Assembly: GCF_000027145.1 (NCBI RefSeq)
Contig: NC_013891.1
Location: 2,480,001-2,544,000 of the forward strand
Reading direction: 5' to 3'
DNA length: 64,000 nt
Origin: Listeria seeligeri serovar 1/2b str. SLCC3954
GTDB taxonomy: Bacteria > Bacillota > Bacilli > Lactobacillales > Listeriaceae
Each line of letters begins with the position of its first letter. The first letter of the stretch is position 1. The notes beneath the pieces were generated by a model. The model was not told where the DNA came from. It was given only the letters and a program-made list of their open reading frames with translations, and searched no databases. A program made the translations under genes and the position numbers. Below are positions 1 through 64,000 of this stretch, in pieces.

Positions 1-235
1 TCTAACCGCGATTTCCATTTTTTTAGTTGAATTTAGTATTGACACAAAATAAAAAAGCACCGTCATCGGTCTTTTCCACTGCTAACATTGTAACTTGTTT
101 TTACCCTAATTAACATTACAGGTAGATTAAAAAACATTACAGTTATCGCTATCGGAATAGACCAATTGTACTAAAACAGCTTGAAGCCAACTAATACAAC
201 TAAAACAGCTTGTCATCAAATTGTCAAAAACAACT
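1..235. other. gene-free left edge, probable promoter region of the next minus-strand gene
   Basis: No credible coding region is seen. On the minus strand there is a TTGACA at 222-227 and, further downstream, a TACAAT at 164-169, so a promoter reading leftward out of the window is likely. In Listeria the next gene in this direction would be ftsE; it is not in the window. A 14-bp direct repeat (ACTAAAACAGCTTG) lies at 170-183 and 199-212, and AACATTACAG occurs twice at about 113-142. Confidence 0.4.
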
Positions 236-284
236 AAAAAAAGTACTACACCCAGACAAAATAGTCTAAATGTAGTACTTTTTT
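236..284 (-). terminator. terminator after the YitT-like gene
   Basis: Inverted repeat: AGTACTACA (242-250) pairs with TGTAGTACT (271-279), flanked by A-runs on the left and T-runs on the right. It overlaps the TAA stop of the YitT-family gene. The symmetrical A/T tails make it potentially bidirectional. Confidence 0.85.
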
Positions 285-1146
285 ATGACGAAAAGCCTTC
301 TCCCATAACCTCGCTGGCACTCATGACTACAACAAAGGCGTCCGGATCAATCTCTTTAATGACCTCTTTTAATCGAGAAAATTCACTTTGAGCAATAACG
401 CATAATAAAATTTGCTTTTCATCTTCGGTATATCCACCTTTAGCTGAAAGACGTGTAATTCCACGATCGATTTTGAAAAGAATGGCTTGTCTAATTGCTT
501 CTTGGTTTTCAGAAATAATAAAAACTGTTTTTGATTGATTGAGACCCACTTGCACTAAATCAATCGTCTTACTTGTCGCAAAAAGACCAATAAGCGCATA
601 AAGTCCAGATTCAATATCAAAAACAAACATCGCCGAAATTACAACAAAACCATCAATTAAAGCTACACAAATTCCAAGCGTTAGATGCGAATACTTATGC
701 AAAATTTGGGCTGCGACATCCGTTCCACCGGTCGATGCTTTTCCACGAAACACTATGCCAAGTCCCATCCCAACTAGTACACCGCCAAATAAAGCTGCGA
801 CTAGTGGTTCGTACGTCCATGGCTCTAAACCTTGCGTTAAATAAACAAAGAGTGGAAGTAACATCGTGCCAACAAATGTTTTCAAGCCAAATTGATATCC
901 TAAAAAGAATAACCCAGCAAGAAATAATGGAATATTAAAAGCCCACTGGATAAAGGCTGGATTCCAACCTGTTAAGTAGTTGATAATAGTACTGATCCCA
1001 CTCACACCGCCAGAAGCAACATGGTTGGGTAATAATAACACATTAAAGGCTAGCGCAATTAAAGCTGCACCGATAACAACATATAAATACTCAATTAACT
1101 TTGCAACTGTTGGGGATAAAGGTTGTTTTCTTCGTTTGTTCGCCAT
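283..1146 (-). CDS. YitT family (DUF161/DUF2179) membrane protein
   Basis: 287-residue membrane protein of unknown function. After a short basic N-terminus, residues about 15-185 hold five or six hydrophobic segments with Gly-rich turns (YitT_membrane). The last ~90 residues form a soluble DUF2179 domain carrying the family-type stretch RGITRLSAKGGYT. ATG start; the stop lies inside a terminator hairpin. It sits 3 bp downstream of prfB and is probably read with it. The family is assigned from sequence pattern; no substrate is known to me. Full length for the family. Confidence 0.9.
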   Translation of the reverse strand: MANKRRKQPLSPTVAKLIEYLYVVIGAALIALAFNVLLLPNHVASGGVSGISTIINYLTGWNPAFIQWAFNIPLFLAGLFFLGYQFGLKTFVGTMLLPLFVYLTQGLEPWTYEPLVAALFGGVLVGMGLGIVFRGKASTGGTDVAAQILHKYSHLTLGICVALIDGFVVISAMFVFDIESGLYALIGLFATSKTIDLVQVGLNQSKTVFIISENQEAIRQAILFKIDRGITRLSAKGGYTEDEKQILLCVIAQSEFSRLKEVIKEIDPDAFVVVMSASEVMGEGFSS

Positions 1147-1149
1147 ATT

Positions 1150-2251
1150 TTATCCAATCCTAGAACGTAAATATGCATTAATAAAGTCGTCTAAATCGCC
1201 GTCCATTACTGCTTGTATATTACCAGTTTCATAATTGGTACGGTGATCTTTCACCATGGAGTATGGATGGAAAACATATGAACGAATTTGGCTTCCCCAA
1301 CCAATTTCTTTTTGTTCTCCGCGAATTTCTGCTAATTCACGTTCTTTTTCTTCTTGTTCTTTTTGGTATAGCTTTGTTTTCAGCATTTTCATTGCTTGAT
1401 CACGGTTTTTGAGTTGTGAACGTTCTGATTGACAAGTTACAACAATACCAGATGGAATATGAGTCATTCGAACAGCTGAGTCAGTTGTATTGATATGTTG
1501 ACCACCTGCTCCTGTTGCCCGGTAGGTATCAATTTTCAAGTCTTCTGTACGTACTTCGATTTCGATATCATCATCTAGTTCTGGCATTACATCAACTGAA
1601 ACAAATGACGTGTGGCGACGACCTGATGAGTCAAATGGTGAAATACGGACTAAGCGATGAACACCTTTTTCTGCTTTTAAGTAACCATATGCATTATGTC
1701 CTTTAATCAGTAGTGTTACGCTTTTAATTCCAGCTTCATCTCCCGCTTGATAATCAAGCATTTCTACTTTAAAACCTTTTTTCTCTGACCAACGTTGATA
1801 CATGCGAAGTAACATCGAACCCCAGTCTTGAGATTCCGTTCCACCAGCACCTGGATGCAATTCCAGAATCGCATTATTTTTATCGTATGGATCACTTAAC
1901 ATTAATTTTAATTCAAATGCATTAATAGTCGCCATATAAGCAGTAATATCTTTTTCTAATTCCTCTTGTAAATCTTCATCAGCCTCTTCTTTCAATAATT
2001 CTAGACTGATTTCCATGCTTTCTTGTTCTTCTTCTAGGGCATGAAAAGCTTGATATGTTTCTTTATATCCATTTGACTCATTGATTACTTTTTGGGCAGC
2101 TTGCTGATCGTTCCAAAAATTCGGATCTAACATTTGATCTTCTAACTCAGCAATTCTCACTTCCATGCTATCTAAGTCAAAGAGACCCCCTAAAGTCTTT
2201 GATTTGCTGTGCTGTTTTTTCTAATTCATTACGAATGTCTGCTAATTCCAT
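1150..2251 (-). CDS. prfB: peptide chain release factor 2 (programmed +1 frameshift)
   Basis: RF2, which recognises UGA/UAA and releases the finished peptide at the ribosome. The true start is ATG at 2251-2249 after AAAGGTGG. The first 24 codons end at an in-frame TGA (2179-2177); a +1 shift at CTT-TGA continues into the frame that ends at 1150, giving 366 residues, the usual RF2 length. In the main frame the GGQ hydrolysis motif ([15 protein letters not shown]) and the RF2 anticodon-like SPF motif ([11 protein letters not shown]) are visible. A caller that ignores the shift would start at the internal ATG at 2166 and lose about 28 residues. Not related to the virulence regulator PrfA. Confidence 0.97.
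2176..2191 (-). promoter_or_regulatory. prfB: prfB autoregulatory frameshift site
   Basis: Read on the minus strand: an internal Shine-Dalgarno-like AGGGGG (2191-2186), three bases, then CTTTGAC (2182-2176). This is the classic RF2 arrangement: when RF2 is scarce the ribosome pauses at UGA and slips +1 from CUU to UUU, resuming at GAC. The downstream frame matches RF2 without a gap, which supports the shift. Confidence 0.96.
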
Positions 2252-2295
2252 TATTAATTCCACCTTTTTTGAATTTACTTATAAACTTTCATAGC

Positions 2296-2324
2296 AAAAA
2301 GCGCCGTCTTGCAGGCGCTTTTTT
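2296..2324 (-). terminator. secA terminator
   Basis: Stem AAGCGCC/GGCGCTT with an 8-base loop and a U-run on the minus-strand side, 13 bases after the secA stop. It separates secA from prfB, so some read-through or a weak internal promoter must serve prfB. Confidence 0.85.
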
Positions 2325-2336
2325 AGTTGTTTCAAT

Positions 2337-4850
2337 CTATGCTTCTTTACCATGACAATTTTTATATTTTTTACCGCTACCACATGGGCAAGGGTCATTA
2401 CGTCCAATATGTTGGTCTTTACGAACTGGTTGACGTTTCGCTTCTGGTTTTCCTTCAGCTGGATTAACAGCTTCTCCCTTAGCAACTTGCTCACGTTCAA
2501 GATTTTGGCGAATCTCTGCTTTCATGATGTAACGAGCAACGTCTTCATCAATAGAAGATACCATCGCTTCAAACATCTCAAAACCTTCAGATTGGTATTC
2601 TCGAAGTGGGTCAATCTGGCCATATGCACGAAGATGAATTCCATCACGAAGGTGGTCCATCGCATCAATATGATCTACCCATTTCGTATCGACAACACGA
2701 AGTAAAACAACCTTCTCGAATTCGGTAAATTCTTCTCGAGGTAACAGTGTTTCTTTTTCATCATAAGCTGCTTTTACTTTATCTAAAATCAGATTTTGAA
2801 TATCTTCGCTTGTCCGATTTTGTAAATCTTCAAGTGTGATTTCGCCTTCTGGAAGTAAATTAGCATCAACATAATCAATAATTCCTTGTAGGTTCCAATC
2901 TTCTTCTGGTTCACGACTGGAAGCATTACTAGAAACGATGAAATTAACAGTGCGTTGAATCATTTGGTCAATAATTTCACGCAAGCTATTTTCCGCATTG
3001 ATTACTTCATAGCGTTGTTTATAAATAACTTCCCGTTGTTGGCGAAGTACATCGTCATATTGTAATACTTGTTTCCGCGAATCGAAGTTATTACCTTCTA
3101 CACGTCTTTGCGCTGATTCTACCGCACGACTAACCATTTTACTTTGGATTGCATCTTCTGCCATACCAAAACGTTCCATCATGCTCTTCATGTTATCAGA
3201 ACCAAAGCGACGCATAAGCTCATCTTCCATAGAAAGATAAAATTGAGTCACACCCGGATCTCCTTGACGTCCTGAACGACCACGTAACTGGTTATCAATA
3301 CGACGTGATTCATGACGCTCTGTACCGATTACAGCCAATCCGCCAACTTCAATCGTGCCTTCACCAAGTTTAATATCAGTACCACGACCGGCCATATTGG
3401 TTGCAATTACTACTGCTCCTTTTTCACCAGCGTGTTTAATAATGTCTGCTTCACGTTCATGTTGCTTAGCGTTCAGTACCTCGTGCTTGATTCCTTTGCG
3501 TTTTAATTTGCTAGAAATAAGCTCTGACGTTTCGATTGCAACAGTACCAACAAGAACCGGTTGCCCTTTTGCATTACGTTCAGCTATATCTTCTACTACA
3601 GCATTGAATTTCGCTTCAATTGTAGTGAAAATTAAATCGGGACGGTCATCACGAATGATTACTTTATTTGTTGGAATTTCAATAACGCGCATATTATAAA
3701 TGTCACGGAATTCTTCTTCTTCCGTTTTTGCAGTCCCTGTCATCCCCGCAAGTTTTTTATACATCCGGAAATAGTTTTGGAATGTGATAGTTGCCATTGT
3801 TTTAGATTCATTTTGAATAGTTACGCCTTCTTTAGCTTCCAAAGCTTGGTGCAAGCCTTCACTAAAACGACGACCTTTCATAATACGACCAGTGAATTGG
3901 TCAACGATTAGCACTTCATCATCTTGCGCTACATAATCAACATCTAAACTCATTGTGTAGTTCGCTTTAAGCGCTTGAGCAATGTGATGCAAAATAACTG
4001 TATTTTCTAAATCAAAAAGATTATCTACACCAAAGTAGTTTTCTCCTTTTGTCATTCCATCTTCAGTTAATTGAACGGATTTTGTTTTCACATCAACCGT
4101 ATAATCTTCCTCTTCAGTCAAAGTACGAACGAAAGTGTTGGCACGAACATAAAGGATAGTCGATTTTTCGGCTTCTCCTGAAATGATTAAAGGTGTTCTT
4201 GCTTCATCCACCAAAATGGAATCGACTTCATCAATAACAGCAAAAGAAAGTGGACGTTGTACCATTTCTTCCTTGTAAACAACCATATTATCACGTAAAT
4301 AATCGAATCCTAATTCATTATTAGTACTATACGTAATATCACAAGCGTATTGTTCACGTTTTTCAGTACTAGATAATGCATTTAAATTTAAACCTACAGA
4401 AAGACCTAGGAAATTATATAAAACTCCCATTTCTTCCGCATCACGATGAGCCAAATATTCATTGACGGTAACAACATGTACACCTTCACCAGAAAGCGCA
4501 TTTAAATAAACTGGTAGAGTTGCCGTTAGGGTTTTACCTTCACCAGTTTTCATTTCAGCAATATTACCTTCATGAAGAACTATTCCACCCATTAATTGTA
4601 CTTTAAACGGATATAGCCCAAGTGCGCGTTTTGCTCCTTCTCTAGCTACAGCAAATGCTTCAACTAGTAAATCATCTAGCGTTTCACCTTTTTGAACACG
4701 CTCTTTAAACTCTACTGTTTTTTCGCGCAGAGCCTCATCAGAAAGTGCCGCCGTTTCGTCAGCTAAAGCAATGATTTCATCTGCTTTTCTTTCCAAATAT
4801 TTAACATCTTTTTTTCCTGATTCAAAAATCTTTTTCAATAGTCCTGCCAT
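2337..4850 (-). CDS. secA: preprotein translocase ATPase SecA
   Basis: Motor ATPase that drives secretory proteins through SecYEG at the membrane. 837 residues, normal for the housekeeping SecA1. Walker A GEGKT is at residues 103-107, the DEVD box at 207-210, followed by the pre-protein cross-linking region and helical wing domains. The C-terminus ends in the zinc-binding SEC-C motif ([14 protein letters not shown]). ATG start follows AGAGGAG at ideal distance. It has its own upstream promoter-like element and a downstream hairpin terminator, so it is likely monocistronic. Confidence 0.98.
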
Positions 4851-4939
4851 TTAAATTCTCCTCTACTGTTTTCGCTGTCTTCGCGCAGTTTCATCTATGA
4901 TAACTTTCAGGAATTATCTTATTTAAAATATACAAACTA

Positions 4940-4969
4940 ATTCTATCACTTATTAGATAAAATATACAA
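4940..4969 (-). promoter_or_regulatory. candidate secA promoter
   Basis: Minus strand: TTGTAT (4969-4964), 18-bp spacer, TAGAAT (4945-4940). The -10 is a 5/6 match, the -35 only partial. About 90 bp upstream of the secA ATG. Confidence 0.5.
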
Positions 4970-5032
4970 CTGGTTATCTCTTTTTAATAAATAAAAAAAT
5001 GAAAAACGCCATATATTCTTCACTCTTAACGA

Positions 5033-5066
5033 AAAAAGAGGAGACCAGAATTCGGCCCCCATCTCT
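5033..5066 (-). terminator. hpf terminator
   Basis: Minus strand: GGGGGCC pairs with GGTCTCC (two G-U pairs) around loop GAATTCT, followed by TCTTTTTTCG. It lies just downstream of the hpf stop. Confidence 0.7.
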
Positions 5067-5078
5067 TGTTTAAGAAAA

Positions 5079-5642
5079 TTAATTTGTTTCAATTAAACCA
5101 TATTTTCCATCTTTACGTGAATACACAATATTGGTGCCATTAGTTTCGGCATCTGTATAGACGTAAAAACTATGTCCTAGTAAGTTCATTTGTAATACAG
5201 CTTCTTCACTATCCATTGGTTTTAATGAAAATTGTTTTGTTCTTACAATTTCAAGATCAAAATCTCCTTCATTTTCTTCTGGTGGTGTACTGCCATTTAC
5301 ATCAGAATAAGCGAAATAATCTCTTTCCGCACCTTTATCACGGAATTTACGATTTACTTTTGTTTTATGTTTGCGAATTTGTCTTTCTAGTTTATCTACA
5401 ATTAAATCAATGCTTGCATATAAATCTCCACTTGTTTCTTCTGCACGTAGCACAAGATTTGGAAGAGGGATAGTCACTTCAACTTTTGCATTTTTATCAG
5501 AATATACTTTTAAATTAACATGTACGTTAGCGTCTGGTGTTTCTGTAAAATAACGTTCTAATTTATCAATCTTCTTTTCGACGTAATCTCTAATTGGTTC
5601 TGTTACTTCAATATTTTCACCACGAATGTTGTACTTAAGCAT
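5079..5642 (-). CDS. hpf: long-form ribosome hibernation promoting factor
   Basis: 187 residues starting MLKYNIRG; the ATG at 5642 is chosen because AAAGGAGG stands 8 bases before it, whereas the 27 bases upstream in frame lack a site. The N-terminal S30AE/YfiA domain (residues ~1-95) binds the 30S decoding centre; the C-terminal ~60 residues are the dimerisation domain that lets long HPF form 100S ribosome dimers by itself. Homologue of B. subtilis YvyD. Flanked by its own promoter elements and terminator. In Listeria this gene is reported as stress-induced; see the promoter entry. Confidence 0.96.
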   Translation of the reverse strand: MLKYNIRGENIEVTEPIRDYVEKKIDKLERYFTETPDANVHVNLKVYSDKNAKVEVTIPLPNLVLRAEETSGDLYASIDLIVDKLERQIRKHKTKVNRKFRDKGAERDYFAYSDVNGSTPPEENEGDFDLEIVRTKQFSLKPMDSEEAVLQMNLLGHSFYVYTDAETNGTNIVYSRKDGKYGLIETN

Positions 5643-5694
5643 AGTAATTCCTCCTTTGAAATAAAACAAATAACGATAAAGAAGAGTATTCTTC

Positions 5695-5731
5695 TTACCC
5701 TTAGTCTACGTGAAAATGATGCGTTTTGCAA
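5695..5731 (-). promoter_or_regulatory. hpf promoter region, sigma-A and possible sigma-B elements
   Basis: Minus strand: TTGCAA (5731-5726), 17-bp spacer, TAGACT (5708-5703), a plausible vegetative promoter. Immediately downstream GGGTAA (5700-5695) resembles a sigma-B -10 (GGGTAT), but the expected GTTT -35 at 13-15 bp is only a TTTT. The sigma-B reading is therefore tentative. Confidence 0.45.
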
Positions 5732-5835
5732 ACATTTGCACAAAGAGCTTAGAAGCGTCATTCCACTTATCTTTATTTAGTATTTTATTCCACTAATCAT
5801 ACTCTCGCAAACCTCTTTTTACAGATAAAAATTAA

Positions 5836-6489
5836 CTATCTAAATAGTGTCACTGAAGTCACTTTTTTAATTCCTGATTCTTTTAATTTTTGCGCCGCTA
5901 AATTAAGCGTGCTTCCGGTGGTATAGATGTCATCGAATAAAATAAGCTCTGTTTGACAGCATTCTTCTGTTTGGAGATAAAAAACTTGTTCTGCTTCTAA
6001 ACGTTCTTTTTTTGTCTTCTTAGATTGTTTTTCAGCATGCCTTCTTGCTAAAACTTCTTCGTACGGGATTCCCGCCAGTTTGAGCATCCCTGCCGTTTGG
6101 TTAAAACCACGCTCTAGTTTCCTCTCCTTACTAACTGGGATTGGTACAACGATAGTATCATTCGTACTTAAAAGCTTTTTAAGTTCTTTTTGGAAAATTG
6201 CTCCTATGACATAATCTCCTTGAAATTTATATTTCTTCATATATTCTTTTGCAAAGTCATTGTAGCGATATAATGACTTATTCTTATCTAGAAAACGATT
6301 TTTATGTTCGCAGTCTGCGCAAACTGATAAAACTGATTCTTTACTACATATTTCGCAGAGTGGCCCCTCCAATGCTTCAAAACTAGCCAAACATTGACTA
6401 CAACACATCCTCTCTTTATTAAATAGCCATTTCAAATCCCAGCCAACCTCTACTTTAAGTGGCGTCAAACATAGTAAACAGTTAGTCAT
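5836..6489 (-). CDS. comFC: late competence protein ComFC, phosphoribosyltransferase-like
   Basis: 217 residues. The N-terminal third carries CxxC pairs (CLLC, CCSQC, CEIC, CADC) that would bind zinc. The C-terminal half is a PRTase fold with the PRPP-loop motif LFDDIYTTGST near residues 178-188. ComFC works with the ComFA ATPase in uptake of transforming DNA. Its ATG overlaps the end of comFA by 8 bp, implying translational coupling. Full length and intact. Confidence 0.95.
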   Translation of the reverse strand: MTNCLLCLTPLKVEVGWDLKWLFNKERMCCSQCLASFEALEGPLCEICSKESVLSVCADCEHKNRFLDKNKSLYRYNDFAKEYMKKYKFQGDYVIGAIFQKELKKLLSTNDTIVVPIPVSKERKLERGFNQTAGMLKLAGIPYEEVLARRHAEKQSKKTKKERLEAEQVFYLQTEECCQTELILFDDIYTTGSTLNLAAQKLKESGIKKVTSVTLFR

Positions 6490-7801
6490 CTAACATTCCC
6501 TCAGCTAAGCCTAATTCATTCATTTTTTTAATATGACTGATAGCCCGATTCATTTCTGCCGTTTTTCCATAATGAAAAAAGCAAACATCTCCTGTGGGGT
6601 GTGTCATCTTTCTTCCTGCACGTCCAGCAATTTGAACTAATGCAGCTTCAGTAAAAATCTTCTCCTCGCTACCGAAGACAGCAACTTGAACATCAGTAAA
6701 TGTGACGCCCCGTTCTAAAATAGTTGTAGTAAGTAGCAAATCAATTTTCCGTTCTCGTAACCACTCTACTTTCTCTTTCCGTGCTCCATCAGCAGAATGT
6801 ACTGTCACTGGCTTTTCAAAACCATATGTGGTTAAAACTTCCGCAAAGTTATTCATAGCTTCGATCTCTGGAAAGAAAATTAGTGCAGGTTGCTTTTTTA
6901 ATTTTATATTGTTAATCCAAGTAATAAGCTTGGGTGATATTTTACCCTGAGTAAGTTTTTTCTTCCACGGACCAATCCAACACAATCTGGGTACCGGAAG
7001 CTTTCTCCGATGATAGCGAGCTGGAATTTTCACAAAATGTCGTTTTCCATTAGCGCACTCTTGTTGCCACTTCTTCTCGGGAGTTGCTGTAATAACAATA
7101 GTCGCTCCCTCTTTTGTGCGTGCTTTCTCTACTGCATACTCTAAAAAAGGATCTTTAGCATATGGAAACGCATCTACTTCATCAATAAAAATCACTTGAA
7201 AAGCTTCGTAAAAACGGATTAGCTGATGCGTCGTAGCTAGTACAAATTGCTCGCCTTGATATTTGTCTTCTGAATCCCCATAGAGACAAACTATTTCTAG
7301 AGTGGGAAAAACAGCTTTTAAACGAGGGTGTAATTCTAAGCAAACATCCACCCTTGGAGAAGCTAAACAAACTCTATAGCCTTTTCTCAAGGCCCAATTC
7401 ATTCCTTCAAACATCATTTCTGTTTTCCCAGAACCAGCAACTGCCCATAATAGCATATTGCGACTCTGTTCTAAGCTATCGACAACTGCATTAGATGCTT
7501 TCTGTTGACCTTTTGATAAAGTGCCATCCCAGTTAAGTAGGGCTGATTTTGTTTCTGCAAGAGCACTCGTCTTTCGGTAATATAAACTTTGGCAACTATT
7601 CACACGTCCCATTACAATACAATTCCGGCAATAAGCACAAGTCTCCTTCCCACAAAAAGCACAATCCATCTCTCCAAATAAAACCGGATTTGTATTTCCA
7701 CATCGAAAACACTTATTTTCTGAAATGGCAGCTATTTCTTCTAGACCACTTATATTTTCAACTTCGCTTGCTTGGTATAATCTTCCTGGAAAAACGTCCA
7801 T
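6482..7801 (-). CDS. comFA: late competence DNA-uptake ATPase ComFA
   Basis: DEAD-like helicase/translocase thought to pull single-stranded DNA into the cytoplasm during transformation. An N-terminal zinc module (CFRCGN, CAFC, CAYCRNC) precedes Walker A (AVAGSGKTE), the DEVDAFP Walker B box, TATPEK motif III and a C-terminal helicase domain ending with QIAGRAGRK. I use ATG at 7801 (439 residues) because AGAGAGG is 8 bases upstream; an in-frame GTG at 7810 overlaps that site. Two ComK-like AT boxes lie about 85-120 bp upstream. No frameshift or stop is seen, so the competence ATPase looks functional. Confidence 0.95.
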   Translation of the reverse strand: MDVFPGRLYQASEVENISGLEEIAAISENKCFRCGNTNPVLFGEMDCAFCGKETCAYCRNCIVMGRVNSCQSLYYRKTSALAETKSALLNWDGTLSKGQQKASNAVVDSLEQSRNMLLWAVAGSGKTEMMFEGMNWALRKGYRVCLASPRVDVCLELHPRLKAVFPTLEIVCLYGDSEDKYQGEQFVLATTHQLIRFYEAFQVIFIDEVDAFPYAKDPFLEYAVEKARTKEGATIVITATPEKKWQQECANGKRHFVKIPARYHRRKLPVPRLCWIGPWKKKLTQGKISPKLITWINNIKLKKQPALIFFPEIEAMNNFAEVLTTYGFEKPVTVHSADGARKEKVEWLRERKIDLLLTTTILERGVTFTDVQVAVFGSEEKIFTEAALVQIAGRAGRKMTHPTGDVCFFHYGKTAEMNRAISHIKKMNELGLAEGMLDD

Positions 7802-7885
7802 TACCTTCACCTCTCTTTAGTTATACACGTTTTAAGATTTCTTTGCAGAAGCGAATCCCTCATTTTCGGAGGCAATACTAACTAC

Positions 7886-7922
7886 AAAATCACGTTTTTA
7901 CTAAAGAGAAAAACACCCTTTT
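7886..7922 (-). promoter_or_regulatory. ComK-type double AT box upstream of comFA
   Basis: Two elements of the form AAAA-N5-TTTT lie side by side: AAAATCACGTTTT (7886-7898) and AAAACACCCTTTT (7910-7922), 11 bp apart. B. subtilis ComK boxes have this half-site shape, usually with 8, 18 or 31 bp between halves, so the spacing is slightly off. No clear -10 is visible downstream. Confidence 0.6.
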
Positions 7923-7965
7923 CGCTGTGCTTAAACTACTGAAAAAACAATTTTAGGTTGAATGC

Positions 7966-8001
7966 AAAAAAATCTCCAGCTTTTATAGCTGGAGATTTTT
8001 T
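7966..8001 (-). terminator. degU-degV terminator
   Basis: AAAATCTCCAGC pairs with GCTGGAGATTTT around a 7-base loop, with T/A runs on both sides. It overlaps the degV stop codon and closes the degU-degV transcript. Confidence 0.93.
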
Positions 8002-8851
8002 ATTTAATTGACCAAGTTAGTCCGAGGGCGCCTTCACCAAGGTGTGTACCGATAACTGGACCAAAATAACTTAATTCAAAAACCACTTCTGGAAACTTAG
8101 CTTCTAAATGCTTTCTCCATGTTTCCCCTTTTTCTGGATCATTTCCATGAATAACAAAAGCTTTCTCTGCGGATTTGTTTTGGACAGCAGTTTCTAGAAT
8201 ATCTTCAATTCGTTTAAGTGCTTTTTTTTGTGTCCTTACTTTCTCAAATAAAACAATCTGCTTATCGTCAAAGTGAAGAATTGGCTTGATTTGTAGCAAA
8301 CTACCTACTAGTGCTTGGGCTCCGTTCAAACGCCCACCTCGTTGTAAGTTATTCAAGTCATCCACCATGAAATAAGCATCTTGAGCTTGTTTTATTTTGT
8401 CTAATTCCTTAATAATGTCCTCTACCGATTCATTTTCCATAGCCATTTTAGCAGCTTTAACAGCAAGCATTCCCTGCGCCATGCAAGAAAGTTCCGAATC
8501 ATAAGAAATGACATTCAAGCCTTCGATTCCATCTCCCGCCGTAGCTGCATTTTGGAACGTCCCACTAATACCACTTGATAAATGAATTGTAATGACCGTG
8601 TCATATCCTTGTGATTTCAACGTTTCAAACAATTGAATGAATTCTCCTGGAGCGGGTTGAGAAGACGTTGGAAAAGTCTCAGCTATCCTTACCTTTTCAT
8701 AAAATTCTGCTGTAGACAAGTCTTCACCCTCGCGATAAGATTTTCCATCAATTATTACAGAAAGTGGCACGACATTAATTCTTAGATGGTTTTTCACATC
8801 ATCTGGTAAATAAGCTGTACTGTCAGTCACCACCGCTATATTTCCGTTCAT
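8000..8851 (-). CDS. degV: DegV family fatty-acid-binding protein
   Basis: 283 residues. DegV-family proteins bind a fatty acid in a deep pocket, and FakB members present it to the FakA kinase. Family motifs are visible: VTDSTAYLP near the N-terminus, TSQPAPGEF at about 62-70, SGISGTFQNA around 95-104, and RGGRLNGAQALVGSLLQIKP near 170-190. ATG start with a GGGGGG-containing ribosome site. It follows degU by 21 bp in one transcript. Whether it feeds a fatty acid kinase or does something else cannot be read from the sequence. Confidence 0.9.
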   Translation of the reverse strand: MNGNIAVVTDSTAYLPDDVKNHLRINVVPLSVIIDGKSYREGEDLSTAEFYEKVRIAETFPTSSQPAPGEFIQLFETLKSQGYDTVITIHLSSGISGTFQNAATAGDGIEGLNVISYDSELSCMAQGMLAVKAAKMAMENESVEDIIKELDKIKQAQDAYFMVDDLNNLQRGGRLNGAQALVGSLLQIKPILHFDDKQIVLFEKVRTQKKALKRIEDILETAVQNKSAEKAFVIHGNDPEKGETWRKHLEAKFPEVVFELSYFGPVIGTHLGEGALGLTWSIK

Positions 8852-8872
8852 ATTGTCCCCCCGAGATTTTCT

Positions 8873-9559
8873 TTAGCGAATATATACCCAACCATGTTTA
8901 ATTGCCGTTACCACTGCTTGAGTTCTATCGTTCACTTTCATTTTTTGTAAAATGCTACTTACATGATTTTTTACTGTTTTTTCACTAATGAAAAGTGTTT
9001 CACCAATTCCTCGGTTACTTTTTCCATCTGTAAGAAGTTGCAATACTTCACATTCTCGATGCGTTAAAATGTGTAATGGCATTTTCACTTCAGGTTGTTG
9101 ATAACCATATACACCTTGTGAAGTATTGGTACTTGCTAAATGTCGATATTCACGGATTAGTTTGATTGCAACACGTGGGTGGATATACGCACCACCATTA
9201 TCTACTATTTTGACCGCTTCCACAAGTTCATGGGCGTCCATTTCTTTTAATAAATAACCTACTGCTCCGGCTCTAAGCGCTTCTGTTACATATTCATCCG
9301 TATCGTGGATTGTTAAAACGATTACTTTAATGCTTGGAAATTGACGTACTAACATTTCTGTCGCATCTAATCCATTAACAGTAGGCATATTAATATCCAT
9401 TAAAACAATATCTGGTTTGTATTCGCGAACTTTTGCTACAATATTCTTGCCATTTTCAGCCTCCGCTACGACCTCAAAAGAATCTTCCAATTCTAAAATC
9501 CGTTTGATACCTTCGCGAAACAACTGATGATCGTCTACAACCATGATTTTGAGTGCCAT
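8873..9559 (-). CDS. degU: response regulator DegU (orphan, no DegS neighbour)
   Basis: 228-residue NarL/FixJ-type regulator. Receiver domain: acidic pocket VVDDH at residues 7-11, phospho-acceptor Asp55 in VLMDINMP, and the switch lysine in GYLLKEMDA. The C-terminal LuxR helix-turn-helix spans about 160-225 ([12 protein letters not shown] ... [16 protein letters not shown]). In B. subtilis degS precedes degU; here the 382 bp upstream hold no kinase and the neighbour is the divergent yigZ, matching the known Listeria situation in which DegU lacks DegS. In Listeria DegU controls flagellar motility. RBS AAGGAGGAG. Confidence 0.97.
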
Positions 9560-9941
9560 AATGACTACTCCTCCTTCATTTATCTATTTTCATCAAGCTA
9601 ATTGCAATCGAAAACATCAACCTTTTTTAGTAGCAAAACCGCTTAACCTTATAATCCCTGCCACAAATTGGCACATAAACTTTTCTCTTTTAAGTACTAT
9701 TTACTAAAACTAATCTATTAAAAGACTAAATGTCACCTTCATTATACGGCATATTCCAAAAAAATTACTTCTATATGCCTATGAAGTGAGACTAAAAACC
9801 AGTCTAAAGTAATAGTAGTTTTTATTATAACATGAATTTGCCACCACTTCACCCGCTGAACTCAGAAAAACATCTATACAATCGCTTTACTTTCAGATAG
9901 AATAAAAGCAAGCTAATCGCATCAACTTATGGAGGTTTCCT
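9560..9941. promoter_or_regulatory. divergent degU / yigZ intergenic region
   Basis: No gene here. For degU (minus) a perfect TATAAT is at 9746-9741 but its -35 is poor, suggesting activator help or an alternative promoter. For yigZ (plus) TATACA and TAGAAT lie 17 bp apart at about 9873-9902. A small hairpin AGACT/AGTCT is centred near 9796; it lacks a U-run and is not a terminator. Confidence 0.45.
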
Positions 9942-10577
9942 ATGTTGGATCAATATTTAACCATTCATAGTAATGGGACTCATGAAATTATTGTTGAAAA
10001 ATCTCGCTTTATTTGTCATCTTATGCGAGTTACAACAGAATCTGAAGCACAATCGTTTATTCAACAAATAAAAAAAGAACATCGAGATGCCTCGCACAAT
10101 TGTTCTGCATATATAATAGGAGAAAATAACCAATATCAAAAAGCACATGATGACGGCGAGCCAAGCGGTACTGCTGGTATTCCAATGTTAGAAGTTTTAA
10201 AAAAGAAGGGCTTGAAAAATGTTGCAGTCGTTGTTACTCGCTATTTTGGCGGCACTAAATTAGGTGCTGGCGGGCTTGTACGTGCTTATGGAAATGCTGT
10301 AAGTGAAGCAATTCAAACTATCGGTATTGTAGAATGCAAGCTAGCCACTATTATTCAATGCGAATTCACTTATCCACTTCTTGGAAAAATCGAAAATGCT
10401 TTAGAACAAAGAAACTATCAAATCGACCAAAAAGAATTCACTGAAAAAGTACTTCTTCACATTTTTGTCAATAATGATGATTTAACAAACTTTATCAATT
10501 GGATAACCGAAATTTCTAATGGAAACATTGAAATTACAGAAGGTCCACAAAAATATAGAGAAAAGGATGTCACTTAG
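9942..10577 (+). CDS. yigZ: YigZ/IMPACT family protein
   Basis: 211 residues of the UPF0029/IMPACT family. The N-terminal domain (~1-125) has the family signatures DDGEPSGTAGIPML and VVVTRYFGGTKLGAGGLVRAYG; the C-terminal ~80 residues are a DUF1949-type ferredoxin-like domain. Bacterial members are suspected to act on translation or RNA but no reaction is established. RBS GGAGG, ATG start. It is followed 1 bp later by an acetyltransferase gene and then lytR, all on the plus strand. Confidence 0.9.
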   Translation: MLDQYLTIHSNGTHEIIVEKSRFICHLMRVTTESEAQSFIQQIKKEHRDASHNCSAYIIGENNQYQKAHDDGEPSGTAGIPMLEVLKKKGLKNVAVVVTRYFGGTKLGAGGLVRAYGNAVSEAIQTIGIVECKLATIIQCEFTYPLLGKIENALEQRNYQIDQKEFTEKVLLHIFVNNDDLTNFINWITEISNGNIEITEGPQKYREKDVT

Positions 10578-10578
10578 C

Positions 10579-11124
10579 ATGTCCACAAACATATTTTTTC
10601 AATTACCTGCTACTATTACCACAGAAAGAACGATCTTAAGAAAAACAACTTTAGCAGATGCAGCAAATTTATTTGATATTTGGTCAGATACTGAAGTTGC
10701 TAAATTTATGAATATCGAAAAATTTTCTACTATTCTTCAAGCCAAGGAAATGATTCAAGCCATTGAAAATGAACCCAACGCATGCAGATACACCATTTTT
10801 GATACAACGAATCCACTCCAAGCAATTGGGTCACTCGGAATTAATGATATTAATAACAAATCAAAAACAATTGAAATTGGTTACGAGTTAGCTCAAAACT
10901 ACTGGCGGCAAGGGCTAATGTTTGAAGTGCTAACAGTATTTTTGAATATAGCAAAACCTTTTCTACCTTATAATACTATTACCGCTAAAGTACTTCCAGA
11001 GAATATCGCATCAATAAAATTACTTGAAAAGTTAAATTTCGACCTTATTTCTACTGGGCCAGAATTAGATTTACATTCCGGAAAAATTTGTGAAATTAGT
11101 AATTATCACGTAAACCTAGGATAG
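10579..11124 (+). CDS. GNAT family N-acetyltransferase (RimJ/RimL-like)
   Basis: 181 residues from ATG at 10579, chosen because AAAGGATGT sits 8 bases upstream and the codon follows the yigZ stop directly. An N-terminal strand TTERTILRKTTLADAANL starts the GNAT fold. IEIGYELAQNYWRQGLMFEVL is a variant of the acetyl-CoA loop (RQGLM instead of RxxGxG/A). NIASIKLLEKLNF is the C-terminal signature. Members acetylate ribosomal-protein or other N-termini, or small amines; the substrate here is unknown. Probably co-transcribed with yigZ. Confidence 0.85.
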   Translation: MSTNIFFQLPATITTERTILRKTTLADAANLFDIWSDTEVAKFMNIEKFSTILQAKEMIQAIENEPNACRYTIFDTTNPLQAIGSLGINDINNKSKTIEIGYELAQNYWRQGLMFEVLTVFLNIAKPFLPYNTITAKVLPENIASIKLLEKLNFDLISTGPELDLHSGKICEISNYHVNLG

Positions 11125-11185
11125 GACAAATATTACATTTTTGAAAGATAGCAAGTTTTTTGTATTTTTTTTCTGTTAAATTCTG

Positions 11186-11261
11186 TATAATAAATAAAAG
11201 TTAAAAAATAAAGAAAACGTAAATCGAACGTAACATTCTTTATTTCAACAAATGATACAAT
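11186..11261 (+). promoter_or_regulatory. lytR promoter candidates
   Basis: Two -10-like elements precede the LCP gene: TATAAT at 11186-11191 and TACAAT at 11256-11261. Neither has a good TTGACA at the right distance; the region upstream of the first is a T-rich tract. The second lies 36 bp before the ATG. Confidence 0.4.
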
Positions 11262-11297
11262 GAAAATTAGAAAAGTGACTATAAGGAGAATTAATAT

Positions 11298-12356
11298 ATG
11301 AATAAAGGCACGGATGACAGCCGAAGAAGCAGCAAGAAATACAAACGTAGACGTAAAATATTATTCTGGATTTTAATACCTATTATGTGTTTAGTATTAG
11401 CAGGTGTTGGCTATGGAACTTACCTTTTCAGCAAAACAAAACTTGCCGCCGATAACTCTTTCGACAATGTGCGAAATGGACAAGCTTCTACCCTTCGTTC
11501 AAAAGATATCGAACCCATAAAAGACAGTTTTTCAATTTTAATCATCGGTGTTGATACAAGTGCCAAACGTGAATCTGACGGAAATCCTCGTAGTGACTCA
11601 CTTATCTTAGCAACATTTAATGTAAAAGATGCCCGAGTAGAGATGACAAGTATCCCTCGTGATTCTTACGTCCATATTCAAGACTCTAGTAAAGATATTG
11701 ATAAATACACTAAAATCAACGCAGCCCACGCTTACGGCGGTCCAGAGCTTACAATGAAAACAGTAGAAGAAGAATTCCAAATCCCAATTGATTATTATGT
11801 TCGTTTTGACTTTGATGCCTTTCTTAAGATCGTGGATGCTTTAGGCGGAATTGATGTTGATGTTCCAGTAAGCTTCACCGAACAAGATTCTAAAGATACG
11901 GCCGGTGCGATTACACTTGAAAAAGGTCAACAACACTTAAACGGTGAACAAGCTTTGGCCCTTGCCCGTACAAGACATATTGATAGTGATATCGAACGTG
12001 GTAAAAGACAACAATTAATTATTAAATCTATTGTAAATGAAGCTACTTCTATTTCTTCTATTAGTAAGTATTCAGATATTATTAAAGTCGTTGGAGACAA
12101 CATGAAAACCAACTTAACTTTTAATCAAATGCTTTCTATCGCAAAATTCGGGATGACTAATAGCATTGATATTAAATCCCTTAATCTTGAAGGAACAGAC
12201 GCACCAATGAACGGTATCTATTATTATCAACTAGATGAAAATTCAGTTCAAAGCGTATCTAATGATTTCGCTGATGAACTTGGGATTAAACAACCATTCC
12301 CAGGTGCAACACCATACTCAGATGATAGCTCGACTAAAACAGAAACTTCCAATTAA
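11298..12356 (+). CDS. LytR-CpsA-Psr (LCP) family cell-wall polymer ligase
   Basis: 352-residue membrane protein: short basic cytoplasmic N-terminus, one transmembrane helix at about 24-46, then an extracytoplasmic LCP domain. LCP landmarks are visible: IGVDTSAKRESDGNPRSDS, SIPRDSYV, the KINAAHAYGGP loop and ALARTRHIDSDIERGKRQQ with the conserved arginines. LCP enzymes transfer undecaprenyl-phosphate-linked polymers such as wall teichoic acid onto peptidoglycan. The neighbours tagO and tagA (wall teichoic acid linkage unit) fit that role. Strong terminator shared with tagO. Confidence 0.93.
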   Translation: MNKGTDDSRRSSKKYKRRRKILFWILIPIMCLVLAGVGYGTYLFSKTKLAADNSFDNVRNGQASTLRSKDIEPIKDSFSILIIGVDTSAKRESDGNPRSDSLILATFNVKDARVEMTSIPRDSYVHIQDSSKDIDKYTKINAAHAYGGPELTMKTVEEEFQIPIDYYVRFDFDAFLKIVDALGGIDVDVPVSFTEQDSKDTAGAITLEKGQQHLNGEQALALARTRHIDSDIERGKRQQLIIKSIVNEATSISSISKYSDIIKVVGDNMKTNLTFNQMLSIAKFGMTNSIDIKSLNLEGTDAPMNGIYYYQLDENSVQSVSNDFADELGIKQPFPGATPYSDDSSTKTETSN

Positions 12357-12396
12357 AAAAGATCCAAAATCTGTTAGCAGATTTTGGATCTTTTTT
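12355..12396. terminator. bidirectional terminator between lytR and tagO
   Basis: Long perfect inverted repeat: AGATCCAAAATCTG with CAGATTTTGGATCT around loop TTAG, with A6 on the left and T6 on the right. It serves the converging lytR (+) and tagO (-) transcripts. Confidence 0.95.
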
Positions 12397-12397
12397 A

Positions 12398-13450
12398 TCA
12401 TTTTCGTTTTCGATGAATCTTTTGAAGTAAATTAAGTATTGGTCGATAATCTTCCCCTATAAGTCCAATAAATTCAACAATAATTTCGATACAAAATATT
12501 AGTAAAACCAGTAACAGAATTGCACCCCAAGCTGTTGAAAAAGAAAATACAAATCCTGCCATTGAAAATAGTAACGCCATGCAATAAATTAAAAGTACTG
12601 TTTGTTTTTCTGTAAAACCAAGCGCCATTAACCTGTGATGAATATGTGACCTGTCAGCAGATGATATCGGCATTCGTTCCTTTAATCTACGAACAATAGC
12701 AAAAAAAGTATCAGATAGGGGTACGCCCAAAATAATCAATGGTACTAATAACGAAATAAACGTCACATTTTTAAATCCCATAAGCGACAAGACGGCAATC
12801 ATATAACCAAGAAACAAAGCTCCTGTGTCCCCCATAAAAATACTTGCAGGAGGAAAATTATAAATCAAGAAAGCAGCAACTGCAGCTACAAGGATTAAGG
12901 CAACCGGCGCCACAAAAGCATCCTTAAGTAAAAGTGCCATTCCAGCAATTGTCATTAAAGCAATAATCGAAATCCCACCAGCTAAACCGTCTAACCCATC
13001 TATTAAGTTTAGCGCATTAACAATAGCTACAATCCAAATAATTGATAACGGAATCGCGAAATACCCAAAATCCACTTGTCCATAAAAAGGTATATTAATA
13101 AAATTAATAGTAATTTCTCCCCAAACAGTTACACAAAGAGCCGCCAAAATCTGCCCTAACATCTTCCATTTGGGTGATAAGTCAAATAAATCATCTATGA
13201 ATCCAGTAGCAATCACAATTAACGCCCCAAAATAAATCGGTACAAAGCCAGATTTATCAATTGGCGCCAAAAGCATCCCCACGGAAAAGCTTATAAATAT
13301 GGCCAGCCCGCCTAAAGTAGCAGTCGTTTTCGTATGTTTATGTCTTTCGCGTGGGGTATCAACTGCATTAATACGAAAAGCAAACTTCCTTATTATCGGC
13401 ACCATAATAATGCCTACTGCAAAGCTAATCAGTATACTCCATAATAGCAA
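12398..13450 (-). CDS. tagO: undecaprenyl-phosphate GlcNAc-1-phosphate transferase TagO
   Basis: Polytopic membrane enzyme (350 residues, about 10-11 hydrophobic segments) that makes undecaprenyl-PP-GlcNAc, the first step of wall teichoic acid. MraY/WecA-family motifs: TPRERHKHTKTTATLGGLAI near 37-55, DDLFDLSP, NALNLIDGLDGLAGG around 145-160, FMGDTGALFLGY and the cytoplasmic SSADRSHIHHRLM histidine loop. Start is TTG at 13450, 7 bp after the menC stop, with GGAGCTG upstream. A later in-frame start would cut into the first membrane helix. Confidence 0.95.
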   Translation of the reverse strand: MLLWSILISFAVGIIMVPIIRKFAFRINAVDTPRERHKHTKTTATLGGLAIFISFSVGMLLAPIDKSGFVPIYFGALIVIATGFIDDLFDLSPKWKMLGQILAALCVTVWGEITINFINIPFYGQVDFGYFAIPLSIIWIVAIVNALNLIDGLDGLAGGISIIALMTIAGMALLLKDAFVAPVALILVAAVAAFLIYNFPPASIFMGDTGALFLGYMIAVLSLMGFKNVTFISLLVPLIILGVPLSDTFFAIVRRLKERMPISSADRSHIHHRLMALGFTEKQTVLLIYCMALLFSMAGFVFSFSTAWGAILLLVLLIFCIEIIVEFIGLIGEDYRPILNLLQKIHRKRK

Positions 13451-13457
13451 TATTTTT

Positions 13458-14582
13458 TCAGCTCCGTCCTCTATTTAACAAAATTTCTTCTATTGTTTTT
13501 GTATATTTTTGTAGTGTGTCAAAATCAACCTCTACACCAATTCCATAGCCTTCTGGAACCTTTAGCCTACCTCGTTCTAACACAAAAGCTGGTGAAATAA
13601 CATCTTCATGAAAGTACCGGTTAGAGGCAGAGATATCTCCTGGAAAATTAAATTCCGTTCTAGCCGCAAGCGCCACATTATGCGCTCTACCAATGCCAGC
13701 TTCAAGCATCCCGCCACACCAGATGAGCAAATCATTTTCCGCGCAATATTTCGCTATCTCAAGCGCTTCAAACATTCCGCCAACACGTGCTAATTTTAAA
13801 TTAATCGCCTGACAGCTCCCTAAAATATGCGCTTGTTTGACATCGGCTAGCGACCGAATATTTTCATCTAAGCAAATTCGCGTTTTCATTTGTTTTTGTA
13901 ACCAAGCATGATCAACAAAGTCCTTCGTGCCAAATGGTTGTTCAATCATTTCTAAATCATATTCGTCCAATTCTTTTAATAAAGAGAAATCTTCTTTATT
14001 ATACGCTGAATTCGCATCCGCCATCAAGCTTAGTTTTGGAAATTTTTCTCGAACTGCTTTAATAAAAGCAATATCTTTGTGTGGCTTAATCTTTAATTTC
14101 ACACGTTCATAGCCTGCATCCACGTATTCTTCCACTAACTTGACTAGAGTTGCTGAATCAGACTGTATACCAATGCTAACACCTACAGCCAAGGATTTTC
14201 TGGTCGCACCAATCATACTAGCGAGTGATTTCTTTTTTGTTTTCGCAAAAATATCCCAAATCGCCAGTTCAACTGCAGCTTTTGCCATTTCGTTCCCTTG
14301 GATCCAGGCAAATAACTGATGCACTTCTTCTGGGGTAGAAACATCATTTTGAGCAATAATAGGAAGTAAATGTTGTTTAATAATCTGGATAGCCGTTTCT
14401 AACGTTTCTTCTGTATAATCAGGTAATGGAAAAGCTTCTAATTCGCTGTACCCGCATATTCCGTCCTGATTAACTAGTTCAATTATGTAAAAATCTTTGT
14501 TCTTTAATTCCCCATAACTTGTTTTAAAAGGATTTAACAATGGAAGTTCTACACGAATTAGCCGCGCTCTTTGAAAATACAT
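13458..14582 (-). CDS. menC: o-succinylbenzoate synthase (enolase superfamily)
   Basis: Menaquinone biosynthesis: dehydrates SHCHC to o-succinylbenzoate. 374 residues from ATG at 14582, which directly follows the tagA stop with AAGGGTG 6 bases away; a GTG at 14591 is in frame but lies in that site. Enolase-superfamily residues are visible: catalytic KxK (VKLKIK, ~162-166), metal ligands in LMADANSAY, MIEQPF and CLDEN, and the second lysine in INLKLARVGG. Related N-acylamino-acid racemases and dipeptide epimerases share this pattern, so pathway placement is by family resemblance. Its place between tagA and tagO is a Listeria oddity. Confidence 0.87.
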   Translation of the reverse strand: MYFQRARLIRVELPLLNPFKTSYGELKNKDFYIIELVNQDGICGYSELEAFPLPDYTEETLETAIQIIKQHLLPIIAQNDVSTPEEVHQLFAWIQGNEMAKAAVELAIWDIFAKTKKKSLASMIGATRKSLAVGVSIGIQSDSATLVKLVEEYVDAGYERVKLKIKPHKDIAFIKAVREKFPKLSLMADANSAYNKEDFSLLKELDEYDLEMIEQPFGTKDFVDHAWLQKQMKTRICLDENIRSLADVKQAHILGSCQAINLKLARVGGMFEALEIAKYCAENDLLIWCGGMLEAGIGRAHNVALAARTEFNFPGDISASNRYFHEDVISPAFVLERGRLKVPEGYGIGVEVDFDTLQKYTKTIEEILLNRGRS

Positions 14583-14583
14583 T

Positions 14584-15318
14584 TTACTCACCCTTCTTCA
14601 AACGCTTGCTTTCTTTTCTAATTGCAAGCATAAATTGAGGTATTGCAAAAAAGCGTCTCCATCTCGAAGGATTTGATAGCAGTCTGTAAACCCATTCTAA
14701 CCTTAACTTTATCCAGATTTTTGGTGCTCTTTTCACATTATCTGTTAATACATCAAAACTTCCACCAACACCAATAAATACACCTTTTTCAAAGTTGGAT
14801 ATTTGCGATACAATCCACTTCTCTTGAGCAGGTGAACCCAAAGCTACAAAAATAATATCTGGATCAGTTGCCATAATTTCTTGAGCGATCTTTTCACTTT
14901 CTAACGCATCGAAGTAGCCATGATGTACCCCGCATACTTCTGCTTGGGGATACTTTTCATTCACTTTTACTTTAACCATCTGACTTATTTCTGGTTTTGC
15001 CCCTAAAAAATAGCAACGTATCGGCTTATCAAGTAATCCGACCATCGTATCATAGCCAGTAACCCGCTCTTTCAAAGGTTCTCCTAATTTCTGAGAGGCC
15101 ATAATAATACCTATTCCATCAGGAACAATATAATCAGCTTGGCGTAAAACTGCTTCAAAATCTTTATCCGTACTAGCGTGCATTACAATTTCAGGATTAG
15201 CTGTTACAACAAATTTCCGCTCGCCATTTCGCACGTCATTATACAGCTCGTCTACAAAACCTGCCTGACTTGTATTATAAAAAGGTATATTTAAAATTGA
15301 AATTTCTTTCTTTTCCAT
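14584..15318 (-). CDS. tagA: WecG/TagA/CpsF family glycosyltransferase
   Basis: 244 residues. TagA adds ManNAc from UDP-ManNAc to undecaprenyl-PP-GlcNAc, completing the linkage disaccharide of wall teichoic acid. GT26 signatures: TANPEIVMHA near residue 40, YIVPDGIGI around 85-93, ALGSPAQEKWI and GVGGSFDVLTDNVKRAP, and a C-terminal membrane-associating WVYRLLSNPSRWRRF. ATG after AGGAGATACAT. First gene of the tagA-menC-tagO operon. The donor could be made by MnaA at 28.4-29.6 kb. Confidence 0.94.
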   Translation of the reverse strand: MEKKEISILNIPFYNTSQAGFVDELYNDVRNGERKFVVTANPEIVMHASTDKDFEAVLRQADYIVPDGIGIIMASQKLGEPLKERVTGYDTMVGLLDKPIRCYFLGAKPEISQMVKVKVNEKYPQAEVCGVHHGYFDALESEKIAQEIMATDPDIIFVALGSPAQEKWIVSQISNFEKGVFIGVGGSFDVLTDNVKRAPKIWIKLRLEWVYRLLSNPSRWRRFFAIPQFMLAIRKESKRLKKGE

Positions 15319-15389
15319 ATGTATCTCCTAAAAATCTTTATTAAGTATAAGTTTATCATAAAACAGGTATGCTTCCTATTTTTAATCCA

Positions 15390-15429
15390 CAAAAAAGGCT
15401 GTAAGTAGCATAATGCTATTTACAGCCTT
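15390..15429 (-). terminator. terminator of the LysM-3D protein gene
   Basis: AAGGCTGTAAGTAGCA pairs with TGCTATTTACAGCCTT around a 3-base loop with one mismatch, then T6 on the minus strand. Confidence 0.92.
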
Positions 15430-15445
15430 ATTATAATGATATAAA

Positions 15446-16249
15446 TTAATCAAGAATTTGTACTTTAACTTGTTTTACTCCCCAATTGTAGCATTCTTGG
15501 ACTGAGTTTAAATGTACATCAATTTTATTTCCTTTAATAGCACCACCAGTATCAGCTGCAATTGCTTCTCCATATCCTTCAACATATACTCTTGATCCTA
15601 ATGGAATAACAGATGGATCAACCGCAATAACTCGTGGATTATCATTCAAATCAATACCACTCGCTGTCATATGTCCCATACCAGGTTCTTCTTTACTGTA
15701 CGCTGTCGCTGTTACAGTTACCTCTTTAGAAACATTACCTTGAGATGAAGAAGATTGGCTAGAAGATGCTGCACTTGATTTTTGTGTTGTTTTAGCCGCT
15801 TCTTGTTTTGGTTGTTCCGTAGTGTTAGATGTTTCATTACTTTGTTTAGCGGGAGCTTCCTTAGCTACTGCATTACTTCCAATAGATAATTTTTGACCAA
15901 CAACAATTAAATCAGAAGAAAGATTGTTCCAAGATTTTAATTGGTTTACTGTTACTCCTTTGTCAGAAGCAATGTGTCCCAATGTGTCTCCTGCAACAAC
16001 TGTATATTCAGAATTACTAGTTGTTGATTTTTTTTCTCCATTGTTCACTTGCAATGTTTGATTCGGAAATATAATGTCAGAACTCAAATTATTATCTTGC
16101 TTCAATTGATTTATAGAGACATTATTTTCATTTGATATTTTCCAAAGTGAATCACCATCTTGAACTTTATACTCAGCTGCAAAAGCTTGAGTTGAACCTG
16201 ATCCTGCAATAATTAAACCAGCCGCAATGGCTACTACTGTTTTTTTCAT
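15446..16249 (-). CDS. secreted LysM x2 - 3D domain cell-wall protein (YocH-like)
   Basis: 267 residues. Signal peptide: MKKTVVAIAAGLIIAGSGSTQAFA, cleaved about residue 24. Two LysM peptidoglycan-binding motifs (YKVQDGDSLWKIS ~27-39 and YTVVAGDTLGHIA ~82-94), a Ser/Gln/Thr-rich linker, and a C-terminal 3D domain (VTATAYSKEEPGMG ... VIPLGSRVYVEGYGEAIAADTGGAI) with the conserved Asp residues. Such YocH/Rpf-like proteins act as muralytic enzymes in wall turnover. Own terminator; a 372-bp leader/promoter region lies upstream. RBS AAGGAGGG. Confidence 0.93.
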   Translation of the reverse strand: MKKTVVAIAAGLIIAGSGSTQAFAAEYKVQDGDSLWKISNENNVSINQLKQDNNLSSDIIFPNQTLQVNNGEKKSTTSNSEYTVVAGDTLGHIASDKGVTVNQLKSWNNLSSDLIVVGQKLSIGSNAVAKEAPAKQSNETSNTTEQPKQEAAKTTQKSSAASSSQSSSSQGNVSKEVTVTATAYSKEEPGMGHMTASGIDLNDNPRVIAVDPSVIPLGSRVYVEGYGEAIAADTGGAIKGNKIDVHLNSVQECYNWGVKQVKVQILD

Positions 16250-16621
16250 GTAATTAAATTCCCTCCTTGATAACTTTCGAGGATAATCGTACCATACGAA
16301 ACTAGCGACTTGGTTACTAAAAAATTAAGCGTATATGACAACGATAGTTTTCGTCTCTATTTCTATGCAATATTTGTAAATTGGCGTTATTATCTGATTT
16401 TTCTTGTATTTAGCTTCATCTTTTGTATTGTTGCTACCAACTTAACTCGCTGTTGTAGTTTGCTGATTCAATAGATAACATAAAAACACTTCATTTTTTG
16501 AAGTAAATTCGTTATTATGACAGAATTGGGAAATTTTCCCATTACAAATTATAACTAAAATAGTGATAATTTTGATGTTTTTCTATTTAATTTTTTTATA
16601 TCATGCGCAAAACTTGCCTCT
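16250..16621 (-). promoter_or_regulatory. long upstream region of the LysM-3D gene with inverted repeats
   Basis: No gene in 372 bp. Minus-strand TATAAT occurs at about 16553-16548 and CATAAT near 16519-16514, each with poor -35s, so transcription could start 250-300 nt before the ATG. A perfect palindrome GGGAAATTTTCCC is centred near 16534. Two arms (16342-16354 and 16296-16307) could pair over about 11 bp with one bulge and one mismatch. The 3' end CCTC (16278-16281 region) could pair with the GAGG of the ribosome site. A structured leader is possible, but no known riboswitch class is recognised. Confidence 0.4.
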
Positions 16622-17005
16622 TTATAACAAAGTATTACACGAATCTTCCTCTCCATGAGGAAGATTAATAATTTGTTCTTCTTTACTTCTGCTAGATAAA
16701 TACCTAATTTGATGAACAAGCACCTCTGTAATGTAAATTTTTTGCTCTTCTTTATTCAAGTAATTTCTAGATTGTAATTCTCCAACCACTCCAACTAATT
16801 GTCCTTTACTACAAAATTCGGCGGTTGCCTCTGCTCTTTTCCCCCAAATAACACATTGAATAAAATCCGCATCGTTATCCACACGCTTATTTTTACCAAA
16901 ACGATTCAAAGCAAGTGTTATGTTCAAAACTGCTCGATCTTCTGTAGTCCATTTTAATTCGGGCTCCTTTGTCAGACGCCCTACTAAAGTTACTTGGTTA
17001 ATCAT
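16622..17005 (-). CDS. ssbB: competence-type single-stranded DNA-binding protein SsbB
   Basis: 127 residues from ATG at 17005 (AAAGAGGCG upstream); the open frame extends 16 codons further but without a ribosome site. OB-fold: MINQVTLVGRLTKEPELKW, FIQCVIWGKRAEATAEFCSKGQLVGVVGELQSRNY. It lacks the long Gly/Gln linker and acidic DDDIPF-type tail of the housekeeping SsbA, as in B. subtilis SsbB/YwpH, which protects incoming DNA in transformation. A full promoter with ComK-like boxes precedes it, which supports the competence role. Confidence 0.9.
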   Translation of the reverse strand: MINQVTLVGRLTKEPELKWTTEDRAVLNITLALNRFGKNKRVDNDADFIQCVIWGKRAEATAEFCSKGQLVGVVGELQSRNYLNKEEQKIYITEVLVHQIRYLSSRSKEEQIINLPHGEEDSCNTLL

Positions 17006-17035
17006 ATAATCGCCTCTTTCTTTTAATGTAAAGCG

Positions 17036-17115
17036 ATTATATTGGATAAGCAATACTTTGTAAAATGACTAAAAAGGTGTTTTCAATAGGTTTACTAAGC
17101 CTAAAAACAGTTTTT
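17036..17115 (-). promoter_or_regulatory. ssbB promoter with ComK-type AT boxes
   Basis: Minus strand: TTTACA (17064-17059), 17-bp spacer, TATAAT (17041-17036). Just upstream of the -35 are two AAAA-N5-TTTT boxes: 17071-17083 and 17103-17115, 19 bp apart, close to the 18-bp class of ComK sites. A third weaker one (AAAA-N6-TTTT) is at about 17126-17139. Confidence 0.72.
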
Positions 17116-17216
17116 CTTCTAAAAGAAAACTACCATTTTCTATATGCTCAACCACAAGAAAACATTATTTTAGCAAATTGCAACTTTTTTTAGGTCGTGC
17201 TATTCTGAACACATGA

Positions 17217-17256
17217 AAAAAAGCACCAAAACCCTTAGAGAGTTTTAGCGCCTTTC
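17217..17256 (-). terminator. mbl-fabZ terminator
   Basis: Minus strand: AAGGCGCTAAAAC pairs over 13 bp (three G-U pairs or more) with GTTTTGGTGCTTT, 9-base loop, then T7. Directly after the fabZ stop. Confidence 0.9.
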
Positions 17257-17257
17257 G

Positions 17258-17692
17258 TTATTTTGGTAAATCTGATAAAGCAAACATAATTTCTGCTTCA
17301 CAAACTAAGTCGCCTTCAACAGTAGCCTTCACCTTTGCTTTTGCAATAGCGCCTCTCATACGAGTAATCTCTGCTTCAAGCAATAGTTGATCACCTGGAA
17401 CAACTTGACGTTTAAAACGACATCCATCAATACCAGCGAACAAACCAATTTTACCTTTATTTGTTTCACTTTGCATCATTGCGATTCCGCTTGTTTGAGC
17501 AAGTGCTTCAACAATGAGTACTCCTGGCATCACTGGATACTCTGGGAAATGCCCATTAAAAAACTCTTCATTTGCGGTAACATTTTTGATAGCTGTAACC
17601 TTTTTTCCTTCTTCAACTGAGATAACTCTATCCACTAGTAAAAATGGATAACGGTGAGGCAATATTTCTTTGATTTTTTTTATATCCAACAT
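17258..17692 (-). CDS. fabZ: 3-hydroxyacyl-[acyl-carrier-protein] dehydratase FabZ
   Basis: Dehydrates 3-hydroxyacyl-ACP in each round of type II fatty acid elongation. 144 residues, usual length, hot-dog fold. Catalytic His48 ([13 protein letters not shown]) and Glu62 (LIVEALAQ) are in place. RBS GGAGG 6 bases before the ATG. It follows mbl by 21 bp and shares its transcript and the terminator behind it. Confidence 0.96.
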
Positions 17693-17713
17693 AGGAATCC
17701 TCCAAATTTAATT

Positions 17714-18709
17714 TTAGAACCAACTACGCTTTTTAGCTGTAAGGGAATCTAGCAAAATACCAGTCCCCAGCGCCACAACATCTAGCGGGTTTTCTGTGAT
17801 TAAAACCGGCACTTTTAATTGCTCGGACATTAAATCATCTAAACCATGCAATAATGATCCGCCACCTGTCATAATAACTCCTCTGTCAATAATATCAGCG
17901 GAAAGTTCTGGTGGTGTTTGCTCAAGCACTTGTTTAGCTGCAAGTACCATTAAATGTAGTGAATCATGGATAGCTTCTTCTACTTCTGTACTTGTAATAG
18001 AGATTGTTTTTGGTAAACCACTCACTAAGTCTCTCCCACGGATGTCCATAGTTTCTTCTTTAGCACCACGGGAAGCAGTACCAATTGTTATTTTGATATT
18101 TTCAGCAGTACGTTCACCAATAAGTAAATTATATTTCCGTTTTATGTAATTAAGTATGTCAGAATCCCATTTATTGCCTGCTACTTTGACAGATTGACTT
18201 GTAACAATATCGCCCATAGAGAGTACTGCAACATCTGCTGTGCCTCCACCAATATCAATAATCATATTACCAGTAGGTTCAAAGATTTCCATTCCTGCAC
18301 CAATAGCAGCAACTTTAGGTTCTTCTTCTAAAAACACTTGTTTTCCACCACTTTTTTCAGCAACTTCTCTAATCGCTTTTTGTTCGACAGAAGTGATATT
18401 TGTTGGACAACAAATTAAAATACGCGGCCGAGAAAAAAATGTTTTTAAATTCAATTTTTGTATAAAGAAACGTAACATTTCTTGTACAATATCAAAATCA
18501 GCAATAACGCCATCTTTCATAGGTTTAATTGCTGTAATATCTCCGGGGGTTCTACCGACCATGTCTCTAGCCTCTGTTCCAACAGCTAAAACTTCACCAG
18601 TTTTATTATTTATAGCAACAACAGCAGGTTCATTAACAACAATTCCTCTTCCTTTTACATGAATTAATACATTGGCTGTACCTAAGTCGATACCAACATC
18701 CTTTGCCAT
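17714..18709 (-). CDS. mbl: MreB-like actin homologue Mbl
   Basis: 331 residues; forms membrane-bound filaments that guide lateral wall synthesis in rods. Actin-fold nucleotide motifs: DLGTANVLIHVKGRG (phosphate 1), IDIGGGTADVAVLSMG (phosphate 2, ~158-173) and MTGGGSLLHGLDDLM (adenosine). Called Mbl rather than MreB because it lies beside fabZ as in B. subtilis and not beside mreCD. RBS AAAGGAG. Promoter with an extended -10 upstream; co-transcribed with fabZ. Confidence 0.93.
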   Translation of the reverse strand: MAKDVGIDLGTANVLIHVKGRGIVVNEPAVVAINNKTGEVLAVGTEARDMVGRTPGDITAIKPMKDGVIADFDIVQEMLRFFIQKLNLKTFFSRPRILICCPTNITSVEQKAIREVAEKSGGKQVFLEEEPKVAAIGAGMEIFEPTGNMIIDIGGGTADVAVLSMGDIVTSQSVKVAGNKWDSDILNYIKRKYNLLIGERTAENIKITIGTASRGAKEETMDIRGRDLVSGLPKTISITSTEVEEAIHDSLHLMVLAAKQVLEQTPPELSADIIDRGVIMTGGGSLLHGLDDLMSEQLKVPVLITENPLDVVALGTGILLDSLTAKKRSWF

Positions 18710-18761
18710 TTATAAATTAACTCCTTTCGTGGTGTATCCCTATTTTTACATCTCATTTTGA

Positions 18762-18770
18762 ATTATAGCA
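18762..18770 (-). promoter_or_regulatory. candidate mbl promoter (extended -10)
   Basis: Minus strand TGCTATAAT: consensus TATAAT at 18767-18762 with a TGn extension. The -35 position (TTTCAG) is poor, as often with extended -10 promoters. 52 bp before the ATG. Confidence 0.5.
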
Positions 18771-18821
18771 TAATTTATGACCGGCTGAAATGTATATTTT
18801 ATTACAAAGTGTTTTTTCACG

Positions 18822-18850
18822 AAAAAAAACCGCATCAAAAGATACGGTTT
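18822..18850 (-). terminator. murA terminator
   Basis: Minus strand AAACCGTATC / GATGCGGTTT (one G-U pair), loop TTTT, then T8. It lies 16 bases past the murA stop. Confidence 0.9.
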
Positions 18851-18865
18851 GCAAAAATTTATTGT

Positions 18866-20158
18866 TTAAAATAAAGAAGCTAAGTTTTTCACATCAATTT
18901 TAGAATCATCTACACGTTCCACATCTGCACCAAGAGATTGCAATTTACCATGGAAGTTATTGTAGCCACGATCTAAATATTTAAGTTCTGTTACTTGAGT
19001 ATAGCCATCTGCAACAAGACCTGCAAGAATAAGTGCTGCTGCTGCACGTAAATCTGTTGCAGCAACTTCTGCGCCTTGGAGTTTAGCTGGTCCCGAAATA
19101 ATAACAGAATGTCCTTCAATTTTCATGTCAGCATTCATTCTGCGCATTTCTTCAACATGCATAAAACGATTTTCAAATACAGTTTCTGTCATAATACTTG
19201 TGCCTTCACTTAACATTTGAATAACCATCATTTGTGATTGCATATCCGTTGGGAAACCTGGATGTGGCATTGTTTTAACATCCACAGCTTTCAATTTGTC
19301 TGGTCCGATAACACGAATACCGTTATCTTCTTCAATAATTTGAACGCCCATTTCTTCCAATTTAGCAATTAGAGAGCTAATGTGTTCAGGAACTGCGTCT
19401 TCAATTAAAACATTTCCGCCTGTAATCGCTGCAGCAATCATAAATGTTCCCGCTTCAATACGGTCTGGGATAATAGAATGTTCAGTAGCTGTTAATTCTT
19501 TTACACCTTCAATTCTAATTACTTCTGTTCCTGCGCCAATGACTCTAGCTCCCATTTGGTTAAGGAAGTTTGCTAAATCAACAATTTCTGGTTCGCGAGC
19601 AACGTTTTCAATTACAGTTGTACCTTCAGCTAAAGTCGCTGCCATCATAATATTTTGAGTAGCTCCTACACTTGGGAAATCTAAGTAAACCTTAGCACCG
19701 ACTAATTTTTCAGCAGTTGCTTCAATATAGCCATTTTCAATCTTAACAATTGCTCCCATGGCTTCGAAACCTTTCAGATGTAAATCTACTGGTCTAGAAC
19801 CAATAGCACATCCGCCTGGCAAAGCTACACGAGCTGAACCAGTACGAGCTAAAAGTGGTCCCATTACAACAATAGAAGCACGCATTTTACGCACATACTC
19901 AAAAGGAGCGTCTGAAGTAATTTCTCCAGTCGCATCAACTGTAACCTCATCATTTACAAACGAAACATCTGCATTTAGGTATTTAAGAACCTCGTTAATT
20001 GTGAATACATCAGACAAATTCGGGACATTTTTTAACACACTAGTACCTTTACTCGCAAGTAACGTAGCAGCTATTACCGGCAATACAGCATTTTTGGCAC
20101 CTTCCATTTTTACAGAACCATTTAACTGTTTTCCACCGCGTACAATAATTTTTTCCAA
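18866..20158 (-). CDS. murA: UDP-GlcNAc 1-carboxyvinyltransferase (MurA, first copy)
   Basis: First committed step of peptidoglycan: transfers enolpyruvate from PEP to UDP-GlcNAc. 430 residues, two inside-out alpha/beta domains. Substrate KN pair (GAKNAVLP, ~20-27), fosfomycin-target Cys117 in [10 protein letters not shown], and [12 protein letters not shown] are intact. Start is TTG at 20158 with GGAGGGG 7 bases upstream. A second paralogue, MurZ, is at 46.2-47.5 kb; Listeria and Bacillus carry both. Here the gene lies upstream of mbl-fabZ but with its own terminator. Confidence 0.97.
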
Positions 20159-20241
20159 AAAGAACCCCTCCGCGTTACTAATAACTAAATCATTTATCGA
20201 ATTTTATTAATAAAATTTTAAATTTAAAACATATCTTAGTA

Positions 20242-20271
20242 ATTCTACCACTTATTACCCTAAAATATCAA
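20242..20271 (-). promoter_or_regulatory. murA promoter
   Basis: Minus strand: TTGATA (20271-20266), 18-bp spacer, TAGAAT (20247-20242); each a 5/6 match. Confidence 0.65.
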
Positions 20272-20337
20272 CTGATTTTAACCTAATATTAAAGTTGTTT
20301 TAAGCTTCTATTATTTTTTTGCTACTATTGAGTATTT

Positions 20338-20574
20338 CTAACCAATAAAATTAAGCAATTGTCTTGATGCTCCTAAGTAGTCCAAGAAGAAATTGCTTAA
20401 TGTATAGCCAAGAACTATAGAAATAATAACAAATAACAGTCTAGCTTGTGTTACATGATTTTTTTTAATGAATTTTTCATAGTTGATTGCCTGCAATGCC
20501 CAGAATGCTATAACAATAAATAGTAAATGTGAGATGATGATGATATACGGTGATTCCATAATAATATTATACAC
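20338..20574 (-). CDS. DUF1146 small membrane protein (YwzB-like)
   Basis: 78 residues with two hydrophobic stretches (about 9-27 and 45-66) separated by a basic loop IKKNHVTQARL, the DUF1146 pattern. Function unknown. GTG start at 20574 is preferred over the ATG five codons in, because AGGAGCG is 7 bases before the GTG. It lies just downstream of the atp operon terminator, an arrangement I also know from Bacillus ywzB beside the atp genes. Confidence 0.85.
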   Translation of the reverse strand: MYNIIMESPYIIIISHLLFIVIAFWALQAINYEKFIKKNHVTQARLLFVIISIVLGYTLSNFFLDYLGASRQLLNFIG

Positions 20575-20657
20575 TTCTGTTCGCTCCTCATATTTTGCTA
20601 TTACTCATTTTAACAAATACTGATGAGAAAAAACAGCTAATGCACTTAAATAAGCAA

Positions 20658-20689
20658 ATAAAAAACTTCCTGACAATTTGCCAGGAAGT
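20658..20689 (-). terminator. atp operon terminator
   Basis: ACTTCCTG / CAGGAAGT with a 9-base loop and T6 on the minus strand, 11 bases past the atpC stop. Confidence 0.93.
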
Positions 20690-20699
20690 AAAATTACAA

Positions 20700-21122
<423 letters not shown>

Positions 21123-21125
21123 TTA

Positions 21126-22565
<1,440 letters not shown>

Positions 22566-22607
22566 TTACCTTCCCGTATATAGGGACGCTACAAGAAACG
22601 CCGACTA

Positions 22608-23486
<879 letters not shown>

Positions 23487-23517
23487 TCACCACCTTTGAA
23501 TTTATTCCGAATCTAAA

Positions 23518-25047
<1,530 letters not shown>

Positions 25048-25058
25048 TTAAACGGGAA

Positions 25059-26107
<1,049 letters not shown>

Positions 26108-26194
26108 GCCAGTTTCACTCCTTTCTATACATTCGCTTCAATTATTCGTTCAAAAAAGAAAGAAATCGGGTTTATTTGCCCCAATACTCTCTAA

Positions 26195-26425
<231 letters not shown>

Positions 26426-26483
26426 CTAATTTTCCCAAATTATTTTTTATTACTTTTTATAAATGACTTAATTGAAAGTTAGT

Positions 26484-27200
<717 letters not shown>

Positions 27201-27206
27201 TTAGGT

Positions 27207-27605
27207 TCACCCCTCTCTTTTTAAAAACTTTTTTCTGCGGTACATGGAGTACACAAAAAAATCTAGAAAAATAATGGCATATGCAAGCCCTAATCCGATT
27301 ACCATGCTATAAACATGAAAATATTCCGGCAGTTGCGTCGCTATAATTGTAGCAAATAGCACACTTCCCATTCTGATAGACATTCCCATACCATAAAAGG
27401 AACGGTTCTCAGCCAAAGCTCTAGTCATTGTTTGTGTTCTCCTCATTAAAACCCAGTAATTAAACCAGCCGACAATTAACCCAAGCTTAAGCCCAAGAAA
27501 AATATGTATATACGGGGTTAAAAACCATCCACAAAGACAAACACCAATAAAAAGAACCATATACTTCTGGTGACGATGATACATGCCAATTAGCGATTCT
27601 AACAT
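27207..27605 (-). CDS. atpI: ATP synthase protein I
   Basis: 132-residue membrane protein with four hydrophobic segments; AtpI assists c-ring assembly or Mg uptake and is the first gene of many atp operons. I use ATG at 27605: AAAGGA precedes it by 12 bases. The open frame reaches 27764, but the best atp promoter occupies 27760-27789, so the longer form would start at or before the transcript start and its extra 53 residues do not look like AtpI. 6 bp before atpB. Confidence 0.85.
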   Translation of the reverse strand: MLESLIGMYHRHQKYMVLFIGVCLCGWFLTPYIHIFLGLKLGLIVGWFNYWVLMRRTQTMTRALAENRSFYGMGMSIRMGSVLFATIIATQLPEYFHVYSMVIGLGLAYAIIFLDFFVYSMYRRKKFLKREG

Positions 27606-27759
27606 TTGGGGCGCAATCCTTTCTTTTAAAAAGATTTTTTCTCCAAGTAACCATCCTGAAATCTTAGGGAGTAAGTTCGGTTTGTGAAAACAGGCACATT
27701 TCCCCCAATTCACTCCAATCCCAAACACACATGAAAGCCTTATCAGCGTGTCAGTTCTT

Positions 27760-27789
27760 AGCATACAACAGCCAAAAGAGAAAAGTCAA
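27760..27789 (-). promoter_or_regulatory. atp operon promoter
   Basis: Minus strand: TTGACT (27789-27784), 18-bp spacer, TATGCT (27765-27760). It predicts a transcript starting near 27753 and a leader of about 150 nt before atpI. Confidence 0.65.
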
Positions 27790-28392
27790 TACACTTTCAC
27801 AAATAGTGCGTACATCTAATACTAATAGTACCACAACACGACCAATTCATAAAAGAATAGCTCACTTTTTCTTTGTTTTTTTGATTTCAGAAATTATCTG
27901 TTTCTTGGATTGCTCCGCCAGAATTATTTTTGTCCATTTAACAGCAACCAACACCTCCGTAATCATTGAGAAAACTAACGGATTGTTCGTGTGAAATTTC
28001 ACAAAAACAATCAAACATTCTTTCTCGTATAAAATAAAAAAACTTCTACCGCAATTGGTAAAAGAATTCGATACGATTATTCGCGTAGTTCGCGACCGAA
28101 AGTTCTTTTCCCAAGAAAAAGAACGGAAAAAACAGCCTATACTCAACTAAAGTGAGACGCATTTTGATATTTCATGCCCGTATAAATTCCAATTCAGTCA
28201 ACGCAAACCTTACGTCGGCGGGATTGTGATGAATACTGTGAGCAGTTTTCTATCCCTATGCTTCCAAAAAGCTATTTTTTGGGCTCTTATATTAATAACA
28301 TTGTCCATCTTATCACATGTAATATAAAAGAACTAGCGAAAATCGAGGGTGTAACATATCTGTAACAATAAGGCGCTTTCATTATAAAAAAA
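27790..28392. other. gene-free region upstream of the atp operon with several hairpins
   Basis: About 600 bp without a convincing gene. One 94-codon frame (28146-27862, minus) has no family resemblance. Structures seen: the 32-bp inverted repeat at 27981-28012; GTTCTTTT/AAAAGAAC at about 28101-28123; a direct repeat TTCGCG-TAG-TTCGCG at 28080-28094; CCAAAAA/TTTTTGG at about 28263-28282. A small RNA or upstream regulatory element is possible, but no matching promoter-terminator pair could be fixed. Confidence 0.35.
27981..28012. repeat. 32-bp inverted repeat, operator-like
   Basis: GATTGTT (27981-27987), CG, perfect palindrome TGTGAAATTTCACA (27990-28003), AA, AACAATC (28006-28012). Both the core and the outer arms are exact. 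It is about 190 bp upstream of the atp -35. The core resembles a Rex site but is 2 bp shorter than the usual TGTGAA-N4-TTCACA. Confidence 0.75.
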
Positions 28393-28424
28393 GCAAAAAA
28401 CTAGCCTTTTAATAGACTAGTTTC
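28393..28424 (-). terminator. mnaA terminator
   Basis: Minus strand AAACTAG / CTAGTTT with a short G-C extension and a U-rich tail; 10 bases after the mnaA stop. Confidence 0.85.
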
Positions 28425-28433
28425 TACTTTCAA

Positions 28434-29573
28434 TTAACTAATAAAATCATCGGGTCGTGCGGTTTCATTAAATCGATTTTTGATTGCTGCCAAGATACGA
28501 CTTGCAGCAAAACCATCACCATATGGATTGGCAGCTTTTGCCATTTTGTCATGTTGCTCCTTATTATCAATTAGATTCAAGGCTTCTTCTATAAGAGTCT
28601 CTTTCTTCGTTCCAACTAGTTTTAGCGTGCCAGCTTCAATACCTTCTGGTCGTTCAGTAGTATCACGCAAGACGAGTACAGGAATCCCCATGCCAGGAGC
28701 TTCTTCCTGAACACCGCCAGAATCAGTAAATACAAGATATGCTTTTCGTAAAAAATTGTGAAAATCAATCGCGTCAAGTGGCTCAATTAAATGGATTCGC
28801 TCATGATTGCCGAGAATTTTAGTAGCTTTCTCTCGTACTGCCGGATTTAAATGCATCGGGTAAACTAATTCCACATCTGGACGGCTCTCAACAATTTCAC
28901 GAACCGCTTCAAACATTCCTTGCATCGGTTCCCCAAGATTTTCTCTGCGATGAGCAGTCATTAAAATTAAACGGTTTTCACCAAGATTTTCCAAAATAGG
29001 GTGGTGGTAATCTTTCTGAACAGTTGTTTTTAATGCGTCAATTGCTGTATTTCCAGTAACAAAAATAGTAGCAGGATCTTTGCCTTCTGCTAGCAGATTT
29101 TCTTTCGCTTGGATTGTTGGCGAAAAATGCATATCCGCCAAAACTCCAGTTAGTTGGCGATTCATTTCTTCAGGGAACGGCGAATACTTATTCCAAGTTC
29201 TAAGTCCTGCTTCTACATGCCCTAGCGTCTTTTGTTGATAAAATGCAGCAAGTCCCGCAGCAAAACTAGTTGTCGTATCGCCGTGCACTAATACGATGTC
29301 TGGATTTTCGGTAGCAATAACTTCATTAATTCCATTCATAACACGTGAAGTAATATCTGCAAGTGTTTGACCTTTTTTCATAATATTTAAATCAATGTCT
29401 GGTGTTATTTGAAAAATCTCGAGTACTTGGTCTAGCATTTCCCGATGCTGTGCTGTTATGACTACAGTTGATTCAAATGTTTCTGGTTCTTTTTCTAATG
29501 CTAAAACAAGTGGCGCCATCTTAATCGCCTCTGGTCTCGTCCCAAAAATACTCATCACTTTAATCTTAGCCAA
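28434..29573 (-). CDS. mnaA: UDP-N-acetylglucosamine 2-epimerase (non-hydrolysing)
   Basis: Makes UDP-ManNAc from UDP-GlcNAc, the donor for the TagA step of wall teichoic acid. 379 residues, GT-B-like fold. Motifs: FGTRPEAIKMAPL at 10-22, VHGDTTTSFAAGLAAFY, GHVEAGLRTWNKYSPFPEEMNRQL and TDSGGVQEEAPGMGIPVLVLRDTTERPEG. TTG start at 29573 with GGAGG upstream. Upstream of the atp operon as in B. subtilis, where mnaA also lies between upp and atp. Confidence 0.95.
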   Translation of the reverse strand: MAKIKVMSIFGTRPEAIKMAPLVLALEKEPETFESTVVITAQHREMLDQVLEIFQITPDIDLNIMKKGQTLADITSRVMNGINEVIATENPDIVLVHGDTTTSFAAGLAAFYQQKTLGHVEAGLRTWNKYSPFPEEMNRQLTGVLADMHFSPTIQAKENLLAEGKDPATIFVTGNTAIDALKTTVQKDYHHPILENLGENRLILMTAHRRENLGEPMQGMFEAVREIVESRPDVELVYPMHLNPAVREKATKILGNHERIHLIEPLDAIDFHNFLRKAYLVFTDSGGVQEEAPGMGIPVLVLRDTTERPEGIEAGTLKLVGTKKETLIEEALNLIDNKEQHDKMAKAANPYGDGFAASRILAAIKNRFNETARPDDFIS

Positions 29574-29686
29574 ACTCCATCCTCCTCAAAAAAACTCCTC
29601 AGAAATAGCAAAACAAGAAATTTTTTCAGCCTACTCATTTAAAAGCAGTAAAATTCTTTATCTCACTAAATCGAGGAGATTGTTAA

Positions 29687-30316
29687 TTATTTAGTTCCAA
29701 ATAATCTATCGCCAGCATCTCCTAAGCCTGGACGAATATAACCATTCTCGTCTAACTTCTCATCTAAACCAGCTACGTAAATTTCTACATCTGGATGTGC
29801 TTCTTGAAGTGCTTTAACGCCTTCTGGAGCTGCTACAAGACACATGAACTTCATATTACGTGCGCCACGTTTTTTCAAGCAGTCGATAGCCATAATTGCA
29901 GATCCGCCTGTTGCAAGCATTGGATCTACTACGATGAAAAGACGTTCCTCTACATCAGAAGGTAATTTTACAAAATATTCTACTGGTTCAAGTGTATCAT
30001 GGTCGCGGTAAAGACCAACATGACCAACTTTTGCAGCTGGAATAAGTTTTAAAATACCATCTTGCATTCCAAGACCGGCTCTAAGAATTGGCACAACGCC
30101 AAGTTTTTTACCAGTGAGTGTTTTTGCTGTTGTTGTTTGAAGGGGTGTTTCTACTTGAGTATCTTCTAATTCCATATCACGAGTGATTTCATAAGCCATC
30201 AGTGTTGCGACTTCATCTACAAGTTCGCGGAATGCTTTTGTTCCAGTATTTTTATCTCTAATAATTGTTAGTTTGTGTTGTACTAACGGGTGATTTATAA
30301 CATGTACATTTGCCAT
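29687..30316 (-). CDS. upp: uracil phosphoribosyltransferase
   Basis: Salvages uracil with PRPP to UMP. 209 residues. PRPP-binding loop [18 protein letters not shown] (~127-144), the uracil-site C-terminus [17 protein letters not shown], and [15 protein letters not shown] are typical. ATG with AAAGGAG. Preceded by an extended -10 promoter; no PyrR-type leader or terminator is seen between the promoter and the start. Followed by mnaA after 113 bp without a clear terminator. Confidence 0.97.
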
Positions 30317-30357
30317 CGATTCGTTCGCTCCTTTGATATTGAAAATTTCCTTCTCTT

Positions 30358-30385
30358 ATTGTATCAGAACAAGACACAAGTGCAA
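30358..30385 (-). promoter_or_regulatory. upp promoter
   Basis: Minus strand: TTGCAC (30385-30380), 16-bp spacer, TACAAT (30363-30358) with a TGA extension (TGn). 42 bp upstream of the ATG. Confidence 0.6.
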
Positions 30386-30403
30386 GGATTAATTTGCCAC
30401 ACA

Positions 30404-30445
30404 AGAAAAAAACCGGTTTTCTCTAGTAAATATAGAAAAAACCGG
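30404..30445 (-). terminator. glyA terminator
   Basis: Minus strand CCGGTTTTTTCTA / TAGAGAAAACCGG with small mismatches, then T7. Both sides are A/T-rich so it may work in both directions. Confidence 0.9.
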
Positions 30446-30455
30446 ATCACTTATT

Positions 30456-31697
30456 TTATAAACTTGGATAAAGCGGATATTCATTTGTTAATGTTGCTAC
30501 ACGTGCTTTTACATCGGCAAGAACTTCTTCATTTTCTAAATTGTGCAATACTTCTGAGATAAGCACGCCAACTTTTTCAATAGCAACTTCATCAAAGCCA
30601 CGAGTTGTAACGGCCGCAACACCTACGCGAATACCGCTTGTTACAAACGGACTTTCTGTTTCAAATGGAATAGTATTTTTATTAACGGTAATTCCTACTT
30701 CATCCAGCACTTTTTCAGCTACTTTTCCGGTTAGACCAAGTGGTTTTAAATCAATCAGTAATAAATGATTATCCGATCCACCGGTTAAAACGGAAACATT
30801 GTTCGCTTCTAAAGTTTCTGCCAATTTTTTCGAGTTACGAATAATTTGTTCGCAATAAGTAGTGAATTCTGGTTGAAGCGCTTCGCCAAATGCTACTGCT
30901 TTTGCTGCGATAACATGCATTAGCGGTCCACCTTGAATTCCTGGGAAAATGGATTTGTTTAATTTCGCTTCCCATTCCGCTTTTGCTAAAATCATTCCTC
31001 CGCGAGGTCCACGAAGCGTTTTATGTGTGGTAGTTGTTGTAAAATCTGCATAAGGAACTGGATTTTGATGCAATCCTGTTGCAACAAGACCAGCAATATG
31101 GGCCATATCAACCATTAAGTACGCGCCAACTTCATCAGCAATTTCACGGAATTTCGCAAAATCAATACTGCGTGGGTAAGCACTTGCCCCTGCAACAATC
31201 ATTTTTGGCTTATGTTTTAAAGCTGCTTCACGAACAATTTCATAATCAATTTGTTTTGTATCTTCACGCACTCCGTATTCAACAAAATTGTATAAAACTC
31301 CGCTGAAATTAACTGGACTACCATGAGTCAAATGCCCACCATGTGAAAGATTCATACCAAGAACTGTATCGCCTGGTTCAAGAACAGCATGGTAAACTGC
31401 CATATTTGCTTGAGCCCCTGAGTGAGGTTGAACGTTTGCATATTCAGCACCAAATAATTTTTTAGCTCGATCGCGCGCTAAATCTTCCACGATATCAACA
31501 AATTCACATCCACCGTAATAACGTTTTCCTGGATAGCCTTCTGCATATTTATTCGTTAATACAGAACCCATTGCTTCCATTACTTGCTCACTAACAAAAT
31601 TCTCAGATGCGATTAATTCGATATTTGCACGTTGTCTACCAAGTTCTAACTTAATTGCATCAAAAACTTCCTTATCTTGCCTTTGTAAATAGACCAT
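30456..31697 (-). CDS. glyA: serine hydroxymethyltransferase
   Basis: PLP enzyme that converts serine and tetrahydrofolate to glycine and methylene-THF, feeding one-carbon metabolism. 413 residues. PLP lysine in [14 protein letters not shown] (~225), [18 protein letters not shown] substrate loop, and [11 protein letters not shown] are intact. ATG start. Own terminator; upstream 135 bp hold a promoter candidate (TTGCTT, weak -10) but no riboswitch that I recognise. Confidence 0.98.
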
Positions 31698-31817
31698 CTG
31701 TGGACCCCATCCTTTTCTGATAAATTTTTCAAGTGAACTGTTATGTATTAACTCTAATAATTACTTAAAATTGGCAGAAAAGCAAGCATTTTGGAATTAA
31801 AAAAAGCAAAATCCGAT

Positions 31818-31833
31818 AGTGAAGCGCTTCACT
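31818..31833 (-). terminator. hairpin after ywlE, possible terminator
   Basis: Perfect palindrome AGTGAAGCGCTTCACT overlapping the ywlE stop, followed on the minus strand by ATCGGATTTTGCTTTTTTT. The U-run is 12 bases away from the stem, so this is a weak terminator at best. Confidence 0.4.
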
Positions 31834-32240
31834 TATAAAAAATGTTCGGAAATTGCACTTTTTAACTCATAATAAGTAATTTCATATTGCTCGATTGACC
31901 CGCCGTATGGATCAGGAATATCAGAATTATCGTCTGTTACTAGCTTGATTTTAGAACTGCTATTTGGAAAGTGCATTTGTAGCTCTTGTACCTGCGCTTT
32001 TGTCATCGCATAAATTTCATTCGCCCAGTCGATATCTGCTTGATCCAATTTCTTAGCTTGGTGGTCCGTTTCTAAATCCATTTGCAAAAGAATCTGCTTC
32101 GATTTTTCTGATATAGCGTCTCCAGTAACAGCACAAGTTCCAGCTGAACGAACGGCTATATCCGGTCGTAAATCTTTTAAAATTTTTTCTGCTAGCGGGC
32201 TTCTACATGTATTTCCGGTACAAACAAATAAAACGTTCAT
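31833..32240 (-). CDS. ywlE: low-molecular-weight protein phosphatase YwlE (protein-arginine phosphatase type)
   Basis: 135 residues. P-loop CTGNTCRS with nucleophile Cys7 and Arg13; Thr11 in the loop is the residue known to give YwlE its preference for phosphoarginine over phosphotyrosine. General acid Asp in IPDPYGGS near the C-terminus. It would counteract the McsB arginine kinase of the Clp quality-control system. Slightly shorter than B. subtilis YwlE. Overlaps ywlC by 4 bp. Confidence 0.9.
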   Translation of the reverse strand: MNVLFVCTGNTCRSPLAEKILKDLRPDIAVRSAGTCAVTGDAISEKSKQILLQMDLETDHQAKKLDQADIDWANEIYAMTKAQVQELQMHFPNSSSKIKLVTDDNSDIPDPYGGSIEQYEITYYELKSAISEHFL

Positions 32241-33274
32241 TCGCTGATCCTCCTATTTCCTGCTGCTTTTTCTAACCGATTCATTACCGCAGCGCCTAAT
32301 TCTGTTTCTGGATATACTTCCGCAAAGATTATATCAACTTCTGCGTGGTCGAATGCCCGAAGTCCTTTGTAAAGCTGGTTAGCGATTTCTTCCATTGATT
32401 CAATGCTACCTGTTGTTTGGGTGACGGCGTTAGTTGTTAGACCGTCTAGTAGTTCTTTAGTTGCTAGTATGCCTAGTTTTTTATGAGCAGCTTCTACTTT
32501 ATTTATTTCTTTTTGCCAGAATGCTTTAGAACCTTCAACAAGGTAAACTGGGGCTTTTGGGGCGTAGTGTGTGTATTTCATTCCAGGTGCCTTAGGTTTT
32601 TCCGTTTCTTTTGTGTCGTTATTTGCTAACTCAACTGAACCAATGACTTGTTCAATTTGTTCTTTAGTAATACCACCTGGGCGCAGTATTACGGGTATTT
32701 CGGTAGAACAGTCAATCACAGTGGATTCTAAGCCGACTCCAGTTGCTCCCCCATCAATGATTCCAGCAACTTTGTCATCTAAATCTTCTATTACATGGCT
32801 TGCACTTGTTGGGCTAGGCTTGCCAGACCGGTTGGCGCTTGGAGCGGCGACTGGAATACCAGCTTCTTTAATTAACGCCAAACTCACAGGATGTTCTGGC
32901 ATGCGGACGCCAACTGTGGATAAACCAGCAGACACATTGCTCGCTAAACTATCTTTCTTTAAAGGTAAAATGACTGTTAATGGGCCTGGCCAAAATTTTT
33001 CCATCAACTTTATCGCTTTTTGTGGATAACTCGCTACAAAAGCATCCATTTGGTCACGGCTTGCAATATGAACAATAAGAGGGTTATCTGACGGGCGTCC
33101 TTTTGCTTCATAAATTTTTTGAATGGCTGCTTGATTGGTTGCATCTGCACCAAGGCCGTAGACTGTTTCTGTTGGAAAGGCCACGCATTCGCCATTTCGT
33201 AGTAGTTCTGCCGCTTGTTGATAAACAAATTTATTTGATTGTTGCTCATTTATTTTCCAATGAATGGTTTGCAT
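32237..33274 (-). CDS. ywlC: threonylcarbamoyl-AMP synthase (Sua5/YwlC)
   Basis: 345 residues: N-terminal YrdC/TsaC domain (~1-200; KxR..SxN-type motifs GRPSDNPLIVHIA, PGPLTVIL, GVRMPEHPVSLALI, AAPSANRSGKPSPT) and a C-terminal Sua5 domain beginning after the KAPGMKYTHYAP linker. Makes the threonylcarbamoyl-AMP used for the universal t6A37 tRNA modification. First gene of ywlC-ywlE. A perfect DnaA box lies inside it (33021-33029), the edge of the cluster next door. Confidence 0.95.
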   Translation of the reverse strand: MQTIHWKINEQQSNKFVYQQAAELLRNGECVAFPTETVYGLGADATNQAAIQKIYEAKGRPSDNPLIVHIASRDQMDAFVASYPQKAIKLMEKFWPGPLTVILPLKKDSLASNVSAGLSTVGVRMPEHPVSLALIKEAGIPVAAPSANRSGKPSPTSASHVIEDLDDKVAGIIDGGATGVGLESTVIDCSTEIPVILRPGGITKEQIEQVIGSVELANNDTKETEKPKAPGMKYTHYAPKAPVYLVEGSKAFWQKEINKVEAAHKKLGILATKELLDGLTTNAVTQTTGSIESMEEIANQLYKGLRAFDHAEVDIIFAEVYPETELGAAVMNRLEKAAGNRRISE

Positions 33275-33380
33275 GAATTCCTGTCCCCTTTACATAACTT
33301 CTATTATATTTTAACGTTTTCTGCCTTTTTTTTACAGCATTGTTTTTTATTTCCAGAAATTTGTTGATTTTAGACAAAAG

Positions 33381-33535
33381 TTATCCCCAAACTGTGGATA
33401 ATAACTTTGTCAATGGGGATAACTTATTGTGAATTGTGGATAATTCGTTAAGATAAGTAAAAAAGCCATTTTCTTTATTAAGATTTGATTAAAAAAATTT
33501 TTTGCACAACATTTTATCCACAGTTTTGTGGATAA
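33381..33535. promoter_or_regulatory. DnaA-box cluster between ywlC and prmC
   Basis: In the 300-bp gap (33275-33574) there are four perfect TTATCCACA boxes: 33393-33401 (-), 33435-33443 (-), 33514-33522 (+), 33527-33535 (-), and two one-mismatch TTATCCCCA boxes at 33381-33389 (+) and 33414-33422 (-). Further perfect boxes lie at 33021-33029 (in ywlC), 33628-33636 and 33648-33656 (in prmC), and a near match at 33690-33698. No replication gene or AT-rich unwinding array of an origin is adjacent, so a DnaA-titrating or regulatory cluster is more likely than oriC. Confidence 0.9.
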
Positions 33536-33543
33536 CTTAAATT

Positions 33544-33577
33544 AAAAAAAGACGCTCCTCTTGGGAAAACGCCTTTA
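33544..33577 (-). terminator. prfA-prmC terminator
   Basis: Minus strand AAAGGCG...TCC / GGA...CGTCTTT with a small internal loop, then T7. It touches the prmC stop. Confidence 0.7.
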
Positions 33578-34426
33578 TATCAGTATGTTAGAGCATGTTA
33601 CATAGCGATCTTTTGAATTTATATCTTTGTGGATAACAACCGTGGAATGTGGATAACTTTTTTGGAAAAGGTCTTTTACTTTTTCTCCTTGTGTATAACC
33701 TATCTCAACTCCCACCCAAAAAGATGGATTTAAGACATATTGTAAGTCTTCCACAAATCGTTCATAGATAGCAAGCCCGTCATTCTCAGCAAATAAAGCA
33801 AGGGCTGGTTCATTTTTCAACACATAATCGGACATTGCTGCTTTTTCGGCTTCTGAAATATACGGTGGATTTGCTAAGACCATGTCGAAGCGCTCTCCGT
33901 TTTGTTTAAACGATTCGAGCAAATCTGTTTCCACGAAGCGAACATCAGCATTTAACAATAAGGCATTTTTTTTCGCAATCGCAAGGGCAGGACTAGATAT
34001 GTCAGAAGCAGTTACCAAGACCTTAGGAAAGGCTTTTTTGAGCGCAATCGCAATTATACCACTGCCTGTACAAACATCAAGCACGGTCGGTAATGGGTTC
34101 TTTTTCAAAAAGGCTTCTGCACACGCGACTAGTTCTTCGGTTTCCGGGCGCGGAATAAGCACATCTTCCGTCACTAAAAAATCATAACCATAGAAAGGCG
34201 CTGTTTTTAAAATGTATTGAACTGGTTCACCTGACAAATATCGTTCAAAATCCGCTTGAAATTGTTTTTCGTGATTTGGCTCAAGTTCTCGGTTAATTTC
34301 CATCCAAAGCTCCGAACGAGAAAGACCCATTCGTGTTTCAAGTAAAATTTCGGCGGCGTTTTGGTCTAAACCTTTTTTGAGAAGAATCGCTTCCGCATCT
34401 TTGAGCAATTGACTAATTTGCGTCAT
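33575..34426 (-). CDS. prmC: release factor glutamine methyltransferase
   Basis: Methylates the Gln of the GGQ motif in RF1 and RF2. 283 residues: N-terminal helical RF-binding domain, then a Rossmann fold with the SAM loop [15 protein letters not shown] (~113-127) and the catalytic NPPY motif ([10 protein letters not shown], ~186). Overlaps prfA by 14 bp, and its substrate RF2 is also encoded in the window at 1.2-2.3 kb. Confidence 0.95.
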
Positions 34427-35489
34427 TTAAATGTTCCAATTTGCTTGTTTGATCTTCAAGGATAAGCGCATCAATGATTTCATCGAGTTTGCCTTCCATA
34501 ATTTGATCGAGTTTTTGAATTGTTAAGCCGATGCGGTGGTCAGTCACGCGGTTTTGCGGATAATTGTATGTCCGAATGCGTTCTGAACGGTCTCCAGTTC
34601 CAACAGCGGATTTACGGTTAGCATCGTATTCTTCTCGTGCTTCACGCTCGAATTTATCATAAACACGGGCACGCAAAACTTTCATTGCTTTGTCTTTATT
34701 TTTTAATTGCGAACGCTCATCTTGCATCGAAACAACAATCCCAGTTGGAATATGTGTCAAACGAACCGCCGACATTGTTGTATTGACACTTTGTCCGCCG
34801 GCACCAGTAGAAGCAAATGTATCTGTACGGATATCTTTGTCATGTAATTCGATTTCCACTTCTTCTGCTTCCGGTAAAATTGCTACAGTTGCAGTTGATG
34901 TGTGAATTCGGCCACCTGATTCCGTTTCTGGAACACGTTGCACACGGTGAGCTCCATTTTCATATTTCATTCGTGAAAAGGCATCGTTTCCATTCATCAT
35001 CGCGATAATTTCTTTGTAACCGCCAATTCCAGTTGGGTTAGCATCCATTATTTCTACTTTCCAACCGCGTGACTCCGCATATTTGCTATACATTCGGAAT
35101 AAATCACCTGCAAATAAAGCTGCTTCATCTCCGCCAGCTGCTCCACGAATTTCGAGGATAACGTTTTTGTCATCATTAGGATCTTTTGGAACTAGGAGTA
35201 GTTTAAGTCGTTCTTCTAATTCTGCTTTTTCTTTTTGTAGTTCCGTAAATTCTTCTTTAGCCATTTCGCGCATTTCATCGTCTAGTTTTTCGCTTAAAAG
35301 TTCTTTCGTTTCGTCAATTTGTGCGTTAACATTTTTATATTCACGGTATGCTTCAACTGTCGCTGTGATGCCTGATTGTTCTTTTGATAAGTCACGTAGT
35401 CGTTTTGGGTCTGATACAACGTCTGGATCACTTAATAGTTCATTTAATTCATCGTAACGGTCTTCCACCGCTTGTAATCGATCATACAT
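34413..35489 (-). CDS. prfA: peptide chain release factor 1
   Basis: RF1, releasing peptides at UAA/UAG. 358 residues. GGQ loop [17 protein letters not shown] (~228-244) and the RF1-type codon-recognition region [20 protein letters not shown]. No internal stop or frameshift, in contrast to prfB. ATG with AGGTG upstream; 22 bp after tdk. The symbol must not be confused with the Listeria virulence regulator PrfA, which is a CRP/FNR protein. Confidence 0.97.
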
Positions 35490-35511
35490 TTTTTTACAAC
35501 ACCTCTTTAAC

Positions 35512-36087
35512 TTATTTTATTGGTGGATGGGCGTGGCATTTGCGACACACTGGATAATAATGGTCATTCCCGCCAATCATGATTTGTTCGCCTGTGTAAA
35601 CTGGTTTGCCTTTGTCATCAACGCGGAGAACCATCGTCGCTTTTTTTGCACAAAACCAGCAAATTGTTTTCATTTCTTCTAATTTATCTGCATATAGTAA
35701 TAAGTATTTTGAGCCTTCGAATAATTCATTCCGAAAATCATTTTTCAATCCATAAGCAATAACCGGAATATTTAAGTCATCCACGATTTTCGCCAGCTGA
35801 AAGACGTGCTCTTTTTCTAAAAACTGTGATTCATCTAACAAAACACAACTTGGCTTAGGTGTAATATCTGCTACAATTTCATAAATATTAGTGTCGCTAA
35901 AAATTGGGGTTGCTTCGCGTTTTAATCCGATTCGACTGGAAATAAAACCAACTTGATCGCGGTCATCAATTCCAGACGTAAAGATTACGACTGTTTTATT
36001 TTGTTCTTCATAATTATGTGCGACTTTTAGAATTTCAATGGTTTTCCCACTATTCATGGAACCATAACGGAAAAATAATTGTGCCAT
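35512..36087 (-). CDS. tdk: thymidine kinase
   Basis: Type II thymidine kinase, 191 residues. P-loop GSMNSGKT at ~8-15, Walker B-like LLDESQFL with the catalytic Glu, and a zinc lasso built from CWFC and CRKCH. Salvages thymidine to dTMP. Upstream of prfA-prmC in the same orientation, an order shared with other Firmicutes. Confidence 0.97.
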
Positions 36088-36172
36088 AAGACCGCTCCCT
36101 TTAACTTTATAAACTCTTTTCCTATTTTATCATAGAGCTGTACAAATTGGGACATATAGTTTTTTTCATCAT

Positions 36173-36204
36173 AAAAAAGCTATGCCTCGCGATAGACATA
36201 GCTT
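36173..36204 (-). terminator. hom-thrC-thrB terminator
   Basis: Minus strand AAGCTATG / CATAGCTT around an 11-12-base loop, followed by T6, just past the thrB stop. Confidence 0.9.
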
Positions 36205-36208
36205 TGTT

Positions 36209-37075
36209 TTAATGAAAAATTTCTACACCGCTTCCTTCTACATCAAGAAGAAGAACGTCGGCATCCACTTCTAAATTTCGTAAAGCTTGTTGGAGTCCCT
36301 TAGCTGTAGCACGTGGTGTGAAAACCAAAACGGTTGGTCCAGCGCCACTCAAGCAAGCTGCATAGGCGCCTTGTTTCTTAGCAATTTCACGAACTTGAGG
36401 TAAATGTGGGACTAATTTGCTGCGGTATTTTTCATGCCACAAGTCGCGTTCCATCATTTCCCCAGCTAGCTTCATATCATTGCGTAAAATCGCTGCAATC
36501 ATCACATTTGCAATACTACTTGCTTGCACGGCTTCTTTAAAGGGAAGTGTATCTGGCAACACGCCTCTACTTTCAGAAGTTAGTAGTTCTGTCTTCGGAA
36601 TAAAGGCAATTAAAGCACAATCTGGAAATAGATGACGAACGTAAAAATCTTCTCCGTCCAGTTTGGCTCCTACTACCCAATTACCCAGGACAGCGGGCGC
36701 CACATTATCAGGATGCCCTTCAATTTCAGCTGCAATTCGTACCTTTTCTTCTTTTGATAGGTTTAATTCTCCAAGCGTATTAGCTAGTTCAATTCCAGCA
36801 ACGACTGCCGCCGAGCTACTGCCAAGCCCACGTGCTGGTGGAATATCACAGGTCATTGTTAAATGATGTGGCGTGAGATTTGGCGCAAGGTTCAGCGCCG
36901 TCTCAATTATGACGTTTGTTTCATCGTGAGGTATTCCCCCGCCGATATTATGTTCAACATACCACGCTTCAGCACGCTCGCCGATATCTAATGTTAAATA
37001 TAACGTTAATGCTAAGCCGCATGAATCAAAACCCGGACCAAGATTGGCCGTAGTTGCGGGGACTCGAATACGCAT
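36209..37075 (-). CDS. thrB: homoserine kinase
   Basis: GHMP kinase, 288 residues, phosphorylates homoserine for threonine synthesis. ATTANLGPGFDSCGLAL near the N-terminus, the ATP loop PPARGLGSSSAA (~85-96) and CLSGAGPTVLVF near the C-terminus. Its ATG shares one base with the thrC stop (TAATG), so translation is coupled. Last gene of the operon. Confidence 0.97.
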   Translation of the reverse strand: MRIRVPATTANLGPGFDSCGLALTLYLTLDIGERAEAWYVEHNIGGGIPHDETNVIIETALNLAPNLTPHHLTMTCDIPPARGLGSSSAAVVAGIELANTLGELNLSKEEKVRIAAEIEGHPDNVAPAVLGNWVVGAKLDGEDFYVRHLFPDCALIAFIPKTELLTSESRGVLPDTLPFKEAVQASSIANVMIAAILRNDMKLAGEMMERDLWHEKYRSKLVPHLPQVREIAKKQGAYAACLSGAGPTVLVFTPRATAKGLQQALRNLEVDADVLLLDVEGSGVEIFH

Positions 37076-38130
37076 TAAGCTTTCACTCCTCCGCGAAGAT
37101 GTGTACGCATTGCTTCGATATCATCTACATGAGAAATCGGAATTTCATGCACACTCATTGCAGTATCGGGATCTTTTAAGCCGTTTCCAGTGAATACACA
37201 AACAACTGTTTCCCCTTTTTTAATGGTTCCGTTCGCTACGTGTTGAATCACTCCAGCTAAAGATGCTGCCGAGCCTGGTTCGATAAAAACGCCATCTTGT
37301 GCGGCAATTTTTTTATAAGCATTTACTATTTCATCATCTGTAACAGAATGGATATAACCTTTGGATTCATCACGAGCGGCTTCGGCAAGTCCCCAGCTAG
37401 CTGGATTTCCAATTCGAATCGCTGTTGCAATTGTTTCTGGATTAGCAATAGCCTTCCCTTGAACGATGGCAGCCGCACCTTCCGCTTCAAAGCCGTGCAT
37501 TCTTGGAAGACCAGAGTTGTGCGCATCATTCCATTCTTTGAAGCCTTTCCAATAAGCGGAAATATTTCCTGCGTTACCTACTGGGATAGCAAGTACATCA
37601 GGCGCTGAGCCAAGTTGTTCACAAATTTCGAATGCAGCTGTTTTTTGTCCTTCTAAACGATAAGGATTGACTGAGTTGACAAGCGTTACTGCTTCTGTTT
37701 TAGCAAGTTCACGAACAGATTTTAAAGCTTCGTCAAAATTCCCTTGAATAGAAATAATATCTGCACCGTACATAACCGCTTGCGCTAATTTTCCAAGCGC
37801 GACTTTACCTTCTGGGATAACGATATAAGCTTTTAAACCGGCGCGTGTTGCATAAGCTGCTGCTGCGGCCGAAGTGTTCCCAGTCGAAGCACAAATAACT
37901 GCCTCAGCGCCTTCTTCTTTCGCTTTTGCAACGGCCATTACCATTCCGCGATCTTTAAAAGAACCAGTTGGATTTAATCCCTCATATTTTCCGTATAAAG
38001 TAACACCAAGTTCTTTGGACAAATTTGGCAGTGGTATTAATGGTGTATTTCCTTCTGCAAGTGAAATCATTGGCGTATTTTCTGTTACTGGTAAATATTC
38101 TTTGTATTTTTCGAGTAAACCTTTATACAT
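37075..38130 (-). CDS. thrC: threonine synthase
   Basis: PLP enzyme converting O-phosphohomoserine to threonine. 351 residues. PLP lysine in [11 protein letters not shown] (~53-63), phosphate-binding [14 protein letters not shown], and [15 protein letters not shown]. It belongs to the shorter class found in Bacillus. 3 bp after hom, overlapping thrB by one base. Confidence 0.97.
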
Positions 38131-38133
38131 TTT

Positions 38134-39420
38134 TTAACCCTCCACAACGGAATATTTTGCGAGCATTTGCATTTCTGGCTCATCAGTCACCCTAGCTATT
38201 GCTTGTTCTAATTGTGCTTGGCTTGTTGAATGTGTCACGATAACCACAGTTGCCGTAAAATCATCATATGGTTGTTGTAAAATTTTATCGAAACCAACTC
38301 CTGCTTCCGCAAAAATTTGCGTTAACTTGAGAAAGGTTCCTGTTTTATCGTCCATTGTTAGACGCAAATAATATTTAGAGAAAACTTGTTCTTTTGGTGT
38401 ATGTTTTGTTTCGTGTTTATAACTATTGAAGGCATTACCGTTTGTACCTAGACGACTATTTTTAGCAACGGTAATTAAATCACTGACCACACTTGTTGCG
38501 GTTGGTAATTCACCTGCACCAGGGCCATAAAACATGGTTTCCCCAACAGCTGCACCAGTTACGAAGACCGCATTATTTTCATAGTTTACGCCTGCAAGAG
38601 GATGAGCTTTTGGTAATAATACTGGTCCAACATTGACATTGACCATGCCGTTTGTTTCTTCTGCTGTACCAACTAGTTTGATTTTGTATCCTAATTGATA
38701 GGCAACTTCAATATCTTCAGGGGAAATCCCACGAATACCGCTTGTTTCCACATTATCTAAATTCACATTCATTCCAAATGCTAACCGGGTCATGATTACC
38801 ATTTTTCTGGCTGCATCAATACCATCAACATCATTCGTTGGATCTGACTCTGCAAAACCTAGCTCTTGGGCTTCTGCTAAAACTTCTTCATATGACTTTT
38901 TCTCTGTTGTCATTTTTGTTAGCATGAAATTGGTTGTCCCATTGACAATACCCATTACTTTTTGAATTTTATCGGCTGCCAGGCTGTTTACAATCGTGCG
39001 TAAAATTGGAATTCCGCCAGCAACACTTGCTTCATAAAACAAATCGCATTTATTCGCTTGTGCAACTGCAACTAGTTCATCACCATGAAGCGCTATTAAA
39101 TCTTTGTTCGCAGTTACTACATGTTTTCCAGCTTTCAAGGCCTGCAAAATGTATTCCCGCGCAGTTGTGATGCTGCCCATAACCTCGACAACAACAGCAA
39201 TTTCTGGATCATCCAGCACATCAGACGGATTGGTGGTTAGTTCAAAACCTTTTGTTTCATAACGACGATTTTTTTCTAAGTTACGGACTAACACTTTTTT
39301 TACAGAAATATGATAGCCAGTTACTTGACTAATTTTTTCTTGGTGCTCTTCTAAAATATGAATTACGCCGCTGCCTACCGTTCCAAAACCTAACACACCT
39401 ACTTGTAACTTTGCTTCCAC
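38134..39420 (-). CDS. hom: homoserine dehydrogenase with ACT domain
   Basis: 428 residues. NAD(P) fold GVLGFGTVGSGV near the N-terminus, catalytic segment VMGIVNGTTNFMLTKM and LGFAESDPTNDVDGIDAARK, then a C-terminal ACT domain (~350-425, YYLRLTMDDKTGTFLKLTQIF) expected to give feedback by threonine. First gene of hom-thrC-thrB. GTG start with AGGAGG. No T-box or attenuator hairpin is visible in its short leader. Confidence 0.97.
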   Translation of the reverse strand: MEAKLQVGVLGFGTVGSGVIHILEEHQEKISQVTGYHISVKKVLVRNLEKNRRYETKGFELTTNPSDVLDDPEIAVVVEVMGSITTAREYILQALKAGKHVVTANKDLIALHGDELVAVAQANKCDLFYEASVAGGIPILRTIVNSLAADKIQKVMGIVNGTTNFMLTKMTTEKKSYEEVLAEAQELGFAESDPTNDVDGIDAARKMVIMTRLAFGMNVNLDNVETSGIRGISPEDIEVAYQLGYKIKLVGTAEETNGMVNVNVGPVLLPKAHPLAGVNYENNAVFVTGAAVGETMFYGPGAGELPTATSVVSDLITVAKNSRLGTNGNAFNSYKHETKHTPKEQVFSKYYLRLTMDDKTGTFLKLTQIFAEAGVGFDKILQQPYDDFTATVVIVTHSTSQAQLEQAIARVTDEPEMQMLAKYSVVEG

Positions 39421-39501
39421 TTGAAAACCTCCTTATTATTGTTTAACAAAACAGAAAATTTAACTTTTTTATCACCTACTCATAAAAAAGTAATTAGTGA
39501 T

Positions 39502-39531
39502 ATTATACGCAACTTCACAGGGAAAAGTAAA
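39502..39531 (-). promoter_or_regulatory. hom promoter
   Basis: Minus strand: TTTACT (39531-39526), 18-bp spacer, TATAAT (39507-39502). About 80 nt of leader to the GTG. Confidence 0.7.
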
Positions 39532-39567
39532 CCCTTGGACGTAAAGTTTTTATTTTTAGCTGATTAT

Positions 39568-39605
39568 TGAAAAAAGCGCACACAACCAAAGTTGCCCGCA
39601 CTTGA
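39568..39605 (-). terminator. terminator of the merR cassette
   Basis: Minus strand AAGTGCGGGCAAC / GTTGTGTGCGCTT (12 of 13 paired, with G-U pairs), loop TTTG, then T6. It separates the accessory genes from the hom promoter. Confidence 0.92.
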
Positions 39606-39615
39606 GTCTCTTCCA

Positions 39616-39978
39616 TTATTCGCTTTGTGTTATTTTCACTTGATAGTTTTTTATTTTATTTCCTAATTTACTTACTGCTTGATTTATTTGTGCTTGTTTT
39701 TCGAGTAGTTTCGCATATTCTAACTCTAGAATTTTTTGGCGTTCTTTTAAAGTTATATCACCCTTTTGAAATAATTCCATATACTGTGCTAACGAACCAA
39801 TCGACAGCCCCGAACTGCGCATACATTTAATAAATTCAATCCATTTCAAGTCTTCATTAGAGTAATCTCTTATTCCCGATGCGTTTCGTTTGATTGGTTT
39901 AATCAGCCCTTGTTGCTCATAATACCGTAATGTTGCTGGGGTAATATTTTGACGAGTGGCTACTTCTGAAATATTCAT
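39616..39978 (-). CDS. MerR family transcriptional regulator
   Basis: 120 residues from ATG at 39978 (AGGAGG 9 bases upstream). N-terminal winged helix NISEVATRQNITPATLRYYEQQGLI followed by a long coiled coil; no cysteine effector site is visible, so a metal sensor is unlikely. It resembles the AdhR/YyaN-type group linked to aldehyde or quinone stress. Last gene of cupin-CMD-MFS-merR, so it probably autoregulates. The effector is not deducible. Confidence 0.88.
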   Translation of the reverse strand: MNISEVATRQNITPATLRYYEQQGLIKPIKRNASGIRDYSNEDLKWIEFIKCMRSSGLSIGSLAQYMELFQKGDITLKERQKILELEYAKLLEKQAQINQAVSKLGNKIKNYQVKITQSE

Positions 39979-40001
39979 ATTAACTTCCTCCTCCACACTT
40001 T

Positions 40002-41183
40002 TTAAACCGTCATATATTTATGGAAAATTAGTGTAATAACGCTAATGCACCCTAAGGATATTCCCATAATTACGATTTGAGTTCCCGCGCTTGAGTTACC
40101 ACTAAAACTAGAAATGAACTGTGAAGCATACGGAGAAAGTGTTGCACCTAGATTATATGCTACTAAAACAATTGTTGCGCCAAATTTAGCCACTTTTTCG
40201 CCGCCAGTAGTAAGTATGTGCATAAAATAAGGCATGATATTACGAAATGAAAATCCTAAAACTAACGAACAAACCAATGTGAAAATAAGAGAGGTAGAAA
40301 TGCTAGTGAAGAAAATACTCAGACCTGCAGTAAAAGTAGCGATTGGTAGTAACCAGCTTTTTAAATATGTATATGTTCTACCGAATAAATTTCCTGCAAT
40401 AAAGGCCCCAGCTCCAATAGCGGCAATCATGTTACTACCATTTGTAGCATCCCCTATACCTTGTTCAATCAATAGCGGTGTGATTTGCAAATTATAATTT
40501 ATAAATAGCAGGACAATGCAGAATAAAACAAATCCTAAAATAATTGACCTTGTTTTCCGTTTATTTGAAATTGTGCTTGATTGAATTTTTTCGTCTGTGC
40601 TCGCTGTTTGTACTCGCTGATTTGGAATAAAAATCGCAACAAAAATCAAACTTACAATTGCAAAACTATACACCAAAAAAGAACTAGTCCAACTTATTTT
40701 GATTAATTGTCCAACACCAATTGTCATAATGATACCACCAAGGCCTTCACAAGCACTTTCTAACCCCAGCGCTTTTGCCTTTTTTCCGGTGTCGCTTTGA
40801 TACAAACTACTAATCATTTGAATAAGCAGCCGATTAAACAACCCAATCCCTAAACCTAGTAGACATCTTGAAAGAAATAGAACAAGAAAACTACCTTGGA
40901 ACCAAGCAGGTAACGTTCCAAAAAAACCAACAATAACTAGTCCTAAAATAATAGTGAATTTCCTCCCTATCATTTTCTCAATCACGCTAGTTAAAAAGAC
41001 GCCAACTATTAAAAACAACGATGGCACTGTTGTTAATAGCCCTACATATACAGGATCCACCTTATTAAAGCTCTGGGTAATGGCAGGTATATTGGCAGAG
41101 ATAGCTGGCGCCGAGTTAACGATTAAAGCAACCGATAATAATGCCAGCAACTTCATCGAAAAGAAATTCTTTTTAGTCTTCAT
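40002..41183 (-). CDS. MFS family transporter
   Basis: About 393 residues with 12 hydrophobic segments; the family loop between helices 2 and 3 appears as IEKMIGRKFT. Probable drug or small-molecule efflux pump; the substrate is unknown. I use ATG at 41183, which overlaps the end of the preceding CMD gene; a TTG nine bases earlier is also open. A ribosome site is weak, so the start is uncertain and translational coupling is likely. Sits between the CMD-like gene and merR. Confidence 0.85.
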   Translation of the reverse strand: MKTKKNFFSMKLLALLSVALIVNSAPAISANIPAITQSFNKVDPVYVGLLTTVPSLFLIVGVFLTSVIEKMIGRKFTIILGLVIVGFFGTLPAWFQGSFLVLFLSRCLLGLGIGLFNRLLIQMISSLYQSDTGKKAKALGLESACEGLGGIIMTIGVGQLIKISWTSSFLVYSFAIVSLIFVAIFIPNQRVQTASTDEKIQSSTISNKRKTRSIILGFVLFCIVLLFINYNLQITPLLIEQGIGDATNGSNMIAAIGAGAFIAGNLFGRTYTYLKSWLLPIATFTAGLSIFFTSISTSLIFTLVCSLVLGFSFRNIMPYFMHILTTGGEKVAKFGATIVLVAYNLGATLSPYASQFISSFSGNSSAGTQIVIMGISLGCISVITLIFHKYMTV

Positions 41184-41496
41184 CGTTATCAAAAATTTCT
41201 TTTGCTAAATTAAAAGCTGACCACGCTTTTGGCCACCCAATATAGAAAGCAAGATGTGTAATTAACGCTACGATTTCTTCTTTCGTTACACCATTTTCTT
41301 TTGCGATTTTCAAGTGAGCTTCTAGTTGTGGTACTCCTTGAGTGAGTAAACTTGAAACCGTAATTAAACTGCGATCTCTCGGTGATAATTCTGCTTCACG
41401 TGCCCATACTTCGCCAAATAACACATCATCGTTTAACGCAGCAAATTGAGGCGCAAATTCACCTAAATTATTTCTTCCTGCCGTTTGTTTTTTCAT
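41173..41496 (-). CDS. carboxymuconolactone decarboxylase family protein
   Basis: 107 residues from ATG at 41496 (AGG site at 9 bases). Single CMD domain: FGEVWAREAELSPRDRSLITVSSLLTQG ... EAHLKIAKENGVTKEEIVALITHLAFYIGWPKAWSAF. It contains no cysteine, so the CxxC redox pair of AhpD is absent. Members of this small family often pair with a cupin in stress operons; the reaction is unknown. Overlaps the MFS gene. Confidence 0.9.
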   Translation of the reverse strand: MKKQTAGRNNLGEFAPQFAALNDDVLFGEVWAREAELSPRDRSLITVSSLLTQGVPQLEAHLKIAKENGVTKEEIVALITHLAFYIGWPKAWSAFNLAKEIFDNDED

Positions 41497-41515
41497 TTTT
41501 CGCAACCTACTTTCT

Positions 41516-41929
41516 TTATTTTTTTAATGATAAATAGTCCGCATCGGAAACAGTCTCTAACCACTCAGGTGTCCCCGCAGTAATCGCAATATGTTCAAAC
41601 CAACTGTCATTAGTTGCTCCGTGCCAATGTTTTATACCATCATGAGTCACAACAACATCCCCAGCCTGTAGGAATTGTGCTGCTTTTCCTTCTTCTTGAT
41701 ACCAACCTTCTCCACCAGTTACTAATAAAATTTGGAAACCATCATGGTGAATATGCCAATTATTTCGGCATCCTGGTTCAAAGGTGACATTTCCGACACC
41801 GACATTTATAGCAGAATCAGCTACGAGCGCTTTTAAATAGCTTTGACCAACAAAAAATTTCGCGAAAGCATCATTCTTTTCCCCACTTGGAAAAATCACA
41901 CCGTTTTTCACTTCTTCAAATTTCACCAT
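41516..41929 (-). CDS. cupin domain protein
   Basis: 137 residues, one cupin barrel. Metal-ligand motif 1 is GCRNNWHIHHDGFQILLVTGGEGWY and motif 2 GDVVVTHDGIKHWHGA, with the His residues retained, so a metal-dependent enzyme or sensor is plausible. AGGAGA ribosome site, ATG. First gene of the cupin-CMD-MFS-merR operon; cupin plus CMD pairs recur in bacterial genomes but the pathway here cannot be named. Confidence 0.9.
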   Translation of the reverse strand: MVKFEEVKNGVIFPSGEKNDAFAKFFVGQSYLKALVADSAINVGVGNVTFEPGCRNNWHIHHDGFQILLVTGGEGWYQEEGKAAQFLQAGDVVVTHDGIKHWHGATNDSWFEHIAITAGTPEWLETVSDADYLSLKK

Positions 41930-41953
41930 TTTCTATCTCCTCCATTCAACATC

Positions 41954-42009
41954 AAAAAAAGCTGTAACATAAACTAAAAGGATTGCCTTACAAGTTTATG
42001 TTACAGCTT
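41954..42009 (-). terminator. terminator of the lysR gene
   Basis: 16-bp perfect stem: AAGCTGTAACATAAAC (41959-41974) with GTTTATGTTACAGCTT (41994-42009), then T7 on the minus strand. It isolates lysR from the cupin operon, whose promoter must lie between here and 41929 or depend on read-through. Confidence 0.93.
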
Positions 42010-42045
42010 ACTTTAACTATCGTCCAATACTTCTTAAGCTTAGTT

Positions 42046-42927
42046 TCATGCCTTTAAAGCATTTTGTATTTTTTTAATAAAGGTGAGTACCGTGTCACTA
42101 AGAATTGTTTCTTTCTTCCAAACAAGTACGCAATTGGTTTCATGCCTTGGCATAAGTGGGAGAAATTTTGTATTGTTTTTTTGGTTATTGGTGGCCCCTT
42201 TAATCGCAAAAGCCGCACCAACTTTTTTTTCAACCAACGAAATGACATTAAAAATCAAATTATATTTACCAACAATATTCAACTCTGCTTCTTCAAAACC
42301 GCCCCATGTACAAAGCATCTTTTGAACTTCTTTTCGACCAGACCAAATTAAAGGTAGATTTAAAATTTCTTTTGGTGATATATCTGCTTGTTTAGCCAAT
42401 AAGTCTTCCGCCGATACAAGCACTCCCCAAAGTTCTTTATCCGGTAAAATCAACTTATTATAATTATTGGTTGGCACAGGATCGATTAAAACTGCTATGT
42501 CTAGTAACCCTTTGTCCAGCCTTTCTGTAATATCATTACTTGTTCCACTATATATATTGAATGTTACTTGTGGATGGTCGGCAATCATTTCTTCCAGCAT
42601 TGCCGCTAAAAAATGAGAACTATTTGCTTCTACACATCCAATGGAAATTTGACCTTTCAAAAGGGCATTTTGGTATTTAGCAAATTCTTGTTCCGTCTTT
42701 TCATCTAGCTCAATAATTTCTTCTGCTCTTTTTTTCAAAAATAACCCTGGTTCGGTTAAGTACAATTTTTTATTTTTCCTTATAAATAAATCGGTTTGCA
42801 AACTGGCTTCAAAATCTCTAATTTGCCTGCTAAGTGTTGGTTGTGTGATATGAAGTTTATTGGCAGCTTGAGTGATATTTTGTTCTTCTGCCACGGTAAG
42901 AAAATATTTTAACATTCTAATTTCCAA
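42046..42927 (-). CDS. LysR family transcriptional regulator
   Basis: 293 residues. N-terminal helix-turn-helix (LKYFLTVAEEQNITQAANKLHITQPTLSRQI), then a periplasmic-binding-like effector domain from about residue 90. TTG start at 42927 after GAGGGGG. Its target is unknown; the cupin-CMD-MFS-merR genes directly downstream are candidates even though orientation is the same rather than divergent. Confidence 0.9.
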   Translation of the reverse strand: MEIRMLKYFLTVAEEQNITQAANKLHITQPTLSRQIRDFEASLQTDLFIRKNKKLYLTEPGLFLKKRAEEIIELDEKTEQEFAKYQNALLKGQISIGCVEANSSHFLAAMLEEMIADHPQVTFNIYSGTSNDITERLDKGLLDIAVLIDPVPTNNYNKLILPDKELWGVLVSAEDLLAKQADISPKEILNLPLIWSGRKEVQKMLCTWGGFEEAELNIVGKYNLIFNVISLVEKKVGAAFAIKGATNNQKNNTKFLPLMPRHETNCVLVWKKETILSDTVLTFIKKIQNALKA

Positions 42928-43004
42928 TTATTCTAACCCCCTCATATTTTAATTCTATTATACACAAATTATATTTTTTTCTCGAAAAGTTCATGAATAA
43001 ATGG

Positions 43005-43035
43005 AAAAAGAGGATACCCAAGAAGGATATCCTCT
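43005..43035 (-). terminator. rpmE terminator
   Basis: GAGGATACC / GGATATCCTC with loop AAGAA and T5 on the minus strand, 14 bases past the rpmE stop. Confidence 0.9.
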
Positions 43036-43048
43036 AAAACTTTTTTGC

Positions 43049-43294
43049 TTATTTGAGACCGTATTTTTTGTTGAAGCGGTCCACACGTCCGTCTGCTGTA
43101 GCATGTTTTTGTTTACCAGTATAGAACGGATGCGAATCAGAAGAGATTTCGACACGAAGTAACGGATACTCGTTGCCATCTTCCCATTTAATTGTTTCGC
43201 TTGAGCTCTTAGTAGAACCTGACAAAAATTTGAAATCAGTACTAGTATCAACAAATACCACTTGACGGTACTCAGGATGAATTCCAGTTTTCAT
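43049..43294 (-). CDS. rpmE: ribosomal protein L31 type B
   Basis: 81-residue 50S protein, the zinc-independent (C-minus) form: [16 protein letters not shown] and [33 protein letters not shown], with no cysteine. In B. subtilis the equivalent YtiA replaces the zinc form under Zur control; no Zur-like palindrome is seen in the 100 bp upstream here, so it may be the constitutive L31. A TATAAT is present at about 43369-43364. Confidence 0.96.
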
Positions 43295-43394
43295 TTCTTT
43301 TCAACTCCTTCGCCCTGAATCATCTGAAACAGAGTAATAAGTGCTTTTACACACAGTATAGATATTATAACAATGTTAAAGCAAACAAGCAAGA

Positions 43395-43832
43395 TTATTT
43401 TTTCACTTTGAAGATAATCCATTTACTAAATACATAGTTCAGCACGAGCACAATAACGTTCGTCCAGATTTTCGCCCATAGTTCGTCTACAGATAGCACG
43501 CTTATTAATAGAATCATCACTAAAATGTCTACCAAATAAGTTAAAAAACGAAAACCAAAAAAAGAAGTGACTTCGCGCGTACGCTCTTTCCATGTTGGGG
43601 TGTAGCTCTCAAACACATATTTTTTATTAGAAAAATATGCAAAAAGAACCGAAGCAACCCAAGCGACTGTATTAGCGATACGATAATCCCAACCTAAAAC
43701 AGCTTCACAAATCCAAAAAGTTACAATATTTATAAGTGTTGTAAATCCCCCCATGATCAAATACATCAGGATGCTATGTATTTCGTCTGTATACCATGGA
43801 ATCTTGTCTAACCATTTTCTTAGTTTGTTCAT
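43395..43832 (-). CDS. gtcA: GtrA family membrane protein GtcA
   Basis: 145 residues, four membrane helices (about 22-42, 53-70, 90-108, 118-136). GtrA-family proteins are thought to flip undecaprenyl-phosphate-sugars outward. In Listeria GtcA is known to be needed for glycosylation of wall and lipoteichoic acid. Overlaps the glycosyltransferase gene by 4 bp, consistent with acting in one pathway. Confidence 0.94.
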   Translation of the reverse strand: MNKLRKWLDKIPWYTDEIHSILMYLIMGGFTTLINIVTFWICEAVLGWDYRIANTVAWVASVLFAYFSNKKYVFESYTPTWKERTREVTSFFGFRFLTYLVDILVMILLISVLSVDELWAKIWTNVIVLVLNYVFSKWIIFKVKK

Positions 43833-44776
43833 ACAATGTCTTCTTTCTCTCCGTTATATTCTTCTACAAAATAAAGCGGGCGTTTTTTCACTTCATTAAA
43901 AATTCGACCTAGATACTCACCGATAATCCCGATACTAATAAGCTGGATTCCACCTAAAAATAGAATAGTAATCATTAGCGTTGGAAAACCACTACCAGTA
44001 GACCCAACAACCAGTGTTTTAATAAGAATGTAAATTAAGTAAATAAAAGTACCTAATGATATTGCAAATCCTGCAATAGTCGATAATCTAAGCGGTAATG
44101 TTGTATAGGAAGTAATCCCTTCAAGTGCTAAATTAATTAGTGAGCGATAACTCCACTTAGTCTCACCAGCATGTCTTGGGGCCGCATCAAAAGTAACCTC
44201 TACTTTTTTAAATCCAATCCAATTATAGAGACCTTTCGTATAACGTTGTGTTTCTCTTAATTTTTTCAGTGCGTCCACACATCGTCTATCTAACAGTCTA
44301 AAATCTCCTGTATCTGGCAGGACTGGCGTTTTAGTTACTTTTTGCAAAGTTTTATAATAAAGTTTCGATGTTGCTTTTTTTAACCAACTTTCCCCGTGAC
44401 GTTTATTTCGTCTCGCATAAACATCCTCATAACCAAGCTCCCAAAGTCCAATCATCTCTGTAATTAACTCAGGTGGATGTTGTAAATCCGCGTCCATAGT
44501 AATTACAGCATCCCCTTTGGCATAATCGAATCCCGCAGCCATAGCGATTTCTTTCCCGTAATTTCTTGATAAGTCAACAAAGCCTACTCGTTCGTCTTGT
44601 GTGTGTAATTGTTTTACGATTTCGAGCGTGTTGTCCTTACTACCATCATTAATAAACAATAATTCAAAAGTGTACTTATCTTTGACAGTGTCCATAACAT
44701 TAACAACAGTTTCATATAAAGTTGCAATTGATTCTTGCTCATTATATGCAGGGACAGATATTGTAATTAATTTCAT
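43829..44776 (-). CDS. CsbB/GtrB-type undecaprenyl-phosphate glycosyltransferase
   Basis: 315 residues. GT2 domain (~1-225) with VPAYNEQESI, FINDGSKDNT, the DXD-like ITMDADLQHPPE and a QRYTKGLYNW acceptor segment; two C-terminal membrane helices (~230-250, 265-290). It should load a sugar onto undecaprenyl phosphate in the cytoplasm for flipping by GtcA and use in wall teichoic acid decoration, as reported for the corresponding Listeria gene. The sugar is not decidable from sequence. Confidence 0.92.
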   Translation of the reverse strand: MKLITISVPAYNEQESIATLYETVVNVMDTVKDKYTFELLFINDGSKDNTLEIVKQLHTQDERVGFVDLSRNYGKEIAMAAGFDYAKGDAVITMDADLQHPPELITEMIGLWELGYEDVYARRNKRHGESWLKKATSKLYYKTLQKVTKTPVLPDTGDFRLLDRRCVDALKKLRETQRYTKGLYNWIGFKKVEVTFDAAPRHAGETKWSYRSLINLALEGITSYTTLPLRLSTIAGFAISLGTFIYLIYILIKTLVVGSTGSGFPTLMITILFLGGIQLISIGIIGEYLGRIFNEVKKRPLYFVEEYNGEKEDIV

Positions 44777-44853
44777 TATCTTTCTCCTTTTCGTATTTCA
44801 CTCATTACTCTAAAAATGATAGTATCAAAACTAATCCATAAAGTACAGTTACA

Positions 44854-46125
44854 TTATTTTTTAAACATCTCTTCTTGCAACAATTCATAAAAAGCTTCGT
44901 TGTTCGCTGTTTTTTTCAGGTAGCGGACAAACCGTTCTGAAATATCAAGTCCATCACCTTGTTTTGGCATCGCTTTTCTAATTTTCCACAGCTGTTCTAA
45001 ACGCTCTTTAGATAATAATAGTTCTTCTTTTCTTGTTCCGGAGCGGCGCATGTCAATCGCAGGGAAGACGCGGCGTTCTGCTAATTGTCGGTCTAAATGC
45101 AGTTCCATGTTACCAGTTCCTTTAAACTCCTCATAAATCACATCATCCATACGCGAGCCAGTATCCACAAGTGCCGTTGCAAGAATGGTCAAACTTCCGC
45201 CTTCTTCGATATTACGTGCTGCACCGAAGAATCGTTTTGGCCGGTGAAAAGCTGCTGGGTCAATACCGCCTGAAAGCGTTCGACCACTTGGGGGAATCAC
45301 TAAATTATAAGCTCTTGCTAATCGAGTAATACTGTCCATCAAAATAACGACATCTCGCTTTTGTTCCACAAGTCGCATCGCACGTTCTAAAACTAATTCT
45401 GCTACTTTAATATGATTTTCTGGCACCTCATCAAACGTAGAGCTTACGACATCGGCTTTTACCGATCGTTCAATATCCGTTACTTCTTCCGGGCGTTCAT
45501 CAATAAGTAAAACAATCAATTCCGAATCAGGATGGTTTATCGTAATAGCATTGGCGATTTCTTTTAGCAATACTGTTTTTCCTGCTTTTGGTGGCGCAAC
45601 GATTAATCCCCGTTGTCCGAAACCAATTGGTGAAATTAAATCAATCGTTCTAGTAGAAATCGGTGTTTTTTCTGTCTCTAAATGGATTTGGCGATCAGGG
45701 TAAAGTGGTGTAAGTCCAGGAAAGTGAACTCTTTCTTTTGCCACTTCTGGATTTTCTCCGTTGACTGCTTCTACATGTAATAAACCAAAATAACGTTCAT
45801 TTTCTTTTGGCGGACGGACTTTTCCAGAAACTTTATCGCCTGTTCTTAGCTCAAAACGTCTAATTTGAGAAGCCGAAATGTAAATATCTTCCGTGCTAGA
45901 AGAGTAGTTGATTGGCCGCAAGAAACCAAAGCCTTCGTTTGGGATGATTTCGAGCACACCTTCCATAAAAAAGAATCCCTCTTTTTCAGCATTTGATTTT
46001 AATAACGCAAAAATCAATTCTCTTTTGGTTAGTTTACTATAGTATGTAATTTTATGTTCTTTTGCGAGTGCATAGATTTCTTTAATTGTTAAACTTTCTA
46101 AGTATGCAATGGACAGTTTGGCCAT
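44854..46125 (-). CDS. rho: transcription termination factor Rho
   Basis: 423 residues. N-terminal RNA-binding OB domain (~50-125; [28 protein letters not shown]), P-loop [10 protein letters not shown] (~180), Walker [15 protein letters not shown], and the Q/R loops near [17 protein letters not shown]. Hexameric RNA helicase that ends transcription. Downstream of murZ as in B. subtilis. No classical terminator follows, and a hairpin without U-run precedes it. Confidence 0.97.
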
Positions 46126-46186
46126 GTATGTACCACCTTTTTTGAGTTTGTGAGTTTTTCGGATTTTATAACTATGGGGTTAATAG

Positions 46187-46221
46187 AGGGAAGGCTGATA
46201 CAGATTACTCCGCTCAGCCTC
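46187..46221 (-). other. hairpin between murZ and rho without a U-run
   Basis: GGCTGA / TCAGCC (46194-46199 with 46213-46218 region), optionally extended. Neither strand has a T-run after the stem, so it is not a standard terminator. It lies in the rho leader, where Rho-dependent self-limitation acts in B. subtilis; a role here is inferred only. Confidence 0.4.
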
Positions 46222-46230
46222 AAAAAAGTA

Positions 46231-47502
46231 TCAAATGTTTGTTTCTACGGTACTACTGCGTGTTATATCGGCTCCAATGGCAGTAAGTTTTTCGATGATT
46301 TTGCTATAACCACGTTCAATATGTTCTACGCCGTGAATTTCTGTTTGACCATCTGCTAGAAGTCCTGCAATCACAAGCGCCGCACCAGCACGTAAATCAG
46401 TTGCCGTTACTTTTGAACCTTGAAGTTTGGCTGGTCCAGTAATAACAGCCGATCTGCCTTCTAGTTTGAATTTACCACCCATTCGTTCTAATTCAGCGAT
46501 ATGTTTAAAACGGCTAGGGTAAATCGTATCTGTAACCACACTACTACCGTCTGCTCTTGTTAAAAGTGCAGTTAGTGGTTGCTGTAAGTCAGTCGGAAAC
46601 CCTGGATAAGCATATGTTTTTATATCTATTTTTTTCACTTTTTCTACTTCGCCTACAAAAATCGCATCTTCTTCAATATCCATTGGAACGCCCATTTCTG
46701 TCAGTTTAGCAATAATTCCTTCTAAATGGGTTGGAATGACATTTTCAATTCGCACACCTTTTCCAGAAGCTGCTGCAAGAACCATGAATGTCCCTGCTTC
46801 AATTCTATCCGGGATAATCGTATGGTGACAACCGTGAAGATGTTCCACGCCTGTAATCCGAATAGTATCTGTTCCTGCTCCTTTAATAATCGCGCCCATA
46901 TTACTTAAAAGTGTAGCCACATCAATAATCTCAGGCTCTTTTGCTGCATTTTCAATGATTGTTTTTCCTTTTGCGCGAACAGCCGCCAGCATAATATTGA
47001 TAGTAGCACCAACGCTTACAACATCTAAGTAAATCCGTGCGCCAATAAGTTCATCTGCACGTAAATAAATTGCGCCTTGTTCATTAGTTACTTTTGCTCC
47101 TAGTGCTTCGAATCCTTTAATATGTTGGTCAATCGGACGCGGACCAAGGTAACAGCCACCTGGAAGACCAATAACTGCTTTTTTAAATCGTCCTAGCATC
47201 GCACCCATTAAATAATAGGATGCTCGTAATTTCTTTACATTTCCATTTGGTAATGGCATCGAAATCATATTTGTTGGATCAATTACTGCTGTTTTATTAT
47301 CAGAACGAACATTTCCACCAAGCTCTTCTAAAATATCATAAAGTGTATATACATCAGAAATATCTGGTAAACCTTCTAAAACCACTTCAGATTCCGCTAA
47401 AATTGCAGCTGGAATCAAGGCAACTGCACTATTCTTCGCACCATCGACTTGCAAGGTGCCGGCTAATTTTTTGCCGCCTTGAATAACTAATTTCTCCGTC
47501 AC
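46231..47502 (-). CDS. murZ: UDP-GlcNAc 1-carboxyvinyltransferase (MurZ, second copy)
   Basis: 423 residues, paralogue of the MurA at 18.9-20.2 kb. Same active-site layout: GAKNSAVAL near the N-terminus, Cys117 in [19 protein letters not shown], and [16 protein letters not shown] start at 47502 (AGGG 7 bases upstream). The order fbaA ... murZ-rho matches B. subtilis MurZ (MurA2). With the laf genes upstream it again puts wall precursor synthesis beside lipoteichoic acid genes. Confidence 0.96.
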
Positions 47503-47541
47503 AAATGTACCCTTCTTTCCTGAAGCTTATAATACTTTATC

Positions 47542-47570
47542 ATTATCCATTAATTTGTTTTACTTTGCAA
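47542..47570 (-). promoter_or_regulatory. murZ promoter
   Basis: Minus strand: TTGCAA (47570-47565), 17-bp spacer, GATAAT (47547-47542), 40 bp upstream of the GTG. Confidence 0.65.
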
Positions 47571-47582
47571 GATTCTTTCTTT

Positions 47583-47614
47583 AAAAAAAGCCGGGAACGA
47601 GTTGTCCCAAGCTT
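47583..47614 (-). terminator. lafABC terminator
   Basis: Minus strand AAGC-TTGGGAC / GTTCCC-GGCTT with a bulge, then T7; 4 bases after the lafC stop. Confidence 0.85.
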
Positions 47615-47617
47615 CTA

Positions 47618-48691
47618 TTATTGTGGTACATTTTTGGCTGGTGCTTTTGCAAGTGCCTCAATTCGCGGTTTGATTTTTTTAGAGGCGGTATCTTTGATTA
47701 ATAAAGCCCCCGCTCCAAATATGATACAGCTATAATAAGTGATTATTCGCCATAAAACAAGCGCCATCAGTAGTTTAGCTGGTCCAAGTAGCATACCGAA
47801 CAACAGTGTAAACGTATATTCAGCACCACCAGCACCGCCCGGAGTCGGCATGACAGTTGCAAACATAATAATAAATGCATGATAGGTGATTGCCATATAT
47901 AAACCAATACCCGTTACACCAATTGCTTGTAAAATAAAAAATGGAATGGAAAAATAAATCCACAGTTGCAAAGTTGTAAAGATACAACAACGTACAATCA
48001 ATTTCCAATCTTTCCCAATACGATTACTTTCTTCGTGAAAAGTAATAATTTTTTCGTCTAACATATTTCTTAATTTAGCAACTTTTTCTTTTTTCATGAA
48101 TAATTTTGTTGGAACAAGCAAAATATGTACTAGTTTTGTAGTGAATTTTTGACTTCTACCAACTAATATTAAGCAAACAATGACGACCACATGCACAGAG
48201 AAGCCAAGTAGAACTAAGAATTTTAGTTGAGTCACGCCAGTCATCAAATAATGAAGTCCAAAAATCAAAATGATTAGAAAGTTAAGCACAACCATCGCCT
48301 GATAGATAATGAATTTCACTAGTAAAACGGAGCTACCACGTCCCGCATCCATTCCTTGTTTTGTTAACATTACGAGTTGAGCTGGTTGTCCACCCGTTGA
48401 CATTGGCGTAATCGTATTGAAAAACTGACCAATCATCGTAATCCGAAAAGAAGAAAAGAAACGTTGATCTTTATTTGCTGGTTTGGATGCCGTCTGTAAC
48501 ACCATAGCTTCTAAAAACCAATATAAAAACATCGCGCCAAATGCAGCCGCAAGCCACCAAGGGTTCACGTTTAACATCGAAGCAAAGAATTTAGAGATAT
48601 CTACATCTTGGAATTGCCAAAGGATGAATCCGATACTAATTGCAAGCACAATAGCAATATTAAAAAGATTCTTTTTTGCACCTCCACTCAT
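47618..48691 (-). CDS. lafC: LafC, lysylphosphatidylglycerol synthase TM-region family membrane protein
   Basis: 357 residues, about eight membrane helices (UPF0104/YbhN fold; PTPGGAGGAEYTFTLLFGM is the family signature near residue 285). Third gene of lafA-lafB-lafC. In Listeria it is linked to lipoteichoic acid glycolipid assembly, but a biochemical role is not established; a flippase-like role is often proposed. Starts 7 bp after lafB; ends in a terminator. Confidence 0.88.
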   Translation of the reverse strand: MSGGAKKNLFNIAIVLAISIGFILWQFQDVDISKFFASMLNVNPWWLAAAFGAMFLYWFLEAMVLQTASKPANKDQRFFSSFRITMIGQFFNTITPMSTGGQPAQLVMLTKQGMDAGRGSSVLLVKFIIYQAMVVLNFLIILIFGLHYLMTGVTQLKFLVLLGFSVHVVVIVCLILVGRSQKFTTKLVHILLVPTKLFMKKEKVAKLRNMLDEKIITFHEESNRIGKDWKLIVRCCIFTTLQLWIYFSIPFFILQAIGVTGIGLYMAITYHAFIIMFATVMPTPGGAGGAEYTFTLLFGMLLGPAKLLMALVLWRIITYYSCIIFGAGALLIKDTASKKIKPRIEALAKAPAKNVPQ

Positions 48692-48697
48692 TCTTCA

Positions 48698-49723
48698 TCA
48701 CTCCTTTGTTAATAATCCTTGATAAAAGGCGTACCATATTTCAGCTAGCCGATCTTCTGAATAATACGCGGCACCTTTTTTCGCTGCTTGTAGCATTTCA
48801 TCATAATAAGCCTCATCGGTTTTTAAACGCTGAATCGCTTGGATAAAACCTTGATTATCAGCTTTTTTTACATAGTAACCATCTAAAATTTCTTCATATA
48901 AATCTAAATTTCGAAGTAAAATTGGCACATCAGAACTCATCGCTTCAAGAATCGCCATTGGAAATAATTCATTGTAAGATGGCATAAAGAAAATATCCGC
49001 CATGTTTATACAAGCATTCATTTCTGAGCGGTCTACAATCCCGATAAATTTCACATTAGCTGGGGGATTATCATAAATTTTCTTTAGTTCTTCATAACCA
49101 GAAGTGATTTTTCCAAATGAAAATCCACCTGCCCAGACAAACTGAATATCCGGAAGTTGTTTCGCTACTTCAACAAAATCAAGTACTCCTTTTCGGTGTT
49201 GCACTTGGCCAATTCCAATAACGGTAAACTTATCTAACGGAATTCCGTATTTTTCCCGTACAGATTCTTTTTCGCCTTTAGAAATTGGAAAAAAGCTTTT
49301 TTTAGAAACAAAATTAGGGATGTAATGAATCCTCTCTTTGGGGATATCATATGCTGTCAATTTAGGAATAAAAGACGGATTTACTACTACAATTTCGTCC
49401 ATTTTTTTATAAAATCCAATTAAGTATTTATAAAAAACCACACGAGCAATCCAAGGTAATTTCAAACTACCTTCCATTGTTTCAGGTAAGAAATGAACAT
49501 AACCTACACGAACTCCACGTTTTTTCTTAAAAAAAGCAGAAAGAAAAAAACGGAAATCAACAGTATGGTAATGTGTGATATCCGATTTCTTAAAACTATT
49601 AATCTTCATATCAATTTCATTTGTATATCTTTCTTCTAGCAAGTTCACAAGCTCGCGGTAAGCCGATGCCACACCTTGACCCTTTACTTTTTCTGCTGAA
49701 GATAGCATTGTCAATTTAATCAC
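48698..49723 (-). CDS. lafB: LafB, glycolipid galactosyltransferase
   Basis: 341-residue GT4 enzyme. The C-terminal nucleotide-sugar domain shows VIGIGQVQHRKGVLDFVEVAK, FVWAGGFSFG and the EX7E motif region FFMPSYNELFPMAILEAMS. In Listeria LafB adds galactose to glucosyl-diacylglycerol to give the Gal-Glc-DAG anchor of lipoteichoic acid. GTG start at 49723 after AGAGAGG; overlaps lafA by 8 bp. Confidence 0.92.
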   Translation of the reverse strand: MIKLTMLSSAEKVKGQGVASAYRELVNLLEERYTNEIDMKINSFKKSDITHYHTVDFRFFLSAFFKKKRGVRVGYVHFLPETMEGSLKLPWIARVVFYKYLIGFYKKMDEIVVVNPSFIPKLTAYDIPKERIHYIPNFVSKKSFFPISKGEKESVREKYGIPLDKFTVIGIGQVQHRKGVLDFVEVAKQLPDIQFVWAGGFSFGKITSGYEELKKIYDNPPANVKFIGIVDRSEMNACINMADIFFMPSYNELFPMAILEAMSSDVPILLRNLDLYEEILDGYYVKKADNQGFIQAIQRLKTDEAYYDEMLQAAKKGAAYYSEDRLAEIWYAFYQGLLTKE

Positions 49724-50999
49724 GCCGCGAAGACCTCTCTTTTCTGTGAACTTGTGTAGAAGATGAAAGTGAAAATACTTGGGAAGCTATCTTGCTTTTG
49801 ATCAATGTTGGTTTTACTTTGATGGAACCATTTTGTCGTTTTACACGATAGATTTCGCAAATTTCATTGTATGTAGCTTCCACGTTGAGACCAAATTGAT
49901 CAGCAGAAATTGATTCCACTTTTACTCTGCCGTTTGCTGCTACGAGTGCAGCTGTGTTTTTGTCAGACAGAACTTGGACTAATAAATCCGCTAATTCATA
50001 ATCTTCATCGAATAAAAAGGCTGTTTCTCGGTCAGTTAAAAATCCTTCAATACTTTCGTCACGTTTTGCAACTACTGGTAAAGAAGCAGCCATCGCCTCT
50101 GCATATGTTAATCCTTGCGTTTCTGTTGTCGAAGCACTTACAAACAAATCACCTAACTGATAATATAAACTAATATTTTCCCAGTCTACTGCACCAGTAA
50201 AAATAACATGTTCTTCTAAGTTTTTATTTTCTACTATTTTTTCTAAATCTTTGCGAACAGGACCGTCCCCAACGATAACTAACTTGGCATTTGGTTCTTT
50301 TAGGAGTACTTCTGGCATCGCATTTATAATTGCGTCGATATTTTTCTCCTGAGCAATTCGTCCTAGTGAAAGAATGACAGCATCCTCAGTGCCAATTCCA
50401 AGTGATTTTTTCAAATCAGCAATTTGTTGTTTTTCAACTGGAGCAAAAGAAGAAATATCCGTACCAGTTGGAATTGTATACATTAATTTATAGATACCTT
50501 GTTCTTCTAAGTGGTGTCTTACTTTTGGTGTCGGCGTTATTATTGCATCGTAGCTATCACAAAATGTTTTGGTCATTTTTCCAACCATTGAAGGCGTCAA
50601 AATTTTTCCTTTTGCGATATAATGCAAGTAATCCACATACATTGTGTGATAGGTATGGATGGATGGAATATGATATTTTTTAGCAATTCGCTTACCCAAA
50701 AGACCTAATGAAAATTCTGTATGCGTATGGATAATATCTAAATTCAAGCGCCCTACTAATTTAATAAATTTATTCATTCCAGCTACAGCTACACGACGTT
50801 CAGGGAAAAACACAAAAGGAATACTAGGCAAACGAAAAACACGACCTTCTTCGCTTTCTCTATCAGCGTTGGGATCAGTTGTCGTAAAAATATATACAGT
50901 GTGCCCTTGTTTTCTAAGTTCGTTTTCCATAATCATTATCGATGTAGCTACACCGCTAATTTGCGGACTGTAGGTATCCGTAAAAATCCCTATATTCAT
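49716..50999 (-). CDS. lafA: LafA, diacylglycerol glucosyltransferase
   Basis: 427-residue GT4 enzyme that adds glucose to diacylglycerol, the first step of the lipoteichoic acid anchor. MNIGIFTDTYSPQISGVATSI starts the acceptor domain; ILSLGRIAQEKNIDAIINAMPEV, LVIVGDGPVRKDLEK and FVSASTTETQGLTYAEAMA form the donor domain. The C-terminal ~40 residues are Ser/Arg/Lys-rich (SSRRD end). First gene of lafA-lafB-lafC, ATG start. Confidence 0.93.
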   Translation of the reverse strand: MNIGIFTDTYSPQISGVATSIMIMENELRKQGHTVYIFTTTDPNADRESEEGRVFRLPSIPFVFFPERRVAVAGMNKFIKLVGRLNLDIIHTHTEFSLGLLGKRIAKKYHIPSIHTYHTMYVDYLHYIAKGKILTPSMVGKMTKTFCDSYDAIITPTPKVRHHLEEQGIYKLMYTIPTGTDISSFAPVEKQQIADLKKSLGIGTEDAVILSLGRIAQEKNIDAIINAMPEVLLKEPNAKLVIVGDGPVRKDLEKIVENKNLEEHVIFTGAVDWENISLYYQLGDLFVSASTTETQGLTYAEAMAASLPVVAKRDESIEGFLTDRETAFLFDEDYELADLLVQVLSDKNTAALVAANGRVKVESISADQFGLNVEATYNEICEIYRVKRQNGSIKVKPTLIKSKIASQVFSLSSSTQVHRKERSSRRD

Positions 51000-51255
51000 T
51001 ACTATCGCCTACTCTCTTCCTCGTTTGTTCATTCATCATTTAGTATATTATTATAACATAATTCTAGTCGTCCGTATTACATAACCAACTACATTATGAC
51101 TCATTTATTAAGATAAAACATGCGACTGTAGCATGATTTTTAATCGGGAAATATAAAAGAACTTTCCTTTTAATACAAAAGCTATAGCTATCATACCATA
51201 TTCATCATAATAACGATAATTAATTTCCTTCTATATAAAGGCCTACTTTATCACC
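51000..51255 (-). promoter_or_regulatory. lafA upstream region
   Basis: No gene. An extended -10, TGTTATAAT (TATAAT at 51055-51050), is the best lafA promoter; its -35 is weak. A small CATGC/GCATG hairpin is near 51118-51135. The rest is AT-rich without a recognisable element. Confidence 0.45.
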
Positions 51256-51307
51256 ATATAAAAATAACTGGCAAAATCAACAAGTGACTTTTGCCAGTTA
51301 TTTTTAT
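51256..51307. terminator. fbaA terminator, bidirectional
   Basis: AAATAACTGGCAAAA pairs with TTTTGCCAGTTATTT around a 13-14-base loop; A-run on one side and T-run on the other. Confidence 0.93.
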
Positions 51308-51325
51308 ATCATCATAAATTCAGTC

Positions 51326-52180
51326 TTACGCTTTACCGTTAGAACCAAACTCTTGAATTTTTTCTGTAACAGTTTTGATAATCGCGTCCACACCAGGGCC
51401 GATTACTTTACGTGGATCATAAACTTTATCGTCAGTAGCTAATTTTTCGCGAACAGCTGCAGTCCAAACGATTTGGCATTCAGTGTTAACGTTGATTTTG
51501 CTGTGACCTAATTCAATTGCTTTTTTAACTTGGTGTTCAGGAATTCCAGAACCGCCGTGAAGTACAAGTGGAGCACCTGTAAGTTCAGAGATTTCTTTCA
51601 TTTCGTCAAAACCAAGAACAGGTTCGCCGTGGTAAGGACCGTGAACAGAACCTAATGCTGCAGCAAGTGCATCAATGTTAGCTTCTTTAACAACACGTAA
51701 GCATTCTTGTGGATCAGCATAGTTGATTCCACCAGTTACTCCGTCTTCGTCTCCACCAACAGTTCCAATTTCAGCTTCTACAGATACGCCTTTAGCATGC
51801 GCGTAATCAACAACTTGTTTAGTCATTGCAATATTTTCGTCGATTGGGTGGTGAGAGCCGTCGATCATTACAGAAGAGAATCCTGCATCGATAGCAGCTT
51901 TACAAGAATCAAAGCTAGAACCATGGTCAAGGTGAATCGCAACAGGAACAGTGATTTTCAGGTCTTCTACAAGTCCTTCAGTCATTTTTACAACTGTTTT
52001 GAATCCTCCCATGTATTTAGCAGCTCCTTCAGAAACTCCTAAAATAACTGGTGCTTTTTCTGCTTCTGCAGCTTTCAAAATAGCTTGAGTCCATTCAAGG
52101 TTGTTGATGTTGAATTGACCAACAGCATATTTTCCAGCTAATGCTTTTTTCAGCATGTCTGTCATGTTAACGATAGGCAT
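51326..52180 (-). CDS. fbaA: class II fructose-1,6-bisphosphate aldolase
   Basis: Zinc enzyme of glycolysis and gluconeogenesis, 284 residues. Zinc ligands in IHLDHGSS (~83-90), [14 protein letters not shown] and [10 protein letters not shown]; catalytic Asp in [13 protein letters not shown] near the C-terminus is the family signature. ATG with AGGGAGG. Followed by a strong terminator; upstream leader has two hairpins. Confidence 0.97.
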
Positions 52181-52205
52181 AATACAATTTCCTCCCTCAG
52201 GAATT

Positions 52206-52277
52206 TAGGAAAACCATTTTTGATTTTCCCTAAGATTTGAATTTCCGCCGTGAAAAATAGTGGCAGCTATTTTCCCC
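52206..52277 (-). promoter_or_regulatory. two hairpins in the fbaA leader
   Basis: TTAGGAAAACC / GATTTTCCCTAA region (52206-52234) and GAAAAATAG / CTATTTTC (52253-52276). No U-run follows directly, so they are not plain terminators. -10-like TATCAT/TATACT elements lie near 52286-52297 (minus). Function unknown. Confidence 0.4.
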
Positions 52278-52349
52278 TAACAAAGTATATGATAACAGAT
52301 TTGTGATGAATTTACCATATAAACAAGAAAATTTTATAGTGAAAACGCT

Positions 52350-53270
52350 TTAGCCTCTAAGACGTTCTATAATTCTTGATTTATCTGCAAAAATTTCTAA
52401 TGCCTCTGGAATAATCTCTAGTGTGTAGGGTGCTTTTCCGCCATAAACACCATCATAACTAACATTTAAATCTGTAGTACTTTTAATTTCTACTTTATTG
52501 GTGCGCGCATGAATGACGTGTGGACTATTCAAATGTGTTCCTTTTTTAATTGAAGCAAATAATTGGAATAGTTTTTGTGGGGAGACTTTTTTTAAAATTA
52601 AAAGTTCAAACATGCCACTATTTAATTGTGCTGGTGGACAAAGCGTTTCCATCCCACCAACTGAATTGGTTTTATTTACAAAAAACAATAGTATTTCACC
52701 TTGAAAAACTTGATTATTATAGCTAATTTCCACATTAACTGGCGATAGTTTTGGAAGCATTTGGAGTCCGCTGAAAAGATACGCCAGTCTGCCCCATTTT
52801 GATTTCATTGATTCTTTCACTGCATAAGTTATTTCGGTTATCTTTCCACCAGCCGCATTATTAATGAAAAATTCGGTCTCGTTAGCTTTTCCAATATCGA
52901 CACGAATCGTTTCTTGCTTTGCGATAATCTGAAGTGCTTCGAGCGGGTCTTTCGCAAAATTCAGTGCTCTTGCGTAGTCATTGGTTGTTCCCACTGGTAA
53001 AATCCCTAGTTTGGGCGGATTATTTACTTGCATTAACCCATTAACAACTTCATTCACCGTTCCATCTCCACCCGCTGCAATAACTACATCAAAGCCATCT
53101 TGAGCAGCTTGTTTTGCTATCATAGTAGTACTTTTTGGCGCTTTAGTTGATGGCACTAAAGTTACTTCAAAATCTGCCTCAGTTAAAATTTTTTCAGCAT
53201 CAGGAAGTAATTTTCGAAACTTATTTTTCCCTGCTACTGGGTTGTATATTATCATTGCTTTCGTCTGCAA
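52350..53270 (-). CDS. diacylglycerol/lipid kinase (YegS/DagK family)
   Basis: 306 residues. DAGK catalytic domain: IIYNPVAGKNKFRKLLPDAEKIL, nucleotide motif AAGGDGTVNEVVNGLM (~64-79) and PVGTTNDYARAL; C-terminal beta-sandwich with NNAAGGKITEITY. Likely recycles diacylglycerol from lipoteichoic acid synthesis to phosphatidic acid (DgkB-like), fitting the neighbouring laf genes, but other lipid substrates are possible. TTG start at 53270 with GGGAG upstream. Confidence 0.88.
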   Translation of the reverse strand: MQTKAMIIYNPVAGKNKFRKLLPDAEKILTEADFEVTLVPSTKAPKSTTMIAKQAAQDGFDVVIAAGGDGTVNEVVNGLMQVNNPPKLGILPVGTTNDYARALNFAKDPLEALQIIAKQETIRVDIGKANETEFFINNAAGGKITEITYAVKESMKSKWGRLAYLFSGLQMLPKLSPVNVEISYNNQVFQGEILLFFVNKTNSVGGMETLCPPAQLNSGMFELLILKKVSPQKLFQLFASIKKGTHLNSPHVIHARTNKVEIKSTTDLNVSYDGVYGGKAPYTLEIIPEALEIFADKSRIIERLRG

Positions 53271-53583
53271 ATGCCGCTCCCTCTTTCCTATTTATATTGT
53301 TTAGTTTCCTATTTTTTGGACAGAGTTGTCAACTTGTTTGACTGGAATAAATGGCATCCAACGAATAAGTTCTTTTTACCCATTACTAAACACACCTCTA
53401 CTATCTTTGAAAATCACTTTTTTTCATAACTTATAGAAATTTTATTACCATTATGTGACAAATTATGTGCAAATAGATTCATTGTTGCTAATTTGCATTG
53501 ACTCCGCTCTACCGTATTGTCATAATTAGAATAGAATAATTTTGACTTTTTTAAAAAGGTGTAGTTAGGAGAGGATTAAAACT
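53271..53583 (+). promoter_or_regulatory. upstream region of ami with sigma-A promoter
   Basis: Plus strand: TTGACT (53498-53503), 17-bp spacer, CATAAT (53521-53526), giving a leader of about 50 nt. AGGAGAGG precedes the TTG start. The part left of 53400 serves the minus-strand lipid kinase; a TTGACA is seen there on the minus strand at about 53330-53325 without a fitting -10. Confidence 0.65.
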
Positions 53584-56500
53584 TTGAAAAAAATAGTAAA
53601 ATCAGCGGTTGTTTTTGCAAGTCTTGCTTTTGTAGGTGTTTCCGCTAACATGATTCCAGAAAAAGCAAGCGCTTCGTCCATTAACACAGTACAAAAAGTG
53701 GATGATCAATCCGTTTACATCCCCGAGGCAGTTAAAGACGGGACAGCTACGGAAAATCATGATGGCTTTGAAGATGAGACTAGTAGCGTACTGAAGGAAG
53801 TCCCAATGCTTCGTGCAACGACGGGATATCCTAACGTCAATTCCTATATTAAAACAAACAAATTTTCCACAGCAAAGATAGAAAAACAATTAAAAAGCCA
53901 ATTTCCTAAGTTTAACTATCGTAATGGATATGGAAAGCCCGAGGGAATTGTTATCCATGAAACAGCCAATAATTCATCTACAATTACTGGCGAAATCAAT
54001 TATATGAGCAATAATTACAATAATGCCTTTGTTCACGCTTTTGTGGATAAATCACGGATAATCCAAATTCACCCTACCGAAAACGGGGTGTGGGGCGCTG
54101 GTCAATATGCCAATGCTCGTTTTATCCAAGTAGAATTAGTTCGTTCGAAGACATTTGACGAATTTTCTCGTTCAATTAATAACTATGCCTATTACACAGC
54201 TTATCTTTTAAATCAATATAAACTACCGGTAGATAACGCACATGGTGATGGCAAAGGTACTGTTTGGTCCCATGATGCAGTTACGCGTTACTTAGGCGGA
54301 ACAACGCATACGGACCCAGTTGGCTATTTCAACCAGTGGGGATACAATTTCACGGACTTTGTTTCTTTAGTGAATGAAAAGTATAAAGCAATGAAAGTAT
54401 CCTACGAAAAAATCGAATACGACAAAGCAATCACTGCCTATAGTCGTGTGAAAACTGCAACCGGCAATTCCGTATGGACGAAGCCGAACAAAACAGAGGG
54501 CGCCAAACTAGTTAACCCACTTTCATCTTATACTGGTAAAAACTTGCGCATCCTTCGTGAAGCTAAAACGCCAAGTGCGATTTGGTATCAATTTAGTATT
54601 GGTGGAAAAACGATTGGTTGGGTAGATTCCAAAGCCCTTAATACATTCTACAAACCTAGCATGGAGAAAGTTATAACTGGTACGCGTTATGTGCTTCCAA
54701 GTAAACAAAATGTACACTACTACGGACTTCCTGTAGAAGATTCCGCGATTGACCGTGGACCACTTTCTAAATTCAATGGTCAAGCTCTGACACTTCAACG
54801 TGAAGCGACAATTGAAGGACAACTTTGGTACCGCGTGAAAGATCTTGGCTGGGTTAAAGCAGCTAACTTAACAACTACAAAATATGATTTAATCGAATAT
54901 GACAAAGCAATTACTGCTTATAGTCGCGTGAAGACCGCAGCTGGCAATTACGTTTGGACTAAACCGAACAAAACTGAAGGTGCCAAACAAGTTGGAGCAC
55001 TTTCCGCTTATTCTGGCAAAAACATGCGTATCATTCGAGAAGCCAAAACTCCAAGTGCTATCTGGTATCAATTCAGCATAAACGGAAAAACAATTGGCTG
55101 GGTGGACTCTAAGGCGCTCGATACTTTCTATACACCAAGTATGGAGAAAAACTTAACGGCAACTCGTTATGTAGCTCCAGGCAAAGAAACACAACATTAC
55201 TACGGATTACCTGTAGCGGACTCGGCGATTGACCGCGGACCACTTTCTAAATTTGCAGGACAAACGCTTACTGTACAGCGAGAAGCAACCATCGAAGGCG
55301 AGCTATGGTATCGTGTGAAAGATCTTGGTTGGACAAAAGCTTCCAACTTAACCGCAAGCCAGTATGATAAAGTCGAATACGATAAAGCAATTACTGCCTA
55401 TAGTCGAGTAAAAACGGCAGCTAACAATTCCGTGTGGACAAAACCATATCGAACTTCTGGTTACAAACTAGTTAATCCACTTTCCTCCTATACTGGTAAG
55501 AATATGCGTATCATCCGTGAGGCAAAAACTTCAACTGGTATTTGGTATCAATTTAGCATCGGTGGAAAAACGATTGGCTGGGTTGACTCTAAAGCACTTG
55601 ATACATTCTACACACCTAGTATGGAAAAAGTTATAACTGGTACGCGTTATGTGCTTCCAAGTAAACAAAATTTACACTACTACGGACTTCCTGTAGAAGA
55701 TTCCGCGATTGACCGTGGACCACTTTCTAAATTCAATGGTCAAGCTCTGACACTTCAACGTGAAGCGACAATTGAAGGACAACTTTGGTACCGCGTGAAA
55801 GATCTTGGTTGGGTTAAAGCAGCCAATCTATCTTCTACAAATTATGAAGCAATTGAATACAATAAAGCCATTACCGCTTATAGTCGTGTGAAAACAGCAT
55901 CTGGAAACTATGTTTGGACAAATCCAGGTAAAACAGAAGGCGCCAAACAAGTTAGCGCTCTGTCAGCTTATTCTGGTAAAAACCTACGCATTTTACGAGA
56001 AGCAAAAACCGCAAGTGGCATCTGGTATCAATTCAGTGTAGACGGAAAAACAATTGGCTGGGTAGATACGAAAGCTCTAACCACATTCTATACACCTAGC
56101 ATGGAGAAAAACTTAACGGCAACTCGTTATGTCGCTCCTGGCAAAGAAACGCAACACTACTATGGGTTACCTGTAGTTGATACTGCAAATGACCGCGGAC
56201 CACTTTCGAAGTTTATGGGCAAAACGCTTACTGTTCAACGGGAAGCAACCATTGAAGGCGAGCTATGGTATCGTGTGAAAGACCTTGGTTGGACGAAAGC
56301 TTCCACTTTAACAGCAAATCAATATGATAAAGTCGAATATGATAAGGCAACAACTGCGTATAGTCGTGTGAAAACCGCTACTGGCAATTCCGTATGGACG
56401 AAACCTTATCGAACTTCTGGTTACAAGCTAGTTAATCCACTTTCCTCCTATACTGGCAAAAACATGCGTATCATTCGTGAAGCAAAAACTTCAAGTGGTA

Positions 56501-56805
56501 TCTGGTATCAATTTAGTATTGATGGAAAAACGATTGGTTGGGTAGACTCTAAAGCTCTTAATACGTTCTATACGCCTAGCATGGAGAAAAATTTAACAGC
56601 AACTCGTTATGTGCTAGCAAGTAAACAAAACGAACATTATTACGGATTACCTGTTGTGGATTCGGCGATTGATCGTGGGCCACTTTCTAAATTCAACGGA
56701 AAAACGCTTACTGTTCAACGCGAAGCAACCATTGAAGGACAACTTTGGTACCGTGTGAAAGATCTTGGTTGGACGAAAGCAGCCAACCTTAGTGCAAAAA
56801 AATAA
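53584..56805 (+). CDS. ami: autolysin amidase Ami with ten GW modules
   Basis: 1073 residues, secreted. Signal peptide residues 1-30 (ends ASA). A short linker precedes an amidase_2 (N-acetylmuramoyl-L-alanine amidase) domain about 85-270, with zinc-ligand candidates His125 (IVIHETAN) and His242 (THTDPVGYF). From residue 280, five 160-residue units each contain two GW modules (IGWVDSKAL and DLGWxKA), ten in all; GW modules bind lipoteichoic acid and anchor the enzyme on the surface. The EGD-e protein I recall is 917 residues with eight modules, so this one would have an extra pair. TTG start after AGGAGAGG. Also an adhesin in L. monocytogenes. Confidence 0.95.
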   Translation: MKKIVKSAVVFASLAFVGVSANMIPEKASASSINTVQKVDDQSVYIPEAVKDGTATENHDGFEDETSSVLKEVPMLRATTGYPNVNSYIKTNKFSTAKIEKQLKSQFPKFNYRNGYGKPEGIVIHETANNSSTITGEINYMSNNYNNAFVHAFVDKSRIIQIHPTENGVWGAGQYANARFIQVELVRSKTFDEFSRSINNYAYYTAYLLNQYKLPVDNAHGDGKGTVWSHDAVTRYLGGTTHTDPVGYFNQWGYNFTDFVSLVNEKYKAMKVSYEKIEYDKAITAYSRVKTATGNSVWTKPNKTEGAKLVNPLSSYTGKNLRILREAKTPSAIWYQFSIGGKTIGWVDSKALNTFYKPSMEKVITGTRYVLPSKQNVHYYGLPVEDSAIDRGPLSKFNGQALTLQREATIEGQLWYRVKDLGWVKAANLTTTKYDLIEYDKAITAYSRVKTAAGNYVWTKPNKTEGAKQVGALSAYSGKNMRIIREAKTPSAIWYQFSINGKTIGWVDSKALDTFYTPSMEKNLTATRYVAPGKETQHYYGLPVADSAIDRGPLSKFAGQTLTVQREATIEGELWYRVKDLGWTKASNLTASQYDKVEYDKAITAYSRVKTAANNSVWTKPYRTSGYKLVNPLSSYTGKNMRIIREAKTSTGIWYQFSIGGKTIGWVDSKALDTFYTPSMEKVITGTRYVLPSKQNLHYYGLPVEDSAIDRGPLSKFNGQALTLQREATIEGQLWYRVKDLGWVKAANLSSTNYEAIEYNKAITAYSRVKTASGNYVWTNPGKTEGAKQVSALSAYSGKNLRILREAKTASGIWYQFSVDGKTIGWVDTKALTTFYTPSMEKNLTATRYVAPGKETQHYYGLPVVDTANDRGPLSKFMGKTLTVQREATIEGELWYRVKDLGWTKASTLTANQYDKVEYDKATTAYSRVKTATGNSVWTKPYRTSGYKLVNPLSSYTGKNMRIIREAKTSSGIWYQFSIDGKTIGWVDSKALNTFYTPSMEKNLTATRYVLASKQNEHYYGLPVVDSAIDRGPLSKFNGKTLTVQREATIEGQLWYRVKDLGWTKAANLSAKK
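54421..56802 (+). repeat. five tandem 480-bp units encoding GW module pairs
   Basis: Units begin at 54421, 54901, 55381, 55861 and 56341 with exact 480-bp spacing and no indel. Units 1 and 3 share a stretch at 54661-54849 / 55621-55809 with only about three base differences; units 2 and 4 are similarly close in their second halves. The higher-order period is thus 960 bp. Confidence 0.95.
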
Positions 56806-56811
56806 TAAACC

Positions 56812-56850
56812 AAAAAGCCTCCCAGCCAAACTTGGCTGGGAGGCTTTTTT
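56812..56850. terminator. bidirectional terminator between ami and pyrG
   Basis: AAAAAGCCTCCCAGCCAA with TTGGCTGGGAGGCTTTTT, 2-base centre; A-run and T-run on either side. Serves converging ami and pyrG. Confidence 0.96.
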
Positions 56851-56853
56851 AAC

Positions 56854-58452
56854 TTATTTATTGTTAAGTGCTGCTCCGATAAAGTCTTTAAATAAACTTT
56901 GTGGACGGTTAGGGCGTGAAATGAATTCTGGATGATATTGGCAAGCAACAAACCAAGGATGGTCAGTTAGTTCGACTACTTCTACTAGACGGCCATCTGG
57001 ACTTGTTGCAGAAACAATCATGCCAGCGTCTTCCATTTGTTCTCTATACTCGTTGTTAAACTCGTAACGGTGACGGTGACGCTCTTCTACAAGTGTTTTA
57101 CCATAAGCAGCCTCCGTTTTTGTTCCTTGCTTAATACGAGCTGGATACAAGCCGAGGCGAAGTGTGCCACCCATGTTCTCAATATTTTTTTGTTCTGGTA
57201 ATAAATCAATGATATTATGTTTAGTTTCTGGTTCAATTTCTGCTGAATGCGCGCCTTCAAGACCAAGTACATTACGAGCAAATTCAACTGTTGCTAATTG
57301 CATTCCTAAACAAATACCGAAATAAGGAATTTTATTTACACGTGCATATTCGATAGCAGCGATTTTACCTTCAATGGCACGATCTCCAAAACCACCAGGA
57401 ACTAAAATCCCATCAATGTCTTTCATGATTTCAGCAACATTTTCTTTGGTTACTTTTTCGGAATCAATCCAGTCGATTTCGATTTCCGCATCATGGTCAT
57501 ATCCAGCATGGCGAAGTGCTTCTGCTACAGAAAGATACGCATCTTGCAAGGAAACATATTTACCAACTAAGCCAATACGTACTTTTTTGGATAGGTTTTT
57601 CACACGGTGAACTAAATCTTTCCAATCAGTCATTTCAGCTTGTGGTGCTTCTAATTGCAAGTGTTCTAGAACGATATCATCCATTTTTTGTTTTTGTAAT
57701 GAAAGTGGTACGTTGTAAAGTGTTTCTTCATCACGAGATTCAATGACTTCAGAAGCTTTAATATCACAAAATAGAGCAATCTTGTCTTTCATCTCTTGGG
57801 AAACTGGTTGCTCCGTACGAACAACGATAATGTTTGGTTGAATTCCCAAACTACGTAACTCTTTTACACTATGTTGCGTTGGTTTAGTTTTCATTTCACC
57901 AGCTGCTTTGATGTAAGGAATTAAAGTTGTATGGATATAAAGCACGTTTTCTGCACCTACATCACCTTTAATTTGGCGAATTGCTTCTAAGAATGGTAAC
58001 GATTCGATATCACCAACAGTTCCACCAATTTCAGTAATAATAATATCAGAATTGGTCATGCGAGCTGCACGGAAAACACGATCTTTTAATTCATTTGTAA
58101 TATGCGGAATAACTTGCACTGTTCCACCTAAGTAATCCCCGCGACGTTCTTTTTTAATAACTTCTGAGTAAACTTTACCAGTTGTTACATTGCTGTACTT
58201 ATTTAAGTTAATGTCAATAAAGCGTTCGTAATGGCCAAGGTCCAAGTCAGTTTCTGCGCCGTCATCCGTCACATAAACTTCCCCATGTTGGTATGGACTC
58301 ATTGTTCCTGGATCCACATTGATGTATGGATCAAATTTTTGAATAGTTACACTAAGTCCACGATTTTTCAGCAAACGTCCTAGTGAAGCTGCTGTGATTC
58401 CTTTTCCGATTGACGAAACTACGCCACCTGTAACGAAAATATACTTTGTCAT
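56854..58452 (-). CDS. pyrG: CTP synthase
   Basis: Amidates UTP to CTP with glutamine. 532 residues: N-terminal synthetase domain (~1-266) with [22 protein letters not shown] and the Mg/UTP site [18 protein letters not shown]-terminal class I glutaminase (~290-532) with nucleophile Cys in GICLGMQLA and the His/Glu pair in CQYHPEF. ATG at 58452. Preceded by the leader described separately, which makes expression respond to CTP. Confidence 0.98.
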
Positions 58453-58598
58453 GTTAAAAAAATCTACTCCTTCCTGAAATAAAAAACTTGCAGGGTTCTG
58501 ACTATTTTCCTGCTGGGGTGGGAAATTGCCAGATAAAACAATATTGCGATTTTCTTTGTCGTACTTATCGCAATTTCAAGTATTTTGTAAACCAAAAT

Positions 58599-58637
58599 AA
58601 AAAACACTCCGCCTACTTCATAAAAGTAAGGGAGCGC
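58599..58637 (-). promoter_or_regulatory. pyrG: pyrG transcription attenuator
   Basis: Minus strand: CGCTCCCTTACTT pairs with GAAGTAGGCGGAGTG, loop TTAT, followed by T6: an intrinsic terminator about 40-75 nt into the leader. Its 5' arm is pyrimidine-rich (CTCCCTT), able to pair with a slipped G-run at the transcript start, as in B. subtilis pyrG. Confidence 0.88.
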
Positions 58638-58674
58638 TGAATCTCATAAATATCCGTCCCTATAAAAGGGAGCC

Positions 58675-58711
58675 CAAATAAAATACTACTAATGATAGCG
58701 AGATAAGTCAA
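58675..58711 (-). promoter_or_regulatory. pyrG: pyrG promoter and GGGC start site
   Basis: Minus strand: TTGACT (58711-58706), 17-bp spacer, TAGTAT (58688-58683), 7 bases, then GGGCTCCC from 58675. The GGGC start is the B. subtilis-type slippage site: low CTP stalls polymerase at +4 and extra Gs are added. Confidence 0.88.
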
Positions 58712-58754
58712 GCCTTTATTTTTTGAAAACGCCATCAATCCTTTTATCTGAACT

Positions 58755-58803
58755 AAAAAAAATCAGATAGGTACATCCATAAAAATGGAGCGTATCTATC
58801 TGA
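58755..58803 (-). terminator. rpoE terminator
   Basis: Minus strand GTCAGATAGATAC...CC / GG...GTACCTATCTGAT, then T8. Lies 11 bases past the rpoE stop. Confidence 0.92.
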
Positions 58804-58814
58804 CTTAAAATCAT

Positions 58815-59348
58815 TTATTTATCTTCTGGGTCTTCTGTATAATCCCCATCTGTATAGTCATCTTCTACAGTCGCTAAATCGCCTTCGATTCCGTCTGGTA
58901 AATGATCATCGTCGTCTTCGTCTTCATCAAGTAAGACATCAGCAAGAGTAATTTCTTCTTCGCCAAGCTCTTCTACAACTTCTTCATCATCGTAGTCAAC
59001 GTCATCATCCAGAATTTCTTCATCTTCATCATCGTCATCTGATTTGCGTTTTTTCTTCGGTGTTGTTTGTGTTTGAACTTCTTCATCAATTGCATCCATT
59101 GGATACCAAGCGCGAAGTCCCCATGTGTTATTACCTAGTGAAATAAAGTTTCCATCAATATTCATATCTGTATAAAATTGAACAAGACGCTCTCTTATTT
59201 CTGCATCTTTCAAACCTAGGAACGTTTGAATCTCTTTCACTAATTCAGGAAAAAGGATTGTTTCTTTCCGTTGTTCCAAAATAAAATGTGCAACATCAAT
59301 TAAAGATAGCTCACTGCGTTCTTCTTGCGTTAAGTTCTTTAAATCCAA
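58815..59348 (-). CDS. rpoE: RNA polymerase delta subunit
   Basis: 177 residues. N-terminal HARE-HTH domain (~1-90; LTQEERSELSLIDVAHFILEQRK ... NTWGLRAWYPMD), then a basic KKKRK patch and a very acidic tail of Asp/Glu runs to the end, the delta-factor pattern; it speeds release and recycling of RNA polymerase. I use TTG at 59348 because AAAGGG is 9 bases before it; a GTG nine bases upstream is too close to that site. Confidence 0.93.
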   Translation of the reverse strand: MDLKNLTQEERSELSLIDVAHFILEQRKETILFPELVKEIQTFLGLKDAEIRERLVQFYTDMNIDGNFISLGNNTWGLRAWYPMDAIDEEVQTQTTPKKKRKSDDDDEDEEILDDDVDYDDEEVVEELGEEEITLADVLLDEDEDDDDHLPDGIEGDLATVEDDYTDGDYTEDPEDK

Positions 59349-59419
59349 AACTGGCACGCCCTTTCTATCGTAATTCCAATTTATTTAGCTGTTATTTTTT
59401 CGTTCAGCCCAACTTCACT

Positions 59420-59448
59420 ATTTTACATGTTATTTCTGGCAAGTACAA
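59420..59448 (-). promoter_or_regulatory. candidate rpoE promoter
   Basis: Minus strand: TTGTAC (59448-59443), 17-bp spacer, TAAAAT (59425-59420). Confidence 0.5.
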
Positions 59449-59468
59449 CCTAAATTTACTTAATTACA

Positions 59469-59621
59469 TCAATTCTTCTTGACTATTTTATATCCGACGT
59501 AAAAGAATAGGAAGGCCATTAAAAGAATTGGGATAGATCCAAGTTGAAAGTCGTAGAGAATATAGATTGCGACGCACAGAAACACGAAAAGCAGCGCCAA
59601 AATTATTAATCGCTTCATCAT
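59469..59621 (-). CDS. small membrane protein, 50 residues, unknown function
   Basis: Start ATGATG at 59621 after GGGGAGAGC; stop TGA at 59471-59469. The product begins MMKRLIILALLFVFLCVA and ends FFYVGYKIVKKN: basic N-terminus, a first hydrophobic segment (~4-23), a short polar turn YDFQLGS, a second (~29-44) and a basic end. This two-helix layout with a good ribosome site supports a real gene, although no family is recognised. It lies in the 355-bp gap between rpoE and argS. Confidence 0.65.
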   Translation of the reverse strand: MMKRLIILALLFVFLCVAIYILYDFQLGSIPILLMAFLFFYVGYKIVKKN

Positions 59622-59712
59622 ATGCTCTCCCCGTTTTTTCAATTACCTATGTTTCTATTAACTTTAGTACATTTTGGTTATAACGTCAACGAGTAACCTA
59701 AAATTTTAGGTT

Positions 59713-61383
59713 TTACATTTTTTCTGGTGCAGATACACCAAGAAGTGTCAAACCATTTCTAAGGGTAATTTGAGCTGTTTTGATAAGCGCTAGCCTTGCT
59801 TTTGTTACCTCTAAATTATCCATATCGAGTACTTTATTACTGTTATAAAAACGATGGAACGCAGCAGCTAAATCATTTAAATACCGCACAATTCTGTGAG
59901 GCGCTCTTTTTACAGCCGCTTCCGCAACAACATCCGCAAATTCGCCTAGTACTTTTAATAAATCATATTCCGCTTCTGTTTGAAGTAAACTCATGTCTGC
60001 TTCTTTTGAAACATCGAGATTTTGTTCCTTACCAGCGCGTAAAATACTAGAAATCCTCGCATGTGCGTATTGGACATAATAAACCGGATTATCATTAGAA
60101 GTAGATTTCGCTAAGCTCATATCAAAATTCATATGTGTATCTGAACTACGCATAGCAAAGAAATATCTTGTTGCATCCAAGCCAACTTCTTCAATTAGGT
60201 CACGCATTGTAACTGATTTACCAGTCCGTTTACTCATTTTAACTTGTACACCATCTTCAAACAAGTGTACTAACTGAATAATTTCTACTTCTAATTGGTT
60301 TGGTGAATACCCTAATGCTTCAATTGCCGCACGCATCCTTGGAATATAACCATGGTGGTCTGCTCCCCAAATGTCAATTAACACGTCAAACCCGCGCTCT
60401 AATTTGTTTAAATGATACGCGATATCTGGTAAGAAATAAGTGTAGCTTCCATCTGACTTAATTAGCACACGGTCTTTATCATCTTCAAAGTCCGTCGTTC
60501 TAAGCCAAGTTGCTCCATCTTGCTCATAGATATAACCGTTCTCGCGCAGTCGTTCAAGCGCCGGTAATACTTTGTTTTCTTCATATAGCGATGTTTCTGA
60601 AAACCACTCATCAAATGATACACGGAATTCTTCTAAGTCCGCACGCAATTTATCAGTTTCAAAGTCAAGTGCATCCACCCGAAAAACCGAACGCCGCTCT
60701 TCTTCACTTGTACTCACGTATTTATCGCCATATTTTGCTGCTAGATCTTTTCCCAGTGAGATAATATCAGCCCCGCGGTAGCCATCTTCTGGAAAATCCG
60801 CCTCTAAACCTAACGCTTCAAAATAACGCGCTTCAGCTGATAGTACTAAATTATTAATTTGATTACCAGCATCATTGATATAATATTCTCTTGAAACATT
60901 ATATCCCGCCATTGTCATGATATTCGCAAGAGAGTCACCAATTGCCGCTCCACGTGCATGCCCTAAATGCAAGTCACCAGTCGGATTAGCAGAAACAAAC
61001 TCAATTTGGAATTTTTCACCTTTACCAAAATCAGACTTTCCGTACGCATCATCTTCCGTTAAAATAACTGGTACTAAATCAGTTAAATACGCATTATCTA
61101 GGTAAAAATTAATAAATCCTGGTCCTGCTATTTCTACTTCTTTGATTAGTTTATTATCTTTTTTTAGTTCCGGGACAATACTCTCCGCAATTTGACGAGG
61201 TGCTTTTTTTGCTACTCGAGCAAGCTGCATCGCAATATTAGTAGAATAATCTCCATGCTTTTTGTCTTTAGGTACTTCTAATAAAATTTCTGGTACTTCT
61301 GCCGCTTCTAAACCAACCGCTTGAACAACTGCTTGTTTAATGTGTTGGATTAGTTTAACCTGATTCTCTTGCATGACATTCAT
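59713..61383 (-). CDS. argS: arginyl-tRNA synthetase
   Basis: Class I synthetase, 556 residues. N-terminal ArgRS additional domain, HIGH-type motif in [21 protein letters not shown] (~130-150), [24 protein letters not shown], a [17 protein letters not shown]-type loop (~370), and a DALR anticodon-binding domain at the C-terminus (LVLISxA-type [19 protein letters not shown]). The ATG shares ATGA with the DUF1934 gene's stop, with GAGGAGG 7 bases upstream. Confidence 0.97.
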
Positions 61384-61829
61384 TCTGCGTCCTCCTCTAT
61401 TTTCATTAAAACTGTATATGAGCCAATATACTCACCTTGGCTTAGTAAATCATATTGAAACGCCACTTCGCTTAATACATCTGGTTTATTTTCATATAAT
61501 TCTTCCATGGATACAAGTTCTGATTCCAGCTGTAATTTCCCCGCTCCTGAATCCACTGATGCGGTACTTCTTCGCTTATCTCGGAAAAAGTGCATACGCA
61601 TATTTACTGCGCCACTTCTCATTAAAAGCAGCTCATTATCTGCAATTTTAAGAACTGTACGAATCGTTCCCGCTAATTGTTTTTCCTCATAATGCAGATA
61701 CCTGTTTCCCTTGTCTTTATAAAAAACGCCCGAAACAGACATAGCGGTTTTTTCTTCTGCATCCATCTGCCGGATGACATTGGTGATATGAATAATTACT
61801 TTTTTTCGTTCCATTTGATTCGTCGTCAT
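61380..61829 (-). CDS. DUF1934 beta-barrel protein (YwiB-like)
   Basis: 149 residues of the DUF1934/YwiB family (calycin-like barrel): [31 protein letters not shown]-type strand ([20 protein letters not shown]), ending with [20 protein letters not shown]. Function unknown. Coupled to argS by a 4-bp overlap, an arrangement also found in Bacillus (ywiB-argS). ATG start. Confidence 0.88.
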
Positions 61830-61873
61830 ATCGCTTATTTACCCCTTTCCGGTCAGAAGAATAGACGCATTAT

Positions 61874-61902
61874 ATTATAGTGAAAAATAGCATGAAAAGC
61901 AA
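61874..61902 (-). promoter_or_regulatory. promoter of the DUF1934-argS operon
   Basis: Minus strand: TTGCTT (61902-61897), 17-bp spacer, TATAAT (61879-61874), 45 bp before the ATG. Confidence 0.6.
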
Positions 61903-61906
61903 CAGG

Positions 61907-62557
61907 TTAAAATGGTGTTAGGCCAAAAACCCCTAAAATCATCCGATAAACAAACGGAATAACCGTGTTAAAAATAGGTTGAATAGTGAACTGCGAAATT
62001 GGCGTTAATGCAATTATTAGGAAAATAAGCATTGCGTAGCGCTCTACAGGCTCTAGTTTTGCCCTTGCAGAAAGTGGTAAAAATTCAATAAGCACTTGAT
62101 AGCCATCTAGCGGCGGAAGTGGAATTAAGTTAAATACAAATAAAACAATATTTAAATTCACAAAAACCATTAAAAATGTTGGGATTACTGAGCCATATTC
62201 ATAGGAAGTGTTTAAAAGTATCGAATATATCCCCACACCAATTATTGCGAGTAGCAAGTTACTAATCGGACCAGCCAGAGATACTAAAACACTACCTAAC
62301 CGTCTTTTTTTCAGTTTAAAACGGTTTACAGGTGTAGGTTTAGCCCAACCAAATCCAGCAATAAGTATTAGTAGCAAACCAAATAAATCAATATGTACTA
62401 GCGGATTTAGTGATAACCTTCCTTGGTTTTTGGCTGTGTCATCACCAAACGCAAGAGCCACTAAAGCGTGCGACCATTCGTGAATAGTAAAAGCAATTAA
62501 TAGTGTAACCAACACATAAGGAATGAGTTCAAGTGGATAAGCAAGAAAACTAGGCAT
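61907..62557 (-). CDS. site-2 protease family (M50) membrane metalloprotease
   Basis: 216 residues, five or six membrane segments, no PDZ domain. Zinc motif HEWSH in AFTIHEWSHALVALAFGD (~25-42) and the third ligand region NLIPLPPLDGYQVL (~145-158), the M50B/YwhC type. Substrate unknown. AAGGAGG ribosome site. Divergent from the tautomerase gene across 73 bp. Confidence 0.9.
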   Translation of the reverse strand: MPSFLAYPLELIPYVLVTLLIAFTIHEWSHALVALAFGDDTAKNQGRLSLNPLVHIDLFGLLLILIAGFGWAKPTPVNRFKLKKRRLGSVLVSLAGPISNLLLAIIGVGIYSILLNTSYEYGSVIPTFLMVFVNLNIVLFVFNLIPLPPLDGYQVLIEFLPLSARAKLEPVERYAMLIFLIIALTPISQFTIQPIFNTVIPFVYRMILGVFGLTPF

Positions 62558-62597
62558 AAGCGCCTCCTTTATATTTTAATGAGTATTTTTTATATGC

Positions 62598-62603
62598 TAT
62601 AAT
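62598..62603 (+). promoter_or_regulatory. candidate promoter of the tautomerase gene
   Basis: Consensus TATAAT 28 bp before the ATG; the -35 position (TTTAAT) is weak. Confidence 0.4.
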
Positions 62604-62630
62604 TAAAAAAACATTTATCGAGGTGAGAAT

Positions 62631-62816
62631 ATGCCATTTGTTACCATTCAATTTCTAGAAGGTCGTAGTGATGAACAAAAGAAAGCTCTCGTTAGTGAAG
62701 TTACTGACGTCGTTTCTAAAAACCTAAAAGCTCCAAAAGAAAATATTCATGTTATTTTAGAAGAAATGAAAAAAACAGATTACGCTGTTGGCGGCGTAAG
62801 AAAATCTGATATTTAA
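62631..62816 (+). CDS. 4-oxalocrotonate tautomerase family protein
   Basis: 61 residues. After loss of the initiator Met, Pro1 (PFVTIQFLEGRS) is the catalytic base of the family; Arg in the EGRS segment and VILEEMKKTDYAVGG are typical. Small 4-OT proteins (YwhB in B. subtilis) tautomerise 2-hydroxymuconate-like compounds; the physiological substrate in Listeria is not known. AGGTGAG ribosome site. Flanked by a divergent M50 gene (ywhC-like), the same pair as in B. subtilis ywhB-ywhC. Confidence 0.92.
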   Translation: MPFVTIQFLEGRSDEQKKALVSEVTDVVSKNLKAPKENIHVILEEMKKTDYAVGGVRKSDI

Positions 62817-62823
62817 AAGACTA

Positions 62824-62860
62824 GAAGCAAGGATTTACGCCTTGCTTCTTTTATTTTTCT
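62824..62860 (+). terminator. terminator of the tautomerase gene
   Basis: AGAAGCAAGG / CCTTGCTTCT, loop ATTTACG, then TTTATTTTT. It reaches into the end of the convergent HD-domain gene. Confidence 0.9.
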
Positions 62861-64000
62861 TTAAGAGAGTGCGCGTGAATTAACGAAATCATCCTCTCCG
62901 CAATTTCTGAATTCACTTGGCCGCTTTCAATAAAATCAAGTGGATAATATAATTTGATATCCGTCCGTCGCTCTCGACCAATTGCCTCTACAACGGGAGA
63001 TTCTGTGGATAATTCATGTAGTTCACCATCTCCCATCAGCAACTGAATTGGATCTTTTCCACTACCTACACCCGGACGATAATAATCATACGGCAAATCA
63101 CTAGAAGAATCGATTACTAAATAATAGGACGGATCAATGTCCGCTTTTTCTAGTAAGCCTTTTAATTCAGCATATAGCTCTGCATCTTCTTTAGGATTAT
63201 AATTAAGATATCTAAGTAACCTTCTATTCAAAAATCTTTGACATAAATCACTTAAAATCGGGTCACTCTCTTCTTGCCAAATCGAAAAATAGTACATTAG
63301 AACAATATCATCCAAAACAATATACTCTTTCAATTCCACTTCCTCATCAAAAAATGGCAGTATTTGAATCGGAGTAACCTGAAATTCATAGCCAGCACAA
63401 TAAAGTTTTTTAGCCCGTTCTAAGATTTTCCACAGCAATACTTCCCCACTACGGCTCACAGGGTGAAAATATACTTGTTGATACATCTGGTAGCGACTCA
63501 TAATATAATCCTCTACCGCATGCATTCCAGAATATTTAACAATCACACCATTACCATCCGGACTCGGACGAAGCACTCGCAAAATCCGTTCCAAGTCAAA
63601 TTTACCGTAACTAACACCTGTATAATATGCATCTCGCAATAAATAATCCATTCGATCAGCATCAATTTGGCTCGAAATTAACTTAACGAGCGTTTGATTA
63701 GGGTAATTTTTTTTAATAATAGCAGCTACTTTAAGTGGAAAATCTTCTCCCACACGCGCCAATACTTCACTAACTTCTGTATTTCCAATAATAATTTCTT
63801 GTGTAAATTGTTCATGATCCGTCCCAAACACTTTTTCAAATGCATGAGAAAATGGCCCATGACCTAAATCATGTAAAAGCGCTGCACATAAAGCAACCAT
63901 CCGTTCTTCCACGTCTAGCTGAGGTTCTTTTGCAAAAGTAACATCAATCATTTGTCGTACAATTTCGTACACACCTAAAGAATGGTTGAAACGGCTGTGT
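62851..64000 (-). CDS. HD-domain phosphohydrolase (dGTPase-like), partial
   Basis: The gene runs off the right edge; 382 codons plus one base are seen and the true start lies beyond 64000. The frame is open to the edge and reads HSRFNHSLGVYEIVR, which holds the first metal His of the HD fold, followed by AALLHDLGHGPFSHAFE. The following helical part (DADRMDYLLRDAYYTGVSYG) matches the YwfO/Lmo2565-type group of dNTP triphosphohydrolases. The open frame from 63972 is not the start: that codon is an internal GTG. Substrate inferred from the family only. Confidence 0.9.
   Translation of the reverse strand, partial: HSRFNHSLGVYEIVRQMIDVTFAKEPQLDVEERMVALCAALLHDLGHGPFSHAFEKVFGTDHEQFTQEIIIGNTEVSEVLARVGEDFPLKVAAIIKKNYPNQTLVKLISSQIDADRMDYLLRDAYYTGVSYGKFDLERILRVLRPSPDGNGVIVKYSGMHAVEDYIMSRYQMYQQVYFHPVSRSGEVLLWKILERAKKLYCAGYEFQVTPIQILPFFDEEVELKEYIVLDDIVLMYYFSIWQEESDPILSDLCQRFLNRRLLRYLNYNPKEDAELYAELKGLLEKADIDPSYYLVIDSSSDLPYDYYRPGVGSGKDPIQLLMGDGELHELSTESPVVEAIGRERRTDIKLYYPLDFIESGQVNSEIAERMISLIHAHSLKEK

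Follow-up and report, generated by a model that had tools for sequence, protein, structure and literature searches.

A DnaA-box cluster at the 5′ end of ywlC

The window analysed here is a 64-kb stretch (bases 2,480,001-2,544,000) of the 2,797,636-base single-contig genome of Listeria seeligeri serovar 1/2b str. SLCC3954, and positions are given in window coordinates. Its minus strand carries ywlC (32237..33274), a Sua5/TsaC-family gene of tRNA t6A synthesis whose ORF matches Sua5_C (PF03481) with 140.7 bits. The upstream neighbour of ywlC is an ORF on the same strand (33575..34426), which we take to be prmC, as named in the initial annotation. The two genes are separated by 300 bp of intergenic DNA (33275-33574).

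Perfect TTATCCACA DnaA boxes recur throughout this region. A pattern count located seven of them within 33021-33698, starting at 33021-, 33393-, 33435-, 33514+, 33527-, 33628- and 33648-, the same number as in the initial annotation; the one-mismatch boxes in this segment number four rather than the three first reported. An eighth perfect box at 32915- lies just outside the segment and brings the ywlC cluster to eight perfect boxes (32915-33656) plus four one-mismatch boxes. Four perfect and two near-perfect boxes had been assigned to 155 bp, which is correct for 33381-33535. The cluster had also been placed between ywlC and prmC. This holds for its central, intergenic boxes, but three boxes lie within ywlC (32915, 33021 and 33216) and three within the 3′ end of prmC (33628, 33648 and 33690).

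The intergenic boxes are arranged around a core triad (33381..33422, minus strand) of the form TTATCCCCA-N12-TTATCCACA-N3-inverted TTATCCCCA, made up of boxes 33414-, 33393- and 33381+. A perfect box (33435..33443, minus) follows 21 bp from the 33414 box. An AT-rich conserved block around GTGCAAAAAAWTTTTTTAATCAAATYTTAAT (33475..33512, minus) adjoins two perfect boxes, 33514+ and 33527-, which form an outer inverted pair set 13 bp apart (33514..33535). Two more perfect boxes occupy 3′ codons of prmC (33628..33656, minus), where the one-mismatch box TTATACACA (33690..33698, minus) is also found. The boxes inside ywlC are perfect at 32915..32923 and 33021..33029 and carry one mismatch, as TTATCAACA, at 33216..33224; all three are on the minus strand.

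A consensus scan for sigma-70-like promoters returned none in 33200-33800 (2.5 were expected in shuffles), and a TAAAAT-like -10 element about 50 bp before the ywlC ATG was read by eye from the alignment. If this element is the ywlC promoter, the cluster sits upstream of it and not over it, so that simple occlusion of the promoter is not obvious. A weak terminator-like hairpin overlaps the prmC stop codon (33548..33576, minus; one found versus 0.3 expected), and the RNA fold of this stretch is no better than that of shuffles (z -0.34). A structured RNA at the locus was set aside, with no Rfam match in 32000-35000; the single-stranded DNA fold had a z of -3.39, but inverted boxes alone produce such a value.

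Box counts against chance

The initial annotation had held that chance would give almost no boxes here, and the counts agree. The 64-kb window contains 11 perfect boxes versus 0.70 expected, a number reached in 0 of 100 shuffles, and the whole genome contains 70, against 17 for a reversed control pattern. Groups of at least four perfect boxes per 1 kb occur at three places genome-wide, namely oriC, positions 298,069-298,478 of the genome, and ywlC. If 70 boxes are placed randomly, eight within 742 bp have a probability of about 1e-15, even after multiplication by the number of such windows. What characterizes a non-oriC DnaA-box cluster of the B. subtilis type, several consensus boxes within a few hundred base pairs and far beyond chance, is present at ywlC.

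That the cluster is an accident, an artefact of composition or a by-product of codon usage can be given practically no weight. Six of the 12 boxes do sit in codons, as a codon-usage effect would have it, but the excess over expectation in both the window and the genome speaks against all three variants, as do the codon positions and control stretches described below.

Conservation within the genus

A YwlC match was found in all 25 genomes of the genus. Over the 620 bp that surround the start of ywlC, at least four boxes occur in 25/25 of these loci versus 0/25 control stretches of equal length taken further into or past ywlC; the totals are 223 boxes (133 perfect) and nine (one perfect), respectively. 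This poverty of the controls again argues against chance.

Within the close group of the genus, box positions are nearly fixed. Relative to this genome, identity across 14 close genomes is 0.975 in boxes versus 0.846 in other intergenic DNA (placement p 0.0064; one genome, L050, partly masked), and across ten distant genomes 0.907 versus 0.503 (placement p 0.0002). The boxes at 33435, 33628, 33648 and 33690 are each identical in 14/14 close genomes, and those of the outer pair in 13/14 (33527) and 12/14 (33514), the partly masked L050 being among the 14. The AT-rich block has a mean identity of 0.976 in the 13 unmasked close genomes, where all non-box intergenic DNA has 0.866, and of 0.682 in the ten distant genomes; its core pattern occurs in 20 of 28 Listeriaceae loci.

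The boxes inside ywlC behave differently from these. The 33021 box is identical in 2/14 close and 0/10 distant genomes and the 33216 box in 0/14 and 0/10, whereas a perfect box stands at the place of the 32915 box in 15/15 close genomes (L036-L050, this one included) and in 0/10 distant ones. The genus-wide conserved part of the cluster therefore lies within 33381-33698. The initial annotation had held that its reading would be refuted if boxes were not conserved in other Listeria species while flanking codons were. The opposite was found for the intergenic and prmC boxes; two of the three ywlC boxes (33021 and 33216) are not conserved.

Third codon positions of prmC add a further contrast. 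In the close genomes their identity is 1.000 inside boxes (nine positions) versus 0.590 outside (108 positions), and in the distant genomes 0.744 versus 0.400. Because these positions are more conserved inside boxes, selection acts on the DNA itself, and codon usage loses ground as an explanation for the boxes that overlap prmC.

The 42-bp triad and its distribution in Bacilli

Comparison of the ywlC gap across Listeria and other Bacilli, which the initial annotation had suggested, revealed a shared position and a shared triad spacing. All three of the other Listeriaceae carry at least four boxes at ywlC. Among the 29 other Bacilli with the best matches to this YwlC, a sample biased to near relatives by its selection, 28 reach four boxes (197 boxes versus 11 in controls). 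The diverse and named samples are less biased. In a set of 30 Bacilli picked to be diverse, 11 reach four boxes, 14 reach three and 13 have none (79 versus 8). Among 11 loci that belong to the window's order but to different families, two reach four boxes and eight have none. No control stretch reached four boxes in the Listeriaceae, best-matching or diverse samples; some genomes are shared between samples. A scan of named genomes found at least three boxes at 16/23 Bacilli loci versus 1/23 control stretches, and at 0/57 other loci, which record titles assign to Clostridia, archaea and further groups. The corresponding totals are 116 boxes versus five in controls for Bacilli and six versus ten for the others. 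Named Bacilli without boxes are Paenibacillus (3/3), Virgibacillus (1/2), Kurthia (1/2) and Sporolactobacillus.

Box spacing is likewise patterned. At 82 Bacilli loci outside Listeriaceae, same-strand boxes are most often offset by 12 or 21 bp and converging boxes by 12 or 33 bp; at 28 Listeriaceae loci the usual same-strand offsets are 21 and 42 bp, and the converging ones are again 12 and 33 bp. These offsets are captured by an ideal triad, TTATCCACA-N12-TTATCCACA-N3-TGTGGATAA, a 42-mer with 27 fixed positions, from which the present locus departs by two mismatches. The triad is found within two mismatches at 27/28 Listeriaceae loci and within three at 30/82 other Bacilli loci, while the best triad in shuffles never had fewer than ten mismatches in Listeriaceae (84 shuffles) or eight in other Bacilli (246 shuffles). 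Five triads with altered spacing came down to four mismatches in Listeriaceae and six in the others, the low Listeriaceae value arising because other boxes help.

Across 299 genomes of the class, 59 hold the triad at three or fewer mismatches (67 places). A reversed control was found in 0/299, which again speaks against chance. Of the 59 triad-bearing genomes, 30 carry it no more than 400 bp upstream of ywlC, a count in which 16 genomes without a ywlC place in the list are scored as misses. Other triad places include gcp (G241) and rlmH (G261, and a second copy in G379).

The upstream neighbour varies. PrmC is detectable in the flank (1.5-2 kb) of all 28 Listeriaceae loci, and it is not detectable in flanks of that length at triad-bearing Bacilli loci such as L077, L081, L082, L087-L089, L092-L094 and L096-L098. 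The cluster thus follows ywlC. Shared placement upstream of ywlC and shared triad spacing, in Listeriaceae and the other Bacilli aligned, support an orthologous site of common origin.

Judged by its sequence, the ywlC cluster of Listeriaceae and many Bacilli is old and under selection. The 42-bp triad is most likely its old core, which the outer boxes extend.

A possible replication origin at ywlC

Another reading of the cluster is a cryptic or former origin. A 21-bp inverted pair, TTATCCACA-N3-TGTGGATAA, occurs both at ywlC and at oriC in several other Bacilli, and the AT-rich block at 33475-33512 adjoins the outer box pair. Of the 31 genomes, out of 73, whose matches to the pair were listed, 27 have it near ywlC by hand count. 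Fifteen other copies were fetched, of which 11 adjoin dnaA, three adjoin rpmH at a contig end and one adjoins rlmH. The oriC copies among them lack the triad, however, with at least four mismatches to it. The initial annotation had noted neither dnaA or dnaN nor an origin-like unwinding region nearby, and this stands: the ORF reading of the locus gave no dnaA or dnaN, and inspection by eye gave no run of DnaA-trios, in contrast to L031 near 1790-1800. By inspection, the ywlC locus does not show the features of oriC, a dnaA/dnaN context with DnaA-trios flanking an AT-rich unwinding element, and the true oriC lies at the chromosome start. We therefore rejected a cryptic origin at ywlC, and regard a present or past origin as a very improbable source of the cluster.

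Companion clusters at rlmH and gcp

The second non-oriC group in the genome, at 298,069-298,478, comprises four perfect and 11 one-mismatch boxes between ORFs that by eye resemble htrA and rlmH. At least four boxes within 900 bp upstream of rlmH are found in 20/25 genomes of the genus. Absence of the cluster from the remaining five was considered and rejected, as a similar cluster lies about 4.7 kb further upstream of rlmH in each. At one such displaced locus the intervening ORFs resemble, by eye, a beta-glucosidase, a BglG-type antiterminator and a PTS permease. Beyond the genus, 24 of 30 genomes (two of them Listeriaceae) reach four boxes at rlmH, including 4/4 of family f17, which we infer to be Staphylococcaceae.

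When 28 genomes were searched for a tandem of two perfect boxes, 19 gave a match. Of the loci fetched, 19 were read by eye: six are at gcp (most with ydiF), four at htrA-rlmH, one next to htrA but some 4 kb from rlmH, and eight elsewhere. Downstream of gcp, at least four boxes occur in 17/30 genomes (121 boxes versus four in a 5′ control); the cluster is absent from the 6/6 Listeriaceae examined. Where ORFs were read, the genes on either side of the gcp/ydiF cluster converge on it with their 3′ ends, and no obvious promoter is present. With the rlmH and ywlC clusters present and the gcp cluster absent, the genome keeps two of the three widespread non-oriC clusters.

We take B. subtilis yydA to be rlmH; a literature search found no paper that joins the two names. 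The yydA and gcp/ydiF clusters of B. subtilis are sites of a like kind at genes other than ywlC, and of these the rlmH cluster is also present in Listeria. In six genomes whose contig starts with dnaA (G000, G013, G017, G018, G020 and G024), ywlC lies roughly 284-376 kb to one side of oriC and rlmH or its cluster roughly 290-345 kb to the other; G015, G016 and G021 have no dnaA in their first 2.5 kb and lie outside this sample. The six share gene order, so that this is close to one observation, and no symmetry is claimed. The ywlC and yydA sites of B. subtilis are both placed on the same side of oriC in PMC4447404.

Proposed function

The initial annotation had pointed to a DnaA site by ywlC in B. 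subtilis. The site is real: Table 1 of PMC4447404 gives it as region 6, 'upstream of ywlC; downstream of ywlB', with nine boxes and an apparent Kd of 0.25 uM for ATP-DnaA in an in vitro whole-genome binding experiment. The same paper counts the ywlC region among eight high-affinity DnaA regions in B. subtilis. DnaA represses ywlC in B. subtilis (PMC4447404; PMC12112137). Because DnaA binds at and represses ywlC there, the Listeria cluster is most likely the orthologous site, and the retention of the same cluster and spacing in Listeria and in many Bacillus relatives makes it very probably a working control site. Our main reading, to which we would give a probability of roughly 0.75, is that the Listeria cluster is the orthologue of the B. 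subtilis ywlC cluster and both lowers ywlC transcription and holds DnaA away from oriC.

Several DnaA molecules would assemble on a non-origin, high-affinity platform at ywlC, with assembly proceeding from the triad outward. The bound DnaA would lower ywlC transcription and would at the same time be kept away from oriC, the platform being one of two such stores in the genome. We infer that Listeria DnaA probably binds the cluster and acts as in B. subtilis. Some results weigh against this reading: two of the three boxes in ywlC codons vary, 13 of the 30 diverse Bacilli and eight of the 11 loci from different families of the order lack boxes at ywlC, and the scan gave no sigma-70-like promoter. 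The initial annotation had called the locus conserved and DnaA-titrating or regulatory; its conservation is borne out, while titration and regulation are inseparable by sequence alone.

One alternative is that the cluster is purely a titration store that tunes initiation timing, with ywlC only a convenient address. We regard this as possible, if rather unlikely. Removal of six non-oriC clusters leads to early initiation in B. subtilis (PMC5295017; PMC13220808), and according to the review PMC5295017 this defect is partly reversed when a single cluster is reinserted at another site. The gcp/ydiF cluster, at which 17 of 30 Bacilli have at least four boxes, has no obvious promoter to regulate, and five of 25 genus genomes keep an rlmH cluster at about 4.7 kb from rlmH, both of which would suit a store. 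Against a store alone, the cluster tracks the ywlC 5′ end while the upstream neighbour changes, and the repression of ywlC by DnaA was measured in B. subtilis (PMC12112137). The review PMC5295017 also doubts a significant role of the clusters in initiation, where the effect is strong only with all six removed, and tenfold DnaA overproduction caused no over-initiation in B. subtilis (PMC13220808).

The converse alternative, that DnaA merely represses ywlC so that t6A supply follows replication status and titration is incidental, we consider unlikely. In its favour, many families keep the cluster at the ywlC 5′ end, and PywlC-lacZ expression falls in a B. subtilis strain with about twofold more DnaA (PMC12112137). 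Yet conserved boxes extend to 424 bp upstream of the ATG and into prmC, which is more than a repressor needs, and a like cluster stands at gcp without an obvious promoter. The initiation phenotype of the six-cluster deletion, as given in PMC5295017, also counts against transcription as the sole role. Returning to the main reading, we think that the ywlC site may well serve both repression and DnaA buffering.

Wider significance

Clusters recur at ywlC, gcp/tsaD and rlmH in Bacilli. Like ywlC, gcp/tsaD encodes an enzyme of tRNA t6A synthesis. The rlmH product modifies 23S rRNA. A further B. subtilis DnaA cluster lies upstream of trmE, itself a tRNA-modification gene. It is conceivable, though we would call it improbable and speculative, that three old non-oriC DnaA platforms beside RNA-modification genes form a wired link between initiator and decoding instead of scattered DnaA sinks. 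If so, the DnaA level would set translation capacity, which would feed back on initiation. In B. subtilis, cells that lack YwlC show a stringent-response signature (PMC4634966). That clusters recur at these three genes makes a connection of replication initiation with RNA modification a question open to testing.

In the literature searched, Gram-positive DnaA buffering outside oriC so far rests on B. subtilis. The ywlC site, conserved in Listeriaceae and many other Bacilli and constrained in its spacing, indicates that clusters of this kind are ancient and selected for, and the triad offers a specific module to mutate. With two clusters versus six, Listeria may make it simpler to tell DnaA buffering apart from ywlC control. 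Among the matches listed, no title or abstract opening dealt with the Listeria cluster, the triad or DnaA boxes at rlmH/orfX, a comparison outside which Ishikawa 2007, Okumura 2012 and Goranov 2005 fall. The matches listed likewise held no report of DNA-level selection or of the recurrence at ywlC, gcp and rlmH; priority is not claimed.

Relation to known DnaA-box clusters

Bacilli oriC, which is bipartite, uses the same boxes, and the 21-bp inverted pair is at oriC in 14 of the 15 fetched second copies. It differs from the ywlC cluster in its dnaA/dnaN context and in the absence of the triad from the fetched copies. E. coli datA and DARS1/2 are likewise non-coding, non-oriC DnaA-box clusters that alter DnaA availability or activity, and datA works with IHF, as described in the review PMC5295017; no homology with the Listeria cluster is claimed. 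B. subtilis is stated to be without IHF, datA and DARS in PMC13220808.

The closest counterpart is the ywlC-ywlB cluster of B. subtilis, a stable DnaA-binding site with published occupancy data and one of the six non-oriC clusters there. Like the Listeria cluster, it packs many boxes into about 300 bp at this end of ywlC and has no origin nearby. The upstream neighbour differs, being ywlB in B. subtilis and prmC in Listeria, and the Listeria boxes extend into prmC codons. The triad is common to the Listeria cluster and other Bacilli in the alignment, from which B. subtilis 168 is absent. The kind of site is thus already known from B. subtilis, and the Listeria site is a new member of it.

The AT-rich block at ywlC and triad-like boxes elsewhere

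An AT-rich block (window 33475-33512) adjoins the outer inverted pair of perfect DnaA boxes at ywlC and is kept in much of the Listeriaceae. The block holds no DnaA box and gave no promoter match; it is possibly a bend or a site for another protein.

Nearly identical 42-mers resembling the ywlC triad (box-N12-box-N3-inverted box) occur at one place per genome in G055, G063, G092, G098, G106, G112, G126 and G027, all of one genus (g6, family f4) with genomes of ∼2 Mb. In another genome, G357, perfect boxes stand in tight tandem at other genes (L331 1501-1533 and L320 1501-1521), and those in L331 adjoin ORFs that by eye resemble an amino-acid transporter.

Companion clusters at gcp and rlmH

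The 3′ end of gcp (tsaD) carries a DnaA-box cluster in 17 of 30 Bacilli (loci L333-L340, L342, L345, L346, L348-L350, L352, L357 and L359); this cluster is missing in all six Listeriaceae examined.

The source genome has a second DnaA cluster (L033 5978-6525, genome ∼297,977-298,524), flanked by htrA-like and rlmH-like ORFs. Its two box blocks, at 5989/6062/6070/6083 and 6390/6463/6471/6484, are offset by 401 bp, as if they were products of duplication. In five genomes of the genus (L191-L195), ∼4.7 kb (locus positions ∼5,300 to 10,000) separates rlmH from its cluster; in L191, the one of the five examined, this DNA looks like a bgl/PTS operon. DnaA boxes also lie upstream of rlmH in L185, L187, L188 and L190, from a family that looks like Staphylococcaceae, in which SCC elements use rlmH (orfX) as their attachment site.
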